A stretch of DNA of 64,000 nucleotides from Propionivibrio sp. Its GTDB lineage: Bacteria > Pseudomonadota > Gammaproteobacteria > Burkholderiales > Rhodocyclaceae. Of this stretch, positions 1 through 64,000 are shown piece by piece (within the stretch, counting starts at the first letter, position 1; each line of letters begins with the position of its first letter). Both the position numbers and the translations under genes were made by a program. Below the pieces are notes generated by a model. It searched no databases and had not been told where the DNA came from. It was given only the letters and a program-made list of their open reading frames with translations. The DNA lies in the NCBI GenBank assembly GCA_016705685.1, contig JADJLB010000002.1:124001-188000 (forward strand), given 5' to 3'.

Positions 1-155
1 ACTTTGCCGGGCAGGCCCTTCGTCTGTGTGCGCAAATAGTCATCAAGCGAGTTGTATAGGGGAGTCTGTGCGAACGATTGCGCGGTGGCCATCGGTGGCA
101 GCCAGACGATTCCACAGAAAATGACCAGAAGGTCTAGGATGAAATGAGTTTTCAT
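1..155 (-). CDS. flgA: FlgA, flagellar P-ring assembly chaperone (N-terminal part, cut by window edge)
   Basis: Read leftward from an ATG at 155-153, this gives a signal peptide (MKTHFILDLLVIFCGIVW onward, ending near ATA-QSF) followed by a region ending LRTQTKGLPGKV. That tail is typical of the start of mature FlgA. FlgA is a periplasmic chaperone that helps FlgI assemble the P ring. The rest of the gene lies left of the window. It is divergent from flgB, the usual arrangement of flgA with the rod/hook operon. About 200 bp separate the two starts and hold the flgB promoter. The call rests on about 50 residues plus context. Confidence 0.8.
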   Translation of the reverse strand, partial: MKTHFILDLLVIFCGIVWLPPMATAQSFAQTPLYNSLDDYLRTQTKGLPGK

Positions 156-306
156 CCTGCTATTTTGCCTGTACTCGACGGAATGTCGAAGCAATACGTC
201 TTGGCCGCCGCCTCCCGATAGGATTTCCCGGCAATATTTGCCGTTTCTTCCGGCAACTTCCCGCCCTTCTCAGCAGCAACGGTCGATTTCAGGCCTTCGC
301 GGTCAA

Positions 307-322
307 TGGCCTGATAATTGCT
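307..322 (+). promoter_or_regulatory. Sigma-54 promoter for flgB operon
   Basis: TGGCCTGATAATTGCT matches the -24/-12 consensus TGGCACG-N4-TTGCW. GG (308-309) and GC (320-321) are separated by exactly 10 bases. The expected start of transcription is near 333, about 27 bases before the flgB GTG. This fits a flagellar hierarchy in which sigma-54 drives the rod/hook genes. Confidence 0.75.
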
Positions 323-359
323 CAACACAAGGGTGTGTCACTGCGAATGGGGAGATCCC

Positions 360-761
360 GTGGTCAACAAATTAGATAATGCCTTGTCCTTTCAGCAGCA
401 AGCTCTTGGGCTGCGTTCGTTTCGGCAACAAGTACTTGCCGGCAATATTGCCAATGCCGACACGCCTAACTACAAGGCGCGAGACTTCGAGTTTTCCAAG
501 GTGCTTAAAGCGACGGTTGCCGGGCGCCCTGGCGAAAACCTGCCGCTGGCCGTGACTTCCATGCGGCATATTCAGGCAGGCGCTGCGAACGGCCCGACGC
601 GATTGATGTACCGCGTTCCTGCGCAAGATAGTGCCGACGGCAACACGGTTGATATGGATGTCGAGCGTGCCCAGTTTTCGGAAAACGCCGTTCAGTATGA
701 AGCGGGTCTGACGTTCATTACGGGGCAGATCAAAACCTTGATGTCAGCGATACAAAGTTAA
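360..761 (+). CDS. flgB: FlgB, flagellar proximal rod protein
   Basis: This rod subunit (133 residues) sits in the periplasm between the MS ring and the distal rod. It has the conserved N-terminal rod/hook motif ([17 protein letters not shown]) and a C-terminal helical end ([13 protein letters not shown]). I choose the GTG at 360 because it follows a GGGGAG ribosome site, gives the usual V/M-x-x-KLDNAL start, and lies downstream of the predicted sigma-54 start site. The longer frame from the TTG at 318 would begin inside the promoter. It is the first gene of flgBCDEFGHIJ and is 5 bp from flgC. Confidence 0.95.
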
Positions 762-766
762 AATTT

Positions 767-1171
767 ATGAGCGTATTCAACGTTTTCCATATTGCGGGCA
801 GTGCATTGTCGGCACAGGCGATGCGCCTGAACGCGGTGGCCAGCAACCTCGCCAATGCGGACAGCATTAGCGGGCCGGATGGTCAGCCGTATCGCGCCAA
901 GCAAGTCGTTTTCGAAGCTGCGCCCATGAACGGCCAAGTCGCACAAGGGGTGCGTGTAAAACAAGTCGTCGAAGACGCCAGTCCTGGGCGTATGGTTTAT
1001 GACCCGCGCAATCCGGCAGCCGACGAGAAGGGCTATGTGACGATGCCGAATGTGAGTGTCGTCGACGAAATGGTCAACATGATTTCGGCCTCGCGCTCGT
1101 ATCAGACCAACGCGGAGGTCATGAATACCGCTAAACAGATGCTGCTCAAGACCTTGACGCTTGGTCAGTAG
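767..1171 (+). CDS. flgC: FlgC, flagellar proximal rod protein
   Basis: FlgC (134 residues) is a rod subunit exported by the flagellar type III apparatus. The N-terminal flagellar-rod signature is clear ([16 protein letters not shown]), and so is the C-terminal motif ([20 protein letters not shown]) shared by rod and hook proteins. The length is typical for the family. It lies 5 bp after flgB and 24 bp before flgD, so it is almost certainly in the same transcript. Confidence 0.96.
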
Positions 1172-1195
1172 TGATGGGATTTCGAGGAGATCAAC

Positions 1196-1873
1196 ATGAC
1201 AACAGTGCAAGCAAGCAATGCCGCCAGCGATCCGTTTGCGGCGATCAATTCGACCGTTAAGAGCGGTGCAACGGGTCCAACCGCCGAAGATCCGCAGGAT
1301 CGCTTCCTCAAACTGTTGGTCACGCAACTGAAAAATCAGGATCCTCTGAATCCTTTGGACAACGCCCAAATGACCAGCCAGCTGGCACAGATGAGTACCG
1401 TTTCGGGTATTGAAAAGCTCAATACAACGCTCGGTTCGCTGGTCGACAGCTTCGGCAACAGCCAGTCCATGCAGGCCGCAGGTTTGATCGGGAAGAGCGT
1501 ACTGACGCCAGGTAGCCAACTGTCCTTGACGGCAGGTGTCGCCTATGGCGGCGTCAATCTGACCGCCGCCGCCGATAAAGTCAAATTGAATATCTTGAAT
1601 TCAGCGGGGCAAGTCGTACAGACGCAGGATCTGGGTGCGCGCGATGCCGGCGTTTTCAATTTTGCCTGGGACGGGATGACTGATGCGGACACCAAAGCGC
1701 CCGACGGCAAATACACCTTTTCCGTTGAAGCGACTCAGGGCGCAAATAAAGTAGCCGCCGAAGCTTTGCAGATTGGCACAGTTTCTGCTCTTGTAAGGAC
1801 GAACAGCGGATTCTTGCTGGATCTCGGGGCTGGCGGAACCGTCGATTTCAAGGGCGTTCAACAGATACTCTAA
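1196..1873 (+). CDS. flgD: FlgD, hook-capping (scaffold) protein
   Basis: FlgD (225 residues) caps the growing hook and orders FlgE addition. It is not kept in the finished flagellum. The N-terminal motif DRFLKLLVTQLKNQDPLNP is the family hallmark. It is followed by the NAQMTSQLAQMSTVSGIEKLN segment, then a FlgD Ig/tudor-like C-terminal half with DGKYTFSV. A good ribosome site (GAGGAG) precedes the ATG at 1196. It lies between flgC and flgE, the usual position. Confidence 0.96.
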   Translation: MTTVQASNAASDPFAAINSTVKSGATGPTAEDPQDRFLKLLVTQLKNQDPLNPLDNAQMTSQLAQMSTVSGIEKLNTTLGSLVDSFGNSQSMQAAGLIGKSVLTPGSQLSLTAGVAYGGVNLTAAADKVKLNILNSAGQVVQTQDLGARDAGVFNFAWDGMTDADTKAPDGKYTFSVEATQGANKVAAEALQIGTVSALVRTNSGFLLDLGAGGTVDFKGVQQIL

Positions 1874-1888
1874 GGATAGGGGAAACAT

Positions 1889-3121
1889 ATGTCATTCCAA
1901 CAGGCTTTGAGCGGTCTTAACTCATCTTCCAAAGCGCTGGACGTCCTCGGCAACAACATTGCCAATGCCAATACCGTAGGCTTCAAGTCGGCCGAAGTGC
2001 ATTTTTCCGACGTTTTCGCCAACTCGCTCGCAGGTAGCGGCGCCTCGCAGGTCGGCATCGGCAGTACGATTTCGGGAATCCAGCAAACCTTCAGCCAGGG
2101 AAACGTGACGGCGACCAACAATCCGCTTGATATTTCAATCAACGGCGGCGGTTTCTTTCGCATGGATCGGAGCGGAGAAATCACGTATACCCGGAATGGC
2201 CAGTTCCACCTGGACAATGCCGGTTATATCATCAATGACCAAACGAGAAGGTTGATGGGTTACCCCGCCGATTCGAACGGAGTGATTACGGCATCCACTC
2301 CAGTCGATCTTCAATTGTCGTCAAGTCAGATAAGTCCGCGAGCCACCAGCGATCCTTTGGCGGGAAATTTAACGGCCAACCTGAACCTCGATTCCCGGCA
2401 GGGCGTTCCGGCAGTGGCACCGTTCAATTTCGCCAATCCCCAGACCTACAACTATTCGACCGCCTTGTCGGTTTACGATACGTTGGGCGTTCCACACACG
2501 ATGACCATGTATTTTGTGCGGGCGGCCGGCGGATCCTGGAATGCGTATGGCACCTTGGACGGGGCAACGCCACAAGCCTTTCCTGCGGCTCTCGCCTTCA
2601 ATACCTCGGGCGTGTTGACGACAGCGATGCCGTTAGTGCTCCCTTCTTGGGCACTGACCACGGGCGCAGCCACACCTTGGTCGCCTGGCTCCATGGACTT
2701 TACCGGAACCACGCAGTTTGGCAGTGCGTCGAGCGTCGATCGCTTGACGCAGGGCGGCTACACCACGGGTAGTTTGACCGGATTGAGCGTTGGCGCCGAC
2801 GGTATCGTTCAAGGCAGGTACAGCAACGGTCAGGCGCGCAATCTGGGCCAAGTCGTATTGGCCACTTTCGCCAATGCCAACGGTTTGCAGTCTTTGGGTG
2901 AAAATCAATGGGCATTGACTTCGGTGTCCGGGCCGGAATTGATCAGCGCTCCAGGCACCGGAAGTCGAGGAGTTCTACAGTCCGCCTCGGTTGAGGAATC
3001 CAATGTCGATTTGACGGCACAACTGGTGAATATGATTACCCAGCAGCGAAACTACCAATCCAATGCGCAAACCATCAAGACACAGGATCAGATACTCCAG
3101 ACACTAGTGAATCTACGTTAA
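1889..3121 (+). CDS. flgE: FlgE, flagellar hook protein
   Basis: FlgE (410 residues) forms the curved universal joint between rod and filament. The N-terminus has the rod/hook signature (ALDVLGNNIANANTVGFKSA), followed by the FlgE/F/G central motif (NGGGFFRMDRSGEITYTRNGQFHLDNAGYI). The C-terminus ends with the helical domain (NVDLTAQLVNMITQQRNYQSNAQTI). The central portion varies, as expected for a surface-exposed hook domain. It starts 15 bp after flgD. Confidence 0.96.
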   Translation: MSFQQALSGLNSSSKALDVLGNNIANANTVGFKSAEVHFSDVFANSLAGSGASQVGIGSTISGIQQTFSQGNVTATNNPLDISINGGGFFRMDRSGEITYTRNGQFHLDNAGYIINDQTRRLMGYPADSNGVITASTPVDLQLSSSQISPRATSDPLAGNLTANLNLDSRQGVPAVAPFNFANPQTYNYSTALSVYDTLGVPHTMTMYFVRAAGGSWNAYGTLDGATPQAFPAALAFNTSGVLTTAMPLVLPSWALTTGAATPWSPGSMDFTGTTQFGSASSVDRLTQGGYTTGSLTGLSVGADGIVQGRYSNGQARNLGQVVLATFANANGLQSLGENQWALTSVSGPELISAPGTGSRGVLQSASVEESNVDLTAQLVNMITQQRNYQSNAQTIKTQDQILQTLVNLR

Positions 3122-3149
3122 GTTTTCTTGACGCGCAGCTGAGGCCACT

Positions 3150-3893
3150 ATGGATCGCCTGATTTACACCGCAATGACTGGCGCGAAACACGCCTTTCTG
3201 CAGCAGGCTGGCGTTGCCCATAACCTGGCCAATGCCTCAACGACAGGATTTCGCGCCATGGAGCACAAGTTCCGCGCGGTTCCGGTGCAAGGCCCAGGTG
3301 CGCCAACCCGAGCATTCGTCGTCGATGCCTCCGTTGCCAATGACTTCGATCAAGGTCTGCTGGCGGCCACCGGCCGGCCCCTGGATGTTGCTGTGCTTGG
3401 AGCCGGATGGATTGCCGTCGAGTCTGCCGATGGGCGTGAGGCCTACACTCGGGCCGGTAACCTGCAAATCAACGCCAACGGTCAACTGCAGACTGCCAGC
3501 GGCCTGAACGTTCAAGGCGATGGCGGCCCAATCGCCATTCCGCCGGACAACAACATCACGATATCGCCCGACGGCACCATTTCAGTCGTTCCCCTCTTTG
3601 GAACGCCGAACAACGTCAGCGTCGTAGGCCGTATCAAGCTGGTCAATCCGCCGGAAAACGAATTGGTACGTGGCGATGACGGGCTTTTCCGCATCAAGAG
3701 CGGGGAGCCGGCCAACCTTGACGAAAACGTCAGGGTCGCTTCTGAAACGCTGGAAGGCAGTAACGTCAACCCGGTGGATTCGATGGTCAATATGATCAGC
3801 CTGGCCCGCCAGTTCGATATGCAGATCAAGATGTTGCAGACGGCCGATGCGAACGCCAACAAGGCCAGCCAGATTCTTTCGATGAACGCTTAA
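3150..3893 (+). CDS. flgF: FlgF, flagellar proximal rod protein
   Basis: FlgF (247 residues) belongs to the FlgE/F/G family. It starts MDRLIYTAMTGAKHAFLQQ, as FlgF proteins do, has the HNLANASTTGFRAM rod signature, and ends with the conserved VNPVDSMVNMISLARQFDMQ segment. Its length is typical, and it sits between hook and distal-rod genes in canonical order. Nothing unusual is seen. Confidence 0.95.
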   Translation: MDRLIYTAMTGAKHAFLQQAGVAHNLANASTTGFRAMEHKFRAVPVQGPGAPTRAFVVDASVANDFDQGLLAATGRPLDVAVLGAGWIAVESADGREAYTRAGNLQINANGQLQTASGLNVQGDGGPIAIPPDNNITISPDGTISVVPLFGTPNNVSVVGRIKLVNPPENELVRGDDGLFRIKSGEPANLDENVRVASETLEGSNVNPVDSMVNMISLARQFDMQIKMLQTADANANKASQILSMNA

Positions 3894-3908
3894 TAGGAAT
3901 TACGCATA

Positions 3909-4691
3909 ATGATCCGTTCATTGTGGATTGCCCGTACTGGTCTTGATGCCCAACAAACAAGCATCGACGTGATCGCCAACAATCTGGCCAACGTGAGCAC
4001 CAATGGTTTCAAGCGCGCGCGACCCGTATTTGAGGATTTGCTCTATCAGACCTTGCGCCAGCCAGGAGCCCAGTCTTCGCAATCGACTCAGATTCCGGCA
4101 GGCCTGCAGCTTGGAACGGGGGCGCGGCCGGTTTCGACCGCGCGCATCCATACCCAGGGCTCGCTGTTGCAGACGGGCAATTCCCTCGATCTGGCCGTTG
4201 ATGGTGCCGGTTTCTTTCAGGTGCTGTTGCCTGATGGGACAACCGCCTATTCTCGCGACGGGTCTTTCCAAAGGGACAATCAGGGCCAGGTGGTTACTTC
4301 AAGTGGTTATCCGTTGCAACCCAGTATCACCATACCGGCAGATGCCCTGACGATTACTATCGCGAGGGACGGGGTTGTTTCGATTACGCAAGCTGGAACG
4401 ACCGCGACGACGCAGGTCGGGACAGTGCAACTGGCCACCTTCATCAACGTGGGTGGTTTGCAAAGTGTCGGAGAGAATCTGTTTCTCGAAACCGCATCGA
4501 GCGGTACGCCAACTCCAAACACGCCGGGCACCAACGGTGCGGGAATTCTCAACCAGAATTTTGTCGAGACGTCCAATGTCAACGTTGCCGAAGAACTGGT
4601 CAGCATGATCCAGACGCAGCGTGCCTACGAATTGAATTCCAAAGTGATTTCGACCTCCGATCAGATGCTCGCGCGTCTGTCGCAGTTGTAA
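3909..4691 (+). CDS. flgG: FlgG, flagellar distal rod protein
   Basis: FlgG (260 residues) builds the distal rod that passes through the P and L rings. It starts [20 protein letters not shown], has the [24 protein letters not shown] segment typical of FlgG, and carries the C-terminal motif ([20 protein letters not shown]). Its length matches the family. It is 15 bp downstream of flgF and 6 bp upstream of flgH. Confidence 0.97.
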
Positions 4692-4697
4692 GGGAGG

Positions 4698-5363
4698 ATG
4701 ATGAAGCGCTTCTTGCTATGGATACTCGCGGTTTTGTCGGTCGGTGCCTGTACGACCGTCCCACCGACCAATGTGCATCAACCGATGACCGCGCGTCCGG
4801 TGCCACGTCAGGAAAATCTGGCCTCCACGGGAAGTATTTTCCAGGCCGGTGTTTCTCGAACGCTGTTCGAAGACCGGCGGGCGCGTTATGTTGGCGACAC
4901 GATGACGATCAGCATTTCCGAAACCACATCGGCATCGACGAAATCGAACACCAAGGCCAGTCGCAATACCAGCATCAGCGCTACCGCGCCAACGATCCGA
5001 GGTTTGCCGGGCAAGAGCTTCCAGGGTATCGGGTTGTCGGCCGAAGGTGCGAACAGTCTGGATGGCAAGGGTGAAGCGGCAGCCAACAATGTCTTTACCG
5101 GAACCATAACGGTGACAGTGATTGAAGTATTGCCCAACGGAAATCTTCTGGTATCCGGCGAAAAGCAGGTTTCAATCGGCGCAGGGACTGAATACATTCG
5201 ATTGTCTGGGATTGTGAACCCTTATTTCATCAATGCAGCGAATACGATCAGCTCCTCACAGGTTGCGGATGCACGCATCGAATACAAGGAGAGCGGCGTG
5301 ATCAGCGAAGCGCAGGTAATGGGTTGGTTGGCGAGATTCTTTCTGTCGTTTCTGCCTTTCTAG
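4698..5363 (+). CDS. flgH: FlgH, flagellar L-ring lipoprotein
   Basis: FlgH (221 residues) forms the outer-membrane L ring. A lipoprotein signal peptide is visible with lipobox VGAC, so the mature protein would start at Cys18 and be lipidated. The conserved regions are GSIFQAG, LFEDRRARYVGDTMTISI, and the C-terminal VADARIEYKESG with the terminal FFLSFLPF. The gene follows a GGGAGG ribosome site with tandem ATGs at 4698 and 4701; either could start. It is 24 bp before flgI. Confidence 0.96.
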   Translation: MMKRFLLWILAVLSVGACTTVPPTNVHQPMTARPVPRQENLASTGSIFQAGVSRTLFEDRRARYVGDTMTISISETTSASTKSNTKASRNTSISATAPTIRGLPGKSFQGIGLSAEGANSLDGKGEAAANNVFTGTITVTVIEVLPNGNLLVSGEKQVSIGAGTEYIRLSGIVNPYFINAANTISSSQVADARIEYKESGVISEAQVMGWLARFFLSFLPF

Positions 5364-5387
5364 GAGAATCATTGTGAGTCTTGTCTC

Positions 5388-6512
5388 GTGAACAGACGGT
5401 CAGGCAAGGCCCCTCGCTGGGCGGCAATTATTGCCTTGTGTGCCTTGCCGTTCCTCAGTGGGAATCTTTGGGCCGAACGGATCAAGGATCTGGCTTCGGT
5501 TCAGGGTGTACGCCTCAACCAATTGGTAGGCTATGGCCTTGTCGTCGGCCTCGACGGGACGGGCGACCAGACGACGCAGACCCCATTTACAACGCAAAGC
5601 ATCATCAATATGCTCGCGCAGTTAGGCACGACCTTGCCGACGACGCAATCGCTGCAATTGAAGAACGTGGCGGCAGTCATGATTACCGCGAACTTGCCGC
5701 CCTTCGCCAGAATCGGCCAGCAGATCGACATCACCGTATCATCCATGGGTAACGCCAAGAGTTTGCGTGGGGGCACGTTGGTAATGACGCCGCTCAAGGG
5801 GGCTGACGGGCAGATTTATGCTCAGGCCCAGGGGAATCTGATGGTCGGCGGCGTGGGCGCCACCGCGCCAGGCAGCAAGGCTGTGATCAACCATCTGCTC
5901 GCCGGCCGCATCGTCGCCGGCGCGACGGTGGAACGTGAAGTGCCTACGGCGTTGGGGCAAGGGCCATTCGTTCATTATGAGATGGGCACGACCGATTTTG
6001 GTACGACGCAACGCGTGGTTGAAGTAATCAACCGGGAAGTCGGGCCAGGTACGGCGCAAGCGGTCGACGGGCGCCTGATACGCGTCAGAGCCCCTGAAGA
6101 GCCCAATCTGCGTGTGGCGTTCATGGGCCGCGTCGAAAACCTCGAAGTTCGCCCGATCAAGGGGATGGCCAAGGTCATCGTCAATCCCCGAACAGGGTCG
6201 GTGGTCATGAATCAGACCGTGACCATCGAATCATGCGCCATCGCCCATGGCGCACTGTCTGTGGTGGTCAATACCGACCAACAGGTCAGTCAGCCTAACG
6301 CTTTATCTGGCGGCGAGACCGTAACCACGGCTCAGTCGGACATTCAAATCAAGCAGACCGGAGGCGCCTTGATGGAATTGAAGACAGGCGCCAATCTGTC
6401 CGACGTCGTTCGGGCAATCAATGCGCTCGGCGCGAATCCCCAGGATCTTGTCTCGATCCTGCAGGCGATGAAAGCCGCCGGAGCCTTAAGGGCAGATCTG
6501 GAAGTGATTTAG
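5388..6512 (+). CDS. flgI: FlgI, flagellar P-ring protein
   Basis: FlgI (374 residues) forms the periplasmic P ring around the distal rod. It starts with a GTG and has a Sec signal peptide likely cleaved after NLWA, leaving ERIKDLASVQGVR, the canonical mature start. The family blocks LVGYGLVVGLDGTGDQ, TPFTTQSIINML and the C-terminal NPQDLVSILQAMKAAGAL are all present. It depends on FlgA, whose gene lies at the left edge, for assembly. Confidence 0.97.
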   Translation: MNRRSGKAPRWAAIIALCALPFLSGNLWAERIKDLASVQGVRLNQLVGYGLVVGLDGTGDQTTQTPFTTQSIINMLAQLGTTLPTTQSLQLKNVAAVMITANLPPFARIGQQIDITVSSMGNAKSLRGGTLVMTPLKGADGQIYAQAQGNLMVGGVGATAPGSKAVINHLLAGRIVAGATVEREVPTALGQGPFVHYEMGTTDFGTTQRVVEVINREVGPGTAQAVDGRLIRVRAPEEPNLRVAFMGRVENLEVRPIKGMAKVIVNPRTGSVVMNQTVTIESCAIAHGALSVVVNTDQQVSQPNALSGGETVTTAQSDIQIKQTGGALMELKTGANLSDVVRAINALGANPQDLVSILQAMKAAGALRADLEVI

Positions 6513-6541
6513 CTGGCGTGAAAATTGCTGAGGTATGGCTC

Positions 6542-7492
6542 ATGAAAGCCGAAAACCTCAATGCCAATCATTTTGTTCTCGACCTGAAGGCGACCGCGGA
6601 GCTTCGCTCCAAACTCAAACAGGATCCGCAGAATGGTTTGAAACAGGCGGCGCAACAGTTTGAAGGCATGCTGTTGCAGATGATGCTCAAGAGCATGCGT
6701 GAAGCGACGCCGCAGGATGGCTTGCTGGACAGCGATCAGGCGCGCTTTTTTACGACCGTCATGGATCAGCAACTAGCGCAGAATCTGTCGGCAGAAGGCA
6801 AGCTTGGTTTTGCCAAGATGATCGAGAAACAGCTTGGTCGCAGTCTGGCGGCCGGAGCGTCGATCGATCCGACCGCGCCGCTGGAGGTGTTGCAGCAGAG
6901 TCTGCTGCAACGTCAGGCGGCAAGTTCTGCCGGTTCCGTGATCGGTAGCGGCGCCGAGCGTATCCGTAGTAGGCCGACTGAAGCTGTATCCGGCGTGCCC
7001 CCGTTGCCCGACAGTGGGGGGGAAAGTGGCCGGGATTTTGTCAATCGGATCTGGCCGCATGCCGTCGAGGCGTCAAACGCCATCGGCGTACCCCCCCAGT
7101 TTCTCGTCGCGCATTCGGCGCTTGAAAGCGCCTGGGGCAAGAGCGAGATTCGCACACCTGACGGTTCGCCCACCTACAATTTGTTTGGTATCAAGGCCGG
7201 GCGTAACTGGCCGGGCCGGACAATTGAGGTCCAGACGACCGAATACGTTAATGGCGTTGCGCAGGCATCGCGTGAAAAATTCAGGGTATATGGGTCGTAT
7301 GCCGAATCTTTCCGCGACTACACGAATCTGTTGCGCAGCAATCCTCGTTTTTCCGATGTGCTGGGTCAGCAGGATGGCACCCAGTTTTCTCGTTCGTTGC
7401 AACAATCCGGGTATGCCACCGACCCTATGTATGCAGACAAATTAAGCCGCATCATCTCCGGCGCAACCCTGCGGCGAGCGTTGTCCGGTTAG
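6542..7492 (+). CDS. flgJ: FlgJ, rod-capping protein with peptidoglycan hydrolase domain
   Basis: FlgJ (316 residues) caps the growing rod and cuts a hole in peptidoglycan. The N-terminal rod-cap domain is recognised by QQFEGMLLQMMLKSMREAT (about residues 40-58). The C-terminal half is a glucosaminidase/muramidase domain, with AHSALESAWGKS holding the likely catalytic Glu, then NLFGIKAG and the YGSYAESFRDYTNLL block. This two-domain form is typical of beta- and gammaproteobacteria. I choose the ATG at 6542, which has a GAGGT site, over an upstream GTG at 6518 without one. About 60 bp separate it from flgK, where a new promoter lies. Confidence 0.93.
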   Translation: MKAENLNANHFVLDLKATAELRSKLKQDPQNGLKQAAQQFEGMLLQMMLKSMREATPQDGLLDSDQARFFTTVMDQQLAQNLSAEGKLGFAKMIEKQLGRSLAAGASIDPTAPLEVLQQSLLQRQAASSAGSVIGSGAERIRSRPTEAVSGVPPLPDSGGESGRDFVNRIWPHAVEASNAIGVPPQFLVAHSALESAWGKSEIRTPDGSPTYNLFGIKAGRNWPGRTIEVQTTEYVNGVAQASREKFRVYGSYAESFRDYTNLLRSNPRFSDVLGQQDGTQFSRSLQQSGYATDPMYADKLSRIISGATLRRALSG

Positions 7493-7502
7493 CAGTCAAA
7501 AC

Positions 7503-7529
7503 TAAATATTCCGGCAAAATTGCCGTTAG
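7503..7529 (+). promoter_or_regulatory. Sigma-28 (FliA) promoter for flgKL
   Basis: TAAA (7503-7506), 15 bases, then GCCGTTAG (7522-7529) matches the FliA pattern TAAA-N15-GCCGATAA at 10 of 12 fixed positions. It lies 24 bp upstream of the flgK ATG. Late expression of the hook-filament junction genes from a FliA promoter is known in enterics. It marks a second transcription unit after flgBCDEFGHIJ. Confidence 0.7.
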
Positions 7530-7553
7530 AAGCATGGTAAAGGAGTTCTCTCC

Positions 7554-9764
7554 ATGGGAATTGTCAGCACAGGCATAACGGGTCTACAAGTCGCTCAGCT
7601 CGGGCTACTGACGACAGAGCACAATATTACGAACGCCAATACGCCAGGTTTCAACCGGCAACGCAATGTTCAGGTGAGCAATATTGCCATGTTGACCGGT
7701 TCGGGCTTTATTGGGCAGGGCAGCCATGTGTCGACTATCGAACGCATGTATGACCAATTTCTGTCGACACAGGTGAACCGGACACAGACCACGAGCAGCG
7801 AACTTGAAGCGTACGCGACCCAGATCAAACAGATCGACAATATGTTGGCCGACCCCAATGCCGGCGTGTCGCCAGCACTGCAGGAATTTTTCCGGGGCGT
7901 TCAACAGGTGTCGGCCGACCCGTCGCAGTTGCCGGCACGTCAGGCGATGGTTTCTTCTGCGCAGGCGTTGGTGGCCCGATTTCAGGGCCTGGATGACCGG
8001 ATCAGCCAGATGTACGACGGCTTAAACAGCCAGTTAACCACAGCAGTTGCGTCGATTAACTCGTATTCCGAGCAAATTGCCCAGCTCAATGAAAGCATCG
8101 TCAACGCCGGATCTTCCATCAATCAGCCGGCCAATGACCTGATGGATCAACGCGATCAACTGATTCTTGAGCTGAACAAACTCGTCAGAGTGACAACCAC
8201 CACCAACTCGGATGGCAGCTTCAATGTCTATGTTGGTAACGGGCAGCAGTTGGTGACCGGAACGCAGGTGACCAACCTGACGGCATTGCCCTCGATCGCC
8301 GACCCATCGCGTTTTGCTATTGGGCTGCAAACCGCCAGCGGGCCCCAAGAGTTGCCGGAATCGCTGATTACCGGGGGAAGCCTTGGAGGCCTGCTGAGTT
8401 TTAGAAGTGGGTCCCTGGACCGTGTCGCCAACGACCTCGGGCGCAATGCCGCGTCGCTGGCGCTGACTTTCAACGCACAGCACGCGCTCGGGCAGGATCT
8501 GCTGGGGCAGTCGATTGGCGATGTGAACTTTGCGGCAAATTTCTTCACCGTGTCGACGCCGACGGTGATCGCCAACGGAAATAATAGTTCAGTTACACCG
8601 GGAACGATTGCCGCAGCGCTGGTGACGCCGCCACCGATCGACGGCAGTTATACACTGGGCTTGAACGGGGCAGGAACGCTCTACACGCTGACCCGGCAAT
8701 CGGATGGAACGGCTTGGACTGGGGCAACGCTAGCGGCCTTGCAAGCCGCAGTTCCTGCCGGCGAAGCCTTGACACTGACAGGCGCCGTTGTGGCGGCCGG
8801 TGCATCGACTCAGGTGTTTAGCCCGGCAGCGAATGGCGCCAACTATTACACCAAACTGACCAGCTCCGACTATCGGCTTGACTACGATGGCACCAATTAC
8901 TCAGTCACCCGCCTGTCAGACAATACGCAATGGTCGAATGCCTCACTCGCCACCTTGTCGACGACGGTCGCCGGGAGTGAGGGGTTCTCGTTTTCGCTTT
9001 CGTCTGGCACGGTAGCCAGTGGCGATTCCTTCATCATCCAGCCCGCGCGTGCCGCCGCCAAGAATATCGCAGTCAATCCGACGGTGGCGGCCGATGTCAG
9101 ACTGATTGCCGCCGCGATGCCGATAAGAACGGCGGCGGCCAGTGCCAATACGGGAGCGGGAACAATCTCGGATGGGAAATCGCTGCACGGTTTCGGGACG
9201 CCGGCATTTCCGGCGGGCGGCGTCACGTTAACCTATGACAGTACCGGGAACACGTTAACCCTGGCTGGCCTGCCCGCGGGCGCCAACGTTTCAGTTACCG
9301 CCGGCAACACCACGACCGTTTATCCCGGACCGGTCATTCCCTACACATCAACGGCGATAGTAAGCTTTGCCGGTGTCAGCTTCAATATTTCCGGGAGCCT
9401 GGGCAATGGCGATGTGTTTACAGTCGGGCAAAATACAGGCGGGGTGTCCGACGGGCGCAATGCACTGGCTTTGGGACAACTGCAGACCCAAAACACGATG
9501 TCGGGGAAAACGGCGAGTTATCAGACGGCATATGCCCAGTTGGTCGGCGATGCCGGCAACAAATCACGCGAGATCGAAGTAAAAAGCCAGGCGCAAAATG
9601 CGCTGCTCAAGCAGTCTACGGATGCTCGCGACTCGCTCTCTGGCGTCAATCTTGATGAAGAAGCGGCAAACCTGATCCGCTATCAACAGGCGTATCAGGC
9701 ATCGGCCAAGATGCTGGATATCGGCAGCAAATTGTTTGACGTCTTGTTGTCGATTCGATCCTGA
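7554..9764 (+). CDS. flgK: FlgK, hook-filament junction protein 1
   Basis: FlgK (736 residues) joins hook and filament with FlgL. The N-terminal rod/hook signature is present (TTEHNITNANTPGFNRQR) and the C-terminal helix is conserved (GVNLDEEAANLIRYQQAYQASAKML). The protein is longer than the roughly 550-650 residues usual for the family. The extra length includes two related segments of about 32 residues, at residues 365-398 and 439-469. Both follow the pattern YxLxxxGxxYxxTRxSDxTxW, which suggests a duplicated surface-exposed module. A ribosome site (AAGGAG) precedes the ATG. It is 10 bp before flgL. Confidence 0.94.
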   Translation: MGIVSTGITGLQVAQLGLLTTEHNITNANTPGFNRQRNVQVSNIAMLTGSGFIGQGSHVSTIERMYDQFLSTQVNRTQTTSSELEAYATQIKQIDNMLADPNAGVSPALQEFFRGVQQVSADPSQLPARQAMVSSAQALVARFQGLDDRISQMYDGLNSQLTTAVASINSYSEQIAQLNESIVNAGSSINQPANDLMDQRDQLILELNKLVRVTTTTNSDGSFNVYVGNGQQLVTGTQVTNLTALPSIADPSRFAIGLQTASGPQELPESLITGGSLGGLLSFRSGSLDRVANDLGRNAASLALTFNAQHALGQDLLGQSIGDVNFAANFFTVSTPTVIANGNNSSVTPGTIAAALVTPPPIDGSYTLGLNGAGTLYTLTRQSDGTAWTGATLAALQAAVPAGEALTLTGAVVAAGASTQVFSPAANGANYYTKLTSSDYRLDYDGTNYSVTRLSDNTQWSNASLATLSTTVAGSEGFSFSLSSGTVASGDSFIIQPARAAAKNIAVNPTVAADVRLIAAAMPIRTAAASANTGAGTISDGKSLHGFGTPAFPAGGVTLTYDSTGNTLTLAGLPAGANVSVTAGNTTTVYPGPVIPYTSTAIVSFAGVSFNISGSLGNGDVFTVGQNTGGVSDGRNALALGQLQTQNTMSGKTASYQTAYAQLVGDAGNKSREIEVKSQAQNALLKQSTDARDSLSGVNLDEEAANLIRYQQAYQASAKMLDIGSKLFDVLLSIRS

Positions 9765-9774
9765 GGGGAATTTC

Positions 9775-11115
9775 ATGCGCATCAGCACGAACCAAATCTA
9801 CGATACCGGGGCGCTTGGCATCCAGCGCAATCAAAGTACCTTGTACAAGCTGCAGAACCAGTTGTCCAGCGGGCGGCGCGTTCTCACGCCGGAAGACGAT
9901 CCGGTTGCCGCCGCGCAGGCGTTGCTCGTCACTCAGACCAAGGAAGTCAATGGCCAACACGTGGAGAATCAGGGAAACGCCAGCGGCCAATTGGGGTTGC
10001 TTGACAGCCAGTTGAGTTCATTGACCGACCTTCTGCAAAACGTGCGGGAACGAGTGATCCAGGCGGGCAATACCGGAACGCTGAATAACTCGGATCGACA
10101 GGCATTGGCCACCGAGCTTGAATCACGCCTCGGTGAATTGCTGGGCATAGCCAATAGCCAGAACGGTTCGGGCGATTATTTATTTTCTGGATTCAAGGGG
10201 GCGACGCTTCCTTTCGCGATCGATGCCTCGTTGGCCGCGGTGGCGCCGGCAAGCACGTCGCCCTACGGATATTTTGGAGACGATGGCGAACGCCTGCTAC
10301 AGGTCTCTGCATCACGGCAAATGGCTGTCAATGTGTCTGGCGCCGATCTGTTCATGAATGTAAAGGGCGGCAATGGTACTTTTGCCACAGCTACAGGCGG
10401 AAACATTGCCGGAGGGATCAACCAGGGCACGGCAATGATTGATGTGGGGTCGGTGCTTGATCAGCAGAAATGGCAAGTTGCGGTAAATGGTTTTGCTTGG
10501 TCGACGCCGACGAATCCCGCTTTGCAGATAAGATTCAGCGTTGCGGCCGGTGTAAGCACATACGAGTTGTACGATATATCGACGCCGGCGACCCCGGTAG
10601 CGATCAGCGCGCCGGCTCCATTCACGCCGGGACAGGCAATACCATTTGCATCGACCAGCCCACCGGCTGCGTCGGTCACCGATTTTGGATCTCAGGTCGT
10701 CGTCAAGGAGCAACCGGCGGATGGCGATACGTTTGTAATCGAACCTAGTAGCAGCCAAAGTCTCTTCCAGACCATGCAGAGTTTGATCGGCATTCTGCGC
10801 ACACCCATCGCATCACCAAGCTACACGACGACGCAGTTCGGCAATGACCTGGGTACTCAGTTGACCAATCTTGACCAGGGGCTCAACAACGTGAGTCGTG
10901 TACAGGCAACCGTGGGAACACGCATGCGCGAACTCGATTCCCTGGGGAGTACTTCCAGCGATCTGGATATCCAATATCAACAGTCATTATCGAAACTCCA
11001 GGATCTGGATTTTGCCAAAGCAATTTCCGAGTTCACGTTGCAACAGACTTATTTGGAAGCGGCGCAAAAATCGTTTGCCCAGATCAGTGGTCTGAGCTTG
11101 TTCCAGTACCTCTGA
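9775..11115 (+). CDS. flgL: FlgL, hook-filament junction protein 3
   Basis: FlgL (446 residues) is the second junction protein, related to flagellin. It starts MRISTNQIYDTGALGIQRNQ at an ATG after GAGGGGAA. It then has the flagellin-like N-domain (LQNQLSSGRRVLTPEDDPVAAAQAL) and a C-terminal flagellin-like helix (ISEFTLQQTYLEAAQKSFAQISGLSLFQYL). The middle is variable and longer than the roughly 300 residues of enteric FlgL. It is transcribed with flgK. Confidence 0.94.
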   Translation: MRISTNQIYDTGALGIQRNQSTLYKLQNQLSSGRRVLTPEDDPVAAAQALLVTQTKEVNGQHVENQGNASGQLGLLDSQLSSLTDLLQNVRERVIQAGNTGTLNNSDRQALATELESRLGELLGIANSQNGSGDYLFSGFKGATLPFAIDASLAAVAPASTSPYGYFGDDGERLLQVSASRQMAVNVSGADLFMNVKGGNGTFATATGGNIAGGINQGTAMIDVGSVLDQQKWQVAVNGFAWSTPTNPALQIRFSVAAGVSTYELYDISTPATPVAISAPAPFTPGQAIPFASTSPPAASVTDFGSQVVVKEQPADGDTFVIEPSSSQSLFQTMQSLIGILRTPIASPSYTTTQFGNDLGTQLTNLDQGLNNVSRVQATVGTRMRELDSLGSTSSDLDIQYQQSLSKLQDLDFAKAISEFTLQQTYLEAAQKSFAQISGLSLFQYL

Positions 11116-11134
11116 TACATCCGGCGCCAGAAAA

Positions 11135-11608
11135 ATGCGAAACAACCGATGTCTTCCCGTTATGTTGGCTGTGTTATCCCTTGCCTCCTGCGGTACGGCG
11201 ACGAAAACCGTCATTCCGAATACCGGGACGATATTGCCAAACGCTTCTTTCAATATATCGCCGCATATTGCGTATAGTTTTGAGCAGATCGCAGTGGGGG
11301 CAGTGGCAGGCGGGCTACTCTACATGATCTACGATCCCCTGGCGCCGAATTGGAGCATCGAAGAACAAATGCTTAACGAAGACACTTACTATCTTTCCCT
11401 AAAGGCAAAAAGCTTTCGTACGGGCGGCGATGGGGAAGCCATGCAGGTACTCAAACGGCGTGCCTTGCAACTCCAGCGTGAAAGGGGTTATGCAGGGTAT
11501 CGGATTCTCGATTACTCGGAAGGAATTGAATCAAGCACGCCGCTAACGCACCGCGTTTCCGAGGGAACCATCCAGCTTGTTCGCGTGGGGATGTTGCCGA
11601 AGCGCTGA
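11135..11608 (+). CDS. Hypothetical lipoprotein downstream of flgL
   Basis: I do not recognise the family. The 157-residue product has a lipoprotein signal peptide with lipobox LASC (Cys19). A short glycine-rich hydrophobic stretch follows (VGAVAGGLLYMIYDPLAPNW, about residues 49-68), then a basic C-terminal half with RRALQLQRERGYAGY. The gene begins 19 bp after flgL and ends 9 bp from the converging fliR stop. It is probably cotranscribed with flgKL and could be an envelope protein linked to the flagellum; that role is an inference from position only. Confidence 0.6.
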   Translation: MRNNRCLPVMLAVLSLASCGTATKTVIPNTGTILPNASFNISPHIAYSFEQIAVGAVAGGLLYMIYDPLAPNWSIEEQMLNEDTYYLSLKAKSFRTGGDGEAMQVLKRRALQLQRERGYAGYRILDYSEGIESSTPLTHRVSEGTIQLVRVGMLPKR

Positions 11609-11617
11609 GTTGTCCGT

Positions 11618-12397
11618 TCAAGAAATGATGAAATAGCCCAGCATTGACTGCAGTCCGAATTCGAACAAGGTTTGCAGCGGCAAGCTGAGGTGCGACAGAC
11701 TGACCAGCAATACGAAAAACCCCAAGGCCAAGGTAACGGGGAAGCCGATCGCCAGAAGGTTGAGCTGTGGTGCGACGCGCACCAGTATTCCCAGAGCAAT
11801 ATTGGTGATCAGCAGGGCGACGACCATAGGCAGGGCCAATAAAACTCCGGAGGAAAAAATGATGCCTCCCGCATTGGCGACGTTGGACCAGGTGCCTGCC
11901 GCCACGCTTCCAGTGCCTATCGGGAGGACAGTAAAGCTTTTTCCCAGGGTGGCGATGACCATGAGATGGCCGTTGGTGGCCAGGAAAATCAGCAGGGAAA
12001 GCACACCAAGAAACTCGGAAATTACGGGTGTCTGGGAGGCGCTTTGCGGGTCATAAGCGGTGGCGAAGCCCAGCCCCATCTGATTGCTGATCATCATGCC
12101 GGCCATGTCGACGGCGCTAAACACCATGCGCACCGCAAAGCCCATGGCGAAACCAATGATCATTTGCTGTGCGAGTACCAGTAGTCCCAGACCAGAGGCT
12201 GGGTCCAGGGCCGGCGCTTTTTGCAATACGGGGGTAATGGCGATGGCGATAGCCAGACCGAGTGACAGCCGAACTTGTACTGTCAACCCCGGATTGTTGA
12301 AAGGGGGGGCAGCAACCAGTAACCCCAGGATGCGCGCCAGCGGGAAAAAGAAAGCGACGATCCAGGCGTTGAGTTCTGCTGAAGTCAGGCTGATCAT
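11618..12397 (-). CDS. fliR: FliR, flagellar export gate membrane protein
   Basis: FliR (259 residues) is an inner-membrane part of the FliPQR export gate of the flagellar type III apparatus. It starts with an amphipathic/hydrophobic helix (AWIVAFFFPLARILGLLVAAPPF), followed by the FliR signature region RLSLGLAIAIAITPVLQ. Several more membrane helices follow, with the GILVRVAPQLNLLAIGFPVTL block. It is the last gene of the fliKLMNOPQR run and starts 7 bp after fliQ. Confidence 0.95.
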   Translation of the reverse strand: MISLTSAELNAWIVAFFFPLARILGLLVAAPPFNNPGLTVQVRLSLGLAIAIAITPVLQKAPALDPASGLGLLVLAQQMIIGFAMGFAVRMVFSAVDMAGMMISNQMGLGFATAYDPQSASQTPVISEFLGVLSLLIFLATNGHLMVIATLGKSFTVLPIGTGSVAAGTWSNVANAGGIIFSSGVLLALPMVVALLITNIALGILVRVAPQLNLLAIGFPVTLALGFFVLLVSLSHLSLPLQTLFEFGLQSMLGYFIIS

Positions 12398-12404
12398 GAG
12401 CGAT

Positions 12405-12674
12405 TCAGCCGATAAACTGCGGAATGCTCTCGAAAAGTCGCCGGATGTAGTCGACCATCATCTGCAACATCCAGGGTCCGGCCAGAATCAACACCACAAA
12501 AATACCCAACAGCTTGGGTATGAATGAGAGGGTTTGTTCGTTAATCTGTGTTGCGGCTTGAAAGACGCTGATAACAAGACCGATCAACAATGCAGACAGC
12601 AATAACGGACCGGCGAGGATCAAGGTCATTTCGATGGCCTGACGACCCATGTTCATGACTAGTTCGGGACTCAT
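12405..12674 (-). CDS. fliQ: FliQ, flagellar export gate membrane protein
   Basis: FliQ (89 residues) is the small two-helix export gate subunit. It starts [20 protein letters not shown] and contains the family motif [23 protein letters not shown], followed by a second membrane helix. Its ATG overlaps the fliP stop as ATGA, which implies translational coupling. Confidence 0.96.
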
Positions 12675-13435
12675 GTGGCAAAGCTCATGACCAGCGAACC
12701 CAGCAAGAGATGCCAGCCATCGACCAGGACGAAAAGCATCAGCTTGAACGGCAAGGCGATCATCACAGGCGACATCATCAACATGCCCATCGACATCAGC
12801 ACGCTGGCAACCACCATATCGATGATCAGGAAGGGAATGAAGATGATGAAACCGATCTGGAAGGCGGTCTTCAATTCGCTGGTGACAAAGGCAGGAATCA
12901 GGACACGCATCGGGACATCGTTGGAGGTCTCAAGCCTGGGCAGATTGGCCAGCCGGGCAAAGAGTCCGATATCCGCTTCACGCGTCTGTTTCAGCATGAA
13001 GCCGCGCAGGGGAACAGCGCCAAGGTCGACTGCTTGCGCGAACGTGATTCGGTTTTCCGAGAGCGGCAGGTAGGCATCGGCGTAGACCTTCTCCAGCACC
13101 GGGGACATGATGAAGAACGTCAGGAATAACGCGAGTCCGATCAGGACCTGATTGGGTGGCGAGGTTTGCGTGCCCAAGGCATGTCGCAGTAAAGAAAGGA
13201 CGATGATGATACGGGTGAAGCTGGTCATCATCAGTAGTGCGGCGGGAATGAAGGTCAGCGCAGTGAGCGTGAGCAGCGTCTGGATGGAAAGTGTGTAGGT
13301 CTGACTGCCTGCGGCGCCGGGCGTGCTGGTCAGCGCGGGCAGTCCGCCGGTTTGCGCGCAGCTCGCCGTCGAGGAGAGTAACAGCAAGATCACCAGCAAC
13401 GGTGTAGACCAGCGAATGACCCTGTCGGCGTTCAT
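12671..13435 (-). CDS. fliP: FliP, flagellar export gate membrane protein
   Basis: FliP (254 residues) is the main subunit of the export gate pore. A signal peptide is visible ([19 protein letters not shown]). It is followed by the conserved FliP core: [44 protein letters not shown], and the C-terminal [18 protein letters not shown] with [15 protein letters not shown] place the start at the ATG at 13435, which overlaps the fliO stop as ATGA, rather than an upstream codon inside fliO. Its own stop overlaps the fliQ start. Confidence 0.95.
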
Positions 13436-13872
13436 TTCTTTCGCTCGGTCACTTGTTTCAACCACAGGCCAAAAGGTTTCTCGCCGGGATTGACGTCAGG
13501 TATTTCCCCCTTGGGCAGGGTAAGCAGCGTTTTGATCTGCCCTGGGACGATACCCACGACGATCCAGGTGTCACCCAATTCGACAAGGACGATTCGCTCG
13601 CGGACGCTGAGCATCAGCCCCCCCACCACGCGCAATGGGCCGGAATGACCAAAACTCCTGCCGCCATTGAGCTTGCGCAGAAAATAGGCACCAAAAAACA
13701 GGATGCCGACGATGAGTGTCAGGCCCAGCAGCATTTGAAACAGCGCCGTGCCGGAAACGCCAGGAGCTATGGCCGCTGCCTCTTGTGCATACGAAAAATC
13801 CGATAGCACGGCGAGTACCAGGATTCCGGAACCGGCAGCGCGAGTGAAAAAAATTCTGGAATGTTGAACCAA
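13432..13872 (-). CDS. fliO: FliO, flagellar export gate assembly protein
   Basis: FliO (146 residues) assists assembly of the FliP ring. The protein has a signal-like N-terminus ([16 protein letters not shown]), one membrane helix ([22 protein letters not shown]), and the FliO cytoplasmic motif [24 protein letters not shown]. No ATG or GTG gives a full signal peptide, so the start is most likely the TTG at 13872. A hairpin lies just upstream. It follows fliN after a 92 bp gap, the largest gap in this part of the operon. Confidence 0.88.
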
Positions 13873-13878
13873 GTCAGT

Positions 13879-13900
13879 CGGCCAGTGAAGTCTCTGGCCG
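13879..13900 (-). other. Hairpin between fliN and fliO
   Basis: Perfect inverted repeat CGGCCAG-N8-CTGGCCG, 6 bp upstream of the presumed fliO TTG codon. There is no T-run, so it is not a typical terminator. It could affect FliO translation or mRNA processing (inference). A 12-bp palindrome (ACTCGCGCGAGT, 13947-13958) lies in the same 92 bp gap. Confidence 0.5.
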
Positions 13901-13964
13901 CTATCTTAAAGCATGCGGGCTTCCGGTGAAACCACAAGCACGAGAAACTCGCGCGAGTGGGTTT

Positions 13965-14390
13965 TCATCGCCCAACTTTCCGCATGCGTTCGGAAGGCGT
14001 AATGATGTCGGTCAGGCGGATGCCGAATTTGTCATTGACGACGACAACTTCGCCCTGGGCGATAAGGGTTCCATTCACAAAGACGCTCATCGGTTCGCCA
14101 GCCATCGCGTCAAGTTCAACCACTGAGCCATGAGCGAGTTGCAACAAGTTCTTGATGGTGATCTTTGTCCGTCCCAATTCGACAGCCATTTGAACCGGGA
14201 TGTCCAGGATCATGTCGAGTTCGTTCATCATCGAAGCTTTGCCGTCGGTCTCCCCGAAGGCCTGGAAGATCTGTGCGGGCTGGGCATTGGCTGCCGGTGC
14301 CGCATCGGCAATCGCTTGCTCGGCCATCGCTGCAGCCCAATCGTCTTCAGCAGCGCTCGCGTTTTCGCCTATCTCGTTGTCGTCAGTCAT
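13965..14390 (-). CDS. fliN: FliN, flagellar motor switch protein
   Basis: FliN (141 residues) forms the lower C ring with FliM and FliG and docks the FliH-FliI export complex. An acidic, alanine-rich N-terminal extension precedes the SpoA domain, recognised by DIPVQMAVELGRTKITIKNLLQLAHGSVVELD and GEPMSVFVNGTLIAQGEVVVVNDKFGIRLTDI. It overlaps the fliM stop by 8 bp, so the two are translationally coupled. Confidence 0.96.
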   Translation of the reverse strand: MTDDNEIGENASAAEDDWAAAMAEQAIADAAPAANAQPAQIFQAFGETDGKASMMNELDMILDIPVQMAVELGRTKITIKNLLQLAHGSVVELDAMAGEPMSVFVNGTLIAQGEVVVVNDKFGIRLTDIITPSERMRKVGR

Positions 14391-15387
14391 GTGGTACTCC
14401 CTGAGCGAGGTCCTCGCTCTCCGGCGTTATGAATCTTTCGATCTTGAGTGCATATTGACCGCCCTGCTGACCGTAGCGGCATTGCATCAGAGGAACATCA
14501 TCGACATTGGCGATAATCACTTCCGGAATGCTGATCGGAATGATATCGCCACACTTCATCTTGAGAATCTGATCCAGCGTCACCGTCGTCGTCGCGAGTT
14601 GTGCGGCAATTTCGACTTCGGCGTTCTTCAGTTGGTTGCGCAGCATGACGATCCAGCGTTGGTCGGTGGATAGCTGGTCGCTTTGCATCGTGCTGTAGAG
14701 CAGATCGCGAATCGGCTCGATCATCGAGTAGGGGAAACAGATATGCATATCGGCGACCGTTCCCCCGAATTCCAGCGAGAACGTCGTCGAGACGACGATT
14801 TCCGAAGGGGTGGCGATATTGGCAAACTGCGAGTTCATCTCGGAACGGATGTATTCGAATGAAATATCGAACACCGGTTTCCATGAGCGCGCGTACTCGG
14901 CAAAAATTACGCCCAGCAGCCCTTGAATGATGCGTTGTTCTGTCGGCGTAAAATCGCGGCCCTCGACACGCGTGTGGAACCGGCCATCGCCCCCGAACAT
15001 GTTGTCGACGACGAGGAATACTAGGTTGGGATCCAGGACGAACAGCGAAGTGCCGCGTAAGGGCTTGGCGGCGACCAGATTCAGATTGGTCGGGACAACC
15101 AGGTTACGGATGAATTCGCTGTACTTCTGCACCCGGATCGGGCCAACGGAGATATCCGTCGAGCGATGCATGAAGTTGAACAGGCCGATGCGCAGATAAC
15201 GGGCGAAGCGTTCGTTAATAAGCTCCAGCGTCGGCATGCGACCGCGGACGATGCGCTCCTGGGTACCCAGATTATAGGAACGGGCACCACCCTCATCATC
15301 CGCAGCGGTCTCAGTGCTATCGGTCTCGCCGGTGACGCCCTTGAGCAGGGCATCGACCTCGTCCTGGGAAAGAAAGTCAGTGGCCAT
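14383..15387 (-). CDS. fliM: FliM, flagellar motor switch protein
   Basis: FliM (334 residues) is the C-ring subunit that receives CheY-phosphate. The N-terminal CheY-binding segment is visible (FLSQDEVDALLKGVTGE, near residues 4-20). The conserved core follows (RMPTLELINERFARYLRIGLFNFMHR, GTSLFVLDPNLVFLVVDNMFGG), then the C-terminal SpoA domain (GDIIPISIPEVIIANVDDVPLM). It lies 6 bp after fliL and overlaps fliN. Confidence 0.97.
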   Translation of the reverse strand: MATDFLSQDEVDALLKGVTGETDSTETAADDEGGARSYNLGTQERIVRGRMPTLELINERFARYLRIGLFNFMHRSTDISVGPIRVQKYSEFIRNLVVPTNLNLVAAKPLRGTSLFVLDPNLVFLVVDNMFGGDGRFHTRVEGRDFTPTEQRIIQGLLGVIFAEYARSWKPVFDISFEYIRSEMNSQFANIATPSEIVVSTTFSLEFGGTVADMHICFPYSMIEPIRDLLYSTMQSDQLSTDQRWIVMLRNQLKNAEVEIAAQLATTTVTLDQILKMKCGDIIPISIPEVIIANVDDVPLMQCRYGQQGGQYALKIERFITPESEDLAQGVPHD

Positions 15388-15393
15388 TGTCCG

Positions 15394-15939
15394 CTACTGG
15401 ATGATGAAAGAAGTGAATAGTACTTCCCTGACCGGGCCCTCACCCTTGTTGGCGCCCGGCTCGAGAACCCCATTCATCAGGTCTCGAACTTCGTTGGCCA
15501 GCGTTTCCTTTCCTTCCTTGGTCATCAGCTCGGCGGCCTTTTTCCCGGACAAGAGCAGCATTACGTTGTTACGCAGTTTCGGTGTGTACATTTTGAGCTT
15601 CTCGCCCACATGCGCATCTTCGACTTCCACCGAAATCATCAGTTGCAGAAACTGATCGCCATTTTCTGGAACCAGATTCACCGTAAAGGCGTCCAGCGCA
15701 ACGTAGACCGGAACAACTTCTTTTTCACCTTTCTTCTTCCCGGATTTGGCCGTTTCCGCCGCAGCCTCGCCACCTTCGCCGTCGTGTGTGCTTCGCGCCT
15801 TCAGTACCAGGAAGGCGGCACCACCGCCAAGAATCAATACCAAGACAACGGCGACAATAATGATGATCAGCAGCTTTTTGCTTTTCTTGGGCGGAGCAAC
15901 GGCGGCGACCTCGGCTTCAGGTTTTACGTCTTTGGCCAT
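15394..15939 (-). CDS. fliL: FliL, flagellar basal-body associated membrane protein
   Basis: FliL (181 residues) is a single-pass inner-membrane protein that encircles and supports the stator. A lysine-rich cytoplasmic start (APPKKSKK) precedes one membrane helix (LLIIIIVAVVLVLILGGGAAFLVL, about residues 23-46). A periplasmic domain follows, with VPVYVALDAFTVNLVPENGDQFLQ and an ending like other FliL proteins (VREVLFTSFIIQ). A GGGAGG ribosome site precedes the ATG. It sits between fliK and fliM. Confidence 0.93.
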   Translation of the reverse strand: MAKDVKPEAEVAAVAPPKKSKKLLIIIIVAVVLVLILGGGAAFLVLKARSTHDGEGGEAAAETAKSGKKKGEKEVVPVYVALDAFTVNLVPENGDQFLQLMISVEVEDAHVGEKLKMYTPKLRNNVMLLLSGKKAAELMTKEGKETLANEVRDLMNGVLEPGANKGEGPVREVLFTSFIIQ

Positions 15940-16037
15940 CTACGAATCCTCCCGTTTGTTTTTTTGTGCCCGCAGCATCCTGTTCGAATGGCAATTGTCC
16001 CTCTTCCCTCGTGTTGGCAAGACGCCATGCTGCGCAT

Positions 16038-17042
16038 TCAGGCAAAAATGTCAATTAGTCCGTTCCCCTGTTTTGTTGAAAACATACTTCCTGGCAACGA
16101 ACCAACCGAATCCACGGCAAGTATAGACCTATCGGTCGTCCATGGGGATGAGGGCCGGCCTTCATCGCCATTACCCGCTTGCCGCCCGAATGATTCGGCA
16201 CTGACATTGGCCTGCCCCAGGGCAATACCGGCACTGGCAAACATGTCACGCAATCTTGGCAACGCCGAATCGATGGCATCGCGTGTTTCCCCGCTTGCCG
16301 ATGCAAAGGACACAATGGCGTTACCTTTATCCAGGTTTAGCGATACCTCGATCGGGCCCATCTTCGGGGGATTCAGGGTGATGAGCGCGGTCTGTTTGTC
16401 ATTGGCGGCCAGCCACACGATCTTCTGTCCAAATTCACTCGCCCAGCTTTGATCGCGAATGGGCGTCGCAATGGAAAGCGGTACGGTCTCATGATTCGGT
16501 AGCGTGTTGACGCTGGCAAGCGCATTGCCCGAAAGTGGCTGGACGGTTCTCGGAGACGTGTCGGGCGCGACTTCCTGCGTAATTTCGATCGCTGAACGCG
16601 TCGAACTTGGCGCGATTGCGGCAACTTTTGCCGGTTTGTCTTCAACAGGAGAGGGGGTGGATGAACTGGGTTCGGTTTTGGCGTCAGACTTCAAGCTATC
16701 GCCCAACGTCGGTGGGGCTGGCGGGGTTGCCAGGCCGGACGAGATTGATCTGTCCTTCGGGATAAGCTTTGAATCGGAAGCGGCATCTGCGGTCGCCAGG
16801 ATTTGCGGTGCTATCGAAGCGGCCGCAAGCAGTGCAGCCGCATCCGTTGGAGTGGCTTCGGTGACAGGTGAATCGTCCTTCTTGACGGATGCAGCAGGAG
16901 TTTCCGAGGTGATGGGCAACAACTGGCCGAGGAGCAGGCTTGCAAAGTCGGGGCCGGCAATGATGCTGTCGCCTTCGGGAGGGGTGTCAGCAACGGCAGA
17001 CTGCGTTGGTTGGGGTAACGAGGCAACAATGGTCACTGACAT
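16038..17042 (-). CDS. fliK: FliK, flagellar hook-length control protein
   Basis: FliK (334 residues) is the secreted ruler that sets hook length and triggers the export specificity switch. The first two thirds are Ala/Ser/Pro-rich and low in complexity, as usual. The C-terminal Flg_hook domain is recognised by VPLSIATPIRDQSWASEFGQKIVWLAAN and ALITLNPPKMGPIEVSLNLDKGNAIVSF, followed by RDAIDSALPRLRDMFASAGIALGQANV. It is the first gene after a good sigma-54 promoter. A second FliK-like gene lies at 26950-28131. Confidence 0.92.
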   Translation of the reverse strand: MSVTIVASLPQPTQSAVADTPPEGDSIIAGPDFASLLLGQLLPITSETPAASVKKDDSPVTEATPTDAAALLAAASIAPQILATADAASDSKLIPKDRSISSGLATPPAPPTLGDSLKSDAKTEPSSSTPSPVEDKPAKVAAIAPSSTRSAIEITQEVAPDTSPRTVQPLSGNALASVNTLPNHETVPLSIATPIRDQSWASEFGQKIVWLAANDKQTALITLNPPKMGPIEVSLNLDKGNAIVSFASASGETRDAIDSALPRLRDMFASAGIALGQANVSAESFGRQAGNGDEGRPSSPWTTDRSILAVDSVGSLPGSMFSTKQGNGLIDIFA

Positions 17043-17077
17043 GGAATTTCCTTGAGTGAAGCGCTTGTACCGATCAA

Positions 17078-17093
17078 TGCAATATTGGTGCCA
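17078..17093 (-). promoter_or_regulatory. Sigma-54 promoter for fliKLMNOPQR
   Basis: On the minus strand the sequence TGGCACCAATATTGCA matches TGGCACG-N4-TTGCW with the exact 10-base GG to GC spacing. Transcription would start near 17066, about 24 bases before the fliK ATG. The 120 bp gap between fliJ and fliK therefore likely separates two transcription units, fliFGHIJ and fliKLMNOPQR. Confidence 0.8.
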
Positions 17094-17162
17094 GAGCGTC
17101 TTGCCTGTCCGTATTTCCCCTGATTACACCAGATCGCGCCGCTCCCTAGGCGGCATCCTTGG

Positions 17163-17609
17163 CTAATTCGACTCCTTGTCGTCCGTGCGTCGTGCGGCAA
17201 TCTCGTCCTGGTTCTTTTGCTCCCTTTTCAACTCCTGAGCATGTTCTTTGCTGAAATGACGAACGGAAAGCGTATCGAATGCCTTAAGGTTCTTTCTTTG
17301 AAGCTGCCAATGCGTCTGGCCATCAATCGTATTCCTGGCCTGCAAGGCGACAGTCTGCCGCTGGGCATCGATAGCCTCGTCAAGACGGTTGAGAAACTCG
17401 CGATAATTGTGCCATTCACGCTGCGACAACCCGTTTTGTGCGGCTTGACGAAAACGTGTCGCGTATTCTTCGCGATACTGTTGCAGCATGTCGAGTTTGT
17501 TGTTCGCGTCACGTTCGTTGGCGATTAGCCGTGCGAGCTGGTGTGTTGCATCGTCGGCGCGTGCTTGCATCAAGTCGAGCACAATTTGCAGGGCGAAAGG
17601 CTTGGTCAT
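17163..17609 (-). CDS. fliJ: FliJ, flagellar export chaperone/stalk protein
   Basis: FliJ (148 residues) is the central stalk of the FliI ATPase ring and escorts export chaperones. The sequence is an almost continuous charged coiled coil (DATHQLARLIANERDANNKLDMLQQYREEYATRFRQAAQ and onward), with the conserved WHNYREFLNRLDEAI segment. Its length is typical. It lies 8 bp after fliI and ends the fliFGHIJ group. Confidence 0.92.
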   Translation of the reverse strand: MTKPFALQIVLDLMQARADDATHQLARLIANERDANNKLDMLQQYREEYATRFRQAAQNGLSQREWHNYREFLNRLDEAIDAQRQTVALQARNTIDGQTHWQLQRKNLKAFDTLSVRHFSKEHAQELKREQKNQDEIAARRTDDKESN

Positions 17610-17617
17610 GCCCGACC

Positions 17618-19042
17618 TCAGGAGTGCGTCGTGGATAGCGCGTAAAGTTGCGCCACGCTGCCCGAGAAATCGGCTTGCTCGCCCAGGGTTTGCTGAAGGA
17701 AGGCTTCAAAGGCGGGATAGAGCTTGATGGCTTGATCAAGCAAAGGGTCTGAGCCTGCCGCATAAGCACCGACGCTAATGAGGTCCCGAGATCGCTGATA
17801 GCGCGAGTACAGTTGCTTGAAATGGCGAATCTGCTCGAAATGGTCAGGCGGGATCAGACTGACCATGGCGCGCGAGATTGACTGCTCGATATCGATTGCC
17901 GGATAGTGACCCGCATCAGCCAGTGTCCGCGATAGGACCACGTGACCGTCAAGAATGGCTCTCGCGGCATCGGCAATCGGATCCTGCTGGTCATCGCCTT
18001 CGGTAAGCACCGTGTAGAACGCGGTAATCGAGCCGCCGCCATCGGCACCGTTGCCGGCGCGCTCGACCAGTTGTGGCAGGCGGGCAAAAACCGAAGGCGG
18101 GTAACCACGGGTGACAGGAGGTTCGCCGATGGCTAACGCGATCTCGCGTTGGGCCATGGCGTAACGGGTCAGCGAATCCATGATCAGCAGGACGTGCCGG
18201 CCCTGATCGCGAAAGTATTCAGCGATCGACGTGGCGTAGGCGGCACCTTGCAAGCGGATCAGCGGGCTGACGTCGGCCGGCGCGGCGACGACAACGGATC
18301 GCCGCAAGCCTTCCTGGCCAAGGATTTGTTCGATGAATTCCTTGACTTCGCGGCCGCGTTCGCCGATCAGTCCAACGACAATAACCTCGGCCGTCGTGTA
18401 TCGGGCCATCATGCCGAGAAGGACGCTTTTGCCAACCCCGGAGCCGGAAAAAAGCCCCATGCGTTGCCCGCGTCCGACCGTGAGCAGCGCATTGATGGCG
18501 CGCACGCCAACATCCAGAGGCTGCTCAATCGGCGCGCGCAACATCGGGTTGATGGGGCGGCTTTGCAGGGGCCTCAGCGTGTCGGCGACAAGAGGACCAT
18601 GCCTGTCCAGGGGTCGGCCCGCGCCGTCGACAATCCGGCCGAGCAATGCGTCGCCTACAGGGAGCATCTTGGCTCGATCGATGGCCCGTCGTCGGGTTGG
18701 CGGGGGTTGCCCCATTCTTGGTGAAACCGTGGGAGTTTCCACGGCAACCACTTTGGCGCCGGGTGACAGGCCATAGACATCCTCGGACGGCATCAGGAAG
18801 AGTCGTTCACCGTTAAAGCCGACGACCTCTGCCTCGATGGGGGATCCGCCGACGGGAAGTATCCGGCACGAACTGCCAAGCGGCAACTTGAGGCCCGAGG
18901 CTTCCATAACCAGACCATTGATGCGCGTCAAGTGGCCGCTCGACAGGAGCGGGGCAGCAAGACTGGCCGACTCACGGCAGTTTTCGAGAAAACCGGTCCA
19001 GCCTGCCAAATGATCGTTAAGCGCGCGGACGTTCATGGACAT
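17618..19042 (-). CDS. fliI: FliI, flagellum-specific ATPase
   Basis: FliI (474 residues) energises type III flagellar export and resembles the F1 beta subunit. The P-loop [11 protein letters not shown] lies near residue 200. The family blocks [48 protein letters not shown] and [21 protein letters not shown] follow in order. Its length is normal. It starts 6 bp after fliH and is followed closely by fliJ. Confidence 0.97.
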
Positions 19043-19048
19043 GATTTC

Positions 19049-19741
19049 TCATGGCTTATCGCTCAGCCATTCCTTGCTGATTCCGATGGATTCGATCACG
19101 CGCCGCCAGCGGGTTTCCAATGTCGCGTCGACTTCGCTGGCGCCAAGCTCGGCGCGGCATCCGCCGGCGCTGAGCGCGGCATCCTCGATGATGCGCCAGT
19201 TGTTGTGCGCGAGCTGATCGCCAAGATGCGTGCGGATCAGAGTGGCATCGTCAGGGTGGACAAAAAGCGCCGGGTGGCCTGTATGCGGATGAAGTATGGC
19301 GACGGCTTCCTTGACGACCGGCAGGAGCAGTTCGGGTTTGACGCGCAAGCTTTGGCGAAGCACTTGGGACGCGATTTCAAGGGCAGTGGCAAGCAACTGG
19401 TCGGCGACTTGTTGGTCGAGTTCCGCGATCGATTTTTGCAGGTTGGTCAGTAATGCATCGACCCGTGTGATGTCGTCGCGCACGCTAGCGAGGCCTTCGA
19501 CTCGTCCGGCGGCATAACCCTGCTGGTGCGCTTCGATATGCATGCGTTCGATATCGGATGCCGTCGGCAGAACAACCGGGTCTTGCTCGGCCTGATCGGC
19601 GATCTCAGAAGGGTTGTCGTCGCTCCTCATCGCGGAAGAGGCTTTTGCTTCACGTTCGGCGGCCTGTTCTGCTTCGTCGAACGCAGCCACTTCCCAGCGC
19701 TGGTAGGCCGTAAGATTTTCCTTGGGAATAAAGCCGGTCAT
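19049..19741 (-). CDS. fliH: FliH, negative regulator of FliI ATPase
   Basis: FliH (230 residues) binds FliI and docks it to the C ring. It starts MTGFIPKENLTAYQRWEVAAFDE, a common FliH opening with tryptophan. An acidic coiled-coil region with AYAAGRVEGL-like spacing (QGYAAGRVEGLASVRDDI) comes next. The FliH/HrpE C-terminal domain follows (ALEIASQVLRQSLRVKPELLLPVVKEAV). It lies between fliG and fliI with short gaps. Confidence 0.93.
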   Translation of the reverse strand: MTGFIPKENLTAYQRWEVAAFDEAEQAAEREAKASSAMRSDDNPSEIADQAEQDPVVLPTASDIERMHIEAHQQGYAAGRVEGLASVRDDITRVDALLTNLQKSIAELDQQVADQLLATALEIASQVLRQSLRVKPELLLPVVKEAVAILHPHTGHPALFVHPDDATLIRTHLGDQLAHNNWRIIEDAALSAGGCRAELGASEVDATLETRWRRVIESIGISKEWLSDKP

Positions 19742-19755
19742 CGCGAGCGCTACAC

Positions 19756-20754
19756 TCAGATCATGGCCTCGCCACCCGCGCCGCCAAGCACGATCTGGCC
19801 TTCGTCGGCCAGGCGCCGGACGATCTTGAGGATTTCCTTCTGCTCGCCTTCGACTTCGGAGAGACGCACGGGACCCCGTGACTCGAGATCTTCGCGCAAC
19901 ATTTCTGCCGCACGCTGCGACATGTTCTTGAATATCTTCTCGCGCAAGGGCTCGGAAGCGCCCTTCATCGCCAGAATCAGCGAATCGGACTGGATTTCGC
20001 GCAGGAGCAGCTGGATTCCGCGGTCGTCAAGATCGAGCAGATTTTCGAAGACAAACATTTCATCGAGAATCTTCTGCGCGAGGTCGGGATCGTATTCACG
20101 GATCGAATCCACGACCGTGGTTTCATTGGCGGTTCCCATGAAATTCAGAATTTCGGCGACTGCACGCACTCCCCCCATGGCGGATTTCTTGATGTTCGCT
20201 GATCCCGAGAGTAGGCGCAGCATGACATCGTTGAGTTCCTTCAGCGCCTCGGGCTGGATGCCTTCAAGCGTGGCAATGCGCAAAATGACATCGTTGCGCA
20301 GGCGCTCGGTGAAGTGGTTGAGTATATCGCTGGCATGGTCGTTCTCGAGATGCACGAGAATGGTGGCAATGATCTGCGGATGTTCATTCCGAATCAGATC
20401 GGCGACGGTAGGGGCGTCCATCCATTTCAGGCCTTCTATGCCATTCGTATCGCCCCCCTGAAGAATTCGCGAAATCAGGTTGGATGCCTTGTCATCACCC
20501 AGCGCCTTGGTCAGCACCGAGCGGACGTAGGCGTCGGTATCGACATGGACGGCAGCGGAGTCGCGGGCCGTTTTCCGGAAATCGGCCAATACATCTTCAA
20601 CCTGGGTGCGCGGCACGGATTTAAGGGCAGCCATGGCGTGACCAAGCTTTTGCACTTCCTTCGGACCCAGATGCTTGAGCACTTCGGAAGCAAAATCCTC
20701 CCCGAGTGCGATGAGCAGGATTGCGCTTCTCTCTATGCCGTCCTCAGCTGGCAT
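19756..20754 (-). CDS. fliG: FliG, flagellar motor switch protein (rotor)
   Basis: FliG (332 residues) couples the rotor to the stator. The N-terminal domain binding FliF is present (ERSAILLIALGEDFASEVLKHLGPKEVQKLG). The middle domain carries the EHPQIIATILVHL motif. The C-terminal torque domain has charged residues in VFENLLDLDDRGIQLLLREI and the block MSQRAAEMLREDLESRGPVRLSEVE. I choose the ATG at 20754 (MPAEDGIERS), overlapping the fliF stop by 11 bp. An upstream start would add an unusual arginine-rich leader inside fliF. Confidence 0.96.
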   Translation of the reverse strand: MPAEDGIERSAILLIALGEDFASEVLKHLGPKEVQKLGHAMAALKSVPRTQVEDVLADFRKTARDSAAVHVDTDAYVRSVLTKALGDDKASNLISRILQGGDTNGIEGLKWMDAPTVADLIRNEHPQIIATILVHLENDHASDILNHFTERLRNDVILRIATLEGIQPEALKELNDVMLRLLSGSANIKKSAMGGVRAVAEILNFMGTANETTVVDSIREYDPDLAQKILDEMFVFENLLDLDDRGIQLLLREIQSDSLILAMKGASEPLREKIFKNMSQRAAEMLREDLESRGPVRLSEVEGEQKEILKIVRRLADEGQIVLGGAGGEAMI

Positions 20755-22459
20755 TGGAGCTGGTCCAGTCCTTGATGATGTTGGCGACGACCTTAGGATC
20801 CTGCTGCGCAAGTTCACGCGCCTGCGCTAGTTTTCGTTCCAGTGTTTCTGCCGCAGAGGGTTGATCGTCCTCGTCGCCCGCGAGAATATTGATTCTCTCG
20901 CCTAAGGGCCTGCTCGTCTGCCGCGGTGGAGTTTCAAGCATGGTCTTGCCGAGCGGGATAATGACCTTGAACAGTAGGTAGGCGACGATGGCAGCGATAA
21001 CGGTATACTTGAATATTTCCTTCAGCAGTGAGTGAATCTCGGGGTCTTTCCACAACGGAATTCCGGAATCATCACGGTCGACGGCAGTGAAGGGAGCATT
21101 GGCCACGGAGATTGTATCGCCGCGTTCCTTGTTGAAACCCATGGCCTCTTTGACCAGCTCGTTGATCTGTTTCATTTCAACGTCGGCCAGCGGCTTGGTG
21201 ACCCCTTTGGCATCCTTGCGGTGATTGATGACTACCGCAGCCGACAGCCGCTTGACCGTGCCCACCGCTTGTTTGGTGTGCAAGATCGTCTTGTCGACCT
21301 CGTAATTGATCGTCGAGTCCTTATGCGTATTGATTGGCTGGGCCACGCTGGCGATTGGCGCCTGAACCCCGGCAGCGTTCAATTGCCCGGGAAGCGGCTT
21401 GCCGGCCGGGGCTACCGCAGGGCCTGCGCCGGGCACGGCCGGTTGCGTCAGTGGCGCTGTGGCCGGCACGGGAGGCTGGTTGCTCAGCGCGCCCGGGATG
21501 CCTTGCGCCGAAGGTGTGGCGCTTGCCGATTCGCTGGTTTGCTGGCTGCGAATGCTGATATCCGCTGGCGTGGTATTCGGACGGTGCGTTTCAGCCGTTT
21601 GTTCACTCTGCGAGAAGTCGACATCTGCGGCGATCTGGACGCGTACATTTCCCTGTCCGACGATGGGCGAGAGTATGTCTTCTACGCGCTTGATGGCGCT
21701 CCCCTCGATTTCTCGAACATGCTTGATTTGTGTCGGATCGAGGCCGACCTCCATCAGCTTGCTCTTCAGTTGGGATAGCATCGCTCCACTTTGGTCGATC
21801 AGCGTGACGGCCGAGGCCGTAAGATTCGGAACGCTGGCGGCGACCAGGTTCTGGATCCCGGCGATTTGGGAAGCTTCGAGCATTCGGCCGGGATAAAGGT
21901 TGAGCAATACCGACGCCGAGGGCCTCAATTCTTCGCGAACGAAAACAGTGGGCTTGGGAATGGCCAGATGCACACGAGCGGACTGGACTGCGCCGATCGA
22001 TTGGATTGTGCGAGAAAGTTCGCCTTCAAGGCCGCGTTGATAATTGACCTGTTCGGCAAACTGGCTGATGCCGAACTTCTGGTTTTCCATGAGTTCGAAG
22101 CCGACGCCGCCCCCCTTGGGCAATCCCTGCGAGGCAAGGCGCAGGCGAACTTCATGCACCCTTCCTCCAGGGATCATGATAGCGCCGCCGCTGTCATTGA
22201 ACCGGTAAGGGACGTTAAGCTGATCCAGCGCGGCGACGATGGCGCCGCCATCGCGCTCCGAGATATTGGAAAACAGTATCCGGTAATCAGATTGCTTAAG
22301 CCAAGTGCTGGTGGCAACCAGTAGGGCAATGACCGCAGCGAACGACATCAGCAGCAATATCTTTTGCTGGTTGCTCAAACGTGACAGTGCGAAGCGCAGG
22401 CGGTCAGTCAGAAGAGCTGCGCCTGTTGGTGTATTGGTGTTGGTTCCGGTTGCCGCCAT
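20744..22459 (-). CDS. fliF: FliF, flagellar MS-ring protein
   Basis: FliF (571 residues) forms the inner-membrane MS ring, the base for flagellar assembly. It has an N-terminal membrane helix (ILLLMSFAAVIALLVATSTWL, about residues 34-54) and the YscJ/FliF domain (YRILFSNISERDGGAIVAALDQLNVPYR, KFGISQFAEQVNYQRGLEGELSRTI). A proline/alanine-rich variable loop follows, then a second helix (YTVIAAIVAYLLFKVIIPL). The C-terminal tail (VVANIIKDW) binds FliG. It heads fliFGHIJ and is divergent from fleS. Confidence 0.97.
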   Translation of the reverse strand: MAATGTNTNTPTGAALLTDRLRFALSRLSNQQKILLLMSFAAVIALLVATSTWLKQSDYRILFSNISERDGGAIVAALDQLNVPYRFNDSGGAIMIPGGRVHEVRLRLASQGLPKGGGVGFELMENQKFGISQFAEQVNYQRGLEGELSRTIQSIGAVQSARVHLAIPKPTVFVREELRPSASVLLNLYPGRMLEASQIAGIQNLVAASVPNLTASAVTLIDQSGAMLSQLKSKLMEVGLDPTQIKHVREIEGSAIKRVEDILSPIVGQGNVRVQIAADVDFSQSEQTAETHRPNTTPADISIRSQQTSESASATPSAQGIPGALSNQPPVPATAPLTQPAVPGAGPAVAPAGKPLPGQLNAAGVQAPIASVAQPINTHKDSTINYEVDKTILHTKQAVGTVKRLSAAVVINHRKDAKGVTKPLADVEMKQINELVKEAMGFNKERGDTISVANAPFTAVDRDDSGIPLWKDPEIHSLLKEIFKYTVIAAIVAYLLFKVIIPLGKTMLETPPRQTSRPLGERINILAGDEDDQPSAAETLERKLAQARELAQQDPKVVANIIKDWTSSNAS

Positions 22460-22543
22460 GCTTGCGATAATGAGTTAACTCTGAGAAAAATCAAGCAAAA
22501 AGCGAAAATTACAGAGAATTCTTCTACTATTGTAGCTGTTAAT

Positions 22544-22559
22544 TGCACGGGATTTTCCA
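22544..22559 (-). promoter_or_regulatory. Possible sigma-54 promoter for fliF operon
   Basis: On the minus strand TGG and TGCA are placed with the exact 10-base spacing between GG (22558-22557) and GC (22546-22545). The bases between them match the consensus poorly. A start near 22533 would leave a leader of about 74 bases. It is supported mainly by spacing and by the clearer sigma-54 elements at flgB, fliK and fliE. Confidence 0.4.
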
Positions 22560-22563
22560 TCGA

Positions 22564-23772
22564 ATGAGTGAAGTGGCGCAAATACCGGCTCCGGAATTGA
22601 AGGCGCAAGAATTACAGCGAGCTTTCGACGTATTCAACCAAGTCTCGCTCGAGCTCACTCAAGCTTACGAGGGACTGCAGGAGCGCGTTGAATCGTTGAC
22701 TGACGAACTGGCCGTCGCCAACGGCGCACTGCGTCGCCAATACCAGGAGAAAGAGGCGTTGTCAGAGCGCCTCACGCTACTGCTCAATGCCCTGCCGGCC
22801 GGTGTGGTGGTGCTGGATAGCGTCGCCCGGGTGAGTGAAGCGAATCCAGTTGCCAAAGACATGCTTGGACAAACAATCATCGGGGACGATTGGCCGGAAG
22901 TGACACAGAACAATCTTGTGGTTACCGATGCGCCGGACGAATGGCAGCTTGGATTGCGACGTGTTTCAATTGCCGAGAGTCCGCTGGATTCGGCAGGGGG
23001 GCGCCTGCTGCTGATACACGACATCACGGCGGCGCATGAACTCAAGGCCAAGGTCGAGCGCAACCAGCGATTGGCGGCAATGGGTGAAATGGCCGCCTCG
23101 CTGGCGCACCAGTTGCGGACGCCGCTGGCCACGGCGTTGCTCTACAGCGCCAACCTGGCGCAGCCGGACCTCTCCGATGAGGCGCGGACACGTTTTGTCG
23201 GCAAGGCAACCGAACAATTGAAACGCCTCGAACGTCTGATACAGGACGTCCTGCTTTTCGCGCGGGGCGAGAGCATCGGTCGCGATGTCATTCCCGTAGC
23301 AGCGCTGATCGCTGATTCGGTGCACATGATGGAACCCTTGTGTCTGGCCAAAGGCGTTGATTTATGTGTTCATGCCGAGGTTGAGCATGTCATGGTTACG
23401 GGCAGTCGCAAAGCGCTGACGGGAGCGCTGTTGAACCTGCTGGAAAACGCGCTACAGGCCTGTGAGGGGCATCAAGAATGCGTCGCCGAGATCAGGCTTG
23501 GCGCACGTGCCGCCGGTGGGAGTCTGAGGATCAGTGTACGTGATACCGGTACAGGAATCGCGCCGGAAGCGCAGCAGAGAATTTTCGAACCCTTTTTCAC
23601 GACCCGTGGCCAGGGAACCGGGCTCGGTCTGGCGATTGCGCTTGGTGTCGCCCGGGCTCACGGCGGAAGCATCGAAGTCAGTTCGATCACAGGCCAGGGA
23701 ACGGAATTCGCCATGGTGCTTCCCTGCGGGGAGGAGGGCCAAGCGCAAGCCGATGAAATCCGTGCGCGATGA
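22564..23772 (+). CDS. fleS: FleS/FlrB-like sensor histidine kinase for flagellar genes
   Basis: This is a cytoplasmic kinase of 402 residues with no membrane helix. An N-terminal coiled coil (residues 12-75) leads into a PAS domain (about 73-160, LLNALPAGVVVLDSVARVSEANP). A HisKA domain follows, with the H box AASLAHQLRTPLA (His182), then an HATPase domain with N box LLNLLENALQA and the G boxes DTGTGIAP and GQGTGLGL. In Pseudomonas and Vibrio such a kinase phosphorylates FleR/FlrC to turn on sigma-54 class III flagellar genes. I start at the ATG at 22564. It is divergent from fliF and 132 bp upstream of fleR. Confidence 0.88.
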   Translation: MSEVAQIPAPELKAQELQRAFDVFNQVSLELTQAYEGLQERVESLTDELAVANGALRRQYQEKEALSERLTLLLNALPAGVVVLDSVARVSEANPVAKDMLGQTIIGDDWPEVTQNNLVVTDAPDEWQLGLRRVSIAESPLDSAGGRLLLIHDITAAHELKAKVERNQRLAAMGEMAASLAHQLRTPLATALLYSANLAQPDLSDEARTRFVGKATEQLKRLERLIQDVLLFARGESIGRDVIPVAALIADSVHMMEPLCLAKGVDLCVHAEVEHVMVTGSRKALTGALLNLLENALQACEGHQECVAEIRLGARAAGGSLRISVRDTGTGIAPEAQQRIFEPFFTTRGQGTGLGLAIALGVARAHGGSIEVSSITGQGTEFAMVLPCGEEGQAQADEIRAR

Positions 23773-23904
23773 ATAAACGTCAGGAAGGCAGCTTCGAGAG
23801 GGATACACTTGAGCAGACCAATCGAAATGCCGTAATGAATTCCGATGCGGTATTCTTTTGCGTATTTGGCGGTTGAACCGATTCATCAACGAAAACTGGA
23901 ATCT

Positions 23905-25278
23905 ATGACTTCGGGCTTACCCATACTGGTTGTCGAGGACGATCCGAATTTGCGCGAAGCGGTGTGCGACACGCTCGAACTTGCCGGGCAGGCGGTTGTT
24001 TCTGCTCCGGGAGGCGAGGAAGCGCTCAACTTACTTGATGAGCAGGCCGTGGCGCTTGTCGTCAGCGATGTGCGCATGATGCCCATGGATGGCATCTCGC
24101 TCCTCAAGGAAATACGCAGCCGTTTCCCGCATCTCCCGGTGGTGCTGATGACTGCCTTCGCCGATGTCGATCGGGCGGTCGAAGCCATGCGTGCCGGTGC
24201 TTGCGATTTCTTGCTCAAGCCTTTCGAACCAAAATCCCTGCTCGAACACGTGGCGCGCTACCGTCTTCCTGAAGCGATGGATGACGATCGCGTAATTGCC
24301 GATGACCCGGTCACGCGCAATCTTTTTGCACTGGCCATGCGCGTCGCGCAGACGGACACGACGGTGTTGCTGACCGGAGAAAGCGGAGTCGGCAAGGAAG
24401 TGGTGGCCAAATACATTCATAACCATTCGTCACGACGATCCGGGCCTTTTGTCGCTATCAACTGCGCGGCCATACCGGACAGTCTGCTGGAGGCAACGCT
24501 TTTTGGTTATGAAAAAGGGGCATTTACCGGCGCCCAACAGGCACAGGCCGGAAAATTCGAACAAGCGCAGAATGGCACGCTCTTGCTTGACGAAGTTACC
24601 GAAATGCCGCTTGGCTTGCAGGCCAAGTTGCTGAGGGTTCTTCAGGAGCGCGAGGTGGAGCGGGTGGGCGGCAAGAAGCCGGTCGCGCTCGATATCCGCA
24701 TTGTCGCCACGTCCAATAGAGACATCGCCGAAGCCGTGGTCAAGGGTGTTTTCCGTGAAGACGTGTATTACCGGCTCAACGTGTTTCCCTTGTTGATACC
24801 GGCGTTGCGCCAACGCCGCGATGACATCGTACCGCTGGCACGTCATTTTCTGGCAGAGCATGGTGGCCGTTCCGGTCGAACCGGATTGCGGCTGGCGCCA
24901 TCGGCGGAACTGGCGCTGCGTCAAAATTCCTGGCCTGGAAACGTTCGGGAACTGGAAAACGTCATGCAGCGAGCAGTAATTTTTGCCGTGGGCGACATCG
25001 TTGGGGTCGATGAACTGCACCTGTCGGCGACTTCTCCATTGGCTCGGGAGTTAACGCCGGGGGCCGTTGTCGAGAACGCTGTTCCGGCATCCTCGGTTGC
25101 GCAGCCGGACTGGCAAAAGACCGAAAATATGAGAGACTTGGAACGCGAACACATCTTGGAGACGCTGGCTTCGGTCGGTGGATCGCGGAAACTCACCGGC
25201 GAACGTCTTGGAATGTCGGAACGAACCTTGCGTTATAAACTCAAACAGTACCGTGAAGCGGGTTTGTTCGACGAATGA
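23905..25278 (+). CDS. fleR: FleR/FlrC-like sigma-54 response regulator for flagellar genes
   Basis: The 457-residue protein has a receiver domain with phospho-acceptor Asp55 (LVVSDVRMMP) and Lys105 (LLKPF). The AAA+ sigma-54 interaction domain follows, with Walker A GESGVGKE at 158-165, the sigma-54 contact loop GAFTGA at 205-210, and the NVRELENVMQRAVIFA block. A C-terminal Fis-type helix-turn-helix ends the protein (RKLTGERLGMSERTLRYKLKQY). It is the partner of the preceding kinase and the likely activator of the sigma-54 promoters at fliE, flgB and fliK. I start at the ATG at 23905 (MTSGLPILVVEDD), which is preceded by GGAATCT. Confidence 0.9.
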   Translation: MTSGLPILVVEDDPNLREAVCDTLELAGQAVVSAPGGEEALNLLDEQAVALVVSDVRMMPMDGISLLKEIRSRFPHLPVVLMTAFADVDRAVEAMRAGACDFLLKPFEPKSLLEHVARYRLPEAMDDDRVIADDPVTRNLFALAMRVAQTDTTVLLTGESGVGKEVVAKYIHNHSSRRSGPFVAINCAAIPDSLLEATLFGYEKGAFTGAQQAQAGKFEQAQNGTLLLDEVTEMPLGLQAKLLRVLQEREVERVGGKKPVALDIRIVATSNRDIAEAVVKGVFREDVYYRLNVFPLLIPALRQRRDDIVPLARHFLAEHGGRSGRTGLRLAPSAELALRQNSWPGNVRELENVMQRAVIFAVGDIVGVDELHLSATSPLARELTPGAVVENAVPASSVAQPDWQKTENMRDLEREHILETLASVGGSRKLTGERLGMSERTLRYKLKQYREAGLFDE

Positions 25279-25306
25279 TGGCCAGTTGCGTCACTAAATA
25301 GTCGTC

Positions 25307-25322
25307 TGGCGCATTTATTGCA
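25307..25322 (+). promoter_or_regulatory. Sigma-54 promoter for fliE
   Basis: TGGCGCATTTATTGCA fits TGGCACG-N4-TTGCW, with GG at 25308-25309 and GC at 25320-25321 separated by 10 bases. The start site would be near 25333, about 22 bases before the fliE ATG. It lies directly after fleR, so fliE can be transcribed independently of fleSR. Confidence 0.8.
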
Positions 25323-25354
25323 GCAGTTGATGTAATACGTGTTTGGAGAAGCAG

Positions 25355-25678
25355 ATGGACACTCAGGGTATCGATCAGATGTTGAGCGTTTTACGGGCGA
25401 CCGCGGCGCAAGCGGGCGGGCGCGTGACCGAGACGCAGAGCCCTTCCGCAGGCAGTTCGGACTTTGCTCAGATTCTTCAGAATTCGATAGCGCAGGTCAA
25501 TCAGACGCAGCAGGAAGCGGAAGGCATGGCGGCAAAATTTGCCGCCGGCGACGGCAACGCCAATCTGCACGACGTTATGATCTCGCTGCAGAAGGCCAAT
25601 ATTTCGTTCCAGGAAATGGTCCAAGTGCGCAATAAGCTGGTTTCAGCCTATCACGATGTAATGAACATGCAGGTGTAA
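25355..25678 (+). CDS. fliE: FliE, MS-ring/rod junction protein
   Basis: FliE (107 residues) is the adaptor between the MS ring and the rod, and the first export substrate. The typical features are SDFAQILQNSIAQVNQTQQEAEGMAAKFAAGD and the highly conserved C-terminal block LHDVMISLQKANISFQEMVQVRNKLVSAYHDVMNMQV. I use the ATG at 25355, after GGAGAAG, rather than the TTG at 25343. In many relatives fliE heads the fliFGHIJ operon. Here it stands alone with its own promoter and a strong hairpin after it. Confidence 0.96.
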   Translation: MDTQGIDQMLSVLRATAAQAGGRVTETQSPSAGSSDFAQILQNSIAQVNQTQQEAEGMAAKFAAGDGNANLHDVMISLQKANISFQEMVQVRNKLVSAYHDVMNMQV

Positions 25679-25700
25679 GGAGGCGTTTTGCGCAGACCGA

Positions 25701-25725
25701 CAACGGCGCCCTTGAGGCGCCGTTG
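25701..25725. terminator. Hairpin terminator between fliE and PilZ gene
   Basis: CAACGGCGCC-CTTGA-GGCGCCGTTG is a perfect 10-bp stem with a 5-base loop, placed between the converging ends of fliE and the PilZ gene. It is followed by only a weak T-rich run (TTCT), so it could act in both directions with modest efficiency. Confidence 0.65.
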
Positions 25726-25740
25726 TTCTGCCAAGTCCCA

Positions 25741-26544
25741 TCAGTGCATGCCGCTGAGTTGTGCTTTTCGTTCACGCTCGATACGCGTGATGTAGCGCTG
25801 AACCATGGTCAGCCGAAGCGCGGGCAATCCGACAAATTCGCACCCCAGCCGAACCAGACGCGCGCCATTGCGCGTGGTGACGTCGAACAAGGTGCGAACA
25901 CAGAGCGTTGCGACCAGCAAACCTTCGTTGGGCAGCATCACCTTGCAGTCGGGCAAGGTGTCGCCTTTTTGAAAATACTGCGCTTGATCGGGCGTCGCCA
26001 TCAGCCCAACACCGCCACCGCTGACATCGACGAGCCGCAGTTCGACATGGAGCACGCTATTGTCGTTGCGCCTGACCATGACATTGAGCTTGATCGGGTT
26101 GGCGATAGGGGTGGATAAGCGGAAATACTCACGGCGTTGAAGGCGGAGCAGTGTTTCGGGTACGACACCGAGAAACGCCGCCCGGCCTTCAAACTGTGTT
26201 GACGAAAGCTCGCCCAGGCTGAACTGAACCTTCACTTTGTCGATGTTCGTCACGAAGATCAGCTTTGTCGCCTGCAACGCCCTCTTGTTCATCTCTTCAT
26301 TGCTGCCAAGATCGAGGATTATCTGGTTATGGTCAGTACTCAGGGCGATCATCGACGTGAGCAGAAAAGAATGTCCCTGGTCAAAATGAACAGTGATCAT
26401 CGCGCCCTTGTTAATCAAGGCGCGGAGTACGGCCAGGATTTCCGCCTTCGAGTGCAGCAAATAGCGGGTGTAGTCGTCCGATTGATCGGGTTCGAATAGA
26501 GGTGGCGAATACTCAGGGTCCAACGGGGTCTCGGTCTCTGCCAT
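25741..26544 (-). CDS. ycgR: YcgR-like PilZ-domain flagellar brake protein
   Basis: This protein (267 residues) has a YcgR N-terminal domain (FLLTSMIALSTDHNQIILDLGSNEEMN) and a C-terminal PilZ domain. The c-di-GMP binding motifs are visible: RREYFR (RxxxR form) and DVSGGGVGL (DxSxxG). On binding c-di-GMP, YcgR proteins act on the motor switch to slow swimming. Its place inside the flagellar locus, converging with fliE, supports that role. The broken HD-GYP gene at 47619-49536 is another c-di-GMP-linked gene in this window. Confidence 0.88.
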   Translation of the reverse strand: MAETETPLDPEYSPPLFEPDQSDDYTRYLLHSKAEILAVLRALINKGAMITVHFDQGHSFLLTSMIALSTDHNQIILDLGSNEEMNKRALQATKLIFVTNIDKVKVQFSLGELSSTQFEGRAAFLGVVPETLLRLQRREYFRLSTPIANPIKLNVMVRRNDNSVLHVELRLVDVSGGGVGLMATPDQAQYFQKGDTLPDCKVMLPNEGLLVATLCVRTLFDVTTRNGARLVRLGCEFVGLPALRLTMVQRYITRIERERKAQLSGMH

Positions 26545-26645
26545 CTTGTATCCTGATTAAGTCTGCGAGCGTGAGTTTAAAGCAAATATCACTCCCGGGA
26601 AAATCTCGTCAGATCAGGAAAAGCGGACGTACGGTCAGTACACAA

Positions 26646-26969
26646 TTATTTTTCGAGTGCTTCGGGAAGCGCTGAAAGTACGGGGGCGGGGGCGATGGCC
26701 TGACCGTTTTCGAGGCGATAGATCCAGGCCAGCAGTTCCGCCACCGCGATGTAGAGCTGCGGCGGAATGCGCTGATCGAGATCGATCTGCATCAGCAGCG
26801 AAACCAATTCCGGTGACTCATGGACATAGATGCCATGCTCACGAGCGCGGGAAATGATCTGCTCGGCGATCAATCCACGTCCTTTGGCAACCACGCGCGG
26901 AGAGAGGTCGGTCTGGCTGTAAGTGAGCGCAACGGCACTTTTCAGCGAGTCACTCTCCGGCTTGGCCAT
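26646..26969 (-). CDS. FhlB-like small homolog of the FlhB cytoplasmic export switch
   Basis: The 107-residue protein resembles only the cytoplasmic C-terminal part of FlhB/YscU export-switch proteins: AVALTYSQTDLSPRVVAKGRGLIAEQIISRAREHGIYVHESPELVSLL matches the region after the FlhB cleavage site. The NPTH autocleavage motif and the membrane part are absent. Such stand-alone copies (FhlB/YlqH type) occur in many flagellated bacteria, and some can partly stand in for the FlhB C-terminus. It overlaps the end of the second FliK-like gene by 20 bp, so the two are coupled. Confidence 0.85.
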   Translation of the reverse strand: MAKPESDSLKSAVALTYSQTDLSPRVVAKGRGLIAEQIISRAREHGIYVHESPELVSLLMQIDLDQRIPPQLYIAVAELLAWIYRLENGQAIAPAPVLSALPEALEK

Positions 26970-28131
26970 CTTGGCTTTCTGTCGTGGCCTCGACCCCCAT
27001 CGCTATCAGCGCCAGACCAGCACCCTCAAGCTGACTGCGTAAAGTCATGCCGGAAGCGCGCATCAGTGCGCGCGTTTCGGTCTTGCCAGCGCTCATGGAC
27101 AGGTTGATCTGCTGGCCCTCCAGCCGAATCCGGGCGTCGATTTCGCCCAGGTTGGGAAGATTCAGATGGACACGCGTTGACCACTTGTTCGACGTTTCCT
27201 CGCCTTCCTGTCCTTGGCGTGCAGCGTCCTGATCGATTTCCCAGCGCATTTGTTGTCCGGGCCAGATTTGTCCTTGCCAGGAAAAATTCTGTGTGGCCAG
27301 TGCTTCCAGTTGCTGCTGTACGAGGTGTTGCGCCGGTGGGGCGACGACTTGTTCCAGCGCCGGAGCTGACGACGGCGTTGACGACTGCGTTGCATTCATC
27401 TTTGCGCCTTCGATCGCCAGGCTCGGCGACTGTACGGCTTCAGCAGCAGGACGAGACGCGGTTGCCGGTGCGCTGGAAATTATGGGGGCATTCTGGTGCG
27501 CTCCGGTAATCGCTTCGTCAACGTTTGCCTGTGCGAATGCAGCCGGTGCGGACAGTTTCCCTTGAGGTTCCTGGAGCAGTGCCGCTTTCGTAAAGCGTCC
27601 TTCGATCCATTCTGCCTGATGCGATTCGTAAAACATGCCACTCTGCGTGATCGCCTGTTTGAGTAAGGGCAGTAGGTCCTGTGCATTGGCGGGCGCAGGG
27701 CTGATCGGCTGGTTGGCGTTCAGCGTCAAAACCGGCGGACCGCCTTTGGTCTCGCGGGCTGCGGAAAAAAGGGTGCTGATCAATTGACCGGTGCGACTCA
27801 GGGTGGTTGATGCTGAGTCAGCCGCAGGCTTGCCGCCATCCCCCTCTCGCCGGGAGACCACGGCCAAGGCGAGTTTGCCGTCGGTTTCGGTCACCTGGAG
27901 TTCGAGCGCATCGCCACTCTTGGCCGAAAAAGGCAAAGCCAGGGTGATACTGCGCTGGTTGATCAACGCCCGATACGTGCCGTTAGGCAGCAAGGACTGT
28001 ATCTCGGCCATGATTTTCTGGCCGACGACAAGCCCTGGAAGCTTGTCGGCAATCTCCTGCGATGGAGCAACCGGTCGCAATGCCGCGTCGGCGGATACCT
28101 GCTGGCGGCTGGCAACATCGGCGGGGATCAT
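26950..28131 (-). CDS. Second FliK-like hook-length control family protein
   Basis: The 393-residue protein has a variable N-terminal two thirds with an OB-like segment (GLVVGQKIMAEIQSLLPNGTYRALI), then an Ala/Gln-rich linker. The C-terminal Flg_hook (FliK C-terminal) domain follows (STRVHLNLPNLGEIDARIRLEGQQINLSMSAG and MTLRSQLEGAGLALIAMGVE). The true fliK is at 16038-17042, so this is a paralog. It overlaps the start of fliT and the FhlB-like gene. A FliK-like ruler beside an FlhB-like switch mirrors the normal FliK-FlhB partnership; whether it works in hook control is unknown. Confidence 0.8.
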   Translation of the reverse strand: MIPADVASRQQVSADAALRPVAPSQEIADKLPGLVVGQKIMAEIQSLLPNGTYRALINQRSITLALPFSAKSGDALELQVTETDGKLALAVVSRREGDGGKPAADSASTTLSRTGQLISTLFSAARETKGGPPVLTLNANQPISPAPANAQDLLPLLKQAITQSGMFYESHQAEWIEGRFTKAALLQEPQGKLSAPAAFAQANVDEAITGAHQNAPIISSAPATASRPAAEAVQSPSLAIEGAKMNATQSSTPSSAPALEQVVAPPAQHLVQQQLEALATQNFSWQGQIWPGQQMRWEIDQDAARQGQEGEETSNKWSTRVHLNLPNLGEIDARIRLEGQQINLSMSAGKTETRALMRASGMTLRSQLEGAGLALIAMGVEATTESQDGQAGE

Positions 28132-28454
28132 TTCGTCTCTGGACTGCCTGCCGGCATTGACAGTGTGGTCGAATTGGCCTGATCAAAAGCAGCCAGAAGC
28201 GTGGCGGTGTGTTCGAGCCAAGGACTGGCGTGGTCGGTGATTTCGTTGTGGAATGCCAGCATTTCTTCGATCAGCCGGGCCACTGGCTGTCTGTCCTGTA
28301 CTGGTATGGAGGTTAAGGTCTCGGGTGAGATTTCAAGAAGCGCATCCCGTGCTGCGCCAGCAGCGGTCAAGGCTTCCCAGTCTTGAGCGCGCGCGGCCTC
28401 AAGCATGCGGCGTGTTAGTTGGGTTGCGGACTGGTATCTTTCCAGTACGGACAT
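28128..28454 (-). CDS. fliT: FliT-like flagellar export chaperone
   Basis: The 108-residue helical protein starts MSVLERYQSATQLTRRMLEAARAQDWEAL, the usual FliT pattern in which DW precedes the second helix. It ends in a less conserved tail. FliT binds the filament cap FliD and, in enterics, FlhDC. Position right after fliS and fliD supports the call more than sequence does. I start at the ATG at 28454, since an upstream frame would run into fliS. The stop overlaps the next gene as ATGA. Confidence 0.75.
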   Translation of the reverse strand: MSVLERYQSATQLTRRMLEAARAQDWEALTAAGAARDALLEISPETLTSIPVQDRQPVARLIEEMLAFHNEITDHASPWLEHTATLLAAFDQANSTTLSMPAGSPETK

Positions 28455-28461
28455 GGCGGTT

Positions 28462-28869
28462 TCAGGCGGCCAGCTCTTTACCCGGCGCAATCTGAGCCCA
28501 AGCGCCATGCAGCTCGCGTAACAGTTGAGTAACTTCATCCAGGGCTGCTGCATTGTTCTTCATGTTGGCCCACAGCAGGCGCCTTGCCATGTAGTCGTAA
28601 AGCGCACCCAGCTTGATCGTCAAATCACCGCCTGCCTCATGATCAAGGCTGGCATTCAGGCCGTTGGTAATAATGTCGATCGCCTTGGAAATCGAACTGC
28701 CTTTCTCGGCGATATTGCCTTGCGTCATGTGCATCTTCCCCACCGAAATCGCCAGTTCCGCACCTTCAAAAAGGAGCAGGATCAATTTATGCGGGTCAGC
28801 GGTAGGTACTGCAGTCTCTATACCAACGCTGGCATACGCGGCGGCCGGACTGCGGGGTGAGCCGAACAT
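28462..28869 (-). CDS. fliS: FliS, flagellin export chaperone
   Basis: FliS (135 residues) binds the C-terminus of flagellin and prevents polymerisation in the cytoplasm. The family signature is clear: AAYASVGIETAVPTADPHKLILLLFEGA near the start, GGDLTIKLGALYDYMARRLLWAN in the middle, and LLRELHGAWAQI near the end. Its length is typical. It starts 15 bp after fliD. Confidence 0.95.
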   Translation of the reverse strand: MFGSPRSPAAAYASVGIETAVPTADPHKLILLLFEGAELAISVGKMHMTQGNIAEKGSSISKAIDIITNGLNASLDHEAGGDLTIKLGALYDYMARRLLWANMKNNAAALDEVTQLLRELHGAWAQIAPGKELAA

Positions 28870-28884
28870 AAATGGTTCTCCTTG

Positions 28885-30264
28885 CTACTTGTAGTTGATG
28901 AGTGATGCGAGTCCAGCCAGCTGTTGCGTCAGGCTGGCACTTGTCGATTGCAGTTTTGATAGCTGCACGTCAAGCGCTGTGAATTGACGACGGTAATTGC
29001 TTTCGATTTTCTGCAACCTCAACGTCCATTCATCTCTGCGCTTGGTGATCTCCTTGACCGACGTGTTAATGCCATCGATTCGAGCCGAGACCGGGCCGCC
29101 CGCGGATACCAACCCGGATGCGGTGGCCTTGAATTTGGTGCCTATGCTGGCAACCAGGGTAGCTACACCGGCAAAATCGCTGGTGATGGCTGCGGTGAGT
29201 TTGCTGGAGTCGAGTTTGAGTGACCCATCGGTTTGCACGCTCACGCCAAGATCGGATAGCAGTTGCAGGTCGGGATTGCTGCCGCCGTTCGCGCTAAATA
29301 GCGTGTTACGCAGTTGAGTTTGTGCGGAGCGCAGCGTTGCGTCGCCAGTCAGGGTTGACGCTTTCTTGGTCGCCGCGTCGTAGTTACCCAGATTCTTCAT
29401 CACAACAACCGCATCGTTGTACGCCTTGATGAACGCATTCAGGCTGTTGGCGATGGCCCCGTTGCTCTTGCTGATGGTCAGGGTTGTCGGGCCGACATCC
29501 TCTTTGAGTAAATTAAGCGACAAACCGGAGATTGCTGTTGTAATCGAGTTCGTCTGACTGGTAACCGGTATGCCGTTGATCGTGACCGAAGCGTCTGTTG
29601 CATCCTGTTGCTGAACCCAACTGTTGTTTGCGCCTGGTGGCGCGTAATCAAAGAAATCGAATTCCGTACCGACTCCCGTATTGGTGCCGGTGACTGTAAT
29701 CATGTTGACATCGCCCGAGTTCTTGGCGGTAAAGATCAGGAAATCATTGGTGCCGTCATTGATGATCGAAGCGGATACGCCAGCACCGGATGCATTGATT
29801 GAGTCACTAATATCGGACAGCGTTGCGTTTGCAGCAATATTGACCGTTACGGCCGAACCGGTCCCGACAGTGATGCTTAACGTGCCGGCTTCGGCGGATG
29901 AGACAAAGCCTGATTTGCTGATTTGGTGCGCATGCGCGAGGACAATGTTCGAAAGCGAGTAATTGCCTGCAGCGACACTGTTGGTCGCACTTGCCGTCGC
30001 CAGGGTGTTGTCGGCAACCGTAGCGCTGGTCGATGTGTACTTGTCAGCGGGGGTGGTGCCGGTAGGCGGAACCAGTGTTTCCGATACGGTTTGCAGTGCT
30101 GATAGCGCGCCTTTCAGGGAACCTAATGCTGATATCTTGGCTTGGAAACTGGCTTCTTTCTGGTTCAGAATCAGCACGGGTCGCTGCTCAACGGTCATGA
30201 GCTGGCTGATCAGTGAATTGATGTCCAGGCCGGAGCCTATGCCGGGAGAAGAAAGAGTAGCCAT
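28885..30264 (-). CDS. fliD: FliD, flagellar filament cap
   Basis: FliD (459 residues) caps the filament and guides flagellin folding. The N-terminal FliD domain is evident (MATLSSPGIGSGLDINSLISQLMTVEQRPVLIL), as is the C-terminal domain (KEITKRRDEWTLRLQKIESNYRRQFTALDVQLSKLQSTSASLTQQLAGL). The central part is variable and exposed. It heads the fliDST-fliK2-fhlB run. The 82 bp upstream contain repeated AATCGT half-sites but no clear promoter that I can assign. Confidence 0.95.
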   Translation of the reverse strand: MATLSSPGIGSGLDINSLISQLMTVEQRPVLILNQKEASFQAKISALGSLKGALSALQTVSETLVPPTGTTPADKYTSTSATVADNTLATASATNSVAAGNYSLSNIVLAHAHQISKSGFVSSAEAGTLSITVGTGSAVTVNIAANATLSDISDSINASGAGVSASIINDGTNDFLIFTAKNSGDVNMITVTGTNTGVGTEFDFFDYAPPGANNSWVQQQDATDASVTINGIPVTSQTNSITTAISGLSLNLLKEDVGPTTLTISKSNGAIANSLNAFIKAYNDAVVVMKNLGNYDAATKKASTLTGDATLRSAQTQLRNTLFSANGGSNPDLQLLSDLGVSVQTDGSLKLDSSKLTAAITSDFAGVATLVASIGTKFKATASGLVSAGGPVSARIDGINTSVKEITKRRDEWTLRLQKIESNYRRQFTALDVQLSKLQSTSASLTQQLAGLASLINYK

Positions 30265-30346
30265 ATGAATCCTTTTGCGACAACGCGCGAATCGTTAAGC
30301 CAACTCTACACTGTTAGCACGATTCGTTCCATAAATCGTAAACCGG

Positions 30347-30715
30347 TCAGGCTTTCTGACGTATCAGCAGTCCTTGCAGGCGATCCAGTGCACGGGCTAT
30401 CTCCAGCATTTCCTCAGAGGGTATCTGGCGAATCAATTCATTCGTAGAGCTATCGACGACCTTAATGACTGTTTTCCCGGTTGAATCGTCCATGCTGAAC
30501 TCCAAGCTGCCAGACATTGGACGGACGAATTGCTGCACAGATCTGACAGCGGTTTCGAGTTGCTGTTTTTGTTCGGCCGGTGCGCTTGCCGGAACCGGGC
30601 GGCTGGAAACCGCCTCGGCAGGTGCGCCACGTTCCGGCAGTGGCGCGTCGGCAGCTTGTACTGCTGCGGCAGCTTGAGCAACTGGTGTTTGCAAGCTAAT
30701 CGATTGGATAGACAT
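30347..30715 (-). CDS. flaG: FlaG, flagellar filament length/regulation protein
   Basis: FlaG (122 residues) has an Ala/Pro-rich start and a conserved C-terminal half: SLEFSMDDSTGKTVIKVVDSSTNELIRQIPSEEMLEIARALDRL. In Pseudomonas and Campylobacter FlaG influences filament length or adhesion. I use the ATG at 30715 (MSIQSISLQTP), preceded by AGGAG; the longer upstream reading lacks a ribosome site. It lies between fliC and fliD, the classical flaG position. Confidence 0.92.
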   Translation of the reverse strand: MSIQSISLQTPVAQAAAAVQAADAPLPERGAPAEAVSSRPVPASAPAEQKQQLETAVRSVQQFVRPMSGSLEFSMDDSTGKTVIKVVDSSTNELIRQIPSEEMLEIARALDRLQGLLIRQKA

Positions 30716-30793
30716 GACATGCTCCTGATTTGATACGCCGAGGGCGCGGAGCGTCTCCGCCACCGCGCCCACCGGACTTTGGCGCTAAGTTGT

Positions 30794-32308
30794 TTAGCCG
30801 CGAAGCAGCGACAACACGTTGTTGGGCAGGGCGTTTGCCTGGCCCAGCATGGCAATACCGGACTGCTGCAGAATCTGCGCGCGGGTCAGGTTGGCCGTTT
30901 CCTGTGCGAAGTCAGTATCCTGAATCCGGCTACGCGCGGCGGAGAGGTTCTCCGACGTTGCCGAAAGACTGGAGGTCACCGACTCGAAACGGTTCTGAAT
31001 GGCGCCGAAGGTGCTGCGCAGGGAACTGACTGCGCTCAGAGCTGAATCGATTCGCTGTATCGTGTTGTTTGCAGCGGTGACCGTCAGAACATTGGCAGAG
31101 GAGATCGTTACCGCATCCTTGGCAATTGTGGTGGTGGCAGCCGCAAACCCCATGATGAGGCCATCGCCTGTGATCGTGATGTCTTCAAGGGCACTTAAGG
31201 TGAGCGTTCCGCCATTCACTGCGGCGGCGGTCGCGCTGTTGTTGCCGGCTTGAGCAACCGTGCCCAACGTGCCATCCCGAAACACCACGCCATTGACGGT
31301 ACTGTTGCCGCCTGCACCGGCAATGACGCCTGCTGCCGGACCGACTGTAATGTCTTGGCCGACGGCGATGTCGCGACCATCCGCTGCGGTGAGGCGTAGA
31401 TTGGCGCCGCTCAACGCGGCAGTTACGCCGGTCGTCGATTGATTGGCGTTGATCGCGTCGGTGATTTGCTGGGCAGTAATGGCGGTAGATGCATCCGTGG
31501 CGGCAGCGTAGATGGCTACGCCGTTAATCATGAGGCTGTAGGTATCCGTTGCGGAACCGCCCACCGTGCTGATAGTGAATTCAACGTTGTTTGTTGCCGT
31601 TGCGGTCAGGCCGGGCACGGCGGCGGCATTGATGGCCAGGGCTTTTGCGTAGGCACTGCCAACCGACTGACCATTTTGCGTACCGATAGTCGAGGCGGCG
31701 ACGGTTGTTGTTGCGCCAGTCCCCACCTTGATCGTGCCTGCGCCGGTGAGCGCCGCTACGGTTACCTCTGACGAGGACGTTCCAGTTGCAAGTGCGCCGA
31801 GAGCGTTCGTGCGCATACTCGTGGACAGGCCAATCGAGATCGTTTCGCCGACGTTCGCACCCACCTGGAAAGTGGCGCTGCCGAAGGTGCCGTCGAGAAT
31901 CTTCTGGCTGTTGAAGGAGGTTTGGGTGGCTGTACGATCGATTTCTGCCAGCCGTTGCTGAACTTCCAGGTCCAGGGCCGCGCGGTCGGATGAGCTGTTG
32001 GTCGCGTTGGCGGACTGAACGGCCAGTTCGCGAATACGCTGCAGGTTCGACGTTACCTCGGCCAGCGCGCCTTCGCCCGTTTGTGCCAGGGAGACGCCGT
32101 CGTTGGCGTTACGGATCGCCTGGTTCAAGCCGCGAATCTGGGTGGTGAAGCGTTCCGAAATGGCCAGGCCGGCGGCGTCGTCCTTGGCGCTGTTGATACG
32201 CAGGCCAGAGGAAAGGCGTTGCAGGGACACGGACAGAGCCGTTTGCGACATGTTCAGATTACGTTGCGCATTCAGCGACGAGATGTTGGTGTTAATTACT
32301 TGGGGCAT
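30794..32308 (-). CDS. fliC: Flagellin FliC
   Basis: Flagellin (504 residues) polymerises into the filament. The N-terminal D0/D1 region is highly conserved ([42 protein letters not shown], residues 1-140). So is the C-terminal D1/D0 ([45 protein letters not shown]). The centre (about residues 165-405) is Thr/Ser/Ala-rich and would form the exposed surface, where glycosylation usually occurs. An AGGAG site precedes the ATG. A glycosyltransferase fusion gene lies divergently upstream. Confidence 0.97.
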
Positions 32309-32369
32309 TTTGTTTCTCCTATCTCTTCCAATTGACTTTGGGTTCCCGTCCTACTTGCCTCGCGGCGTT

Positions 32370-32396
32370 CTGTCGGCCCGTTATGTGTTGTGATAA
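32370..32396 (-). promoter_or_regulatory. Possible sigma-28 promoter for fliC
   Basis: On the minus strand TTAT, 15 bases, then GCCGACAG. The -10 half is close to the FliA consensus GCCGATAA; the -35 half matches TAAA only in part. It lies about 60 bp upstream of the fliC ATG, a reasonable position. The rest of the 332-bp gap to the next gene (32397-32640) shows no other element that I can name. Confidence 0.4.
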
Positions 32397-32640
32397 TTCG
32401 CTTACGACTTCTATTACGACCAACTGATTGAGAACTTTAGCCATTTCTTCAGTGGGCCGTGTAAGCGCTTTACGGCAGCTCTTCTGGAGACTTTAGGTTC
32501 GGCGGATCTGGAGAGGCAATCGCTTCTTGATCGTTCGCCGGTTTCAGTTATTGGCGTCCCATGACTTGCTCTCTTATGTCAGAATCGTTCAGGAAACAGG
32601 TTTTCATCTGCCTGCTGTGTGAAGTATTCAGGACAAGCAA

Positions 32641-35307
32641 ATGCGTAGAGACTCCAACCAGGCTTTACAAGAGAGCTTTCTGGTGGCTAAAGAATGCCAT
32701 CAACGGGGGGATCTGGTTGGCGCCGAAGCAATCTATAGCCGTTTGCTGGTTCTCGATCCGGCCGATAGCGAAGTGCTTTATCTTTTAGGCTATCTGAAGG
32801 CAAACAAGGGCGAAATGGATGTGGGGCTCGAGTGTCTGAGCCTGGCGCACCAATTGACTCCCGACAATCCTCAGATTCCATACACCATGGGTGTTGTGCT
32901 CCAAGAGGCCGGCAAGTTGGCGGAGGCCGTAGATGCATACCAGAAAGTCGTGGCAATTGATCGCCGTCACGTGGCGGCTTGGGAGAACCTGTCAGCGGCG
33001 TTCTATGACCAGGAGGACTATGCCTCGGGGTTGGCTGCAGCCGAGAAGGTGCTGGCCTTCAATCGAGAGTCGCCGCTGGCGATCCGTGCGGCGGCCAATT
33101 GCCTGACCGCCCTTGGTCGGCGTGCCGAGGCGCTGGAAGTCCTCGATACGGGGGTAAAGTATCATCCAGCGCTTCCGGACCTGCGGATTCACCGCTCTTG
33201 GGAGTTGATGGCCAACGGGCGGTTTGCCGAGGCGTGGCCTGAACTGGAGTGGCGCCATGCGCGCCGGGGGCGGGCTGATACGCCTCCGCGATCCGTGCCC
33301 TATCCGCGCTGGAACGGCGAGCCGGCGGCGGGAAAGACCATCCTTATCTATGGCGAGCAGGGCGTCGGCGACGAGATCATGTACGCGCCTTACGTGCTCG
33401 GCCTTGTTCGGGCGGGAGCCAGATGCGTCTTTGAGTGCGACCGAAGGCTGGAGCGTTTGTTCGCAAAGGCGTTTCCGGATTGCCTGATCATGCGTCGCGA
33501 AAATCGCGATCAGATTCCCTGGCATTCCCGATTGCCCGAGATCGACTACTGTATTTCCGCAATGAGTTTGCCCTTGTATTTCTCACATCCTTTGAATCGG
33601 GGTTCCTTTCTCCAGGCCGATTCTGGGCGCACCGAGTATTGGCGTAGGCGCCTGCAGGAATCGAGTGCAGGACCGAAAATCGGCGTTTCCTGGCGTGGTG
33701 GAGCCAACGCCAAGGTGCGAGGAATTCGTTCAATTCCGGAACATATCTTTGGCGAATTGATTGACGCAAAGGCTACATACGTCTCGCTACAGTATGGCGC
33801 CTCGCGCGCAGAGGCCGCGGCGGTGGCGCCCGAGCTGCTGCATTTTTCCGAGATCGATCCGTTGACTGATCTTGATGATTTCGTGGCGCTGGTTGCAGCA
33901 CTCGATGCGGTAGTCTCGATTGACAATTCGACCGTGCATTTTGCCGGTGCCCTGGGCGTCAGGACGCTGTTGCTGTTGCCCGTCTATTCGGAGTGGCGCT
34001 GGGGAAATCAGCCTTCAGGGATTTCACCCTGGTATGAATCTCTTGAGTTCATCCGCCAGAAGGATGCCTCTGAGCAGGGCTGGCGCGATCTGCTAGAAGA
34101 AGCCCGGCTCTGGCTGGCTGATAACAGCCGTTTAGAGCCGGAAACATCTGATGGCGAGATGCCGGCCTTACAAAAAGAGCCGGCAGAGGTCATTTCAAAG
34201 CCGATAAAGGAAGGTCGCTCGGCATTGTTGCTTGGTGACACGAATTATTGGTATCACTGGGGGTGTTCCTGTACTAGCCTTGGTTTGCATGAGGGCCTTC
34301 GTTCCCGGTTTGAGGAAATCAGCGTTTTGCCCTTGCCGCGCCTGTTGTCCGGGTGCCCGGTTCCGTCCGGGGTGGAGAGCCTCGATTCCGATGATTTCTT
34401 CAGGCAGTTCAGCCAGTCTTGCCCCGATATCCTGTCAGCGATTACGGCGGTCGATTGCGTAGTGGTCAATGGTGAAGGGTCGATTCACGGAGCCGGTCCG
34501 CTACCCCTACTGTTGCTGTATATCGCTTATATGGCCAAAAGGCGTTTCAATAAGCAGGTTGCGGTAGTTAATCATTCCTGCTACCCCGGCGATGCGTCAA
34601 CACCGGTGGGGGTGGGTGGTGTCAGCGATTACTACGCGAGGGTGTACAGCGCTCTGGATTTGGCCGTAGTGCGTGAAGGTCTTAGTCTGGCTAACGCCTC
34701 GCTCTTTGCGGGTAAGGTTTCCCTTGGTTTCGATTGCCTTCCTCTTTTTCTCGAAAAGCACCGGCAACAGGCGTGTGTGCGGCAGCGAAAGCTGGTGTTT
34801 GGCGGTTCGGTATCCTGGTCGCCGGCGATGGTCAATTGCTTTGCCGATCTGGCGAAATGGGCGGCGGACGAAGGCTACGCTATCGAGATCCTCAGCGGTG
34901 CCAAGGCGTTTCTTGCCTCGGATGAAATAGGGTTTGTCGAGCAGATGGTTCGCGCACTGGAGGCGCGGAAAGTCGCGCATGTGCTGCATTTCCCTCCCAG
35001 CGAGATGGCCTGGCTGGACGGGATAGGAACAGCTGCGCTCGTCGTTTCAGGGCGCTTCCACTATTCGATAGCGGCAGCCTTTCAGCAGGTGCCGTTTCTC
35101 GTGGCCGAAAGCAACACTCTGAAAATCGCCGGGTTGCTTTCCGAGTTGGAGATCGAGTCGGCACTTGTGGGCCTGCCACGAGAACAATACCGCTCGGTTG
35201 TCGAGAAAGCTAAGCAACTTCTTCTGGGCGGCAGTGCCGGCCTGGTTGAGCCGGAACATCTCGCTGAAATGCGCCGGCGGGCAAGATTGAATTTTTCTTC
35301 GCTGTAG
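32641..35307 (+). CDS. TPR-glycosyltransferase fused to polysaccharide pyruvyl transferase-like domain
   Basis: This 888-residue protein has three parts. Residues 1-205 are tetratricopeptide repeats (for example AEAIYSRLLVLDPADSEVLYLLG). Residues 225-495 form a GT-B type domain of the TPR-linked glycosyltransferase class (TILIYGEQGVGDEIMYAPYV; SIDNSTVHFAGALGVRTLLLLP; EWRWG). Residues 525-885 resemble polysaccharide pyruvyl transferase (NGEGSIHGAG at 610-619, VVREG at 676-680, GRFHYSIAAAF at 804-814, NTLKIAGLL at 825-833). The gene is divergent from fliC, so it likely modifies flagellin with a sugar that may carry a pyruvyl or related group. The order and fusion are seen directly; substrate and target are inferred. 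Confidence 0.75.
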   Translation: MRRDSNQALQESFLVAKECHQRGDLVGAEAIYSRLLVLDPADSEVLYLLGYLKANKGEMDVGLECLSLAHQLTPDNPQIPYTMGVVLQEAGKLAEAVDAYQKVVAIDRRHVAAWENLSAAFYDQEDYASGLAAAEKVLAFNRESPLAIRAAANCLTALGRRAEALEVLDTGVKYHPALPDLRIHRSWELMANGRFAEAWPELEWRHARRGRADTPPRSVPYPRWNGEPAAGKTILIYGEQGVGDEIMYAPYVLGLVRAGARCVFECDRRLERLFAKAFPDCLIMRRENRDQIPWHSRLPEIDYCISAMSLPLYFSHPLNRGSFLQADSGRTEYWRRRLQESSAGPKIGVSWRGGANAKVRGIRSIPEHIFGELIDAKATYVSLQYGASRAEAAAVAPELLHFSEIDPLTDLDDFVALVAALDAVVSIDNSTVHFAGALGVRTLLLLPVYSEWRWGNQPSGISPWYESLEFIRQKDASEQGWRDLLEEARLWLADNSRLEPETSDGEMPALQKEPAEVISKPIKEGRSALLLGDTNYWYHWGCSCTSLGLHEGLRSRFEEISVLPLPRLLSGCPVPSGVESLDSDDFFRQFSQSCPDILSAITAVDCVVVNGEGSIHGAGPLPLLLLYIAYMAKRRFNKQVAVVNHSCYPGDASTPVGVGGVSDYYARVYSALDLAVVREGLSLANASLFAGKVSLGFDCLPLFLEKHRQQACVRQRKLVFGGSVSWSPAMVNCFADLAKWAADEGYAIEILSGAKAFLASDEIGFVEQMVRALEARKVAHVLHFPPSEMAWLDGIGTAALVVSGRFHYSIAAAFQQVPFLVAESNTLKIAGLLSELEIESALVGLPREQYRSVVEKAKQLLLGGSAGLVEPEHLAEMRRRARLNFSSL

Positions 35308-35344
35308 GCTTCGGATTCGGAAAATACATGGAGTTTAGATTGAA

Positions 35345-36157
35345 ATGAGAGTGGGCCAGGTTGGTCAAAACGACAAATTTGCAGATCCAATCATGATCCG
35401 CGCTTACAACGACGGCCATAAGGGGGCGACCGCGTTTTTCCGTAACCGGCCTTTCCTCGATACCTTCTTTTCCACGTTGAGATCACGCTGTGCGGGGCGT
35501 ATCAAGATTCTGGTTCATGCGTCTTCGGTAGGTGCGGAACCGTACTCGCTGGCTCAGTGGTGGCTAAACCGGGTCCTGCCTCGGTGCAACGAGGGTTGGG
35601 ATATCGACATTGCAGCAACTGACATCGATTCCGGATTCCTGGCCTTTTCGCAGCAAGCCAGCTACCCGCATGGTTTGTTGGCGGGCATGACCGAAGAAGA
35701 GCAGTCCTGGTTTGAGAAGAAGGAAGGGCAGATTGTCGTGCCGTCCAGAGCGCGCAATCTGGTCAGATTTCTGCAGCCGATGAGTTTTGTCGATGGCGAC
35801 CCGAGAGAAGTGTTTGACGCTGTGCTGGTAATGAATGCCTTGACTTATGTGTCAGCGGCCGATCAGTCATCGTCGTTCGACAGGTGGGTTTCTTACGCCC
35901 GGCATGTTCTCGCAGTTACGGCGTTCCACCCAGATTCAATACTGGACGATCTCGTTCGTTCCGGCTTTGCCCCTTGCATGGAAAATCATCGTCAAATCCA
36001 CGAGGCGTGGGGAGATCGGTTGGTAAAGGAGCCGGTTGCACCAGACAGCGCTGATTATTCGTGGCGCCTCCCACCCTACGATACTGCTATTTCGGACTAC
36101 GCCTATCGTTACGGATCAGTTTTTCTGCGCGAGAACGCCAATGCAGGCGTGTTGTAG
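35345..36157 (+). CDS. CheR-like SAM-dependent methyltransferase, diverged
   Basis: This 270-residue protein resembles the catalytic domain of CheR methyltransferases. The parallels are FFRNRPFLDTFF for the FFR motif, HASSVGAEPYSLAQW for the SAM-binding WSAGCSTGEEPYS loop, ATDID at 91-95, and VLVMNALTYV for the IFCRNVLIYF block. The N-terminal helical domain of true CheR is absent and the motifs are diverged, so receptor methylation is unlikely. It starts 37 bp after the glycosyltransferase fusion on the same strand. I infer a role in methylating flagellin or its glycan. No chemotaxis receptors or cheB are nearby. Confidence 0.65.
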   Translation: MRVGQVGQNDKFADPIMIRAYNDGHKGATAFFRNRPFLDTFFSTLRSRCAGRIKILVHASSVGAEPYSLAQWWLNRVLPRCNEGWDIDIAATDIDSGFLAFSQQASYPHGLLAGMTEEEQSWFEKKEGQIVVPSRARNLVRFLQPMSFVDGDPREVFDAVLVMNALTYVSAADQSSSFDRWVSYARHVLAVTAFHPDSILDDLVRSGFAPCMENHRQIHEAWGDRLVKEPVAPDSADYSWRLPPYDTAISDYAYRYGSVFLRENANAGVL

Positions 36158-36199
36158 GTCGTCTTTGGAAAGCAGTCCGCAATGTGGCAGTTTATGCGA

Positions 36200-36808
36200 T
36201 CAGCCTTGAGGAACGGTTTCGGCAAAAGCCGGGCGCAGCATGAGCTTGGCGTATAGGCGGGCGAGATTGGGGTGCTTTTCGTTCCAGGCGATTTCCGGGA
36301 AGCGGAAGGCGAGGTAACCCAGCGCACAGCCCGTGGCGATATCGGCCAGCGAGAAGTGCGAGTTGGTACACCAGGTGTTTTCACCGAGGTGTTCAGCCAT
36401 GTAGTCGAGGCCGCGAATGACCTTGCTTTCCTGCCGAGCGATCCAGTCGGCGCCTTGCTCCTTGGCGGGGCGCTTCTTCTCCAGGAAGATCAGTGCGGCC
36501 GCATCGCAAATACCGTCAGCGAGCGCTTCCCAGCGTTTGACTTCGGTCCGTTCGCGGTTTTGCGCGGGCATCAGCTTGTTGTTTGGGGCCACATTGTCGA
36601 GATACTCGGCGATAACCCGTGAATCGAAAAGAACAGTCTCGTCGTCAAGCACCAGTACCGGAATCTTGCCCAAGGGGTTGATGTTTGGAACATCCGATTC
36701 AGTCGTCCACGGTGAGTCGATGGCAAGATCGTATTCGATTTTCTTTTCGGCCAGAACGATGCGCACCTTGCGAACAAAGGGACTGGTCAGTGATCCGATA
36801 AGCTTCAT
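36200..36808 (-). CDS. Glutathione S-transferase family protein
   Basis: The 202-residue protein has an N-terminal thioredoxin-like domain: MKLIGSLTSPFVRKVRIVLAEKKI, with Ser7 or Ser9 as the probable catalytic residue, then PLGKIPVLVLDDETVLFDSRVIAEYLD containing the cis-Pro and ES/DS glutathione-binding motif. A C-terminal all-helical domain follows, with FSLADIATGCALGYL. It is most like YibF-type GSTs of proteobacteria. It converges with the CheR-like gene and is divergent from purB. The substrate cannot be told from sequence. Confidence 0.88.
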   Translation of the reverse strand: MKLIGSLTSPFVRKVRIVLAEKKIEYDLAIDSPWTTESDVPNINPLGKIPVLVLDDETVLFDSRVIAEYLDNVAPNNKLMPAQNRERTEVKRWEALADGICDAAALIFLEKKRPAKEQGADWIARQESKVIRGLDYMAEHLGENTWCTNSHFSLADIATGCALGYLAFRFPEIAWNEKHPNLARLYAKLMLRPAFAETVPQG

Positions 36809-36859
36809 TGGCGCCCTGCTGGTAAATAATTCGGTCGGATTATAGCATTTACAACGTGA

Positions 36860-38289
<1,430 letters not shown>

Positions 38290-38290
<1 letters not shown>

Positions 38291-38580
38291 TGACCGATAT
38301 GCTGCACAAACCCATGATATGTTCCGGTTGCGAGCGCGAAGTACCTGCGCAGTCGAGTTTTTGCCCTTATTGCTGCGGTGAGGATGGCCGCCGTGGCGCG
38401 TTCATGCGCGGTGGATTCATCGGCGGAATCTTCGGTCTGATGGCCGGCGGGCTGGCCGCCTCGCTGTGGTCCTCAGTCATCGGTCAGGATCGCGTGACCT
38501 GGAGCATGACGCTTGGTGCGGTGCTTGCCGGTGCGACGCTGGGGATGATCTGGGGAGTCTTTCATCAACGGCGGAAATGA
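38290..38580 (+). CDS. Small zinc-ribbon membrane protein of unknown function
   Basis: I do not recognise a named family. The 96-residue product has a zinc-ribbon-like pair of cysteine knuckles, CSGCER and CPYCCGED (about residues 11-30), and then two hydrophobic segments (GGFIGGIFGLMAGGLAASLW and SMTLGAVLAGATLGMIWGVF). It ends with a basic HQRRK tail. It would sit in the inner membrane with the zinc knuckle in the cytoplasm. The ATG overlaps the purB stop (TGATG), so the two are coupled in translation. Confidence 0.7.
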
Positions 38581-38633
38581 AAAATGCATACAGTCCGGGC
38601 TGTTGTCCGGCACAGGCCAAAGGAGCCAATTAG

Positions 38634-38954
38634 GTGACGCAATTTGCCGACAATCTGAAGAAACTTCCGGGTATATCGCATCTGGTGGCGATCAATCTGC
38701 TTGATGCCGAGGGTCGCGTACTCGTATCCATCGAAAACAAAGCGGGCAGTCAGGGCTCGCTGGCCGTCTATAACCATCTGGCGCAGACTTTTGGCGCGAT
38801 TACCCCCGAGGCGGCACGAAAAGGGCTGGAACTCTTTGCCGAACACACCGAGGATGCCCGTGCGCATCCGGGAAAGCACCCCAACATTGATCGTTTGCTT
38901 GAGCTGATCGAGAACAACGTCACCTTGCGCATCAAACACAAGTTTGCGATTTGA
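38634..38954 (+). CDS. DUF2322 family protein
   Basis: The 106-residue protein starts at a GTG and matches what I know of the DUF2322 family, found mostly in beta- and gammaproteobacteria: FADNLKKLPGISHLVAINLLDAEGRVLVSI, then AVYNHLAQTFGAITPEAARKGLELFAEHTEDA and the family hallmark HPGKHPNIDRLLELI. Its function is unknown. It lies 53 bp after the zinc-ribbon gene and converges with secF. Confidence 0.8.
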   Translation: MTQFADNLKKLPGISHLVAINLLDAEGRVLVSIENKAGSQGSLAVYNHLAQTFGAITPEAARKGLELFAEHTEDARAHPGKHPNIDRLLELIENNVTLRIKHKFAI

Positions 38955-38972
38955 GCGTGTGGGCCGCTGTTT

Positions 38973-39917
38973 CTAGACGACGGCACCATCCTCGTTGGCG
39001 CCCTCGATCTGCTTCTTCGGTTTGATGAAGTTGCCGCGCGAGACGCCCAGCCACATCACCAGCGGGCTGGCCACGAGTACCGACGAATAGATCCCGAAGC
39101 AAATGCCGATCGTCAGTGCCAAGGCGAAATAGTGCAGGGTCTCGCCGCCGAACAGCAGCATGGACAGCACCATGAGCTGCGTGCAACCGTGGGTGATGAT
39201 GGTGCGCGAGATAGTGCTGGTAATGGCGTGATCAAGCACCTGGGGCGTGGTCAGACCGCGCACCTTCTTGAAGGTTTCACGAACACGGTCGAAGACCACG
39301 ACCGATTCATTGACCGAGTAACCCAGAACAGCCAGCACCGCCGCCAGCACTGAAAGCGAGAATTCCCACTGGAAAAAAGCGAAAAAGCCGAGAATGATGA
39401 CGACATCGTGCAGGTTGGCGATGATGGCCGAAACCGAAAAGCGCCACTCGAAGCGCAGGGCGAGGTAGATGACGATCCCGACGACGACCAGCAGCAAGGC
39501 CAGCGAACCGTTTTCGGCCAGTTCCTTACCCACCTGCGGGCCGACAAACTCGACGCGGCGCAAGGTGGCGCCAGGCGCTTCGGTGTTTAGTGCCGCCATC
39601 ACGGTTTCGCCAATCTTGGCGGAGCTTTGCTCGGCCTTGAGCGGCAGGCGAATCATGACATCGCGGCTGGAGCCAAAATTCTGCACGGCAATATCGTTAT
39701 AGCCGGCCTTGACGAGTCCCTCGCGAATCTGCTCCAGATTGGCCGCCTGGGCGTAATTGACCTCGATCAGCGTGCCGCCGGTGAATTCGACCGAAAGATG
39801 GAGGCCGCGGTGGAACAGAAAGAACACCGCCAGCAGGAAGGTGAGCAGCGAAATGACGTTGAACACCAGCGCGTGGCGCATGAACGGAATATCTTTTTTG
39901 ATGCGAAAAAATTCCAT
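38973..39917 (-). CDS. secF: SecF, protein translocase subunit
   Basis: SecF (314 residues) works with SecD, using proton motive force to aid Sec-dependent export. It has an N-terminal membrane helix (HALVFNVISLLTFLLAVFFLF) and a periplasmic segment (VEFTGGTLIEVNYA, the conserved FTGG). An RND-type five-helix domain follows, with GYSVNESVVVFDRVRETFKK and ISRTIITHGCTQL. It lies 12 bp after secD, in the usual yajC-secD-secF order. Confidence 0.97.
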   Translation of the reverse strand: MEFFRIKKDIPFMRHALVFNVISLLTFLLAVFFLFHRGLHLSVEFTGGTLIEVNYAQAANLEQIREGLVKAGYNDIAVQNFGSSRDVMIRLPLKAEQSSAKIGETVMAALNTEAPGATLRRVEFVGPQVGKELAENGSLALLLVVVGIVIYLALRFEWRFSVSAIIANLHDVVIILGFFAFFQWEFSLSVLAAVLAVLGYSVNESVVVFDRVRETFKKVRGLTTPQVLDHAITSTISRTIITHGCTQLMVLSMLLFGGETLHYFALALTIGICFGIYSSVLVASPLVMWLGVSRGNFIKPKKQIEGANEDGAVV

Positions 39918-39929
39918 CTTTGCTCGTCC

Positions 39930-41834
39930 TTATTTGGCTTTTGCTTTGGCGTTGGTTTTGGCCGTAGCCGCGGCCGTGTTGGCGCCTGGCTTCCAGATCT
40001 GGCCGATGGCCAGCGTTTCAAGCTTGCGCTGACGGCCGTAAATCAGATTGATCAGCGCACGCGATACGACCACGGCGGAGAACAGTGAGGTCAGAATGCC
40101 CAGGCAGTGCACCACGGCAAAGCCGCGTACGGGGCCGGAACCGAAAATCAGCAGCGCAATGCCGGCGATCAGCGTGGTGATGTTCGAGTCGAGAATCGTG
40201 TCGAAAGCGCGCTCGTAGCCGGTGTGGATGGCGTGTTGCGGAGTCGAGCCGTTACGCAGTTCCTCGCGAATACGTTCGTTGATCAGCACATTGGAGTCAA
40301 TGGCCATGCCCAGCGCCAACGCAATGGCGGCGATACCCGGCAGGGTCAGCGTGGCCTGAATCAGCGAAAGCAGGGCGATCAGGAAGAGCAGGTTGGAGGC
40401 CAGGGCAATCACCGAAACCAGACCGAACAGCATGTAGTACATGATCATGAAGGCGGAGATGGCGGCAAAACCCCACATCGTCGAATGAAAGCCCTTCTGG
40501 ATGTTTTCGGCGCCAAGGCTCGGGCCGATGGTGCGTTCTTCAATGATTTCCATCGGCGCGGCCAGCGAGCCGGCCCGCAACAGCAATGCGGTGTCGTTGG
40601 CCTCCATGGTGCTCATGCTGCCGGAGATCTGTACGCGTCCGCCACCGATTTCGGTCCGGATGACCGGTGCGGTAACCACTTCGCCCTTTCCTTTTTCAAT
40701 GAGCAGGATGGCCATGCGCTTGCCCACGTTTTCACGGGTGATTTCCCTGAAAATTCGCGATCCGGCCGAGTCCAGGGTTAGGTGAACCGCCGCTTCCTGG
40801 GTCTGGTTGTCGAAACCGGGCTGGGCATCGGTCAGGCGATCACCGGTCAATACGACTTGTTTCTTGACCAGCAGAGGCCGGCCACCGCGTTCGACGTAGA
40901 GTTCGGTCCCGAAGGGCACTTGCCCGGCCAGAGCCGCTTCCAATGCACCGGAAGTGTCGTCGACCATGCGGATTTCCAGCGTCGCGGTGCGGCCCAGAAT
41001 GTCCTTGGCTTTGGCCGTGTCCTGTACCCCCGGTAACTGGACAACGATGCGGTCGGCGCCTTGTTGGGCAATGACCGGCTCGGCAACGCCCAGCTCGTTG
41101 ATCCGGTTGTGCAGGGTGCTCATGTTCTGCTTGATGGCAAATTCCTGAATGCGCTTGATCGCCGTCGGCTTCATCGTGGCCACCAGCTTGAGGTCCGCGC
41201 CTTCGCCCTGATCGGCAAACTGCAGGTCCGGCTGATTGTCTTCCAGCGTTTGGCGCCCCTTGGTGCGGGTTTCCTCATCGCGGAAGCGGATGACGATGCG
41301 GTCGCCTTCCCGATTGACGCCGCCATGCCGGATCGTTTTGTCGCGCATCAGGCTGCGCAAATCCGCACTGATTGAATCCAGGCGTTTGGTCAGCGCTCCC
41401 TGCATATCGACCTGGAGCAGGAAGTGGACGCCGCCGCGCAGGTCGAGGCCAAGATACATTGGCAGCGCACCCAGGCTGGTGAGCCACTGTGGCGAACTCG
41501 AAAGCAGATTCAGCGCAACGACGTACTGCGGATCGCTGGCGTCGGGATTGAACTGCTTTTCGAGCAGATCCCTGGTTTTGAGCTGGGTGTCCGTATCCTT
41601 GAGCCGGACTTTGACGCCGTTGGCGTCGAGGAAGATACCAAAGCTTTCAACGCTCGCGGTCTTGAGCGTACTCTCGACGCGTTCCAGTGTTTTGGTATCG
41701 ACCTTGAGCGTGGCTTTGACGCTGGAGACTTGTACTGCCGGCGACTCGCCAAAAAAGTTCGGCAGCGTGTAGATCAGGCCGAATACCAGCGCGAGCGCGA
41801 CAATGATGTATTTCCAGAGCGGATAACGGTTCAT
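39930..41834 (-). CDS. secD: SecD, protein translocase subunit
   Basis: SecD (634 residues) is the partner of SecF in the inner membrane. It begins with a membrane helix (WKYIIVALALVFGLIYTLPNFF), followed by the conserved LGLDLRGGVHFLLQVD motif. A large periplasmic domain comes next, then the C-terminal RND membrane domain (IALALGMAIDSNVLINERIREELRNG, GFAVVHCLGILTSLFSAVVVSRALINLIYGRQR). The Lys/Ala-rich tail is typical. An 87 bp gap separates it from yajC. Confidence 0.97.
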   Translation of the reverse strand: MNRYPLWKYIIVALALVFGLIYTLPNFFGESPAVQVSSVKATLKVDTKTLERVESTLKTASVESFGIFLDANGVKVRLKDTDTQLKTRDLLEKQFNPDASDPQYVVALNLLSSSPQWLTSLGALPMYLGLDLRGGVHFLLQVDMQGALTKRLDSISADLRSLMRDKTIRHGGVNREGDRIVIRFRDEETRTKGRQTLEDNQPDLQFADQGEGADLKLVATMKPTAIKRIQEFAIKQNMSTLHNRINELGVAEPVIAQQGADRIVVQLPGVQDTAKAKDILGRTATLEIRMVDDTSGALEAALAGQVPFGTELYVERGGRPLLVKKQVVLTGDRLTDAQPGFDNQTQEAAVHLTLDSAGSRIFREITRENVGKRMAILLIEKGKGEVVTAPVIRTEIGGGRVQISGSMSTMEANDTALLLRAGSLAAPMEIIEERTIGPSLGAENIQKGFHSTMWGFAAISAFMIMYYMLFGLVSVIALASNLLFLIALLSLIQATLTLPGIAAIALALGMAIDSNVLINERIREELRNGSTPQHAIHTGYERAFDTILDSNITTLIAGIALLIFGSGPVRGFAVVHCLGILTSLFSAVVVSRALINLIYGRQRKLETLAIGQIWKPGANTAAATAKTNAKAKAK

Positions 41835-41921
41835 GGAGGCTTAACAAATGAAATGTTGGAAGCGAGACGCGGGAAGCGTGCGATGCCTGGCGTAACGCCG
41901 CACGCGCTGCACGCAAAAAAA

Positions 41922-42248
41922 TCAAAGCCCTTTGAGCGTGCCCTTCGGCAGAACCAGGGTAATCGCCGGCTTCTGCATCTGGATTTCGACGTTGTCGGCA
42001 ATCGCGATGGTGACGAAATCGTCGCCGACCTTGGTCAGTCTTCCGGCCAGTCCACCTTGCGTGACCACCTCATCGCCCTTGCCCAGCGCATCGAGCAAGG
42101 CTTTGTGTTCCTTGGCCTTTTTCATCTGTGGCCGAACCATCAAGAAGTAGAGGACGACGAACATCAGAATGATCGGCGCAAATTGCATGATATTGTCCAT
42201 CGGGCCGGCGGCGGCAGCCGTCTGAGCGTAAGCGTTGCTGATCAGCAC
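41922..42248 (-). CDS. yajC: YajC, Sec translocase accessory subunit
   Basis: YajC (108 residues) is a single-pass membrane protein of the SecDF-YajC complex. It has an alanine-rich start (MLISNAYAQTAAAAG) and one membrane helix (FAPIILMFVVLYFLMVRPQMKKAKEH, with the conserved RPQ-KK junction). A cytoplasmic domain follows, with GDEVVTQGGLAGRLTKV. It is first in yajC-secD-secF and follows tgt, the common tgt-yajC-secDF arrangement. Confidence 0.97.
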   Translation of the reverse strand: MLISNAYAQTAAAAGPMDNIMQFAPIILMFVVLYFLMVRPQMKKAKEHKALLDALGKGDEVVTQGGLAGRLTKVGDDFVTIAIADNVEIQMQKPAITLVLPKGTLKGL

Positions 42249-42300
42249 TTGGGTCTCCTTGGGAAAGCTTGAATCGAAAAAGCGTCGGAAAATAAGCGGG

Positions 42301-44491
<2,191 letters not shown>

Positions 44492-44515
44492 GCGAAAATT
44501 TGTCTGCGGGGCGGC

Positions 44516-44544
44516 TTGTCGGTCCGTGTTGAATCAAGGATAAT
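44516..44544 (+). promoter_or_regulatory. Sigma-70 promoter for tRNA-Leu
   Basis: TTGTCG (44516-44521), 17 bases, then GATAAT (44539-44544). This gives a start near 44552, about 27 bp upstream of the mature tRNA 5' end. It lies in the divergent gap between queA and the tRNA. Confidence 0.65.
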
Positions 44545-44578
44545 TCCGCCTCCTTCGGTTCGTCTCACGCGGACCCTG

Positions 44579-44665
44579 GCCGGGATGGCGGAATTGGTAG
44601 ACGCACTGGATTCAAAATCCAGCGGTGGTAACATCGTGGGGGTTCGATTCCCCCTCCCGGCACCA
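44579..44665 (+). tRNA. tRNA-Leu (anticodon CAA)
   Basis: The 87-nt gene has the acceptor stem GCCGGGA/TCCCGGC and an encoded 3' CCA (44663-44665). The D-arm is GGCGGAATTGGTAGACGC, and the anticodon stem CTGGA/TCCAG flanks loop TTCAAAA with anticodon CAA. A long variable arm is as expected for class II tRNAs, and the T arm contains GGTTCGATTCC. It reads UUG codons. The 3' end is a probable integration site, since an integrase remnant lies about 210 bp downstream. Confidence 0.97.
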
Positions 44666-44710
44666 ACTAACTGTTTGAAGTAGTCCGAAATATTCCACAA
44701 ACTCCTCTGA

Positions 44711-44734
44711 AACCCGCTTGAATGCGGGTTTTTT
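44711..44734 (+). terminator. Rho-independent terminator after tRNA-Leu
   Basis: AACCCGC, a 6-base loop, GCGGGTT and six T residues in all form a classical terminator 45 bp after the tRNA 3' end. Confidence 0.85.
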
Positions 44735-44800
44735 GTCTATACAGTCCGCAACTGTCCGAAGTGGCCCAATTGAATCCGGGTGTACCCCGGGGACACAATC

Positions 44801-44847
44801 GGGGGCACGTCGCCAAATACCCCGGTTTATCCTGAAAATGTGCCCCC
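44801..44847. repeat. Inverted repeat GGGGGCAC / GTGCCCCC upstream of integrase remnant
   Basis: Perfect 8-bp arms separated by 31 bases lie between the tRNA terminator and the integrase remnant. A related GGGGACAC copy lies just before the first arm. Such GGGGGCAC motifs are often seen near integrase genes of tRNA-linked islands and may be arm-type recombinase sites (inference). Confidence 0.4.
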
Positions 44848-44872
44848 AAAATTTGGAGGTTCGCACCTATGA

Positions 44873-45040
44873 CTGACAGGCAGAGAGATAGATAGTGCAA
44901 AATCCGAAGACAAACCCTACAAGCTAGGTGATGGGGGCGGATTGTACATTGACGTTCAGGGGAACGGTTCAAAGTGCTGGCGCATGAAGTACCGGATGGC
45001 CGGAAGAGGTAGGCGGCTGGCCTTTGGTGCCTACGATTGA
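44873..45040 (+). pseudogene. Integrase N-terminal remnant (P4-type tyrosine recombinase)
   Basis: The reading frame gives LTGREIDSAKSEDKPYKLGD, then GGGLYIDVQGNGSKCWRMKY and RMAGRGRRLAFGAYD before a stop. This matches the N-terminal arm-binding domain (DUF4102) of P4-type integrases, including DGGGLYL-V-xGSK-WR-KYR and the FGAY end. The original start codon is lost (a stop precedes LTG) and everything after FGAY, including the catalytic domain, is gone. It lies just downstream of tRNA-Leu in the normal orientation, so it marks an old integrated element. Confidence 0.85.
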
Positions 45041-45114
45041 CGACCTGCCTCAGTTTCTTGAACAAGTTACGCAGGACGTGACAAGAGCCCTCGTTTTCTG
45101 CACATGTTCGCGCC

Positions 45115-45141
45115 ATCGACATGTTCCCATAATGTGTCGAT
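45115..45141. promoter_or_regulatory. Upstream inverted-repeat operator of the fic gene
   Basis: ATCGACA-N13-TGTCGAT, perfect 7-bp arms. A second copy with the same arm sequence and spacing starts exactly 70 bp downstream. Probable binding site for a dimeric regulator (inference). Confidence 0.6.
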
Positions 45142-45168
45142 AAAACGAAAAATAATAGACGCATCTTG

Positions 45169-45197
45169 TTGACGTGTTGATTTCATCGACATACAGT
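45169..45197 (+). promoter_or_regulatory. Sigma-70 promoter of fic
   Basis: TTGACG (45169-45174), 17 bases, TACAGT (45192-45197). The start site would be near 45204, about 27 bp before the fic ATG. The -10 box lies inside the second inverted repeat, so a protein bound there would block transcription. Confidence 0.6.
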
Positions 45198-45211
45198 GCA
45201 TTTGTGTCGAA
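45185..45211. promoter_or_regulatory. Downstream inverted-repeat operator overlapping the fic promoter
   Basis: ATCGACA-N13-TGTCGAA, with 6 of 7 arm positions symmetric. It has the same arms and spacing as the repeat at 45115 and covers the -10 box. The two copies are 70 bp apart, close to seven helical turns, and so face the same side of the DNA. Confidence 0.6.
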
Positions 45212-45230
45212 GAAATCACCGGAAATAGAC

Positions 45231-46364
45231 ATGAGTGTGGAAGGCTGGAAACCCGAGCGTGCCTATAACGAACTGCCCCCCTTACCGCCGGTAAGGGAGA
45301 TCGAAACGCGCGTGGTGCTGAAACAGTGCATCGCCGCGCGGGCGGCATTGGCCGAATTGAAGCAGGCGGCAGAGCTGATCCCCAACCAAGCCATGCTGAT
45401 CAATACCTTGCCGCTGCTGGAAGCGCGCGCCAGTTCGGAAATTGAGAATATCGTCACCACTACGGACGAGCTGTTTCGTCATGTGGGCAATGAGGCGCAG
45501 GCCAATCCGGCTACCAAGGAGGCACTGCGCTACAGCCGTTCGCTGTTCGGCGGTTTCCGGGCGCTGAAACAATGCCCGCTCAATACGCGCACTGCGGAGC
45601 AGGTATGCACTACGATCAAGGGCGTGGAGATGTCAGTTCGGCGCACGCCGGGCACGACGCTGATAAACGATGCCACGGGCGCGACCATCTACACTCCGCC
45701 CGAAGGCGAGCGATTGTTGCGCGACCTACTGGCAAACTGGGAACGTTTTCTGCACAACGAGACCGACCTCGATCCCCTGATCCGCATGGCGGTCGGCCAC
45801 TACCAGTTCGAGGCGATCCACCCGTTTACCGACGGCAACGGGCGCACGGGGCGGGTGCTGAATAGCCTGTTCCTGATCCAGGAGGGCTTGCTGACCTTGC
45901 CCATCCTGTACTTGAGCCGCTACATCATCCAGAACAAGACGGACTATTACCGCCTGCTGTTGCAGGTCACCAGGGAGCAGGATTGGGAGCCCTGGCTGCT
46001 CTACATCATCAAGGGTGTGGGGCAAACGGCAAGCTGGACCACAGCCAAGATCGCAACAATCCGCGCCTTGTCGGAACACACCACGGAGCATGTGCGCGCC
46101 AGTCTGCCCAAGCTGTACAGCCATGAACTGGTGAGTCTGTTGTTCGAGTTGCCGTATTGCCGCATCAGCAGCCTGACCGAGGCAGGCATCGCCAAGCGCC
46201 AGACCGCCTCGCAATACCTGAAGCAACTGGTCGGGATCGGGGTGCTGGCCGAGGTGGAAGCCGGCAAGGAGAAACTGTTCATCCACCCCAAGCTGATGCA
46301 ATTGCTGACCCGCGACAGCAACGAATTTGTGCGGTACATAAAAGAAGGCGCAAGCGTTGCCTGA
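45231..46364 (+). CDS. Fic-family AMP-transferase with N-terminal inhibitory helix
   Basis: This 377-residue Fic protein attaches AMP (or a related group) to target proteins. The active-site motif [12 protein letters not shown] is intact at residues 197-208 with catalytic His197. The inhibitory motif SSEIEN (S/T-x-x-x-E-G/N) is at 68-73, so it is a class II Fic protein that inhibits itself. A Fic_N region ([12 protein letters not shown]) precedes it. The C-terminal third ([28 protein letters not shown]) looks like a winged helix-turn-helix that could bind DNA. I use the ATG at 45231; an earlier TTG would place the start inside the promoter. It is probable cargo of the tRNA-Leu element. Confidence 0.9.
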
Positions 46365-46537
46365 TGAACGAAGTCACATTCCGTCAGAGTATCCGATCAC
46401 GCTCGGTCGGCTGGAAGGCGCCGGCAAGCATGGCAAGGCGCTGACAGCGGATTGCTTTCAGCCTTCGCGTTGTCTCGGAATGCGGGAAATAAGGTACGCT
46501 ACGTATGTTTCGCATGTGCCGCAAGTGGCATCCATGG

Positions 46538-47299
46538 TCAGCCGCGAAGAAAGAACAGCGTAGTCATGATCAAACCGGTAGAGACAATACCGGCACGCAG
46601 CACAGGCGCAGGTATCCGACGCGCAATCCGCGCACCGAAGTAACCTCCGGCAGTAGCCGCAGTCATCATCACCAAAGCTTGCGGCCAGGTAACGACACCG
46701 CCCCAGGCATAAATCGCGACAGCTATCGCGGTCAGCAATGCCGATACGACGTTCTTGATGCCGTTCATCGCATTCAGATTGGTTTGGCCGAGCAGGCCGA
46801 ACAGTGCCAGCAGCAGAATGCCAAGGCCTCCATTGAAGTAACCGCCATAGATGGTGACAGCCAGCAGCCCTACGGCAGATTTTCTCGCCGAGGCGTGTCC
46901 GCCTTGGTTTTGTTTAACCTTGCTCAGCAGCATCGGGCTGACGGCAAAAAGTATCGTTGCAACGAGCAATAACCAGGGCACGATCTTGCCAAAGGTGCGG
47001 TTGTCGGTTAGCAGCAGCAGGGTCGCGCCAATCGCGCCGCCGATCAGGCTCAGGGCGGTCAGTGTGCGCAACGACAAACCGGGCGGAGCCTCCACGTCTT
47101 CACGAAAACCGAAGGCTCCGGAAACATAACCGGGCAACAGGGCCACGGTACCGGTGGCATTCGCGGTAACCGGTGGCATGCCCGTAAAGACCAGCGCCGG
47201 GAGCGTCAGGAAACTGCCGCCGCCGGCGACAGCATTCAACGCACCCGCAAGGAAGGCGGCAGTGAGCAACAGGATGAGGTTGAAAGGGTCGTTCAGCAT
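46538..47299 (-). CDS. TauE/SafE (TSUP) family membrane transporter
   Basis: The 253-residue protein has about seven to eight hydrophobic helices and the family signature near the N-terminus (AAFLAGALNAVAGGGSFLTLPALVFTGMPP, containing the GxxxGxGGG-like motif). A matching block lies in the second half (GGYFNGGLGILLLALFGLLG). TSUP proteins export or import sulfonates, sulfite or other organic anions; the substrate cannot be told here. About 170 bp separate its end from fic. That gap holds no gene I can support. Confidence 0.9.
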   Translation of the reverse strand: MLNDPFNLILLLTAAFLAGALNAVAGGGSFLTLPALVFTGMPPVTANATGTVALLPGYVSGAFGFREDVEAPPGLSLRTLTALSLIGGAIGATLLLLTDNRTFGKIVPWLLLVATILFAVSPMLLSKVKQNQGGHASARKSAVGLLAVTIYGGYFNGGLGILLLALFGLLGQTNLNAMNGIKNVVSALLTAIAVAIYAWGGVVTWPQALVMMTAATAGGYFGARIARRIPAPVLRAGIVSTGLIMTTLFFLRG

Positions 47300-47328
47300 T
47301 TGGGGTGAATGTTGGAATACAAGCGCCT

Positions 47329-47643
47329 ATGAATACAGAAAATCGCAGTAAAGCCAGTGTTCAGGTCAAAAAGGGTGGGGGTGGCTTTGGTGCACAAGAC
47401 CTTATGTCGACCTATGCTGAAGTTTCCCCAAGGCAAGTCGAGGGGCCACCATTGCTGATGTCCGGGCGCGGGGTAAGGAAAAACCAGAACCCAATGGTCC
47501 ACCAGATGGCCGATTGGGACGAATTGTACATTGAGCGTATGACGCACGGAGCGAAGGAGAATCAAATGTTCAAAGGCATCCTGATCACAAAGGCCGATAC
47601 CGGATACGAAGCGCAACCTCAGCTTGTTAGCGGGCGGACATAG
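47329..47643 (+). CDS. Doubtful hypothetical protein between transporter and HD-GYP remnant
   Basis: An open frame of 104 residues from the ATG at 47329 gives a hydrophilic protein with a KKGGGGFG stretch near the start and a C-terminal half VHQMADWDELYIERMTHGAKENQMFKGILI. There is no clear ribosome site. The last 25 bp overlap the end of the HD-GYP frame on the other strand. I recognise no family. It may be a leftover of element cargo or not a gene. It fills the only stretch between the transporter and the HD-GYP gene. Confidence 0.3.
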   Translation: MNTENRSKASVQVKKGGGGFGAQDLMSTYAEVSPRQVEGPPLLMSGRGVRKNQNPMVHQMADWDELYIERMTHGAKENQMFKGILITKADTGYEAQPQLVSGRT

Positions 47644-49536
47644 GTAGAAATGTCCACCGCGTCGATCTGTTCGGGCCGCATGAAACGCGCGGCATAGTCA
47701 CGATAGACGCCGGAACGCAGAAGCAGATCGAACAGATCGGGATCGATGTGCTGATCCTTCTTCATGAACGACATGATCTTCATGGCTTCCGACAGCGTCT
47801 TGCCTTTCTTGTAGGGGCGGTCAATGGCAGTCAGTGCTTCAAAGATGTCGGCGATGGCCATCATGCGTGCCTGCGGGCTCATTTCCTCCCGGTGCAGTCG
47901 TTTTGGATAGCCGGTGCCATCCATTTCTTCGTGGTGACCCGAGGCAATTGCCGGAACATTTCGCAGGTGTTTGGGAAAGGGAAGTTCGGAGAGCATGATC
48001 AAGGTCTGGACGATATGCTCGTTGATCTTGTAGCGCTCTTCCTCGGACAGAGCGCCGCGGGCGACGCTGAGGTTATAAAGTTCGCCCTTGTTGCAGAGCA
48101 GTTCAGGAACGGGCATTTTGAAACCCCATCGGTTGTCCTCCGGCATCCGGTCCTGTGCTGGCCGTTCCAGGCAGTGTTCGGGCTTGTCGGCCAGCAGTGG
48201 TTCCAGAACCGGGAGATCGGGTGCCGCGGTGCGTGTTTTACGCTCCTTCTCCTCATGGGAAATGCCAATCCGGTCATCGAGGGTGCGCAGCCAGGTGCGC
48301 GCCGCGGCCGATTTGAGACGCTCCTGCTTGTCGGCAGCCATGAACTCGTCGCCTTCATTGCAGCTCGCGACAAAAGCGAAGTCGTCGCCAAGCTGGGCCA
48401 GTTCAGCCGAAAGTTTTTCGCGTGCTGACGCCTCAGAGTTGCCGGCGGCAATTGCTTTGAGGCAGGCAATTTCCGCGTCACGTTTGAGCACTTCAAAGCG
48501 CATGCGGATTTCGTGAATACGGTCATCGAGCGTTTCGAGCTTGGTCGCCTTGTCGACAACGTATTCAGGGGTCGTCACCTTGCCGCAATCATGCAGCCAT
48601 GCGGCGACGTGGACGGCTTCCCACTCGTCCTCGTTCAAACTGAAATCCTTGAACAATCCGCTGGTCTGGTCGCAAGCGGCGCGTGCCAGCATCTTCGTCA
48701 GTTCCGGAACGCGGGCGCAGTGCCCGCCGGTGTAGGCGCTCTTGGCGGCGATAGCGCCGGCGATCAGTTGAATCAAAGCTTCAAAAAGCAGCTTCTGGGC
48801 ACGAATCAGGGCCTTGGCTTCCAGCGAGACGGCGGCCGAGCCGGAAAGGGCGCCGATGAAACTCGGGCGGGACTCATCCGTTTCGCCGCTGCGTAGCAGC
48901 ACCATGGCACCGACCAAATGCAGCTGACGATTCGGCAGCGGCACCGCAATAGCATGACTTGCGCTACTGGCCTTTACTGCATGGATCTAGCCCAGGGCGT
49001 CAATTTCGGCCTCGGCAAGACGCGCCGATCTGGCTGTTCGGGCGTGGATGGCAGCGCGCATCAGCGGACTGCCTGTGGCCGAATCGGCACGCGGAGCGCT
49101 GGGTGGCAGTTCGCCTCCATCCGACAAGAGTCCGGTTGCGGGTAACAACGTATCCTTGTCGGTCAGGTACAGCACCCCCGCATCGGCGTCGGCGGCAGAA
49201 ATGGTTTCGGTCAGGAGTTGCGGCAACAGTCGGTCGAAATTGTTTTCCGCCGCGACCGCCATGCTGATGTCAAGGAATCGGCGAATCGTGCGTTTCATGC
49301 TGTCCATGGTCAGTGCCAGTTTGCTAACTTCAAGAACAGGGGATTCGACGGTGGCCGGCTTCGAGAATTCAAAGTGGCGAATCGCGTCGGCTTCGCCCGC
49401 CAATTTCCGCAAGGATGCTGATATGGCCCGTGCCAGGCCCCAGGTAGCCGAGGCCGCCAGTCACGCCTCCGACAATCAACAGCAGCGCCAGGAACAGCGT
49501 CGAGATGTGGACATGCAGCGGGAAGCGGCGTTTCAT
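47619..49536 (-). pseudogene. Broken membrane GAF/HD-GYP c-di-GMP phosphodiesterase gene
   Basis: Read leftward, the gene starts at the ATG at 49536 with a membrane anchor (MKRRFPLHVHISTLFLALLL). It then jumps to sequence in another frame (from about 49412) encoding the end of a HAMP linker and a GAF domain (RFLDISMAVAAENNFDRLLPQLL). This frame meets an in-frame TAG at 48989-48987 and then continues in the same frame into an HD-GYP domain: AAWLHDCGKV (HD motif) and HHEEMDGTGYP (GYP motif), both intact. Relatives would carry a sensor domain of some hundreds of residues after the anchor; it is missing here. So there is a deletion, a frameshift and a nonsense codon. The HD-GYP half could be translated alone from a GTG at 48944 (441 residues). 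Confidence 0.85.
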
Positions 49537-49742
49537 GGAACGGCTCCGAACAATCTGGATGAAATATGTTACGCGCTAACGGTTGGCGCGCAGGGCGAGG
49601 CGAAAATCATCCCCGAATAATCAATAACCGTGATCGCCCGGTTGAGGCGGCGGGGCTTCCACGCAGGAAATCTGACGCATCGATGGGGGCTGTTTGATAG
49701 AATGGCGGGCTCCATTTCTCATCAAATTACTGGGAGCCTGTC

Positions 49743-50357
49743 GTGAAAATTGTCTGCCTCGATCTAGAGGGAGTTCTTGTTCCGGAAATCTGGATTGGTT
49801 TCGCCGAGCGCACCCAAATTCCGGAGTTCCGCCGCACAACGCGCGATGAGCCGAATTACGACACGCTAATGAAGTACCGTCTTGGCCTGCTCGCCGAACA
49901 TGGGCTAGGCCTGCCGGACATCCAGAAGGTGGTTTGCGAGATGGGCCCGATGCAGGGCGCGCGTGAGTTTCTCGACAAGCTGCGTGAGGATTGCGAAGTC
50001 ATCATTCTCTCGGACACCTTTTACGAGTTCGCCCATCCGCTGATGCGCCAGTTGGCCTGGCCGACGTTGTTCTGCCACAGTCTTGAAACCGACGCTAATG
50101 GCAAGTTGGTCAACTATCGCCTGCGCATGCCCGAGCAGAAGCGCGAAGCCGTCAAGCGATTCAAGGAGATGAATTTCACCGTGGTCGCTGCGGGCGATTC
50201 GTATAACGACACGGCGATGCTGGGCGAGGCCGACGCCGGGATATTTTTCCATCCGCCGGAAAACGTGATCCGAGAATTCCCTCAATATCCGGTAACGCAA
50301 AATTACGACGAGTTACGGTCGGAAATCGACAAGGCATTTGCCCGCGTGGCCGGGTAG
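49743..50357 (+). CDS. thrH: ThrH, phosphoserine phosphatase / homoserine phosphotransferase
   Basis: ThrH (204 residues) is a HAD-family enzyme that dephosphorylates phosphoserine and can pass the phosphate to homoserine. It begins at a GTG after GGGAG. The HAD motif I is slightly unusual, as in the family: CLDLEGVLVPEIW (nucleophile Asp7). Motif II is VIILSDTFYEF and motif III/IV is VVAAGDSYNDTAMLGEADAGIFF. Its length matches Pseudomonas ThrH. It runs with purU, 9 bp downstream. Confidence 0.94.
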   Translation: MKIVCLDLEGVLVPEIWIGFAERTQIPEFRRTTRDEPNYDTLMKYRLGLLAEHGLGLPDIQKVVCEMGPMQGAREFLDKLREDCEVIILSDTFYEFAHPLMRQLAWPTLFCHSLETDANGKLVNYRLRMPEQKREAVKRFKEMNFTVVAAGDSYNDTAMLGEADAGIFFHPPENVIREFPQYPVTQNYDELRSEIDKAFARVAG

Positions 50358-50366
50358 GCCGAGATC

Positions 50367-51245
50367 ATGCATTCCAAACGATTCTATACCTTGTCGGCCT
50401 CCTGCCCGGATCGCGTCGGCATCATTGCCCGCGTTTCCGGCTTCATTGCCGAACACCAGGGCTGGATTCTCGAATCGCGTTATCACGCTGACGAGGGCAA
50501 TGGCACGGACCCCGATTCCGGACGCTACTTCATGCGCATCGAGGTGCGGGCAAATTCGCTGCCTTTTCATCTCGCCGAATTCCGCGAACGCTTCCGCCCC
50601 ATCGCCGAAGAACTGTCGATGAACTGGAAGATTAGCGATTCGGCGGTCAGGAAGCGCGTCGTGATCATGGTTAGCAAACAGGAACATTGCCTGTACGATC
50701 TGCTCGCCCGCTGGCAATCCAAGGAACTGGATATCGAGATTCCTTGCATCATCTCCAACCACGATGCATTCAAAGGTTTTGTCGAATGGCACGGCATACC
50801 TTTCCTTCACATCCCGGTGAATCCTGAGAATAAGCAGGCAGCGTATGCCGAGGTGCAGCGCCTGTTTGAGGAAGTCAAAGGCGAGACAATGGTGCTGGCG
50901 CGTTACATGCAAATCATTTCGCCTGAACTTTGCGCCAAATATCCCGGGCAGATCATCAACATCCATCACTCCTTCCTGCCCAGTTTCGTCGGCGCTAGAC
51001 CTTACCATCAGGCGTATCAGCGGGGCGTCAAGCTGATCGGCGCGACCTGCCACTACGTGACCAGCGAACTCGACCAGGGACCGATCATCGAACAGGATGT
51101 CATCCGCATTGACCATTCCGATTCGGTCGATGACATGGTGCGCTACGGCAAGGACATCGAAAAGGCCGTTCTCGCCCGTGGTCTACGCTATCACCTGGAA
51201 GACCGTGTGCTGGTTCATGGCAACAAGACGGTGGTTTTTAGATAG
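50367..51245 (+). CDS. purU: Formyltetrahydrofolate deformylase
   Basis: PurU (292 residues) hydrolyses 10-formyl-THF to formate and THF, balancing one-carbon pools. An N-terminal ACT domain (RFYTLSASCPDRVGIIARVSGFIAEHQGWILES) is followed by the formyltransferase fold: KRVVIMVSKQEHCLYDLLARW, the catalytic block IINIHHSFLPSFVGARPYHQAYQRGVKLIGATCHYVTSELDQGPIIEQD. The key Asn-His-Asp residues are in place. It is cotranscribed with thrH. Confidence 0.96.
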   Translation: MHSKRFYTLSASCPDRVGIIARVSGFIAEHQGWILESRYHADEGNGTDPDSGRYFMRIEVRANSLPFHLAEFRERFRPIAEELSMNWKISDSAVRKRVVIMVSKQEHCLYDLLARWQSKELDIEIPCIISNHDAFKGFVEWHGIPFLHIPVNPENKQAAYAEVQRLFEEVKGETMVLARYMQIISPELCAKYPGQIINIHHSFLPSFVGARPYHQAYQRGVKLIGATCHYVTSELDQGPIIEQDVIRIDHSDSVDDMVRYGKDIEKAVLARGLRYHLEDRVLVHGNKTVVFR

Positions 51246-51275
51246 AACGATCTTTGACCACAACGCCACAGCGGC

Positions 51276-51323
51276 CACAACGAAGAACCAGAATTCAGGT
51301 TCTAACTCTTTGCCTTCGTTGTG
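51276..51323. repeat. Nested inverted repeat between purU and the ABC-F gene
   Basis: Outer arms CACAACGAAG / CTTCGTTGTG enclose inner arms AGAACC / GGTTCT. Extra copies of the CGTTGTG motif follow (to 51342). There is no T-run, so it is more likely a structured or repetitive intergenic element than an intrinsic terminator. Confidence 0.5.
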
Positions 51324-51365
51324 CCCGTCGTGCTCGTTGTGGTTAATCGCTTTTAAGGCTCTTCC

Positions 51366-53306
51366 ATGATTTTTCTAAAGGGCATCACTCTGCGCCGCAG
51401 CGCAAAAGTGGTGCTGGATAACGCGTCGGTTACGCTCAACCCCGGTGAAAAAGTCGGTCTGGTCGGGCGCAATGGCGCCGGCAAGTCATCGCTGTTTGCC
51501 CTGATCAACGGCACCTTGCATGAAGACGCCGGCGAATTCAGCATGCCGTCGCAGTGGCGTATGGCTCAGGTGGCGCAGGAGATGCCGGAAACCGCCCAGT
51601 CGGCCACCGAATTCGTCATCGAAGGCGATACCGCGCTGAGCGCCGCCCAGGACGAAGTGCATGCGGCCGAAGCCGGCGACGATGGCGAACGCATGGCGCA
51701 TGCGTATATGGCCTTGCACGACGCCGGCGCACATGACGCACAGGCGCGGGCTCAGGCACTGATTCTCGGCCTGGGTTTCAAGACCACCGAACTGAACAAC
51801 CCGGTGGACAGTTTCTCCGGCGGCTGGCGCATGCGTCTGCAACTGGCGCGCGCGCTGATGTGCCCTTCCGACCTGCTGCTGCTCGACGAACCGACCAACC
51901 ACCTCGATCTCGACGCGCTGGTCTGGCTGGAAGCCTGGCTCAAACGCTACGAGGGGACGATGGTCGTCATCAGCCACGACCGTGAATTTCTCGATTCGGT
52001 CACCGCAGTGACGCTGCATATCGAGAACGGCAAGCTGACCCGTTACGGCGGCAATTACAGCACCTTTGAGGATACGCGAGCGCAGCAACTCGAACTGCAG
52101 CAGAACGCCTACGTCAAGCAGCAGGACAAGATTGCGCACCTGCAAAAGTTCATAACGCGCTTCAAGGCCAAAGCCACCAAGGCCAAGCAGGCACAAAGCC
52201 GGGTCAAGGCCCTGGAGCGCATGGAGCGTCTGGCACCAGTGCTGGCCAGCGCCGACTTCACGTTCGAATTCAAGGAACCGGCCAATCTGCCCAACCCCAT
52301 GCTGGCGATGCAGGACGCCTGCTTCGGTTACCCGCCCGTGCCGGACGCGCCCGCCGGGACGCCGCCGACGGTCATCGTGCGCAATGTCAGCAAGTCGGTA
52401 AACGCCGGGCAGCGCATTGGCATACTCGGCGCCAACGGGCAGGGCAAGTCGACGCTGGTGAAGACCATCGCCCGCGTGTTGGCGCCGATCAGCGGTGTAG
52501 TTACCGAAGGCAAGGGGCTTTCCGTTGGTTACTTCGCACAGCAGGAACTTGACGTGCTGCGGCCGCTTGACAACCCGCTCGAACACCTGGTTCGGCTGGC
52601 CAGGGAAGGCTTGCCGGCCGGGCAAAGCGGTCGTGAGCAGGATCTGCGCACCTTCCTCGGTACGTTCAATTTCAGTGGCGACATGGTCAAGCAGTCGGTC
52701 GGCACCATGAGCGGCGGCGAAAAGGCGCGTCTGGTGCTGTGCATGATCGTCTGGCAACGCCCGAATCTGCTGCTGCTCGACGAACCGACCAATCACCTCG
52801 ACCTGGCCACCCGTGAAGCCTTGTCGATGGCGCTCAACGAATTCGAAGGGACCGTGATGCTGGTCAGCCACGATCGTTCGCTGTTGCGTTCGGTGTGCGA
52901 CGAGTTCTGGCTGGTGTCGCGCGGTGGCATTGCGCCCTTCGATGGCGACCTCGACGATTATCAGCGCTATCTTCTCGACGAAGCTAAACGTTCGCGCGAG
53001 GAACTCAAGGCTTCCTTGAAGGCGGTGAAGGAAGTCGTCTGGCAGGCGCCGCCGCCCGTCACGCCGGCCGGTAAAGCAATGTCGTCCGTGCTGAAGACGC
53101 TGAAGCGCGATCAGGGCAGGCTCGAACAATCGATGCTTGATCGGCAAACCCGGAAACATTTTCTGGAAGCACGTCTGTCATCGCCGCTATCAACCCAGGA
53201 AATCGGCGAGATCGGCCGGGAGCTGAAACAGATTGACGAAGAACTGGCCGATGACGAAGAAAAGTGGCTGGCGCTGTCCGAGCGGATCGAGGCTGAAGGA
53301 GCGTAG
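51366..53306 (+). CDS. ABC-F family ATPase (YheS/Uup-like)
   Basis: The 646-residue protein has two ABC ATPase domains and no membrane segments. Walker A sequences are GRNGAGKSS and GANGQGKST. The ABC signatures are FSGGWRMRLQLARAL and MSGGEKARLVLCMI, and the Walker B boxes are LLLLDEPTNHLDLDAL and LLLLDEPTNHLDLATRE. A linker with charged helices lies between the domains, and a coiled-coil tail is at the C-terminus. The order and lengths fit E. coli YheS. ABC-F proteins act on the ribosome, at or near the E site. The long open frame on the opposite strand here (51486-53159) is an artefact of codon bias. Confidence 0.93.
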   Translation: MIFLKGITLRRSAKVVLDNASVTLNPGEKVGLVGRNGAGKSSLFALINGTLHEDAGEFSMPSQWRMAQVAQEMPETAQSATEFVIEGDTALSAAQDEVHAAEAGDDGERMAHAYMALHDAGAHDAQARAQALILGLGFKTTELNNPVDSFSGGWRMRLQLARALMCPSDLLLLDEPTNHLDLDALVWLEAWLKRYEGTMVVISHDREFLDSVTAVTLHIENGKLTRYGGNYSTFEDTRAQQLELQQNAYVKQQDKIAHLQKFITRFKAKATKAKQAQSRVKALERMERLAPVLASADFTFEFKEPANLPNPMLAMQDACFGYPPVPDAPAGTPPTVIVRNVSKSVNAGQRIGILGANGQGKSTLVKTIARVLAPISGVVTEGKGLSVGYFAQQELDVLRPLDNPLEHLVRLAREGLPAGQSGREQDLRTFLGTFNFSGDMVKQSVGTMSGGEKARLVLCMIVWQRPNLLLLDEPTNHLDLATREALSMALNEFEGTVMLVSHDRSLLRSVCDEFWLVSRGGIAPFDGDLDDYQRYLLDEAKRSREELKASLKAVKEVVWQAPPPVTPAGKAMSSVLKTLKRDQGRLEQSMLDRQTRKHFLEARLSSPLSTQEIGEIGRELKQIDEELADDEEKWLALSERIEAEGA

Positions 53307-53324
53307 TTCAATGTCAAGAAACGC

Positions 53325-54464
53325 TCAAATAGCGACTCCAGCTTTGAGAATCCGGCACAGCCGGACGGTAGCTTCTTCGATCAGCGATTCGGCGTCCTGC
53401 ATGCACTCAGCCAGCGAGAGCGGCCGGTTGCAAATGCTGAGGGTGGCGTTGATTCCGTGCGTCAGGACGTCGTCCGCACCCTCGCCCAGCCCGCCTGAAA
53501 TGCAGAATACCGGCACATTGTATTGTTTGGCGATTCTGGCGACGCCCACCGGGGCCTTGCCGAAAGCCGTTTGAAAGTCGGTTTGCCCTTCGCCGGTGAT
53601 GACGAAGGTGGCGTCTTTGACGATCCCAGCGAAGTTGACGGCGTCGAGAACGATGTCGACACCCGGCTTCAATTTGGCCGGCGTAAAGAACATCAAACCA
53701 GCACCCAGACCGCCGGCGGCTCCGGCGCCGGCCCGGCCGGCGACATCCCGTCCGGTAGCCGCCTGGGCGCACTCGGCAAAGTGCTTCAACGCGGCATCAA
53801 GTTCCTGCACCACCGCAGGCGCCGCACCCTTTTGCGGGCCGAAAACGGCTGAGGCGCCCCGTGTGCCGCACAGCGGGTTGTCCACATCGCAGGCGACCGT
53901 TATCTCGGTCTCCTTCAGTCTGGGGTCCAGCCCCGAAAGGTCAATTTGTGCCAGGCGGGCCAGCGCGCCGCCGCCGGACGCCAGCGTTGTGCCATCCGCC
54001 GCCAAGAACTTGACCCCGAGCGCACGCGCCATGCCGCAACCACCGTCATTGGTGGCGCTGCCGCCGATACCGACGATGACTCGCCGCAGTCCGGCGTCCA
54101 AAGCCGTGCGAATCAGTTCTCCCGTTCCGTAGGTGCAGGTGATGCGCGGGTCGCGTCGGTCCGAGGGCACCAGCGTCAGCCCGGATGCCGATGCCATTTC
54201 GATCACTGCGGTTGTTGCGTCGCCGAGAATGCCCCAGCGCGCTGACCGTGTTTCTCCGAGCGGGCCGCTGACCTGAGCCTCCTGAAATGTTCCGCCAGTG
54301 GTGCCGACCAGCGCCTCGACCGTGCCCTCGCCGCCGTCGGCTATCGGTATCTTGCACACACTGGCTGTTGTAAAGACCCTGAACACGCCGCGTTCCATCG
54401 CGGCGGCTACGCCCAGCGCCGATACGCTACCCTTGTAAGAGTCGGGGGCCACAACAACACGCAT
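53325..54464 (-). CDS. Glycerate kinase (GlxK/GarK type)
   Basis: This enzyme (379 residues) phosphorylates D-glycerate to 2-phosphoglycerate. It starts MRVVVAPDSYKGSVSALGVAAAMERG and has the family blocks IADGGEGTVEALV, GIGGSATNDGGCGMARALG, DVDNPLCGTRGASAVFGPQKGA and ITGEGQTDFQTAFGKAPVGVARIA. I use the ATG at 54464 after GAGGTG; a GTG at 54470 is also possible. It converges with the ABC-F gene. Its neighbours do not point to a specific pathway. Confidence 0.93.
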   Translation of the reverse strand: MRVVVAPDSYKGSVSALGVAAAMERGVFRVFTTASVCKIPIADGGEGTVEALVGTTGGTFQEAQVSGPLGETRSARWGILGDATTAVIEMASASGLTLVPSDRRDPRITCTYGTGELIRTALDAGLRRVIVGIGGSATNDGGCGMARALGVKFLAADGTTLASGGGALARLAQIDLSGLDPRLKETEITVACDVDNPLCGTRGASAVFGPQKGAAPAVVQELDAALKHFAECAQAATGRDVAGRAGAGAAGGLGAGLMFFTPAKLKPGVDIVLDAVNFAGIVKDATFVITGEGQTDFQTAFGKAPVGVARIAKQYNVPVFCISGGLGEGADDVLTHGINATLSICNRPLSLAECMQDAESLIEEATVRLCRILKAGVAI

Positions 54465-54572
54465 AGTCACCTCATCTGAAAACGCCCTGCGAAGGCCTGC
54501 TGCGGTTTGCCGCTTACGGCAAGAAGCATCGCATGAATTCAGTGCGCTTGCCGATTCTCTGCGCCGTGTCGT

Positions 54573-54965
54573 TCAGCCGAGCAAGGTGATTTTCAAGCGT
54601 TGAAGCCAACCGAGGCTCTTCCACCAGCGCATGCCATCGTCCCGAAAGCGCCTGCCGGTATCGGTCAGCGTAAGTATCCTCGCGCCGAATTCAGTGGCGC
54701 CGTTATCGGCAACAAAGCCGGCCTTCATGAGGTACTTGGCGATCGCCGGCTGTACCTGTTGTCCGTCGAGAACCCAGAGGATCCCAAAGCCATATTCTTC
54801 GTCCGGCAGCATCAACAAAGGCCGGTGCTTTTCGATCAGCCGCAGCACCTGAAGCGTTTGTGCCCGCTCGGGGATGAAGCTTGTCTTGGCGGCGTCCATC
54901 GCTGGCCCAGATTCGTCATTTCCGGTGCGTCGTGGGTCCGGAGGCTGTAGTTGGGAAGTCGACAT
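54573..54965 (-). CDS. Hypothetical protein
   Basis: The 130-residue protein has no signal peptide or membrane helix. The N-terminal 30 residues look disordered (TSQLQPPDPRRTGNDES). The rest forms a helix-rich small domain (TLQVLRLIEKHRPLLMLPDEEYGFGILWVLDGQQVQPAIAKYLMKAGFV), which faintly recalls winged helix-turn-helix proteins. It ends in an aromatic, basic segment (RWWKSLGWLQRLKI). I do not recognise a family. It lies between glycerate kinase (108 bp away) and the DUF2789 gene. Confidence 0.6.
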   Translation of the reverse strand: MSTSQLQPPDPRRTGNDESGPAMDAAKTSFIPERAQTLQVLRLIEKHRPLLMLPDEEYGFGILWVLDGQQVQPAIAKYLMKAGFVADNGATEFGARILTLTDTGRRFRDDGMRWWKSLGWLQRLKITLLG

Positions 54966-55197
54966 CAGCTAAGTCCGGACGTTGGGGATTGTCATTTCCA
55001 TTCCATTTAGATCAAAGCACGATGCCTATGTTATAAGATTTACGCGGCTGCTGCATCGTCTTACCCGTTCTTGTGTCTTGTTGACCGACTGAAGGATCGT
55101 TTGCAGCGCTGCTGACGAACTTTCACGTCGGAATACGTTCCAACGGTTCATCAATTCGAGTAGTCAGCAACTAAAGGCAGACCGAGGGAGGTTGGCA

Positions 55198-55449
55198 ATG
55201 GAACGGCATATCCACAATATGAAAAACCTGTTTTCCCAACTCGGTCAGCCGAGCGATGACGAGGCCATCGCCCGGTTCTTGGCGAAGAATCGTCCGTTGC
55301 CCAACGGCGTGCCGTTGCACGAGGCGGATTTCTGGACGCCGTCCCAGGCAAGTTTCCTACGCGATGCCGTTAGCGACGATGCCGATTGGTCTGAGGTCGT
55401 GGAAGCGCTGAATGCCGAATTGCACGCTCGGCAACGTTCCACGCCGTGA
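55198..55449 (+). CDS. DUF2789 family small protein
   Basis: The 83-residue protein fits the DUF2789 family: an N-terminal MKNLFSQLGQPSDDEAIARFLAKNRPLP, then LHEADFWTPSQASFLRDAVSDDADWSEVVEALNAEL. The SPAQ-like turn followed by FLR and DADWxEVVxxL is the family hallmark. I start at the ATG at 55198 because GGGAGG precedes it. Function is unknown. The 230-bp upstream region has a half-site resembling an FNR box (TTTAGATCAAAG near 55010) but no promoter I can place with confidence. Confidence 0.85.
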   Translation: MERHIHNMKNLFSQLGQPSDDEAIARFLAKNRPLPNGVPLHEADFWTPSQASFLRDAVSDDADWSEVVEALNAELHARQRSTP

Positions 55450-55475
55450 GCTCCGGGCACTTTGCCCGGAGCTCA
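55447..55475. terminator. Strong hairpin between DUF2789 gene and leuA
   Basis: TGAGCTCCGGGC-N5-GCCCGGAGCTCA is a perfect 12-bp stem that includes the last bases of the DUF2789 stop. There is no T-run on either side. It lies between converging genes and probably terminates or protects transcripts from both. Confidence 0.6.
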
Positions 55476-55527
55476 GTCCTCGCGGGCGTTGCAGCTTGCA
55501 TCGAGAAGAAGTTGTGCCTGACGATTC

Positions 55528-57216
55528 TCAGGCCGCCTTGGCACCTTTCCCGATGCAACTGAGGCGATTGACGCCGCTCAGCAAGGCCTTTATCGATGCC
55601 GTCACGATGTTCGCATCCAGACCGACGCCGTAGCACTCGCGGTCACCACTGGTTTGCGTGACTTCCATGAAGGCGCAGGCTTTGGCGTCGCCGCCTTCGC
55701 GGCTGCTGCCCATCGAACGCTCCTCATAGCTGCGCACCTGCAGTGCGATGCCGAGTTTGCGCAAGGCGTGAACGGCGGCGTCAATCGGGCCATTGCCGAC
55801 GCCGGTCAGTTCATGCGATTCCCCATTCATCTGCAGCGTGAGGCGAATACCTTGTGCCGTACCCTCTTCATAAAGATGATGCTTGATATAGCGAACGGGA
55901 GTGCCGGTCTCAAGGTAGGTTTGCGAGAAAAGCGCCCAGATGTCGGCGGCTTCCATTTCCCCGCCGTGCTGATCGGTGTGACGCTGCACTTCGGCCGAGA
56001 ATTCGACCTGCAAGCGGCGCGGCATGACGATTCCGTACTCGGTTTCGAGAAGATAGGCCACGCCGCCCTTGCCCGACTGGCTGTTGATGCGGATGACCGA
56101 ATCGTAACTGCGGCCAAGATCAGCGGGGTCAATCGGCAAGTACGGCAATTCCCAGCGCGCATCGGCCCCCTGCGCTGAAAATCCTTTCTTGATGGCGTCC
56201 TGGTGCGTTCCGGAGAAGGCCGTGAACACAAGGTCGCCGACATAAGGATGGCGTGGGTGGATCGGCATCTGCGTGCAGTACTCGAAGTTGCGCGCCACCG
56301 CGTTGATGTCCGAGAAATCGAGATTCGGCGCGACGCCCTGCGTATAGAGATTGAGCGCCAAGGTGACGAGGTCCACGTTGCCGGTGCGCTCGCCGTTGCC
56401 GAAGAGGCAGCCCTCGACGCGGTCGGCGCCGGCCATCAGGCCGAGCTCGGTGGCGGCTACGGCGGTGCCTCGATCATTGTGCGGGTGCAGGCTGATGAGG
56501 ATGCTGTCGCGCTGCGCCAGATTGCGGTGCATCCATTCGATCTGGTCGGCATACACGTTGGGCGTGGCCCTTTCCACCGTGGTTGGCAAGTTGAGGATGA
56601 TCTTGTTGTTCGGCGTCGCTCCCCAGGCTTCGGTTACTGCGTTGCAGATATCAAGGGCGAAATCGAGTTCGGTCGCGGTAAATGTCTCGGGGCTATATTC
56701 GAGCACCCATTCCGTCTCCGGATTCTGCTCGGCGAGCTGTCTGACGAGCGTGACGGCCGTCACGGCCATCGTCACCACTTCGTCCTTGCTCATGCCGAAG
56801 ACGATTTCGCGGAAAGGCTTGGACGTGGCGTTGTAAATGTGAACGATGGCGCGACGAGCGCCTTTGAGCGCTTCGAAGGTGCGGCGAATGAGCTGTTCGC
56901 GGGCCGGGGCGAGCACTTCAATCGTTACGTCGTCGGGAATGTATTTTTCTTCGATCAGCTTGCGGACGAAATCGAAATCGGTCTGCGAAGCCGAAGGGAA
57001 GGCCACTTCGATTTCCTTGAACCCCACCTCGCAGAGTGTCTTGAACATGCGCATCTTGCGCTCGGCGTTCATCGGTTCGAAGAGTGCCTGATTGCCGTCG
57101 CGCAGATCGGTACTCATCCAGATCGGCGCCTTAGTGATGGTGCGGCTAGGCCACTGGCGGTCGTCGATCTTGACCGGCGGAAAGGCGGTGTATTTGGTGG
57201 CGGGTTGTTTCAACAT
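55528..57216 (-). CDS. leuA: 2-Isopropylmalate synthase
   Basis: LeuA (562 residues) makes 2-isopropylmalate from acetyl-CoA and 2-oxoisovalerate, the first step of leucine synthesis. It is the longer type found in actinobacteria and many proteobacteria: [13 protein letters not shown] (residues 33-45, catalytic Arg/Asp), [17 protein letters not shown] (metal-binding His), [17 protein letters not shown], and a C-terminal regulatory domain ([28 protein letters not shown]) for leucine feedback. It is divergent from an Lrp-type regulator. Confidence 0.96.
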
Positions 57217-57393
57217 GCTCGCGTACTCCCATGGTTGGCGCTAAGGCCAGTTTCGATGGTGGAATCATACGCAATGGCGGGCAGCAGGTGCTTGCGTTGT
57301 TCGATACAAAATGGCCATAGTTTGGAAGAAAATTGCCAAAAGAATATTATTAATGTAAGTTAATGTCACGATGTAAATAACTACGGCAATTAT

Positions 57394-57855
57394 ATGGAAA
57401 TTGATCGCTTCGATCGTCAAATATTGCAGATACTGCAGACAGAAGGTCGCATCAGTAATCAGGATCTGGCTGACCGTATCGGCCTGTCTCCTTCGCCCTG
57501 CTTACGACGGGTCAGGACGCTGGAGGATTCCGGGGTGATTGCGGGCTACCGTGCACTACTCAATGCCAAGGCTCTCGGTTATACGCTGATGGCGCTGATC
57601 TATATTTCCATGGACAAGCACACGCCCGAGCGCTTTGAGCACTTTGAGAACGAGATTAGTCTGATTTCCGAAGTGCTCGAGTGCCTGCTGGTTACCGGCC
57701 AGGACGCGGACTACCAGATCAAGGTTGTCGTCAGGGATATGGACGCCTATCAGGAACTCCTGCTCAACCGTATCACGCGCATCCAAGGGGTGACGGGTGT
57801 GCATTCGAGCTTCGTGCTGCGCCGGGTTGTTGACAAGACGGCGCTGCCGGTTTGA
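57394..57855 (+). CDS. Lrp/AsnC family transcriptional regulator
   Basis: The 153-residue regulator has an N-terminal helix-turn-helix (DRFDRQILQILQTEGRISNQDLADRIGLSPSPCLRRVRTLEDSGVI) and a C-terminal RAM domain with LLVTGQDADYQIKVVVRDMDAYQELLLNRIT. Its length is typical. It is divergent from leuA across an AT-rich 177-bp gap (TATTATTAATGTAAGTTAAT near 57343-57363). Regulation of leuA by this protein in response to an amino acid is likely but not shown. Confidence 0.92.
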   Translation: MEIDRFDRQILQILQTEGRISNQDLADRIGLSPSPCLRRVRTLEDSGVIAGYRALLNAKALGYTLMALIYISMDKHTPERFEHFENEISLISEVLECLLVTGQDADYQIKVVVRDMDAYQELLLNRITRIQGVTGVHSSFVLRRVVDKTALPV

Positions 57856-57869
57856 GCAAGTCAGTCAAC

Positions 57870-58526
57870 TTAAATGTCAATGTCGTCCATCGGCCGATGC
57901 AATAATACCGCTGGCGCATCGACGCGCGGGCACTGCCGTAGCTTGCCGATCTGGCGAAACCCTAGTGACTGCTGATAGTAACGGGTATGGCGCGGGTTCA
58001 CTTCGATCACGGCATCGCTGGCCGCGAACGTATCCTTGCCATACTGTCGAGCGACCATGAATAGCGCATTCAGCAAGTCATGGGAACTGAAATCGGGATC
58101 GACGGCCAGCCTGGTTACTTCGCAGACGACCCGCCCTGGTCGTCGCAGGCCGGCAAGCTCGTCGGCGTAGAGGGAATCCGCCTGCAACCCGTCGGGGGAA
58201 TCCCGGCCCAAGGTCAGGGTCGCCACGACTTCGTCATACTGCCAGGCGGCGAGCGTCAAGTGGTTCGGGTCGTCGAGTTGGTGATTGACATAGTCCGTAC
58301 TGTAGCCACGCCAGGTGTACATTTGCTGCACCAGCATGTTGGCCATGCTTTGCTGGAGCGTGGTTTGCACGGGACGTATGTTGTATCCACGACAGCGTGG
58401 CAGGAGGCCCCATAAGGGCCTCAGCGATGGGAGCAGGCGATAGTCTTCGTCAAGAGGCCGCAGTGTCTGCCCGTCAAGAGAGAAAGCCATTTCTGGAAGT
58501 GGGTTGTTGTTGATGGCGATCTGCAT
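57870..58526 (-). CDS. PEP-CTERM/exosortase-associated N-acyl amino acid synthase-like acyltransferase
   Basis: The 218-residue protein is a GNAT-fold acyltransferase of the FeeM/autoinducer-synthase-like type: TTLQQSMANMLVQQMYTWRGYSTDYV, ATLTLGRDSPDGLQADSLYADELAGLRR, VCEVTRLAVDPDF (with the EVTRLAV core) and VIEVNPRHTRYYQQSLGFRQIGK. Relatives make N-acyl amino acids or are associated with exosortase/PEP-CTERM clusters. The gene follows bactofilin by 51 bp and is likely cotranscribed from the sigma-54 promoter. No exosortase gene is in the window. Its product is unknown. Confidence 0.8.
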   Translation of the reverse strand: MQIAINNNPLPEMAFSLDGQTLRPLDEDYRLLPSLRPLWGLLPRCRGYNIRPVQTTLQQSMANMLVQQMYTWRGYSTDYVNHQLDDPNHLTLAAWQYDEVVATLTLGRDSPDGLQADSLYADELAGLRRPGRVVCEVTRLAVDPDFSSHDLLNALFMVARQYGKDTFAASDAVIEVNPRHTRYYQQSLGFRQIGKLRQCPRVDAPAVLLHRPMDDIDI

Positions 58527-58577
58527 CTGGTAGTTCCAGCGAAATGAGTCCGGAAAGCTTCGGAGTGTTGAGTGTTT

Positions 58578-59174
58578 TCAGCCGGCCGCCGAATTGAGCG
58601 CGACAAATGGCTCAACCGCAGGCCGCGCCGGGGCAACGGGTTTGGCGGAAATGACGTTGATTTCTCCGCAGAGTTCGCCGCCTTCGTCGGCAACCAATTT
58701 GCCATAGCGAATGGTTCCGCTCACTCGCCCGGTCGAATGAATGATCAGTTGGGAACGCGCGGTCAGTTCACCCTCGAAAGTGCCATGAATCTCGGCGATA
58801 TCGATGCTCACTTTGCCAGCAAAAGATCCGTTCTCGGCAATTCGTATGACGCGGCTATCCATGGTGGCTTCTACGCGACCCTCGACGACCAGCGTGTCGC
58901 AGTCGAGGATTTCGGCCCCTTTGAGCTTGACGTCGGGACCGACGATCAAGCGTGCTCCCACGACGTTATCGGTTGATGAAGCGTCCTTTGACGCTAGGGC
59001 GACGGGCGCCGGGGAACTCTTCGCGGGTTCGGGTTGAGCGGGAGCCGGCTTGTCGGCCGTCGTGCTTTTCTCGGGCGCCAGTTTGTTGAGTTGAGCACCG
59101 TAGGCAGGTACGGGTTGGGCATCGCGACGGGTCACCGGTTCATTGCGGCCGAATACGCTGGGTTTATTGAACAT
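58578..59174 (-). CDS. Bactofilin family cytoskeletal protein
   Basis: The 198-residue protein has an N-terminal flexible Pro/Ala-rich region (about residues 1-70) and a single bactofilin beta-helix domain (LIVGPDVKLKGAEILDCDTLVVEGRVEATMDSRVIRIAENGSFAGKVSIDIAEIHGTFEGELTARSQLIIHSTGRVSGTIRYGKLVADEGGEL). Bactofilins form stable filaments or sheets at the membrane and help with stalks, flagella, cell shape or polar localisation. I use the ATG at 59174 (MFNKPSVFG), preceded by AAGGAA. A strong sigma-54 promoter lies 45 bp upstream, and GlrR-type operators lie further upstream, so expression is likely under the neighbouring two-component system. Confidence 0.92.
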   Translation of the reverse strand: MFNKPSVFGRNEPVTRRDAQPVPAYGAQLNKLAPEKSTTADKPAPAQPEPAKSSPAPVALASKDASSTDNVVGARLIVGPDVKLKGAEILDCDTLVVEGRVEATMDSRVIRIAENGSFAGKVSIDIAEIHGTFEGELTARSQLIIHSTGRVSGTIRYGKLVADEGGELCGEINVISAKPVAPARPAVEPFVALNSAAG

Positions 59175-59218
59175 CGTTATTCCTTCTTGGTGGGTAAAAA
59201 CTTGGACGAGAAGGCTGG

Positions 59219-59234
59219 AGCGAGATACGTGCCA
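59219..59234 (-). promoter_or_regulatory. Sigma-54 promoter for bactofilin operon
   Basis: On the minus strand TGGCACGTATCTCGCT matches TGGCACG-N4-TTGCW with only one mismatch in the fixed positions and the exact 10-base spacing between GG (59233-59232) and GC (59221-59220). Transcription would begin near 59208, 34 bp before the bactofilin ATG. Confidence 0.85.
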
Positions 59235-59308
59235 GAGTTTTAATAACATTGTTAAACAACGAGTTATATAAATATATTAAATAGAAATATTAGATTTTAC
59301 CGCTTAGT

Positions 59309-59326
59309 TGTCGGGTAATAACGACA
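59309..59326. promoter_or_regulatory. GlrR/QseF-type operator, site 1
   Basis: TGTC-N10-GACA, extended by symmetric flanking bases to TGTCG-N8-CGACA. This is the motif known for GlrR (QseF) of enterics. It lies about 75-90 bp upstream of the -24 box, a normal enhancer position. A degenerate third copy (CGTC-N10-CAGA) starts 22 bp downstream at 59331. Confidence 0.75.
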
Positions 59327-59374
59327 TTTCCGTCGGGTTATTTGCAGATCACGATTCGACACAGGGACTTGCAT

Positions 59375-59392
59375 TGTCGCTAAACAACGACA
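59375..59392. promoter_or_regulatory. GlrR/QseF-type operator, site 2
   Basis: TGTC-N10-GACA, extended to TTGTCG-N8-CGACAA (perfect six-base arms). It starts 66 bp from site 1. The pair forms the expected enhancer for a sigma-54 activator. It may serve the bactofilin operon, the kinase gene, or both. Confidence 0.75.
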
Positions 59393-59660
59393 AGTCAAAT
59401 AACCATCTGATAAAGAAGAAGAAAATACAAGTCCGTTTTCTTGTTTCCAGCCCTGCTCGGGTCATTTTGACCGGCAGGGTTGCTGGAAGCTGGTTTAAAC
59501 TGTCGCCGTTCAGTAATGATTCTTCTTCGTTAACACCGATGTTGCACTGCTGGCAGAGTGATTTAACCGAGATGGATGGGGCGCACGTTGGCGTTGCTTC
59601 TCTCCAAAACCTCGGCTCTGGCCGGTGAGTCCTTCTCCAGCGCTGCTTTGAAATGGACAA
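59393..59660. other. Intergenic region upstream of the sensor kinase, no gene seen
   Basis: This stretch, with 59175-59392, makes up the 486-bp gap between bactofilin and the kinase. The start (to about 59450) is A/T-rich, with a run of AAG repeats near 59413-59429. I see no sigma-54 element in the kinase direction and no protein frame that I can support. Confidence 0.6.
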
Positions 59661-61085
59661 ATGATACGGATTTCGTTTCGCCAGAGTATGCTGTCCGGGT
59701 TTATGCTGATCACGCTGCTGCTCAGTTGGGCAGCGCTGCGGAGCTGGCTTGAGCTTGAACATTTTGTCGAACAAAGCCGGCGGAGTAGTGAACAGGCGCT
59801 TCAACTGAGTTCATCGATCCGTGAACTCGCTGAACGGACTGTCGATCTGGAGCGCAGCTCACGCCAATTCATTGTCCTGAACGATGCCGCCTTGCTTGAA
59901 CGCTTTGACGAAAATGTCACCCACTCGCTGGAAGCGGTGAAGCGCCTTGAATCGGCCCGCGACAACCCTCTGGGCGAGCTTCCGGGAAACTGGCGACAGG
60001 CTGTTGTGCAACTCAGCGACAGCCTCCATCAATCCGTGCCGCGTGCCGTTCGGGCGCCCGAACTGGCATCGATTCTGAACAGGTTGTCTGACTTGAATGC
60101 CGAACTTGGGCTCAACGCGCGTCGTTGGATCGACGAGCGGCGAGCGACGATGTTGCTTGAACTTGAGCAGAGTCGCCAACATCTCACCCGACTGGTCGCC
60201 GTAGCGGTGGTCGGCGCCTTTATGGTAGCGCTGGCCATGAGCTGGTGGCTGGCCCGACCCATTGTTTGCCTCGAACGATCTATCGAGCGTTTGGGCCAGA
60301 GCCGTTTCGATGAACCGGTGTCGGTTCATGGCCCGGCAGACCTGAGACGTGTCGGGCGGCGTCTGGACTGGTTGAGACTGCGTCTGAGCGATCTCGAGTC
60401 GGGACGAGAGCGCGCGCTGCGTCATGTCTCGCATGAGTTGAAGACGCCATTGACGGCGTTGCGTGAAGGTATCGCACTGTTGCAGGAAGAGGTGGTGGGG
60501 TCGCTGCAGGGGGCGCAACAGGAAGTCGTCGACATACTGCATCACAACGTGATGGCCCTTCAGCGCGATATTGAAAGCCTGCTTCGCCTCAATGCTGTCT
60601 CCTTCGAAGCCCGCCGTCAATCCTGCCATCCCCTGGTCCTGCGAAAACTGCTAGACGATGTGGTGCGCGGTCGAGAATTGCAGATCCAGTCGCGCCATCT
60701 GACCGTACAGTGCGAAGCTCCGGCGATAACACGTCTCCTCGATGAAGAGAAACTACAGGTTGCCCTCGATAATCTGCTCTCCAATGCCATTGATTTCAGC
60801 CCTGAAGGCGGTGTCATCCGCCTCGAAGCCGCGCTGATCGAAAACTGCATCAACATTGCCTGTATCGATCAAGGGCCGGGCATTGCCGCTGAGGATGCCG
60901 AACGCATCTTCGAACCATTCGTCCAGGGGGGGCGTGCCTCACCGACACCGCGCCAGGGCAGCGGCGTGGGCTTGTCGATTGTCCGCGAACTGATGACGGC
61001 CATGGGCGGGCGGGTGCTGCTGGTGCCCTGCATCGGGAACGCGCCGGGAGCCATATTTCGGCTTGAGGTGCCTTGTGCGCCGTAA
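59661..61085 (+). CDS. QseE/GlrK-like membrane sensor histidine kinase
   Basis: The 474-residue kinase has a first membrane helix (MLSGFMLITLLLSWAALRSWL, about residues 10-30) and a helical periplasmic domain (31-175). A second helix (LVAVAVVGAFMVALAMSWWLA, about 178-198), a HAMP linker, a HisKA domain with the H box RHVSHELKTPLT (His258), and an HATPase domain (NLLSNAIDFSPEGG, DQGPGI, GSGVGLSIV) follow. The order of kinase, lipoprotein and sigma-54 regulator is the QseE-QseG-QseF (GlrK-YfhG-GlrR) arrangement of gammaproteobacteria. Its signal is unknown. Confidence 0.87.
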   Translation: MIRISFRQSMLSGFMLITLLLSWAALRSWLELEHFVEQSRRSSEQALQLSSSIRELAERTVDLERSSRQFIVLNDAALLERFDENVTHSLEAVKRLESARDNPLGELPGNWRQAVVQLSDSLHQSVPRAVRAPELASILNRLSDLNAELGLNARRWIDERRATMLLELEQSRQHLTRLVAVAVVGAFMVALAMSWWLARPIVCLERSIERLGQSRFDEPVSVHGPADLRRVGRRLDWLRLRLSDLESGRERALRHVSHELKTPLTALREGIALLQEEVVGSLQGAQQEVVDILHHNVMALQRDIESLLRLNAVSFEARRQSCHPLVLRKLLDDVVRGRELQIQSRHLTVQCEAPAITRLLDEEKLQVALDNLLSNAIDFSPEGGVIRLEAALIENCINIACIDQGPGIAAEDAERIFEPFVQGGRASPTPRQGSGVGLSIVRELMTAMGGRVLLVPCIGNAPGAIFRLEVPCAP

Positions 61086-61103
61086 ATATTCACGGATGGT
61101 CCC

Positions 61104-61652
61104 ATGAAGAACGGTCGATTGATCAAGGCATTGCCGTCAATGGTACTGATTCTTGCCGTCTTGCTTACCGCCTGCGCCACTCCGCCGTCACCGACGCCCG
61201 AGCAACGCGCCAGCGTTGATGAGTCGGCGATGCTGCCACTACTGGGCCATATCCAGCTCCTTCATCGGATGTCGCCTTCTGATCTGTCTCGGGAACGCGC
61301 GGTGCTCGCAGTGAAGCAACAGACCCCGGCGACCCAGGTTCGCATGGCCGCACTATTGAGCCAGCAACGACCTTCGATGGATCTTGTCAGGGCGTTAAGC
61401 CTGCTGGAAAGCGTGCTGAAATCCACTGAACCCGAGGCGGTCAGCCTGCACCCACTGGCCAGGATATTGGCAAACCATTTTCAGGAGCGGCTAAAACTTG
61501 AGCAGCAGAACGAAAAGCTTGTCCAGCAGCTGAAGGACAGTCAGCGACGGGGCAGCGAGCTTCAGGACAAGCTTGATGCTCTGGCGGATATCGAGCGTTC
61601 GCTCCCGGCACGCCCGACGGCCGGCGATACGCTGCCCGGAGCCGCGCGATGA
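61104..61652 (+). CDS. QseG/YfhG-like outer-membrane lipoprotein
   Basis: The 182-residue lipoprotein has a signal peptide with lipobox LTAC (Cys24). It is followed by a helical domain with repeated short helices (LLGHIQLLHRMSPSDLSRERAVL, ALSLLESVLKSTEPEAV) and a coiled-coil tail (RLKLEQQNEKLVQQLKDSQRRGSELQDKL). In E. coli, QseG interacts with the sensor kinase and is needed for its activity. Position between kinase and regulator fits that role. Its stop overlaps the regulator start (ATGA). Confidence 0.78.
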   Translation: MKNGRLIKALPSMVLILAVLLTACATPPSPTPEQRASVDESAMLPLLGHIQLLHRMSPSDLSRERAVLAVKQQTPATQVRMAALLSQQRPSMDLVRALSLLESVLKSTEPEAVSLHPLARILANHFQERLKLEQQNEKLVQQLKDSQRRGSELQDKLDALADIERSLPARPTAGDTLPGAAR

Positions 61653-63055
61653 TTCAGTCGAAAAGAGCCGATGTCAAGCCGCGCTTCGCCCATGTTCTGG
61701 TCATTGACGACGATCAGGATTTGCTCCGACTTCTTTCGATGCGGTTGCACGCCTGGGGATTCCGAGTTTCGACAGCGTCTTCCGCCGAGGAAGGCCTGGC
61801 GCGAATTGCCGTCGAACCGCCGCAACTGGTGGTCAGCGATATTCGCCTGCCGGGCAAGGATGGGCTGGCCCTGTTTGACGAAATCCGGACGACACGGCCG
61901 ACATTGCCGGTCATCTTGTTGACCGCCCATGGCACGATTCCGGACGCGGTTCAGGCGATGTCACGCGGAGTGTTCAGCTATCTGACCAAGCCTTTCGACA
62001 GCAAGGAGCTGCACGAAAAGATTCAGCAGGCCCTGCAGCTTTCTCCCGTGTGTATCGGGCAGGAAACGGGTCAGGGCGATGACTGGCGGGAAGGCATCGT
62101 CTTTCGCAGCAGCTGCATGGCTGAATTGATGGAAGAAGCCCGGGTCGTCGCCGTTTCGGACGCCAGTGTCCTGATACGGGGCGAGAGCGGTACCGGGAAG
62201 GAGGTCCTGGCCCGGGCCATCCACCGGGCCAGCCGGCGCGCCAAAGCACCTTTCGTGGCCATCAACTGCAGTGCGATTCCGGAACAATTGCTGGAGTCCG
62301 AGCTGTTCGGCCACGTCCGGGGCGCTTTCACCGGCGCTACCAGCGCGCATCCCGGTCTTTTTCAGGCGGCCGACGGTGGGACACTATTTCTCGACGAAAT
62401 CGGTGACATGCCGTTGGCACTCCAGGTCAAATTGTTGCGCGTGCTGCAGGATCAGGCCGTGCGGGCCGTGGGATCGACTCGCGCCGAGCCGGTTGACGTG
62501 CGGGTCATCTCCGCCACGCATCGCGATCTGGAAGTCGCCATGGCCGAAGGTCTGTTCCGTGAGGATCTTTACTACCGTTTGGACGTCGTCACCATGGTTC
62601 TGCCGCGACTCGACGATCGGCGCGAGGACATTCCCATTCTGGCCTCCTATTTCGTCCAGCAACTGGTTAAGAAATATGATAAAGGTATAACCGGAATTGC
62701 GCCGGAAGCGCTGGAAGTTCTGGCCAGTGCGTCCTGGCCGGGCAATGTCCGCCAGCTCTACAACGTGGTGGAGCAATCCTGCGCACTGGCGACCACGCCC
62801 CTTATCACGTTGACCCTCATCCAGCGCGCCTTGCGGGTACCGACCATGGAGGCGCTGTCTTACGCCGACGCGAAGCAACGCTTCGAGCGTAATTATCTGG
62901 TACAACTCCTCAAATTGACCGATGGTAGCGTCGCCGATGCCGCGCGGATTGCCGACCGCAACCGGACGGAGTTCTATCGTTTATTGCAGAAGCATGAGCT
63001 TTCGCCGGACATGTTTCGTGGCGCAGCCAACAATGCCGGCACCGCAGACCGCTGA
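61649..63055 (+). CDS. QseF/GlrR-like sigma-54 response regulator
   Basis: The 468-residue protein has a receiver domain (phospho-acceptor Asp64, LVVSDIRLPG; Lys114 in TKPF) and a sigma-54 interaction AAA+ domain with Walker A GESGTGKE at 178-185 and GAFTGA at 225-230. A C-terminal helix-turn-helix follows, in which RNRTEFYRLLQKHEL is close to the C-terminus of enteric GlrR (the RNRTEFYKLL motif). The TGTC-N10-GACA sites at 59309 and 59375 are predicted targets. It is coupled to the lipoprotein gene by a 4-bp overlap. Confidence 0.9.
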   Translation: MIQSKRADVKPRFAHVLVIDDDQDLLRLLSMRLHAWGFRVSTASSAEEGLARIAVEPPQLVVSDIRLPGKDGLALFDEIRTTRPTLPVILLTAHGTIPDAVQAMSRGVFSYLTKPFDSKELHEKIQQALQLSPVCIGQETGQGDDWREGIVFRSSCMAELMEEARVVAVSDASVLIRGESGTGKEVLARAIHRASRRAKAPFVAINCSAIPEQLLESELFGHVRGAFTGATSAHPGLFQAADGGTLFLDEIGDMPLALQVKLLRVLQDQAVRAVGSTRAEPVDVRVISATHRDLEVAMAEGLFREDLYYRLDVVTMVLPRLDDRREDIPILASYFVQQLVKKYDKGITGIAPEALEVLASASWPGNVRQLYNVVEQSCALATTPLITLTLIQRALRVPTMEALSYADAKQRFERNYLVQLLKLTDGSVADAARIADRNRTEFYRLLQKHELSPDMFRGAANNAGTADR

Positions 63056-63160
63056 GCGGAATGCTGCGCCGAGGCATGCTTCATGCGCAGGACGGCAGCG
63101 CAGCGAAGGGGTGTCGCGTACGCGAATGAATGGACCGCCAGCCTGTTGTTGCCCGGATGG

Positions 63161-63598
63161 TCAAGTCTTTCTGGAAAGCACATTTGCCCTCGCCTCAAAG
63201 GCCGAGACCATGCTGGTGGCCATCGGCATGATCAGCATCTGCATGACCGGTTTAAGCAGAAGCAGCCTTGTTTCGCAGTCGAGGGAGAATTCAACCTGGC
63301 AGCGATCATCGCCCAGAGGCGAAAAATCCCATCGAATGTTGAAACGAGAAAACGAACGATCCTGGGATACGACGGTGATTCTGCGAGGCCGTTCGAATTC
63401 CGTTCTCGTGCGGAAACGATGTGTCAGCAGGCCCAGTGACAGGCTCTGTTCGGTTTCGTAAGCGTTTTCATGCCGGTTTACTATCCTGGCACTGCTCACC
63501 AGGGGCAGGAATTCCGGATAGCGCTCCACGTCGGCAACGATGTCGAACAAGCTCTCGGGTGATTGCGCAATGGCGCGGCATTCGCGGTGGTTTGCCAT
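63161..63598 (-). CDS. RatA/COQ10-type START-domain protein
   Basis: The 145-residue protein belongs to the START/SRPBCC fold group including E. coli RatA and yeast Coq10: ECRAIAQSPESLFDIVADVERYPEFLPLVSSARIV, then RTEFERPRRITVVSQDRSFSRFNIRWDFSPLGDDRCQVEFSLDCE. Family members bind quinones or related lipids; RatA can block 70S formation when overproduced. In many bacteria it is near smpB, but no smpB is seen here. It converges with the response regulator gene. Confidence 0.8.
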   Translation of the reverse strand: MANHRECRAIAQSPESLFDIVADVERYPEFLPLVSSARIVNRHENAYETEQSLSLGLLTHRFRTRTEFERPRRITVVSQDRSFSRFNIRWDFSPLGDDRCQVEFSLDCETRLLLLKPVMQMLIMPMATSMVSAFEARANVLSRKT

Positions 63599-64000
63599 GG
63601 GTTCAAGCCGTCCTTCAGTCTATGGTCCATCGATACAACGCTTCGGGCATCAAGAAATCCGGCCAGGGAAAATCAAGGCAATGTTGGCGTAAGCCGGGCC
63701 AGGGCGCCAACGACACGCACAGGATCGATCAGCCTCAGGGTAGCGAGGCTGATCGCTCAGGCAAACAGCCGACAGGCCATGCCGATGCCCAGATAGGCCT
63801 GACAAAGAAAGGCCTCGTCCCGCCGAGTTGGCATTATCCACGAATAGTGGCCCTTGTATTTTCGGAGCTGCTATCCAATTTGCCGTAGCGCGTTTCGCCG
63901 GGCAGGGACGGTCAAGGCAAGGCTTGGTGCATTGAGGCCGTGCGGACAAATGCCGATCCAATCAAAATTTGCGATTGACACAGGTCGAAAACACGCCGAT
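63599..64000. other. Terminal region, no supported gene
   Basis: About 400 bp remain after the RatA-type gene. Several short frames exist on both strands, but none has a convincing start, ribosome site or known family. The region contains one strong hairpin, listed separately. A gene may begin beyond the right edge. Confidence 0.6.
63726..63755. repeat. Perfect hairpin CGATCAGCCTC-N8-GAGGCTGATCG
   Basis: An 11-bp perfect stem with an 8-base loop lies about 130 bp upstream of the RatA-type gene. There is no adjacent T-run. It may be a transcript end signal or an isolated palindromic repeat. Confidence 0.55.

Follow-up and report, generated by a model that had tools for sequence, protein, structure and literature searches.

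The locus under study lies in a window of 64,000 nt, the whole stretch of DNA that was analysed, and is built of two divergent operons (Table 1). The genes for a bactofilin and a FeeM-type enzyme run leftward, and those for a sensor kinase, a lipoprotein-like ORF and a sigma-54 response regulator run rightward. ORF analysis together with Pfam and NCBIfam searches confirmed the genes of the original prediction, apart from the type assigned to the enzyme. Between the operons we found the two TGTC-N10-GACA sites that had been proposed, both exact and both in the proposed places. The near-consensus sigma-54 promoter said to face the bactofilin gene is likewise present; it differs at one position from TGGCAC-N5-TTGC and lies 45 bp ahead of the bactofilin start codon. 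An Rfam search of positions 57000-64000 at E up to 1 gave no match, and the presence of a known RNA family in this interval was therefore rejected.

Table 1. Genes and predicted regulatory sites at the bactofilin locus (positions within the window)
Feature	Position	Strand	Evidence and remarks
FeeM-type N-acyl amino acid synthase	57870..58526	-	PF21926, 166 bits; second gene of predicted operon, accessory
Bactofilin	58578..59174	-	PF04519, 63.8 bits; predicted main target
Sigma-54 -24/-12 element TGGCAC-N5-TCGC	59220..59234	-	Motif match; aimed at bactofilin
IHF-like site TAACTCGTTGTTT	59254..59266	-	1 mismatch to YAANNNNYTGATW; 32 bp upstream of TGGCAC
Promoter-proximal GlrR-type operator TGTC-N10-GACA, predicted	59309..59326	.	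Exact; 74 bp from TGGCAC
Distal GlrR-type operator TGTC-N10-GACA, predicted	59375..59392	.	Exact; 66 bp from first operator
QseE/GlrK-like sensor kinase	59661..61085	+	HisKA and HATPase_c
QseG-like lipoprotein	61104..61652	+	Encoded between kinase and regulator; LTAC lipobox; C terminus weakly matches E. coli QseG
GlrR/QseF-like sigma-54 response regulator	61649..63055	+	Receiver PF00072 and sigma-54 activation domain PF00158

The regulator carries a receiver and a sigma-54 AAA+ domain with GAFTGA in its translation, and it is 54.5% identical to E. coli GlrR. Its best NCBIfam model is GlrR (PRK15115, 586.8 bits), which leads the next model by 171 bits; because the score is the best obtained and still falls under the cut-off of 763, we refer to the protein as GlrR-like. 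The HTH motif RNRTEFY is common to this regulator and E. coli GlrR and was found in 70 of the 72 loci that bear a regulator. PrsK/PrsR-type PEP-CTERM regulators of related bacteria likewise combine a kinase with a sigma-54 response regulator; however, for the protein studied here the PEP-CTERM regulator model gave only 366.2 bits (cut-off 502.6), and the PrsR-type assignment was rejected in favor of GlrR. The genome has one rpoN.

The kinase shares 31% identity with E. coli GlrK in an alignment of 467 positions, and its profile matches that of PDB 9M08 along the whole length (E 2e-76), an entry of the QseG-QseE complex paper. For the lipoprotein, searches of Pfam, NCBIfam and PDB gave no match, including no QseG from PDB at E up to 10. 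A lipobox was present in 61 of 71 relatives when the start codon was picked to favor one. BLAST aligned only 23 amino acids with E. coli QseG (E 0.003 in a three-sequence set), and a profile of the relatives' lipoproteins, which includes run-on ORFs, scored 12.1 bits on E. coli QseG as compared to 7.7 for the best shuffle and 12.4 for E. coli GlrR. The protein is likely to be QseG, with a resemblance that is weak by sequence. Thus, of the predicted QseE-QseG-QseF-like trio, homology upholds the kinase and the sigma-54 regulator, and QseG is the weakly resembling member.

Bactofilins are mostly treated as scaffolds for cell shape and the cell cycle. The one encoded here begins with MFNK, and an M-F-[N/S]-K start was found in 68 of 79 loci, four GTG starts counted. 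This N terminus resembles the bactofilin membrane-targeting sequence, given as MFSKQAKS with the consensus MFSKKKK in a passage of PMC12448750. The enzyme encoded downstream exceeds the PF21926 cut-off of 27 by far, its predicted activity being that of the family, and its profile matches FeeM in PDB 2G0B (E 1e-17). The original prediction had called it a PEP-CTERM-type acyltransferase. This was not borne out, as its sole NCBIfam match, PRK14852, scored 43.7 bits, far under the cut-off, and both Pfam and PDB point to FeeM; the PEP-CTERM assignment was therefore rejected. Among the best 80 of 195 bactofilin matches, the FeeM-type gene follows the bactofilin gene in 52. Thus, where the bactofilin and the acyltransferase had been proposed as a joint target, the bactofilin is constant and the enzyme is not.

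Neither motif is remarkable by its number. The two operators are the only exact TGTC-N10-GACA sites in the window, a count that is not unusual (mean of 0.97 in shuffled sequences, with at least two sites in 29 of 100 shuffles), and the -24/-12 element taken alone is not significant, with 88 matches in the window at up to two mismatches against 86.22 expected. The rarity resides in the arrangement. An operator followed at 60-90 bp by TGGCAC-N5-TNGC occurs once in the 3.46-Mb genome, while the reversed control pattern does not occur. The same module was found in 22 of 99 relatives and in 34 of 300 genomes of the order, with no match of the control pattern in either set. A genome scan with the strict single operator TGTCG-N8-CGACA gave 8 places as compared to 4 for the control, and only the two at the bactofilin gene stand close together; therefore, further targets cannot be called from single sites. 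As the window counts are uninformative by themselves, we turned to conservation and arrangement.

Relatives of the bactofilin were gathered by protein similarity alone (tblastn), and the best 80 of 195 matches were kept. All named loci of this search belong to Rhodocyclales or to unclassified proteobacterial assemblies, the closest named relative being Candidatus Propionivibrio aalborgensis with a 74% identical bactofilin. One locus with only 7 bp upstream (L141) was left out, which gave 79 loci with 500 bp of upstream sequence. At least one exact operator was found in 75 of the 79, against means of 0.35 in dinucleotide shuffles and 1.25 in random windows, that is, other windows of the same loci. 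An operator pair 63-70 bp apart, with up to one mismatch in each site, was present in 76 (shuffles 0, random windows 0.05), and a promoter with up to one mismatch to TGGCAC-N5-TNGC also in 76 (shuffles 4.85, random windows 7.35). The operator and promoter stood 60-95 bp apart in 73 loci (shuffles 0, random windows 0.5), and 72 carried both the pair and the module (0 in both controls); the seven that fail the full test are L106, L110, L125, L147, L153, L156 and L160. The loci are mutually related, and these counts are thus non-independent trials. When near-identical promoters were collapsed, the operators and the promoter still stood out against diverged sequence in the remaining 35 ungapped promoters. 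Chance matches kept through general relatedness of the intergenic region would agree with the ordinary window counts of both motifs; however, their standing out from diverged sequence, together with values close to 0 in shuffles and in other windows of the loci, makes this explanation highly improbable. Thus, the operator pair and the -24/-12 element are retained in nearly all Rhodocyclales loci examined, and the test of the original prediction by loss of the pair in relatives did not refute it.

The spacing between operator and promoter provided further evidence. Among the 73 loci with a module, the gap was 73-75 bp in 62, 63-64 bp in 7 and 84-87 bp in 4, so that the classes step by about one helical turn. 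Such steps are as predicted for a regulator that binds on one face of the helix. The same periodicity appeared in 34 modules located before other genes, with a resultant of 0.49 for a period of 10.5 bp (p 1.7e-4, without correction for relatedness or for the choice of period); four periods were tried, and the highest resultant was obtained at 11. These 34 gaps come from the 47 loci L058-L082 and L163-L184 after removal of the duplicate L081 and of 13 bactofilin-operon loci, and four further modules lacked a locus. Dropping five loci judged to be internal to coding sequence (L060, L163, L165, L166 and L173) left 29 gaps and raised the resultant to 0.67 at 10.5 bp. Because this exclusion was chosen after the gaps had been seen and an open frame spans the module at other loci too, the 34 gaps give the fairer number. 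An IHF-like site with up to one mismatch was found on the bactofilin strand in 45 of the 73 operator-promoter spacers (shuffles: mean 9.0, maximum 14), with 36 matches starting at exactly -32; on the opposite strand, the count was 14 of 73 as compared to 6.7 in shuffled spacers.

These features have their closest known counterpart in the QseE/QseG/QseF (GlrK/QseG/GlrR) system of Enterobacteriaceae, which controls glmY and rpoE. The order of kinase, lipoprotein and regulator is the same, and TGTC-N10-GACA is likewise the enteric operator, found as a pair ahead of a sigma-54 promoter. The earlier identification of the motif with the enteric GlrR operator thus stands, as the sites resemble those at E. 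coli glmY. There, the nearest two sites are 63 bp apart, as compared to 66 bp here; glmY has three UAS and the bactofilin gene two operators, and the distance from operator to promoter is 89 bp at glmY and 74 bp here. The IHF-like site has its counterpart in the reported involvement of IHF at glmY, where it assists QseF (cited passage of PMC6075780). The marked difference concerns the target, which is a small RNA in enterics and here is predicted to be a protein gene, divergent from the regulatory operon. GlmY (RF00128) was absent from a search of the genome, which detected it in E. coli as a positive control. Clusters of qseEGF have been published for Betaproteobacteria (PMC12691602) and represent the same three-gene system; the excerpted text of that report names neither bactofilin nor non-enteric targets, and the word bactofilin was counted 0 times in the paper. 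In open-licence papers, we found no pairing of bactofilin with GlrR, QseF or Rhodocyclaceae, and searches for bactofilin with sigma54, or with response regulator and RpoN, returned no title on such control.

Operators placed between two operons could act on either, and the excerpt of PMC8745638 describes QseF of Proteus mirabilis as controlling its own operon via the glmY promoter. The sites might thus serve mainly for autoregulation of the kinase-lipoprotein-regulator operon, leaving the bactofilin promoter under other control. We consider this unlikely, because the operators keep to distances from the bactofilin promoter that differ by helical steps, because the same module precedes unrelated genes at other loci of the order, and because four loci (L148, L157, L158 and L161) have the sites before the bactofilin gene while the operon is missing from the flank examined. 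A promoter of the kinase operon was sought by eye, and none was made out.

In three of these four genomes, a regulator orthologue of 56-60% identity is encoded elsewhere; in that of L157, the best match reached 43%, and no close orthologue was found. The presence of operators in L157 would suit a different sigma-54 activator acting at these sites in place of the adjacent regulator, as would the many sigma-54 regulators of the genome under study, in which the GlrR query gave 29 matches, some of them confined to the receiver or AAA domain. Against such an activator, which we regard as slightly less probable than autoregulation, the operator and the HTH motif both fit the E. coli GlrR pair, and, of 28 genus-level genomes, our own included, the 13 that have the regulator orthologue are also those that have the bactofilin orthologue. 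Regulator orthologues in this comparison scored at least 786 bits and other proteins at most 333, and bactofilin orthologues had E of at most 3.6e-61. The odds of so matching a distribution are 1 in 37 million if genomes are independent, an assumption that fails here. Among distant bactofilins (31% identity or less), all 8 examined, namely those with loci among 15 matches, were without an operator or promoter match.

Taken together, the conserved sites, the way they are spaced and phased, a regulator and a kinase homologous to those of enterics, and the co-occurrence with bactofilin make it very likely that a QseE-QseG-QseF (GlrK-QseG-GlrR) type system activates the divergent bactofilin gene through sigma-54. 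By analogy with enterics, the kinase would be stimulated by the lipoprotein and would in turn phosphorylate the regulator; the proposal that envelope stress is the input comes from the same systems. The regulator would bind the two operators, whose centers lie upstream of the -24 element, about 84 and 150 bp from its first base, the DNA between operators and promoter would probably be bent by IHF, and sigma-54 polymerase would then be driven to transcribe the bactofilin gene, plus that of the FeeM-type enzyme where present. A circuit that senses the envelope would have a membrane-attached bactofilin polymer as its structural output, where E. coli has glmY. We predict with good confidence that bactofilin is a new output for a known kind of circuit. 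If so, a dedicated sigma-54 circuit makes a bactofilin an inducible response, and the QseEGF family gains a cytoskeletal protein as output instead of the small RNA glmY. The regulon could be tested in Propionivibrio, Accumulibacter, Dechloromonas, Azonexus and Thauera, genera that are frequent in wastewater treatment.

Outside Rhodocyclales, the link between operators and bactofilin is patchy. In nine orthologous bactofilins of other genera and families (L198-L206; distances by subtraction), an operator and a promoter with up to one mismatch lie at module distance in three: L198, L199 and L201, at 62, 63 and 74 bp, respectively. In L205, an operator pair is followed 175 bp further by a one-mismatch promoter, and in L200 a promoter and a one-mismatch operator stand 226 bp apart; operator-like sites alone were seen in L202, L204 and L206, and L203 has neither operator nor promoter. 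The regulator sits on another contig in L199 and L205. A class-wide scan found the module in 5 of 143 genomes, our own included, against one match of the control pattern, and the five other loci showed no recognizable bactofilin.

Elsewhere in the order, modules face genes for BON-domain, CsbD-like and glycine-zipper proteins; Pfam analysis of seven examples identified three BON, one CsbD and one glycine-zipper protein, and two were without a match. GlrR-type regulators of the order may control envelope genes that vary with the lineage (BON-domain, CsbD-like, glycine-zipper, bactofilin). Tentatively, Rhodocyclales would have fixed bactofilin as the output, often with a FeeM-made lipid; this output would be a membrane-bound scaffold, induced to reinforce the envelope in response to its state as sensed by the lipoprotein and kinase. 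We hold this broader reading to be possible, though a little short of probable. Some matches of the module lie inside coding sequence and are probably due to chance. Separately, genes for multihaem cytochromes, judged by eye from their CxxCH motifs, also face modules.

At locus L082 of a close relative (G008), a second module, consisting of the TGTC-N10-GACA operator and the sigma-54 promoter element, was present ahead of a 78-aa ORF that is glycine-rich over one stretch and has a motif resembling a lipobox. Thus, there may be additional targets in some species. At two loci, L183 and L184, the module is followed by a CsbD-like ORF and then by a glycine-zipper membrane protein, which suggests that other families have a stress cassette linked to GlrR.

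The 92-aa ORF behind the operator-promoter module at L066 (genome G069) has a bactofilin-like start and is followed by FeeM; the bactofilin core is absent from this ORF. At this locus, the core may have been lost and the circuit retained. At three loci (L149, L152, and L159), the regulator match lies on the strand opposite to the bactofilin gene and starts approximately 360 to 440 bp upstream of that gene, and no kinase match was found within these loci; their kinase may be located elsewhere.

The window also contains an exact consensus sigma-54 element, 36 bp ahead of an ORF that looks like the flagellar hook-length protein FliK and adjoins a FliI-like ATPase. Control of flagellar genes by sigma-54 is ordinary.

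Sigma-54 element and the FliK-like ORF behind it
Feature	Position	Strand	Sequence
Sigma-54 element	17079-17093	-	TGGCACCAATATTGC
FliK-like ORF	16038-17042	-
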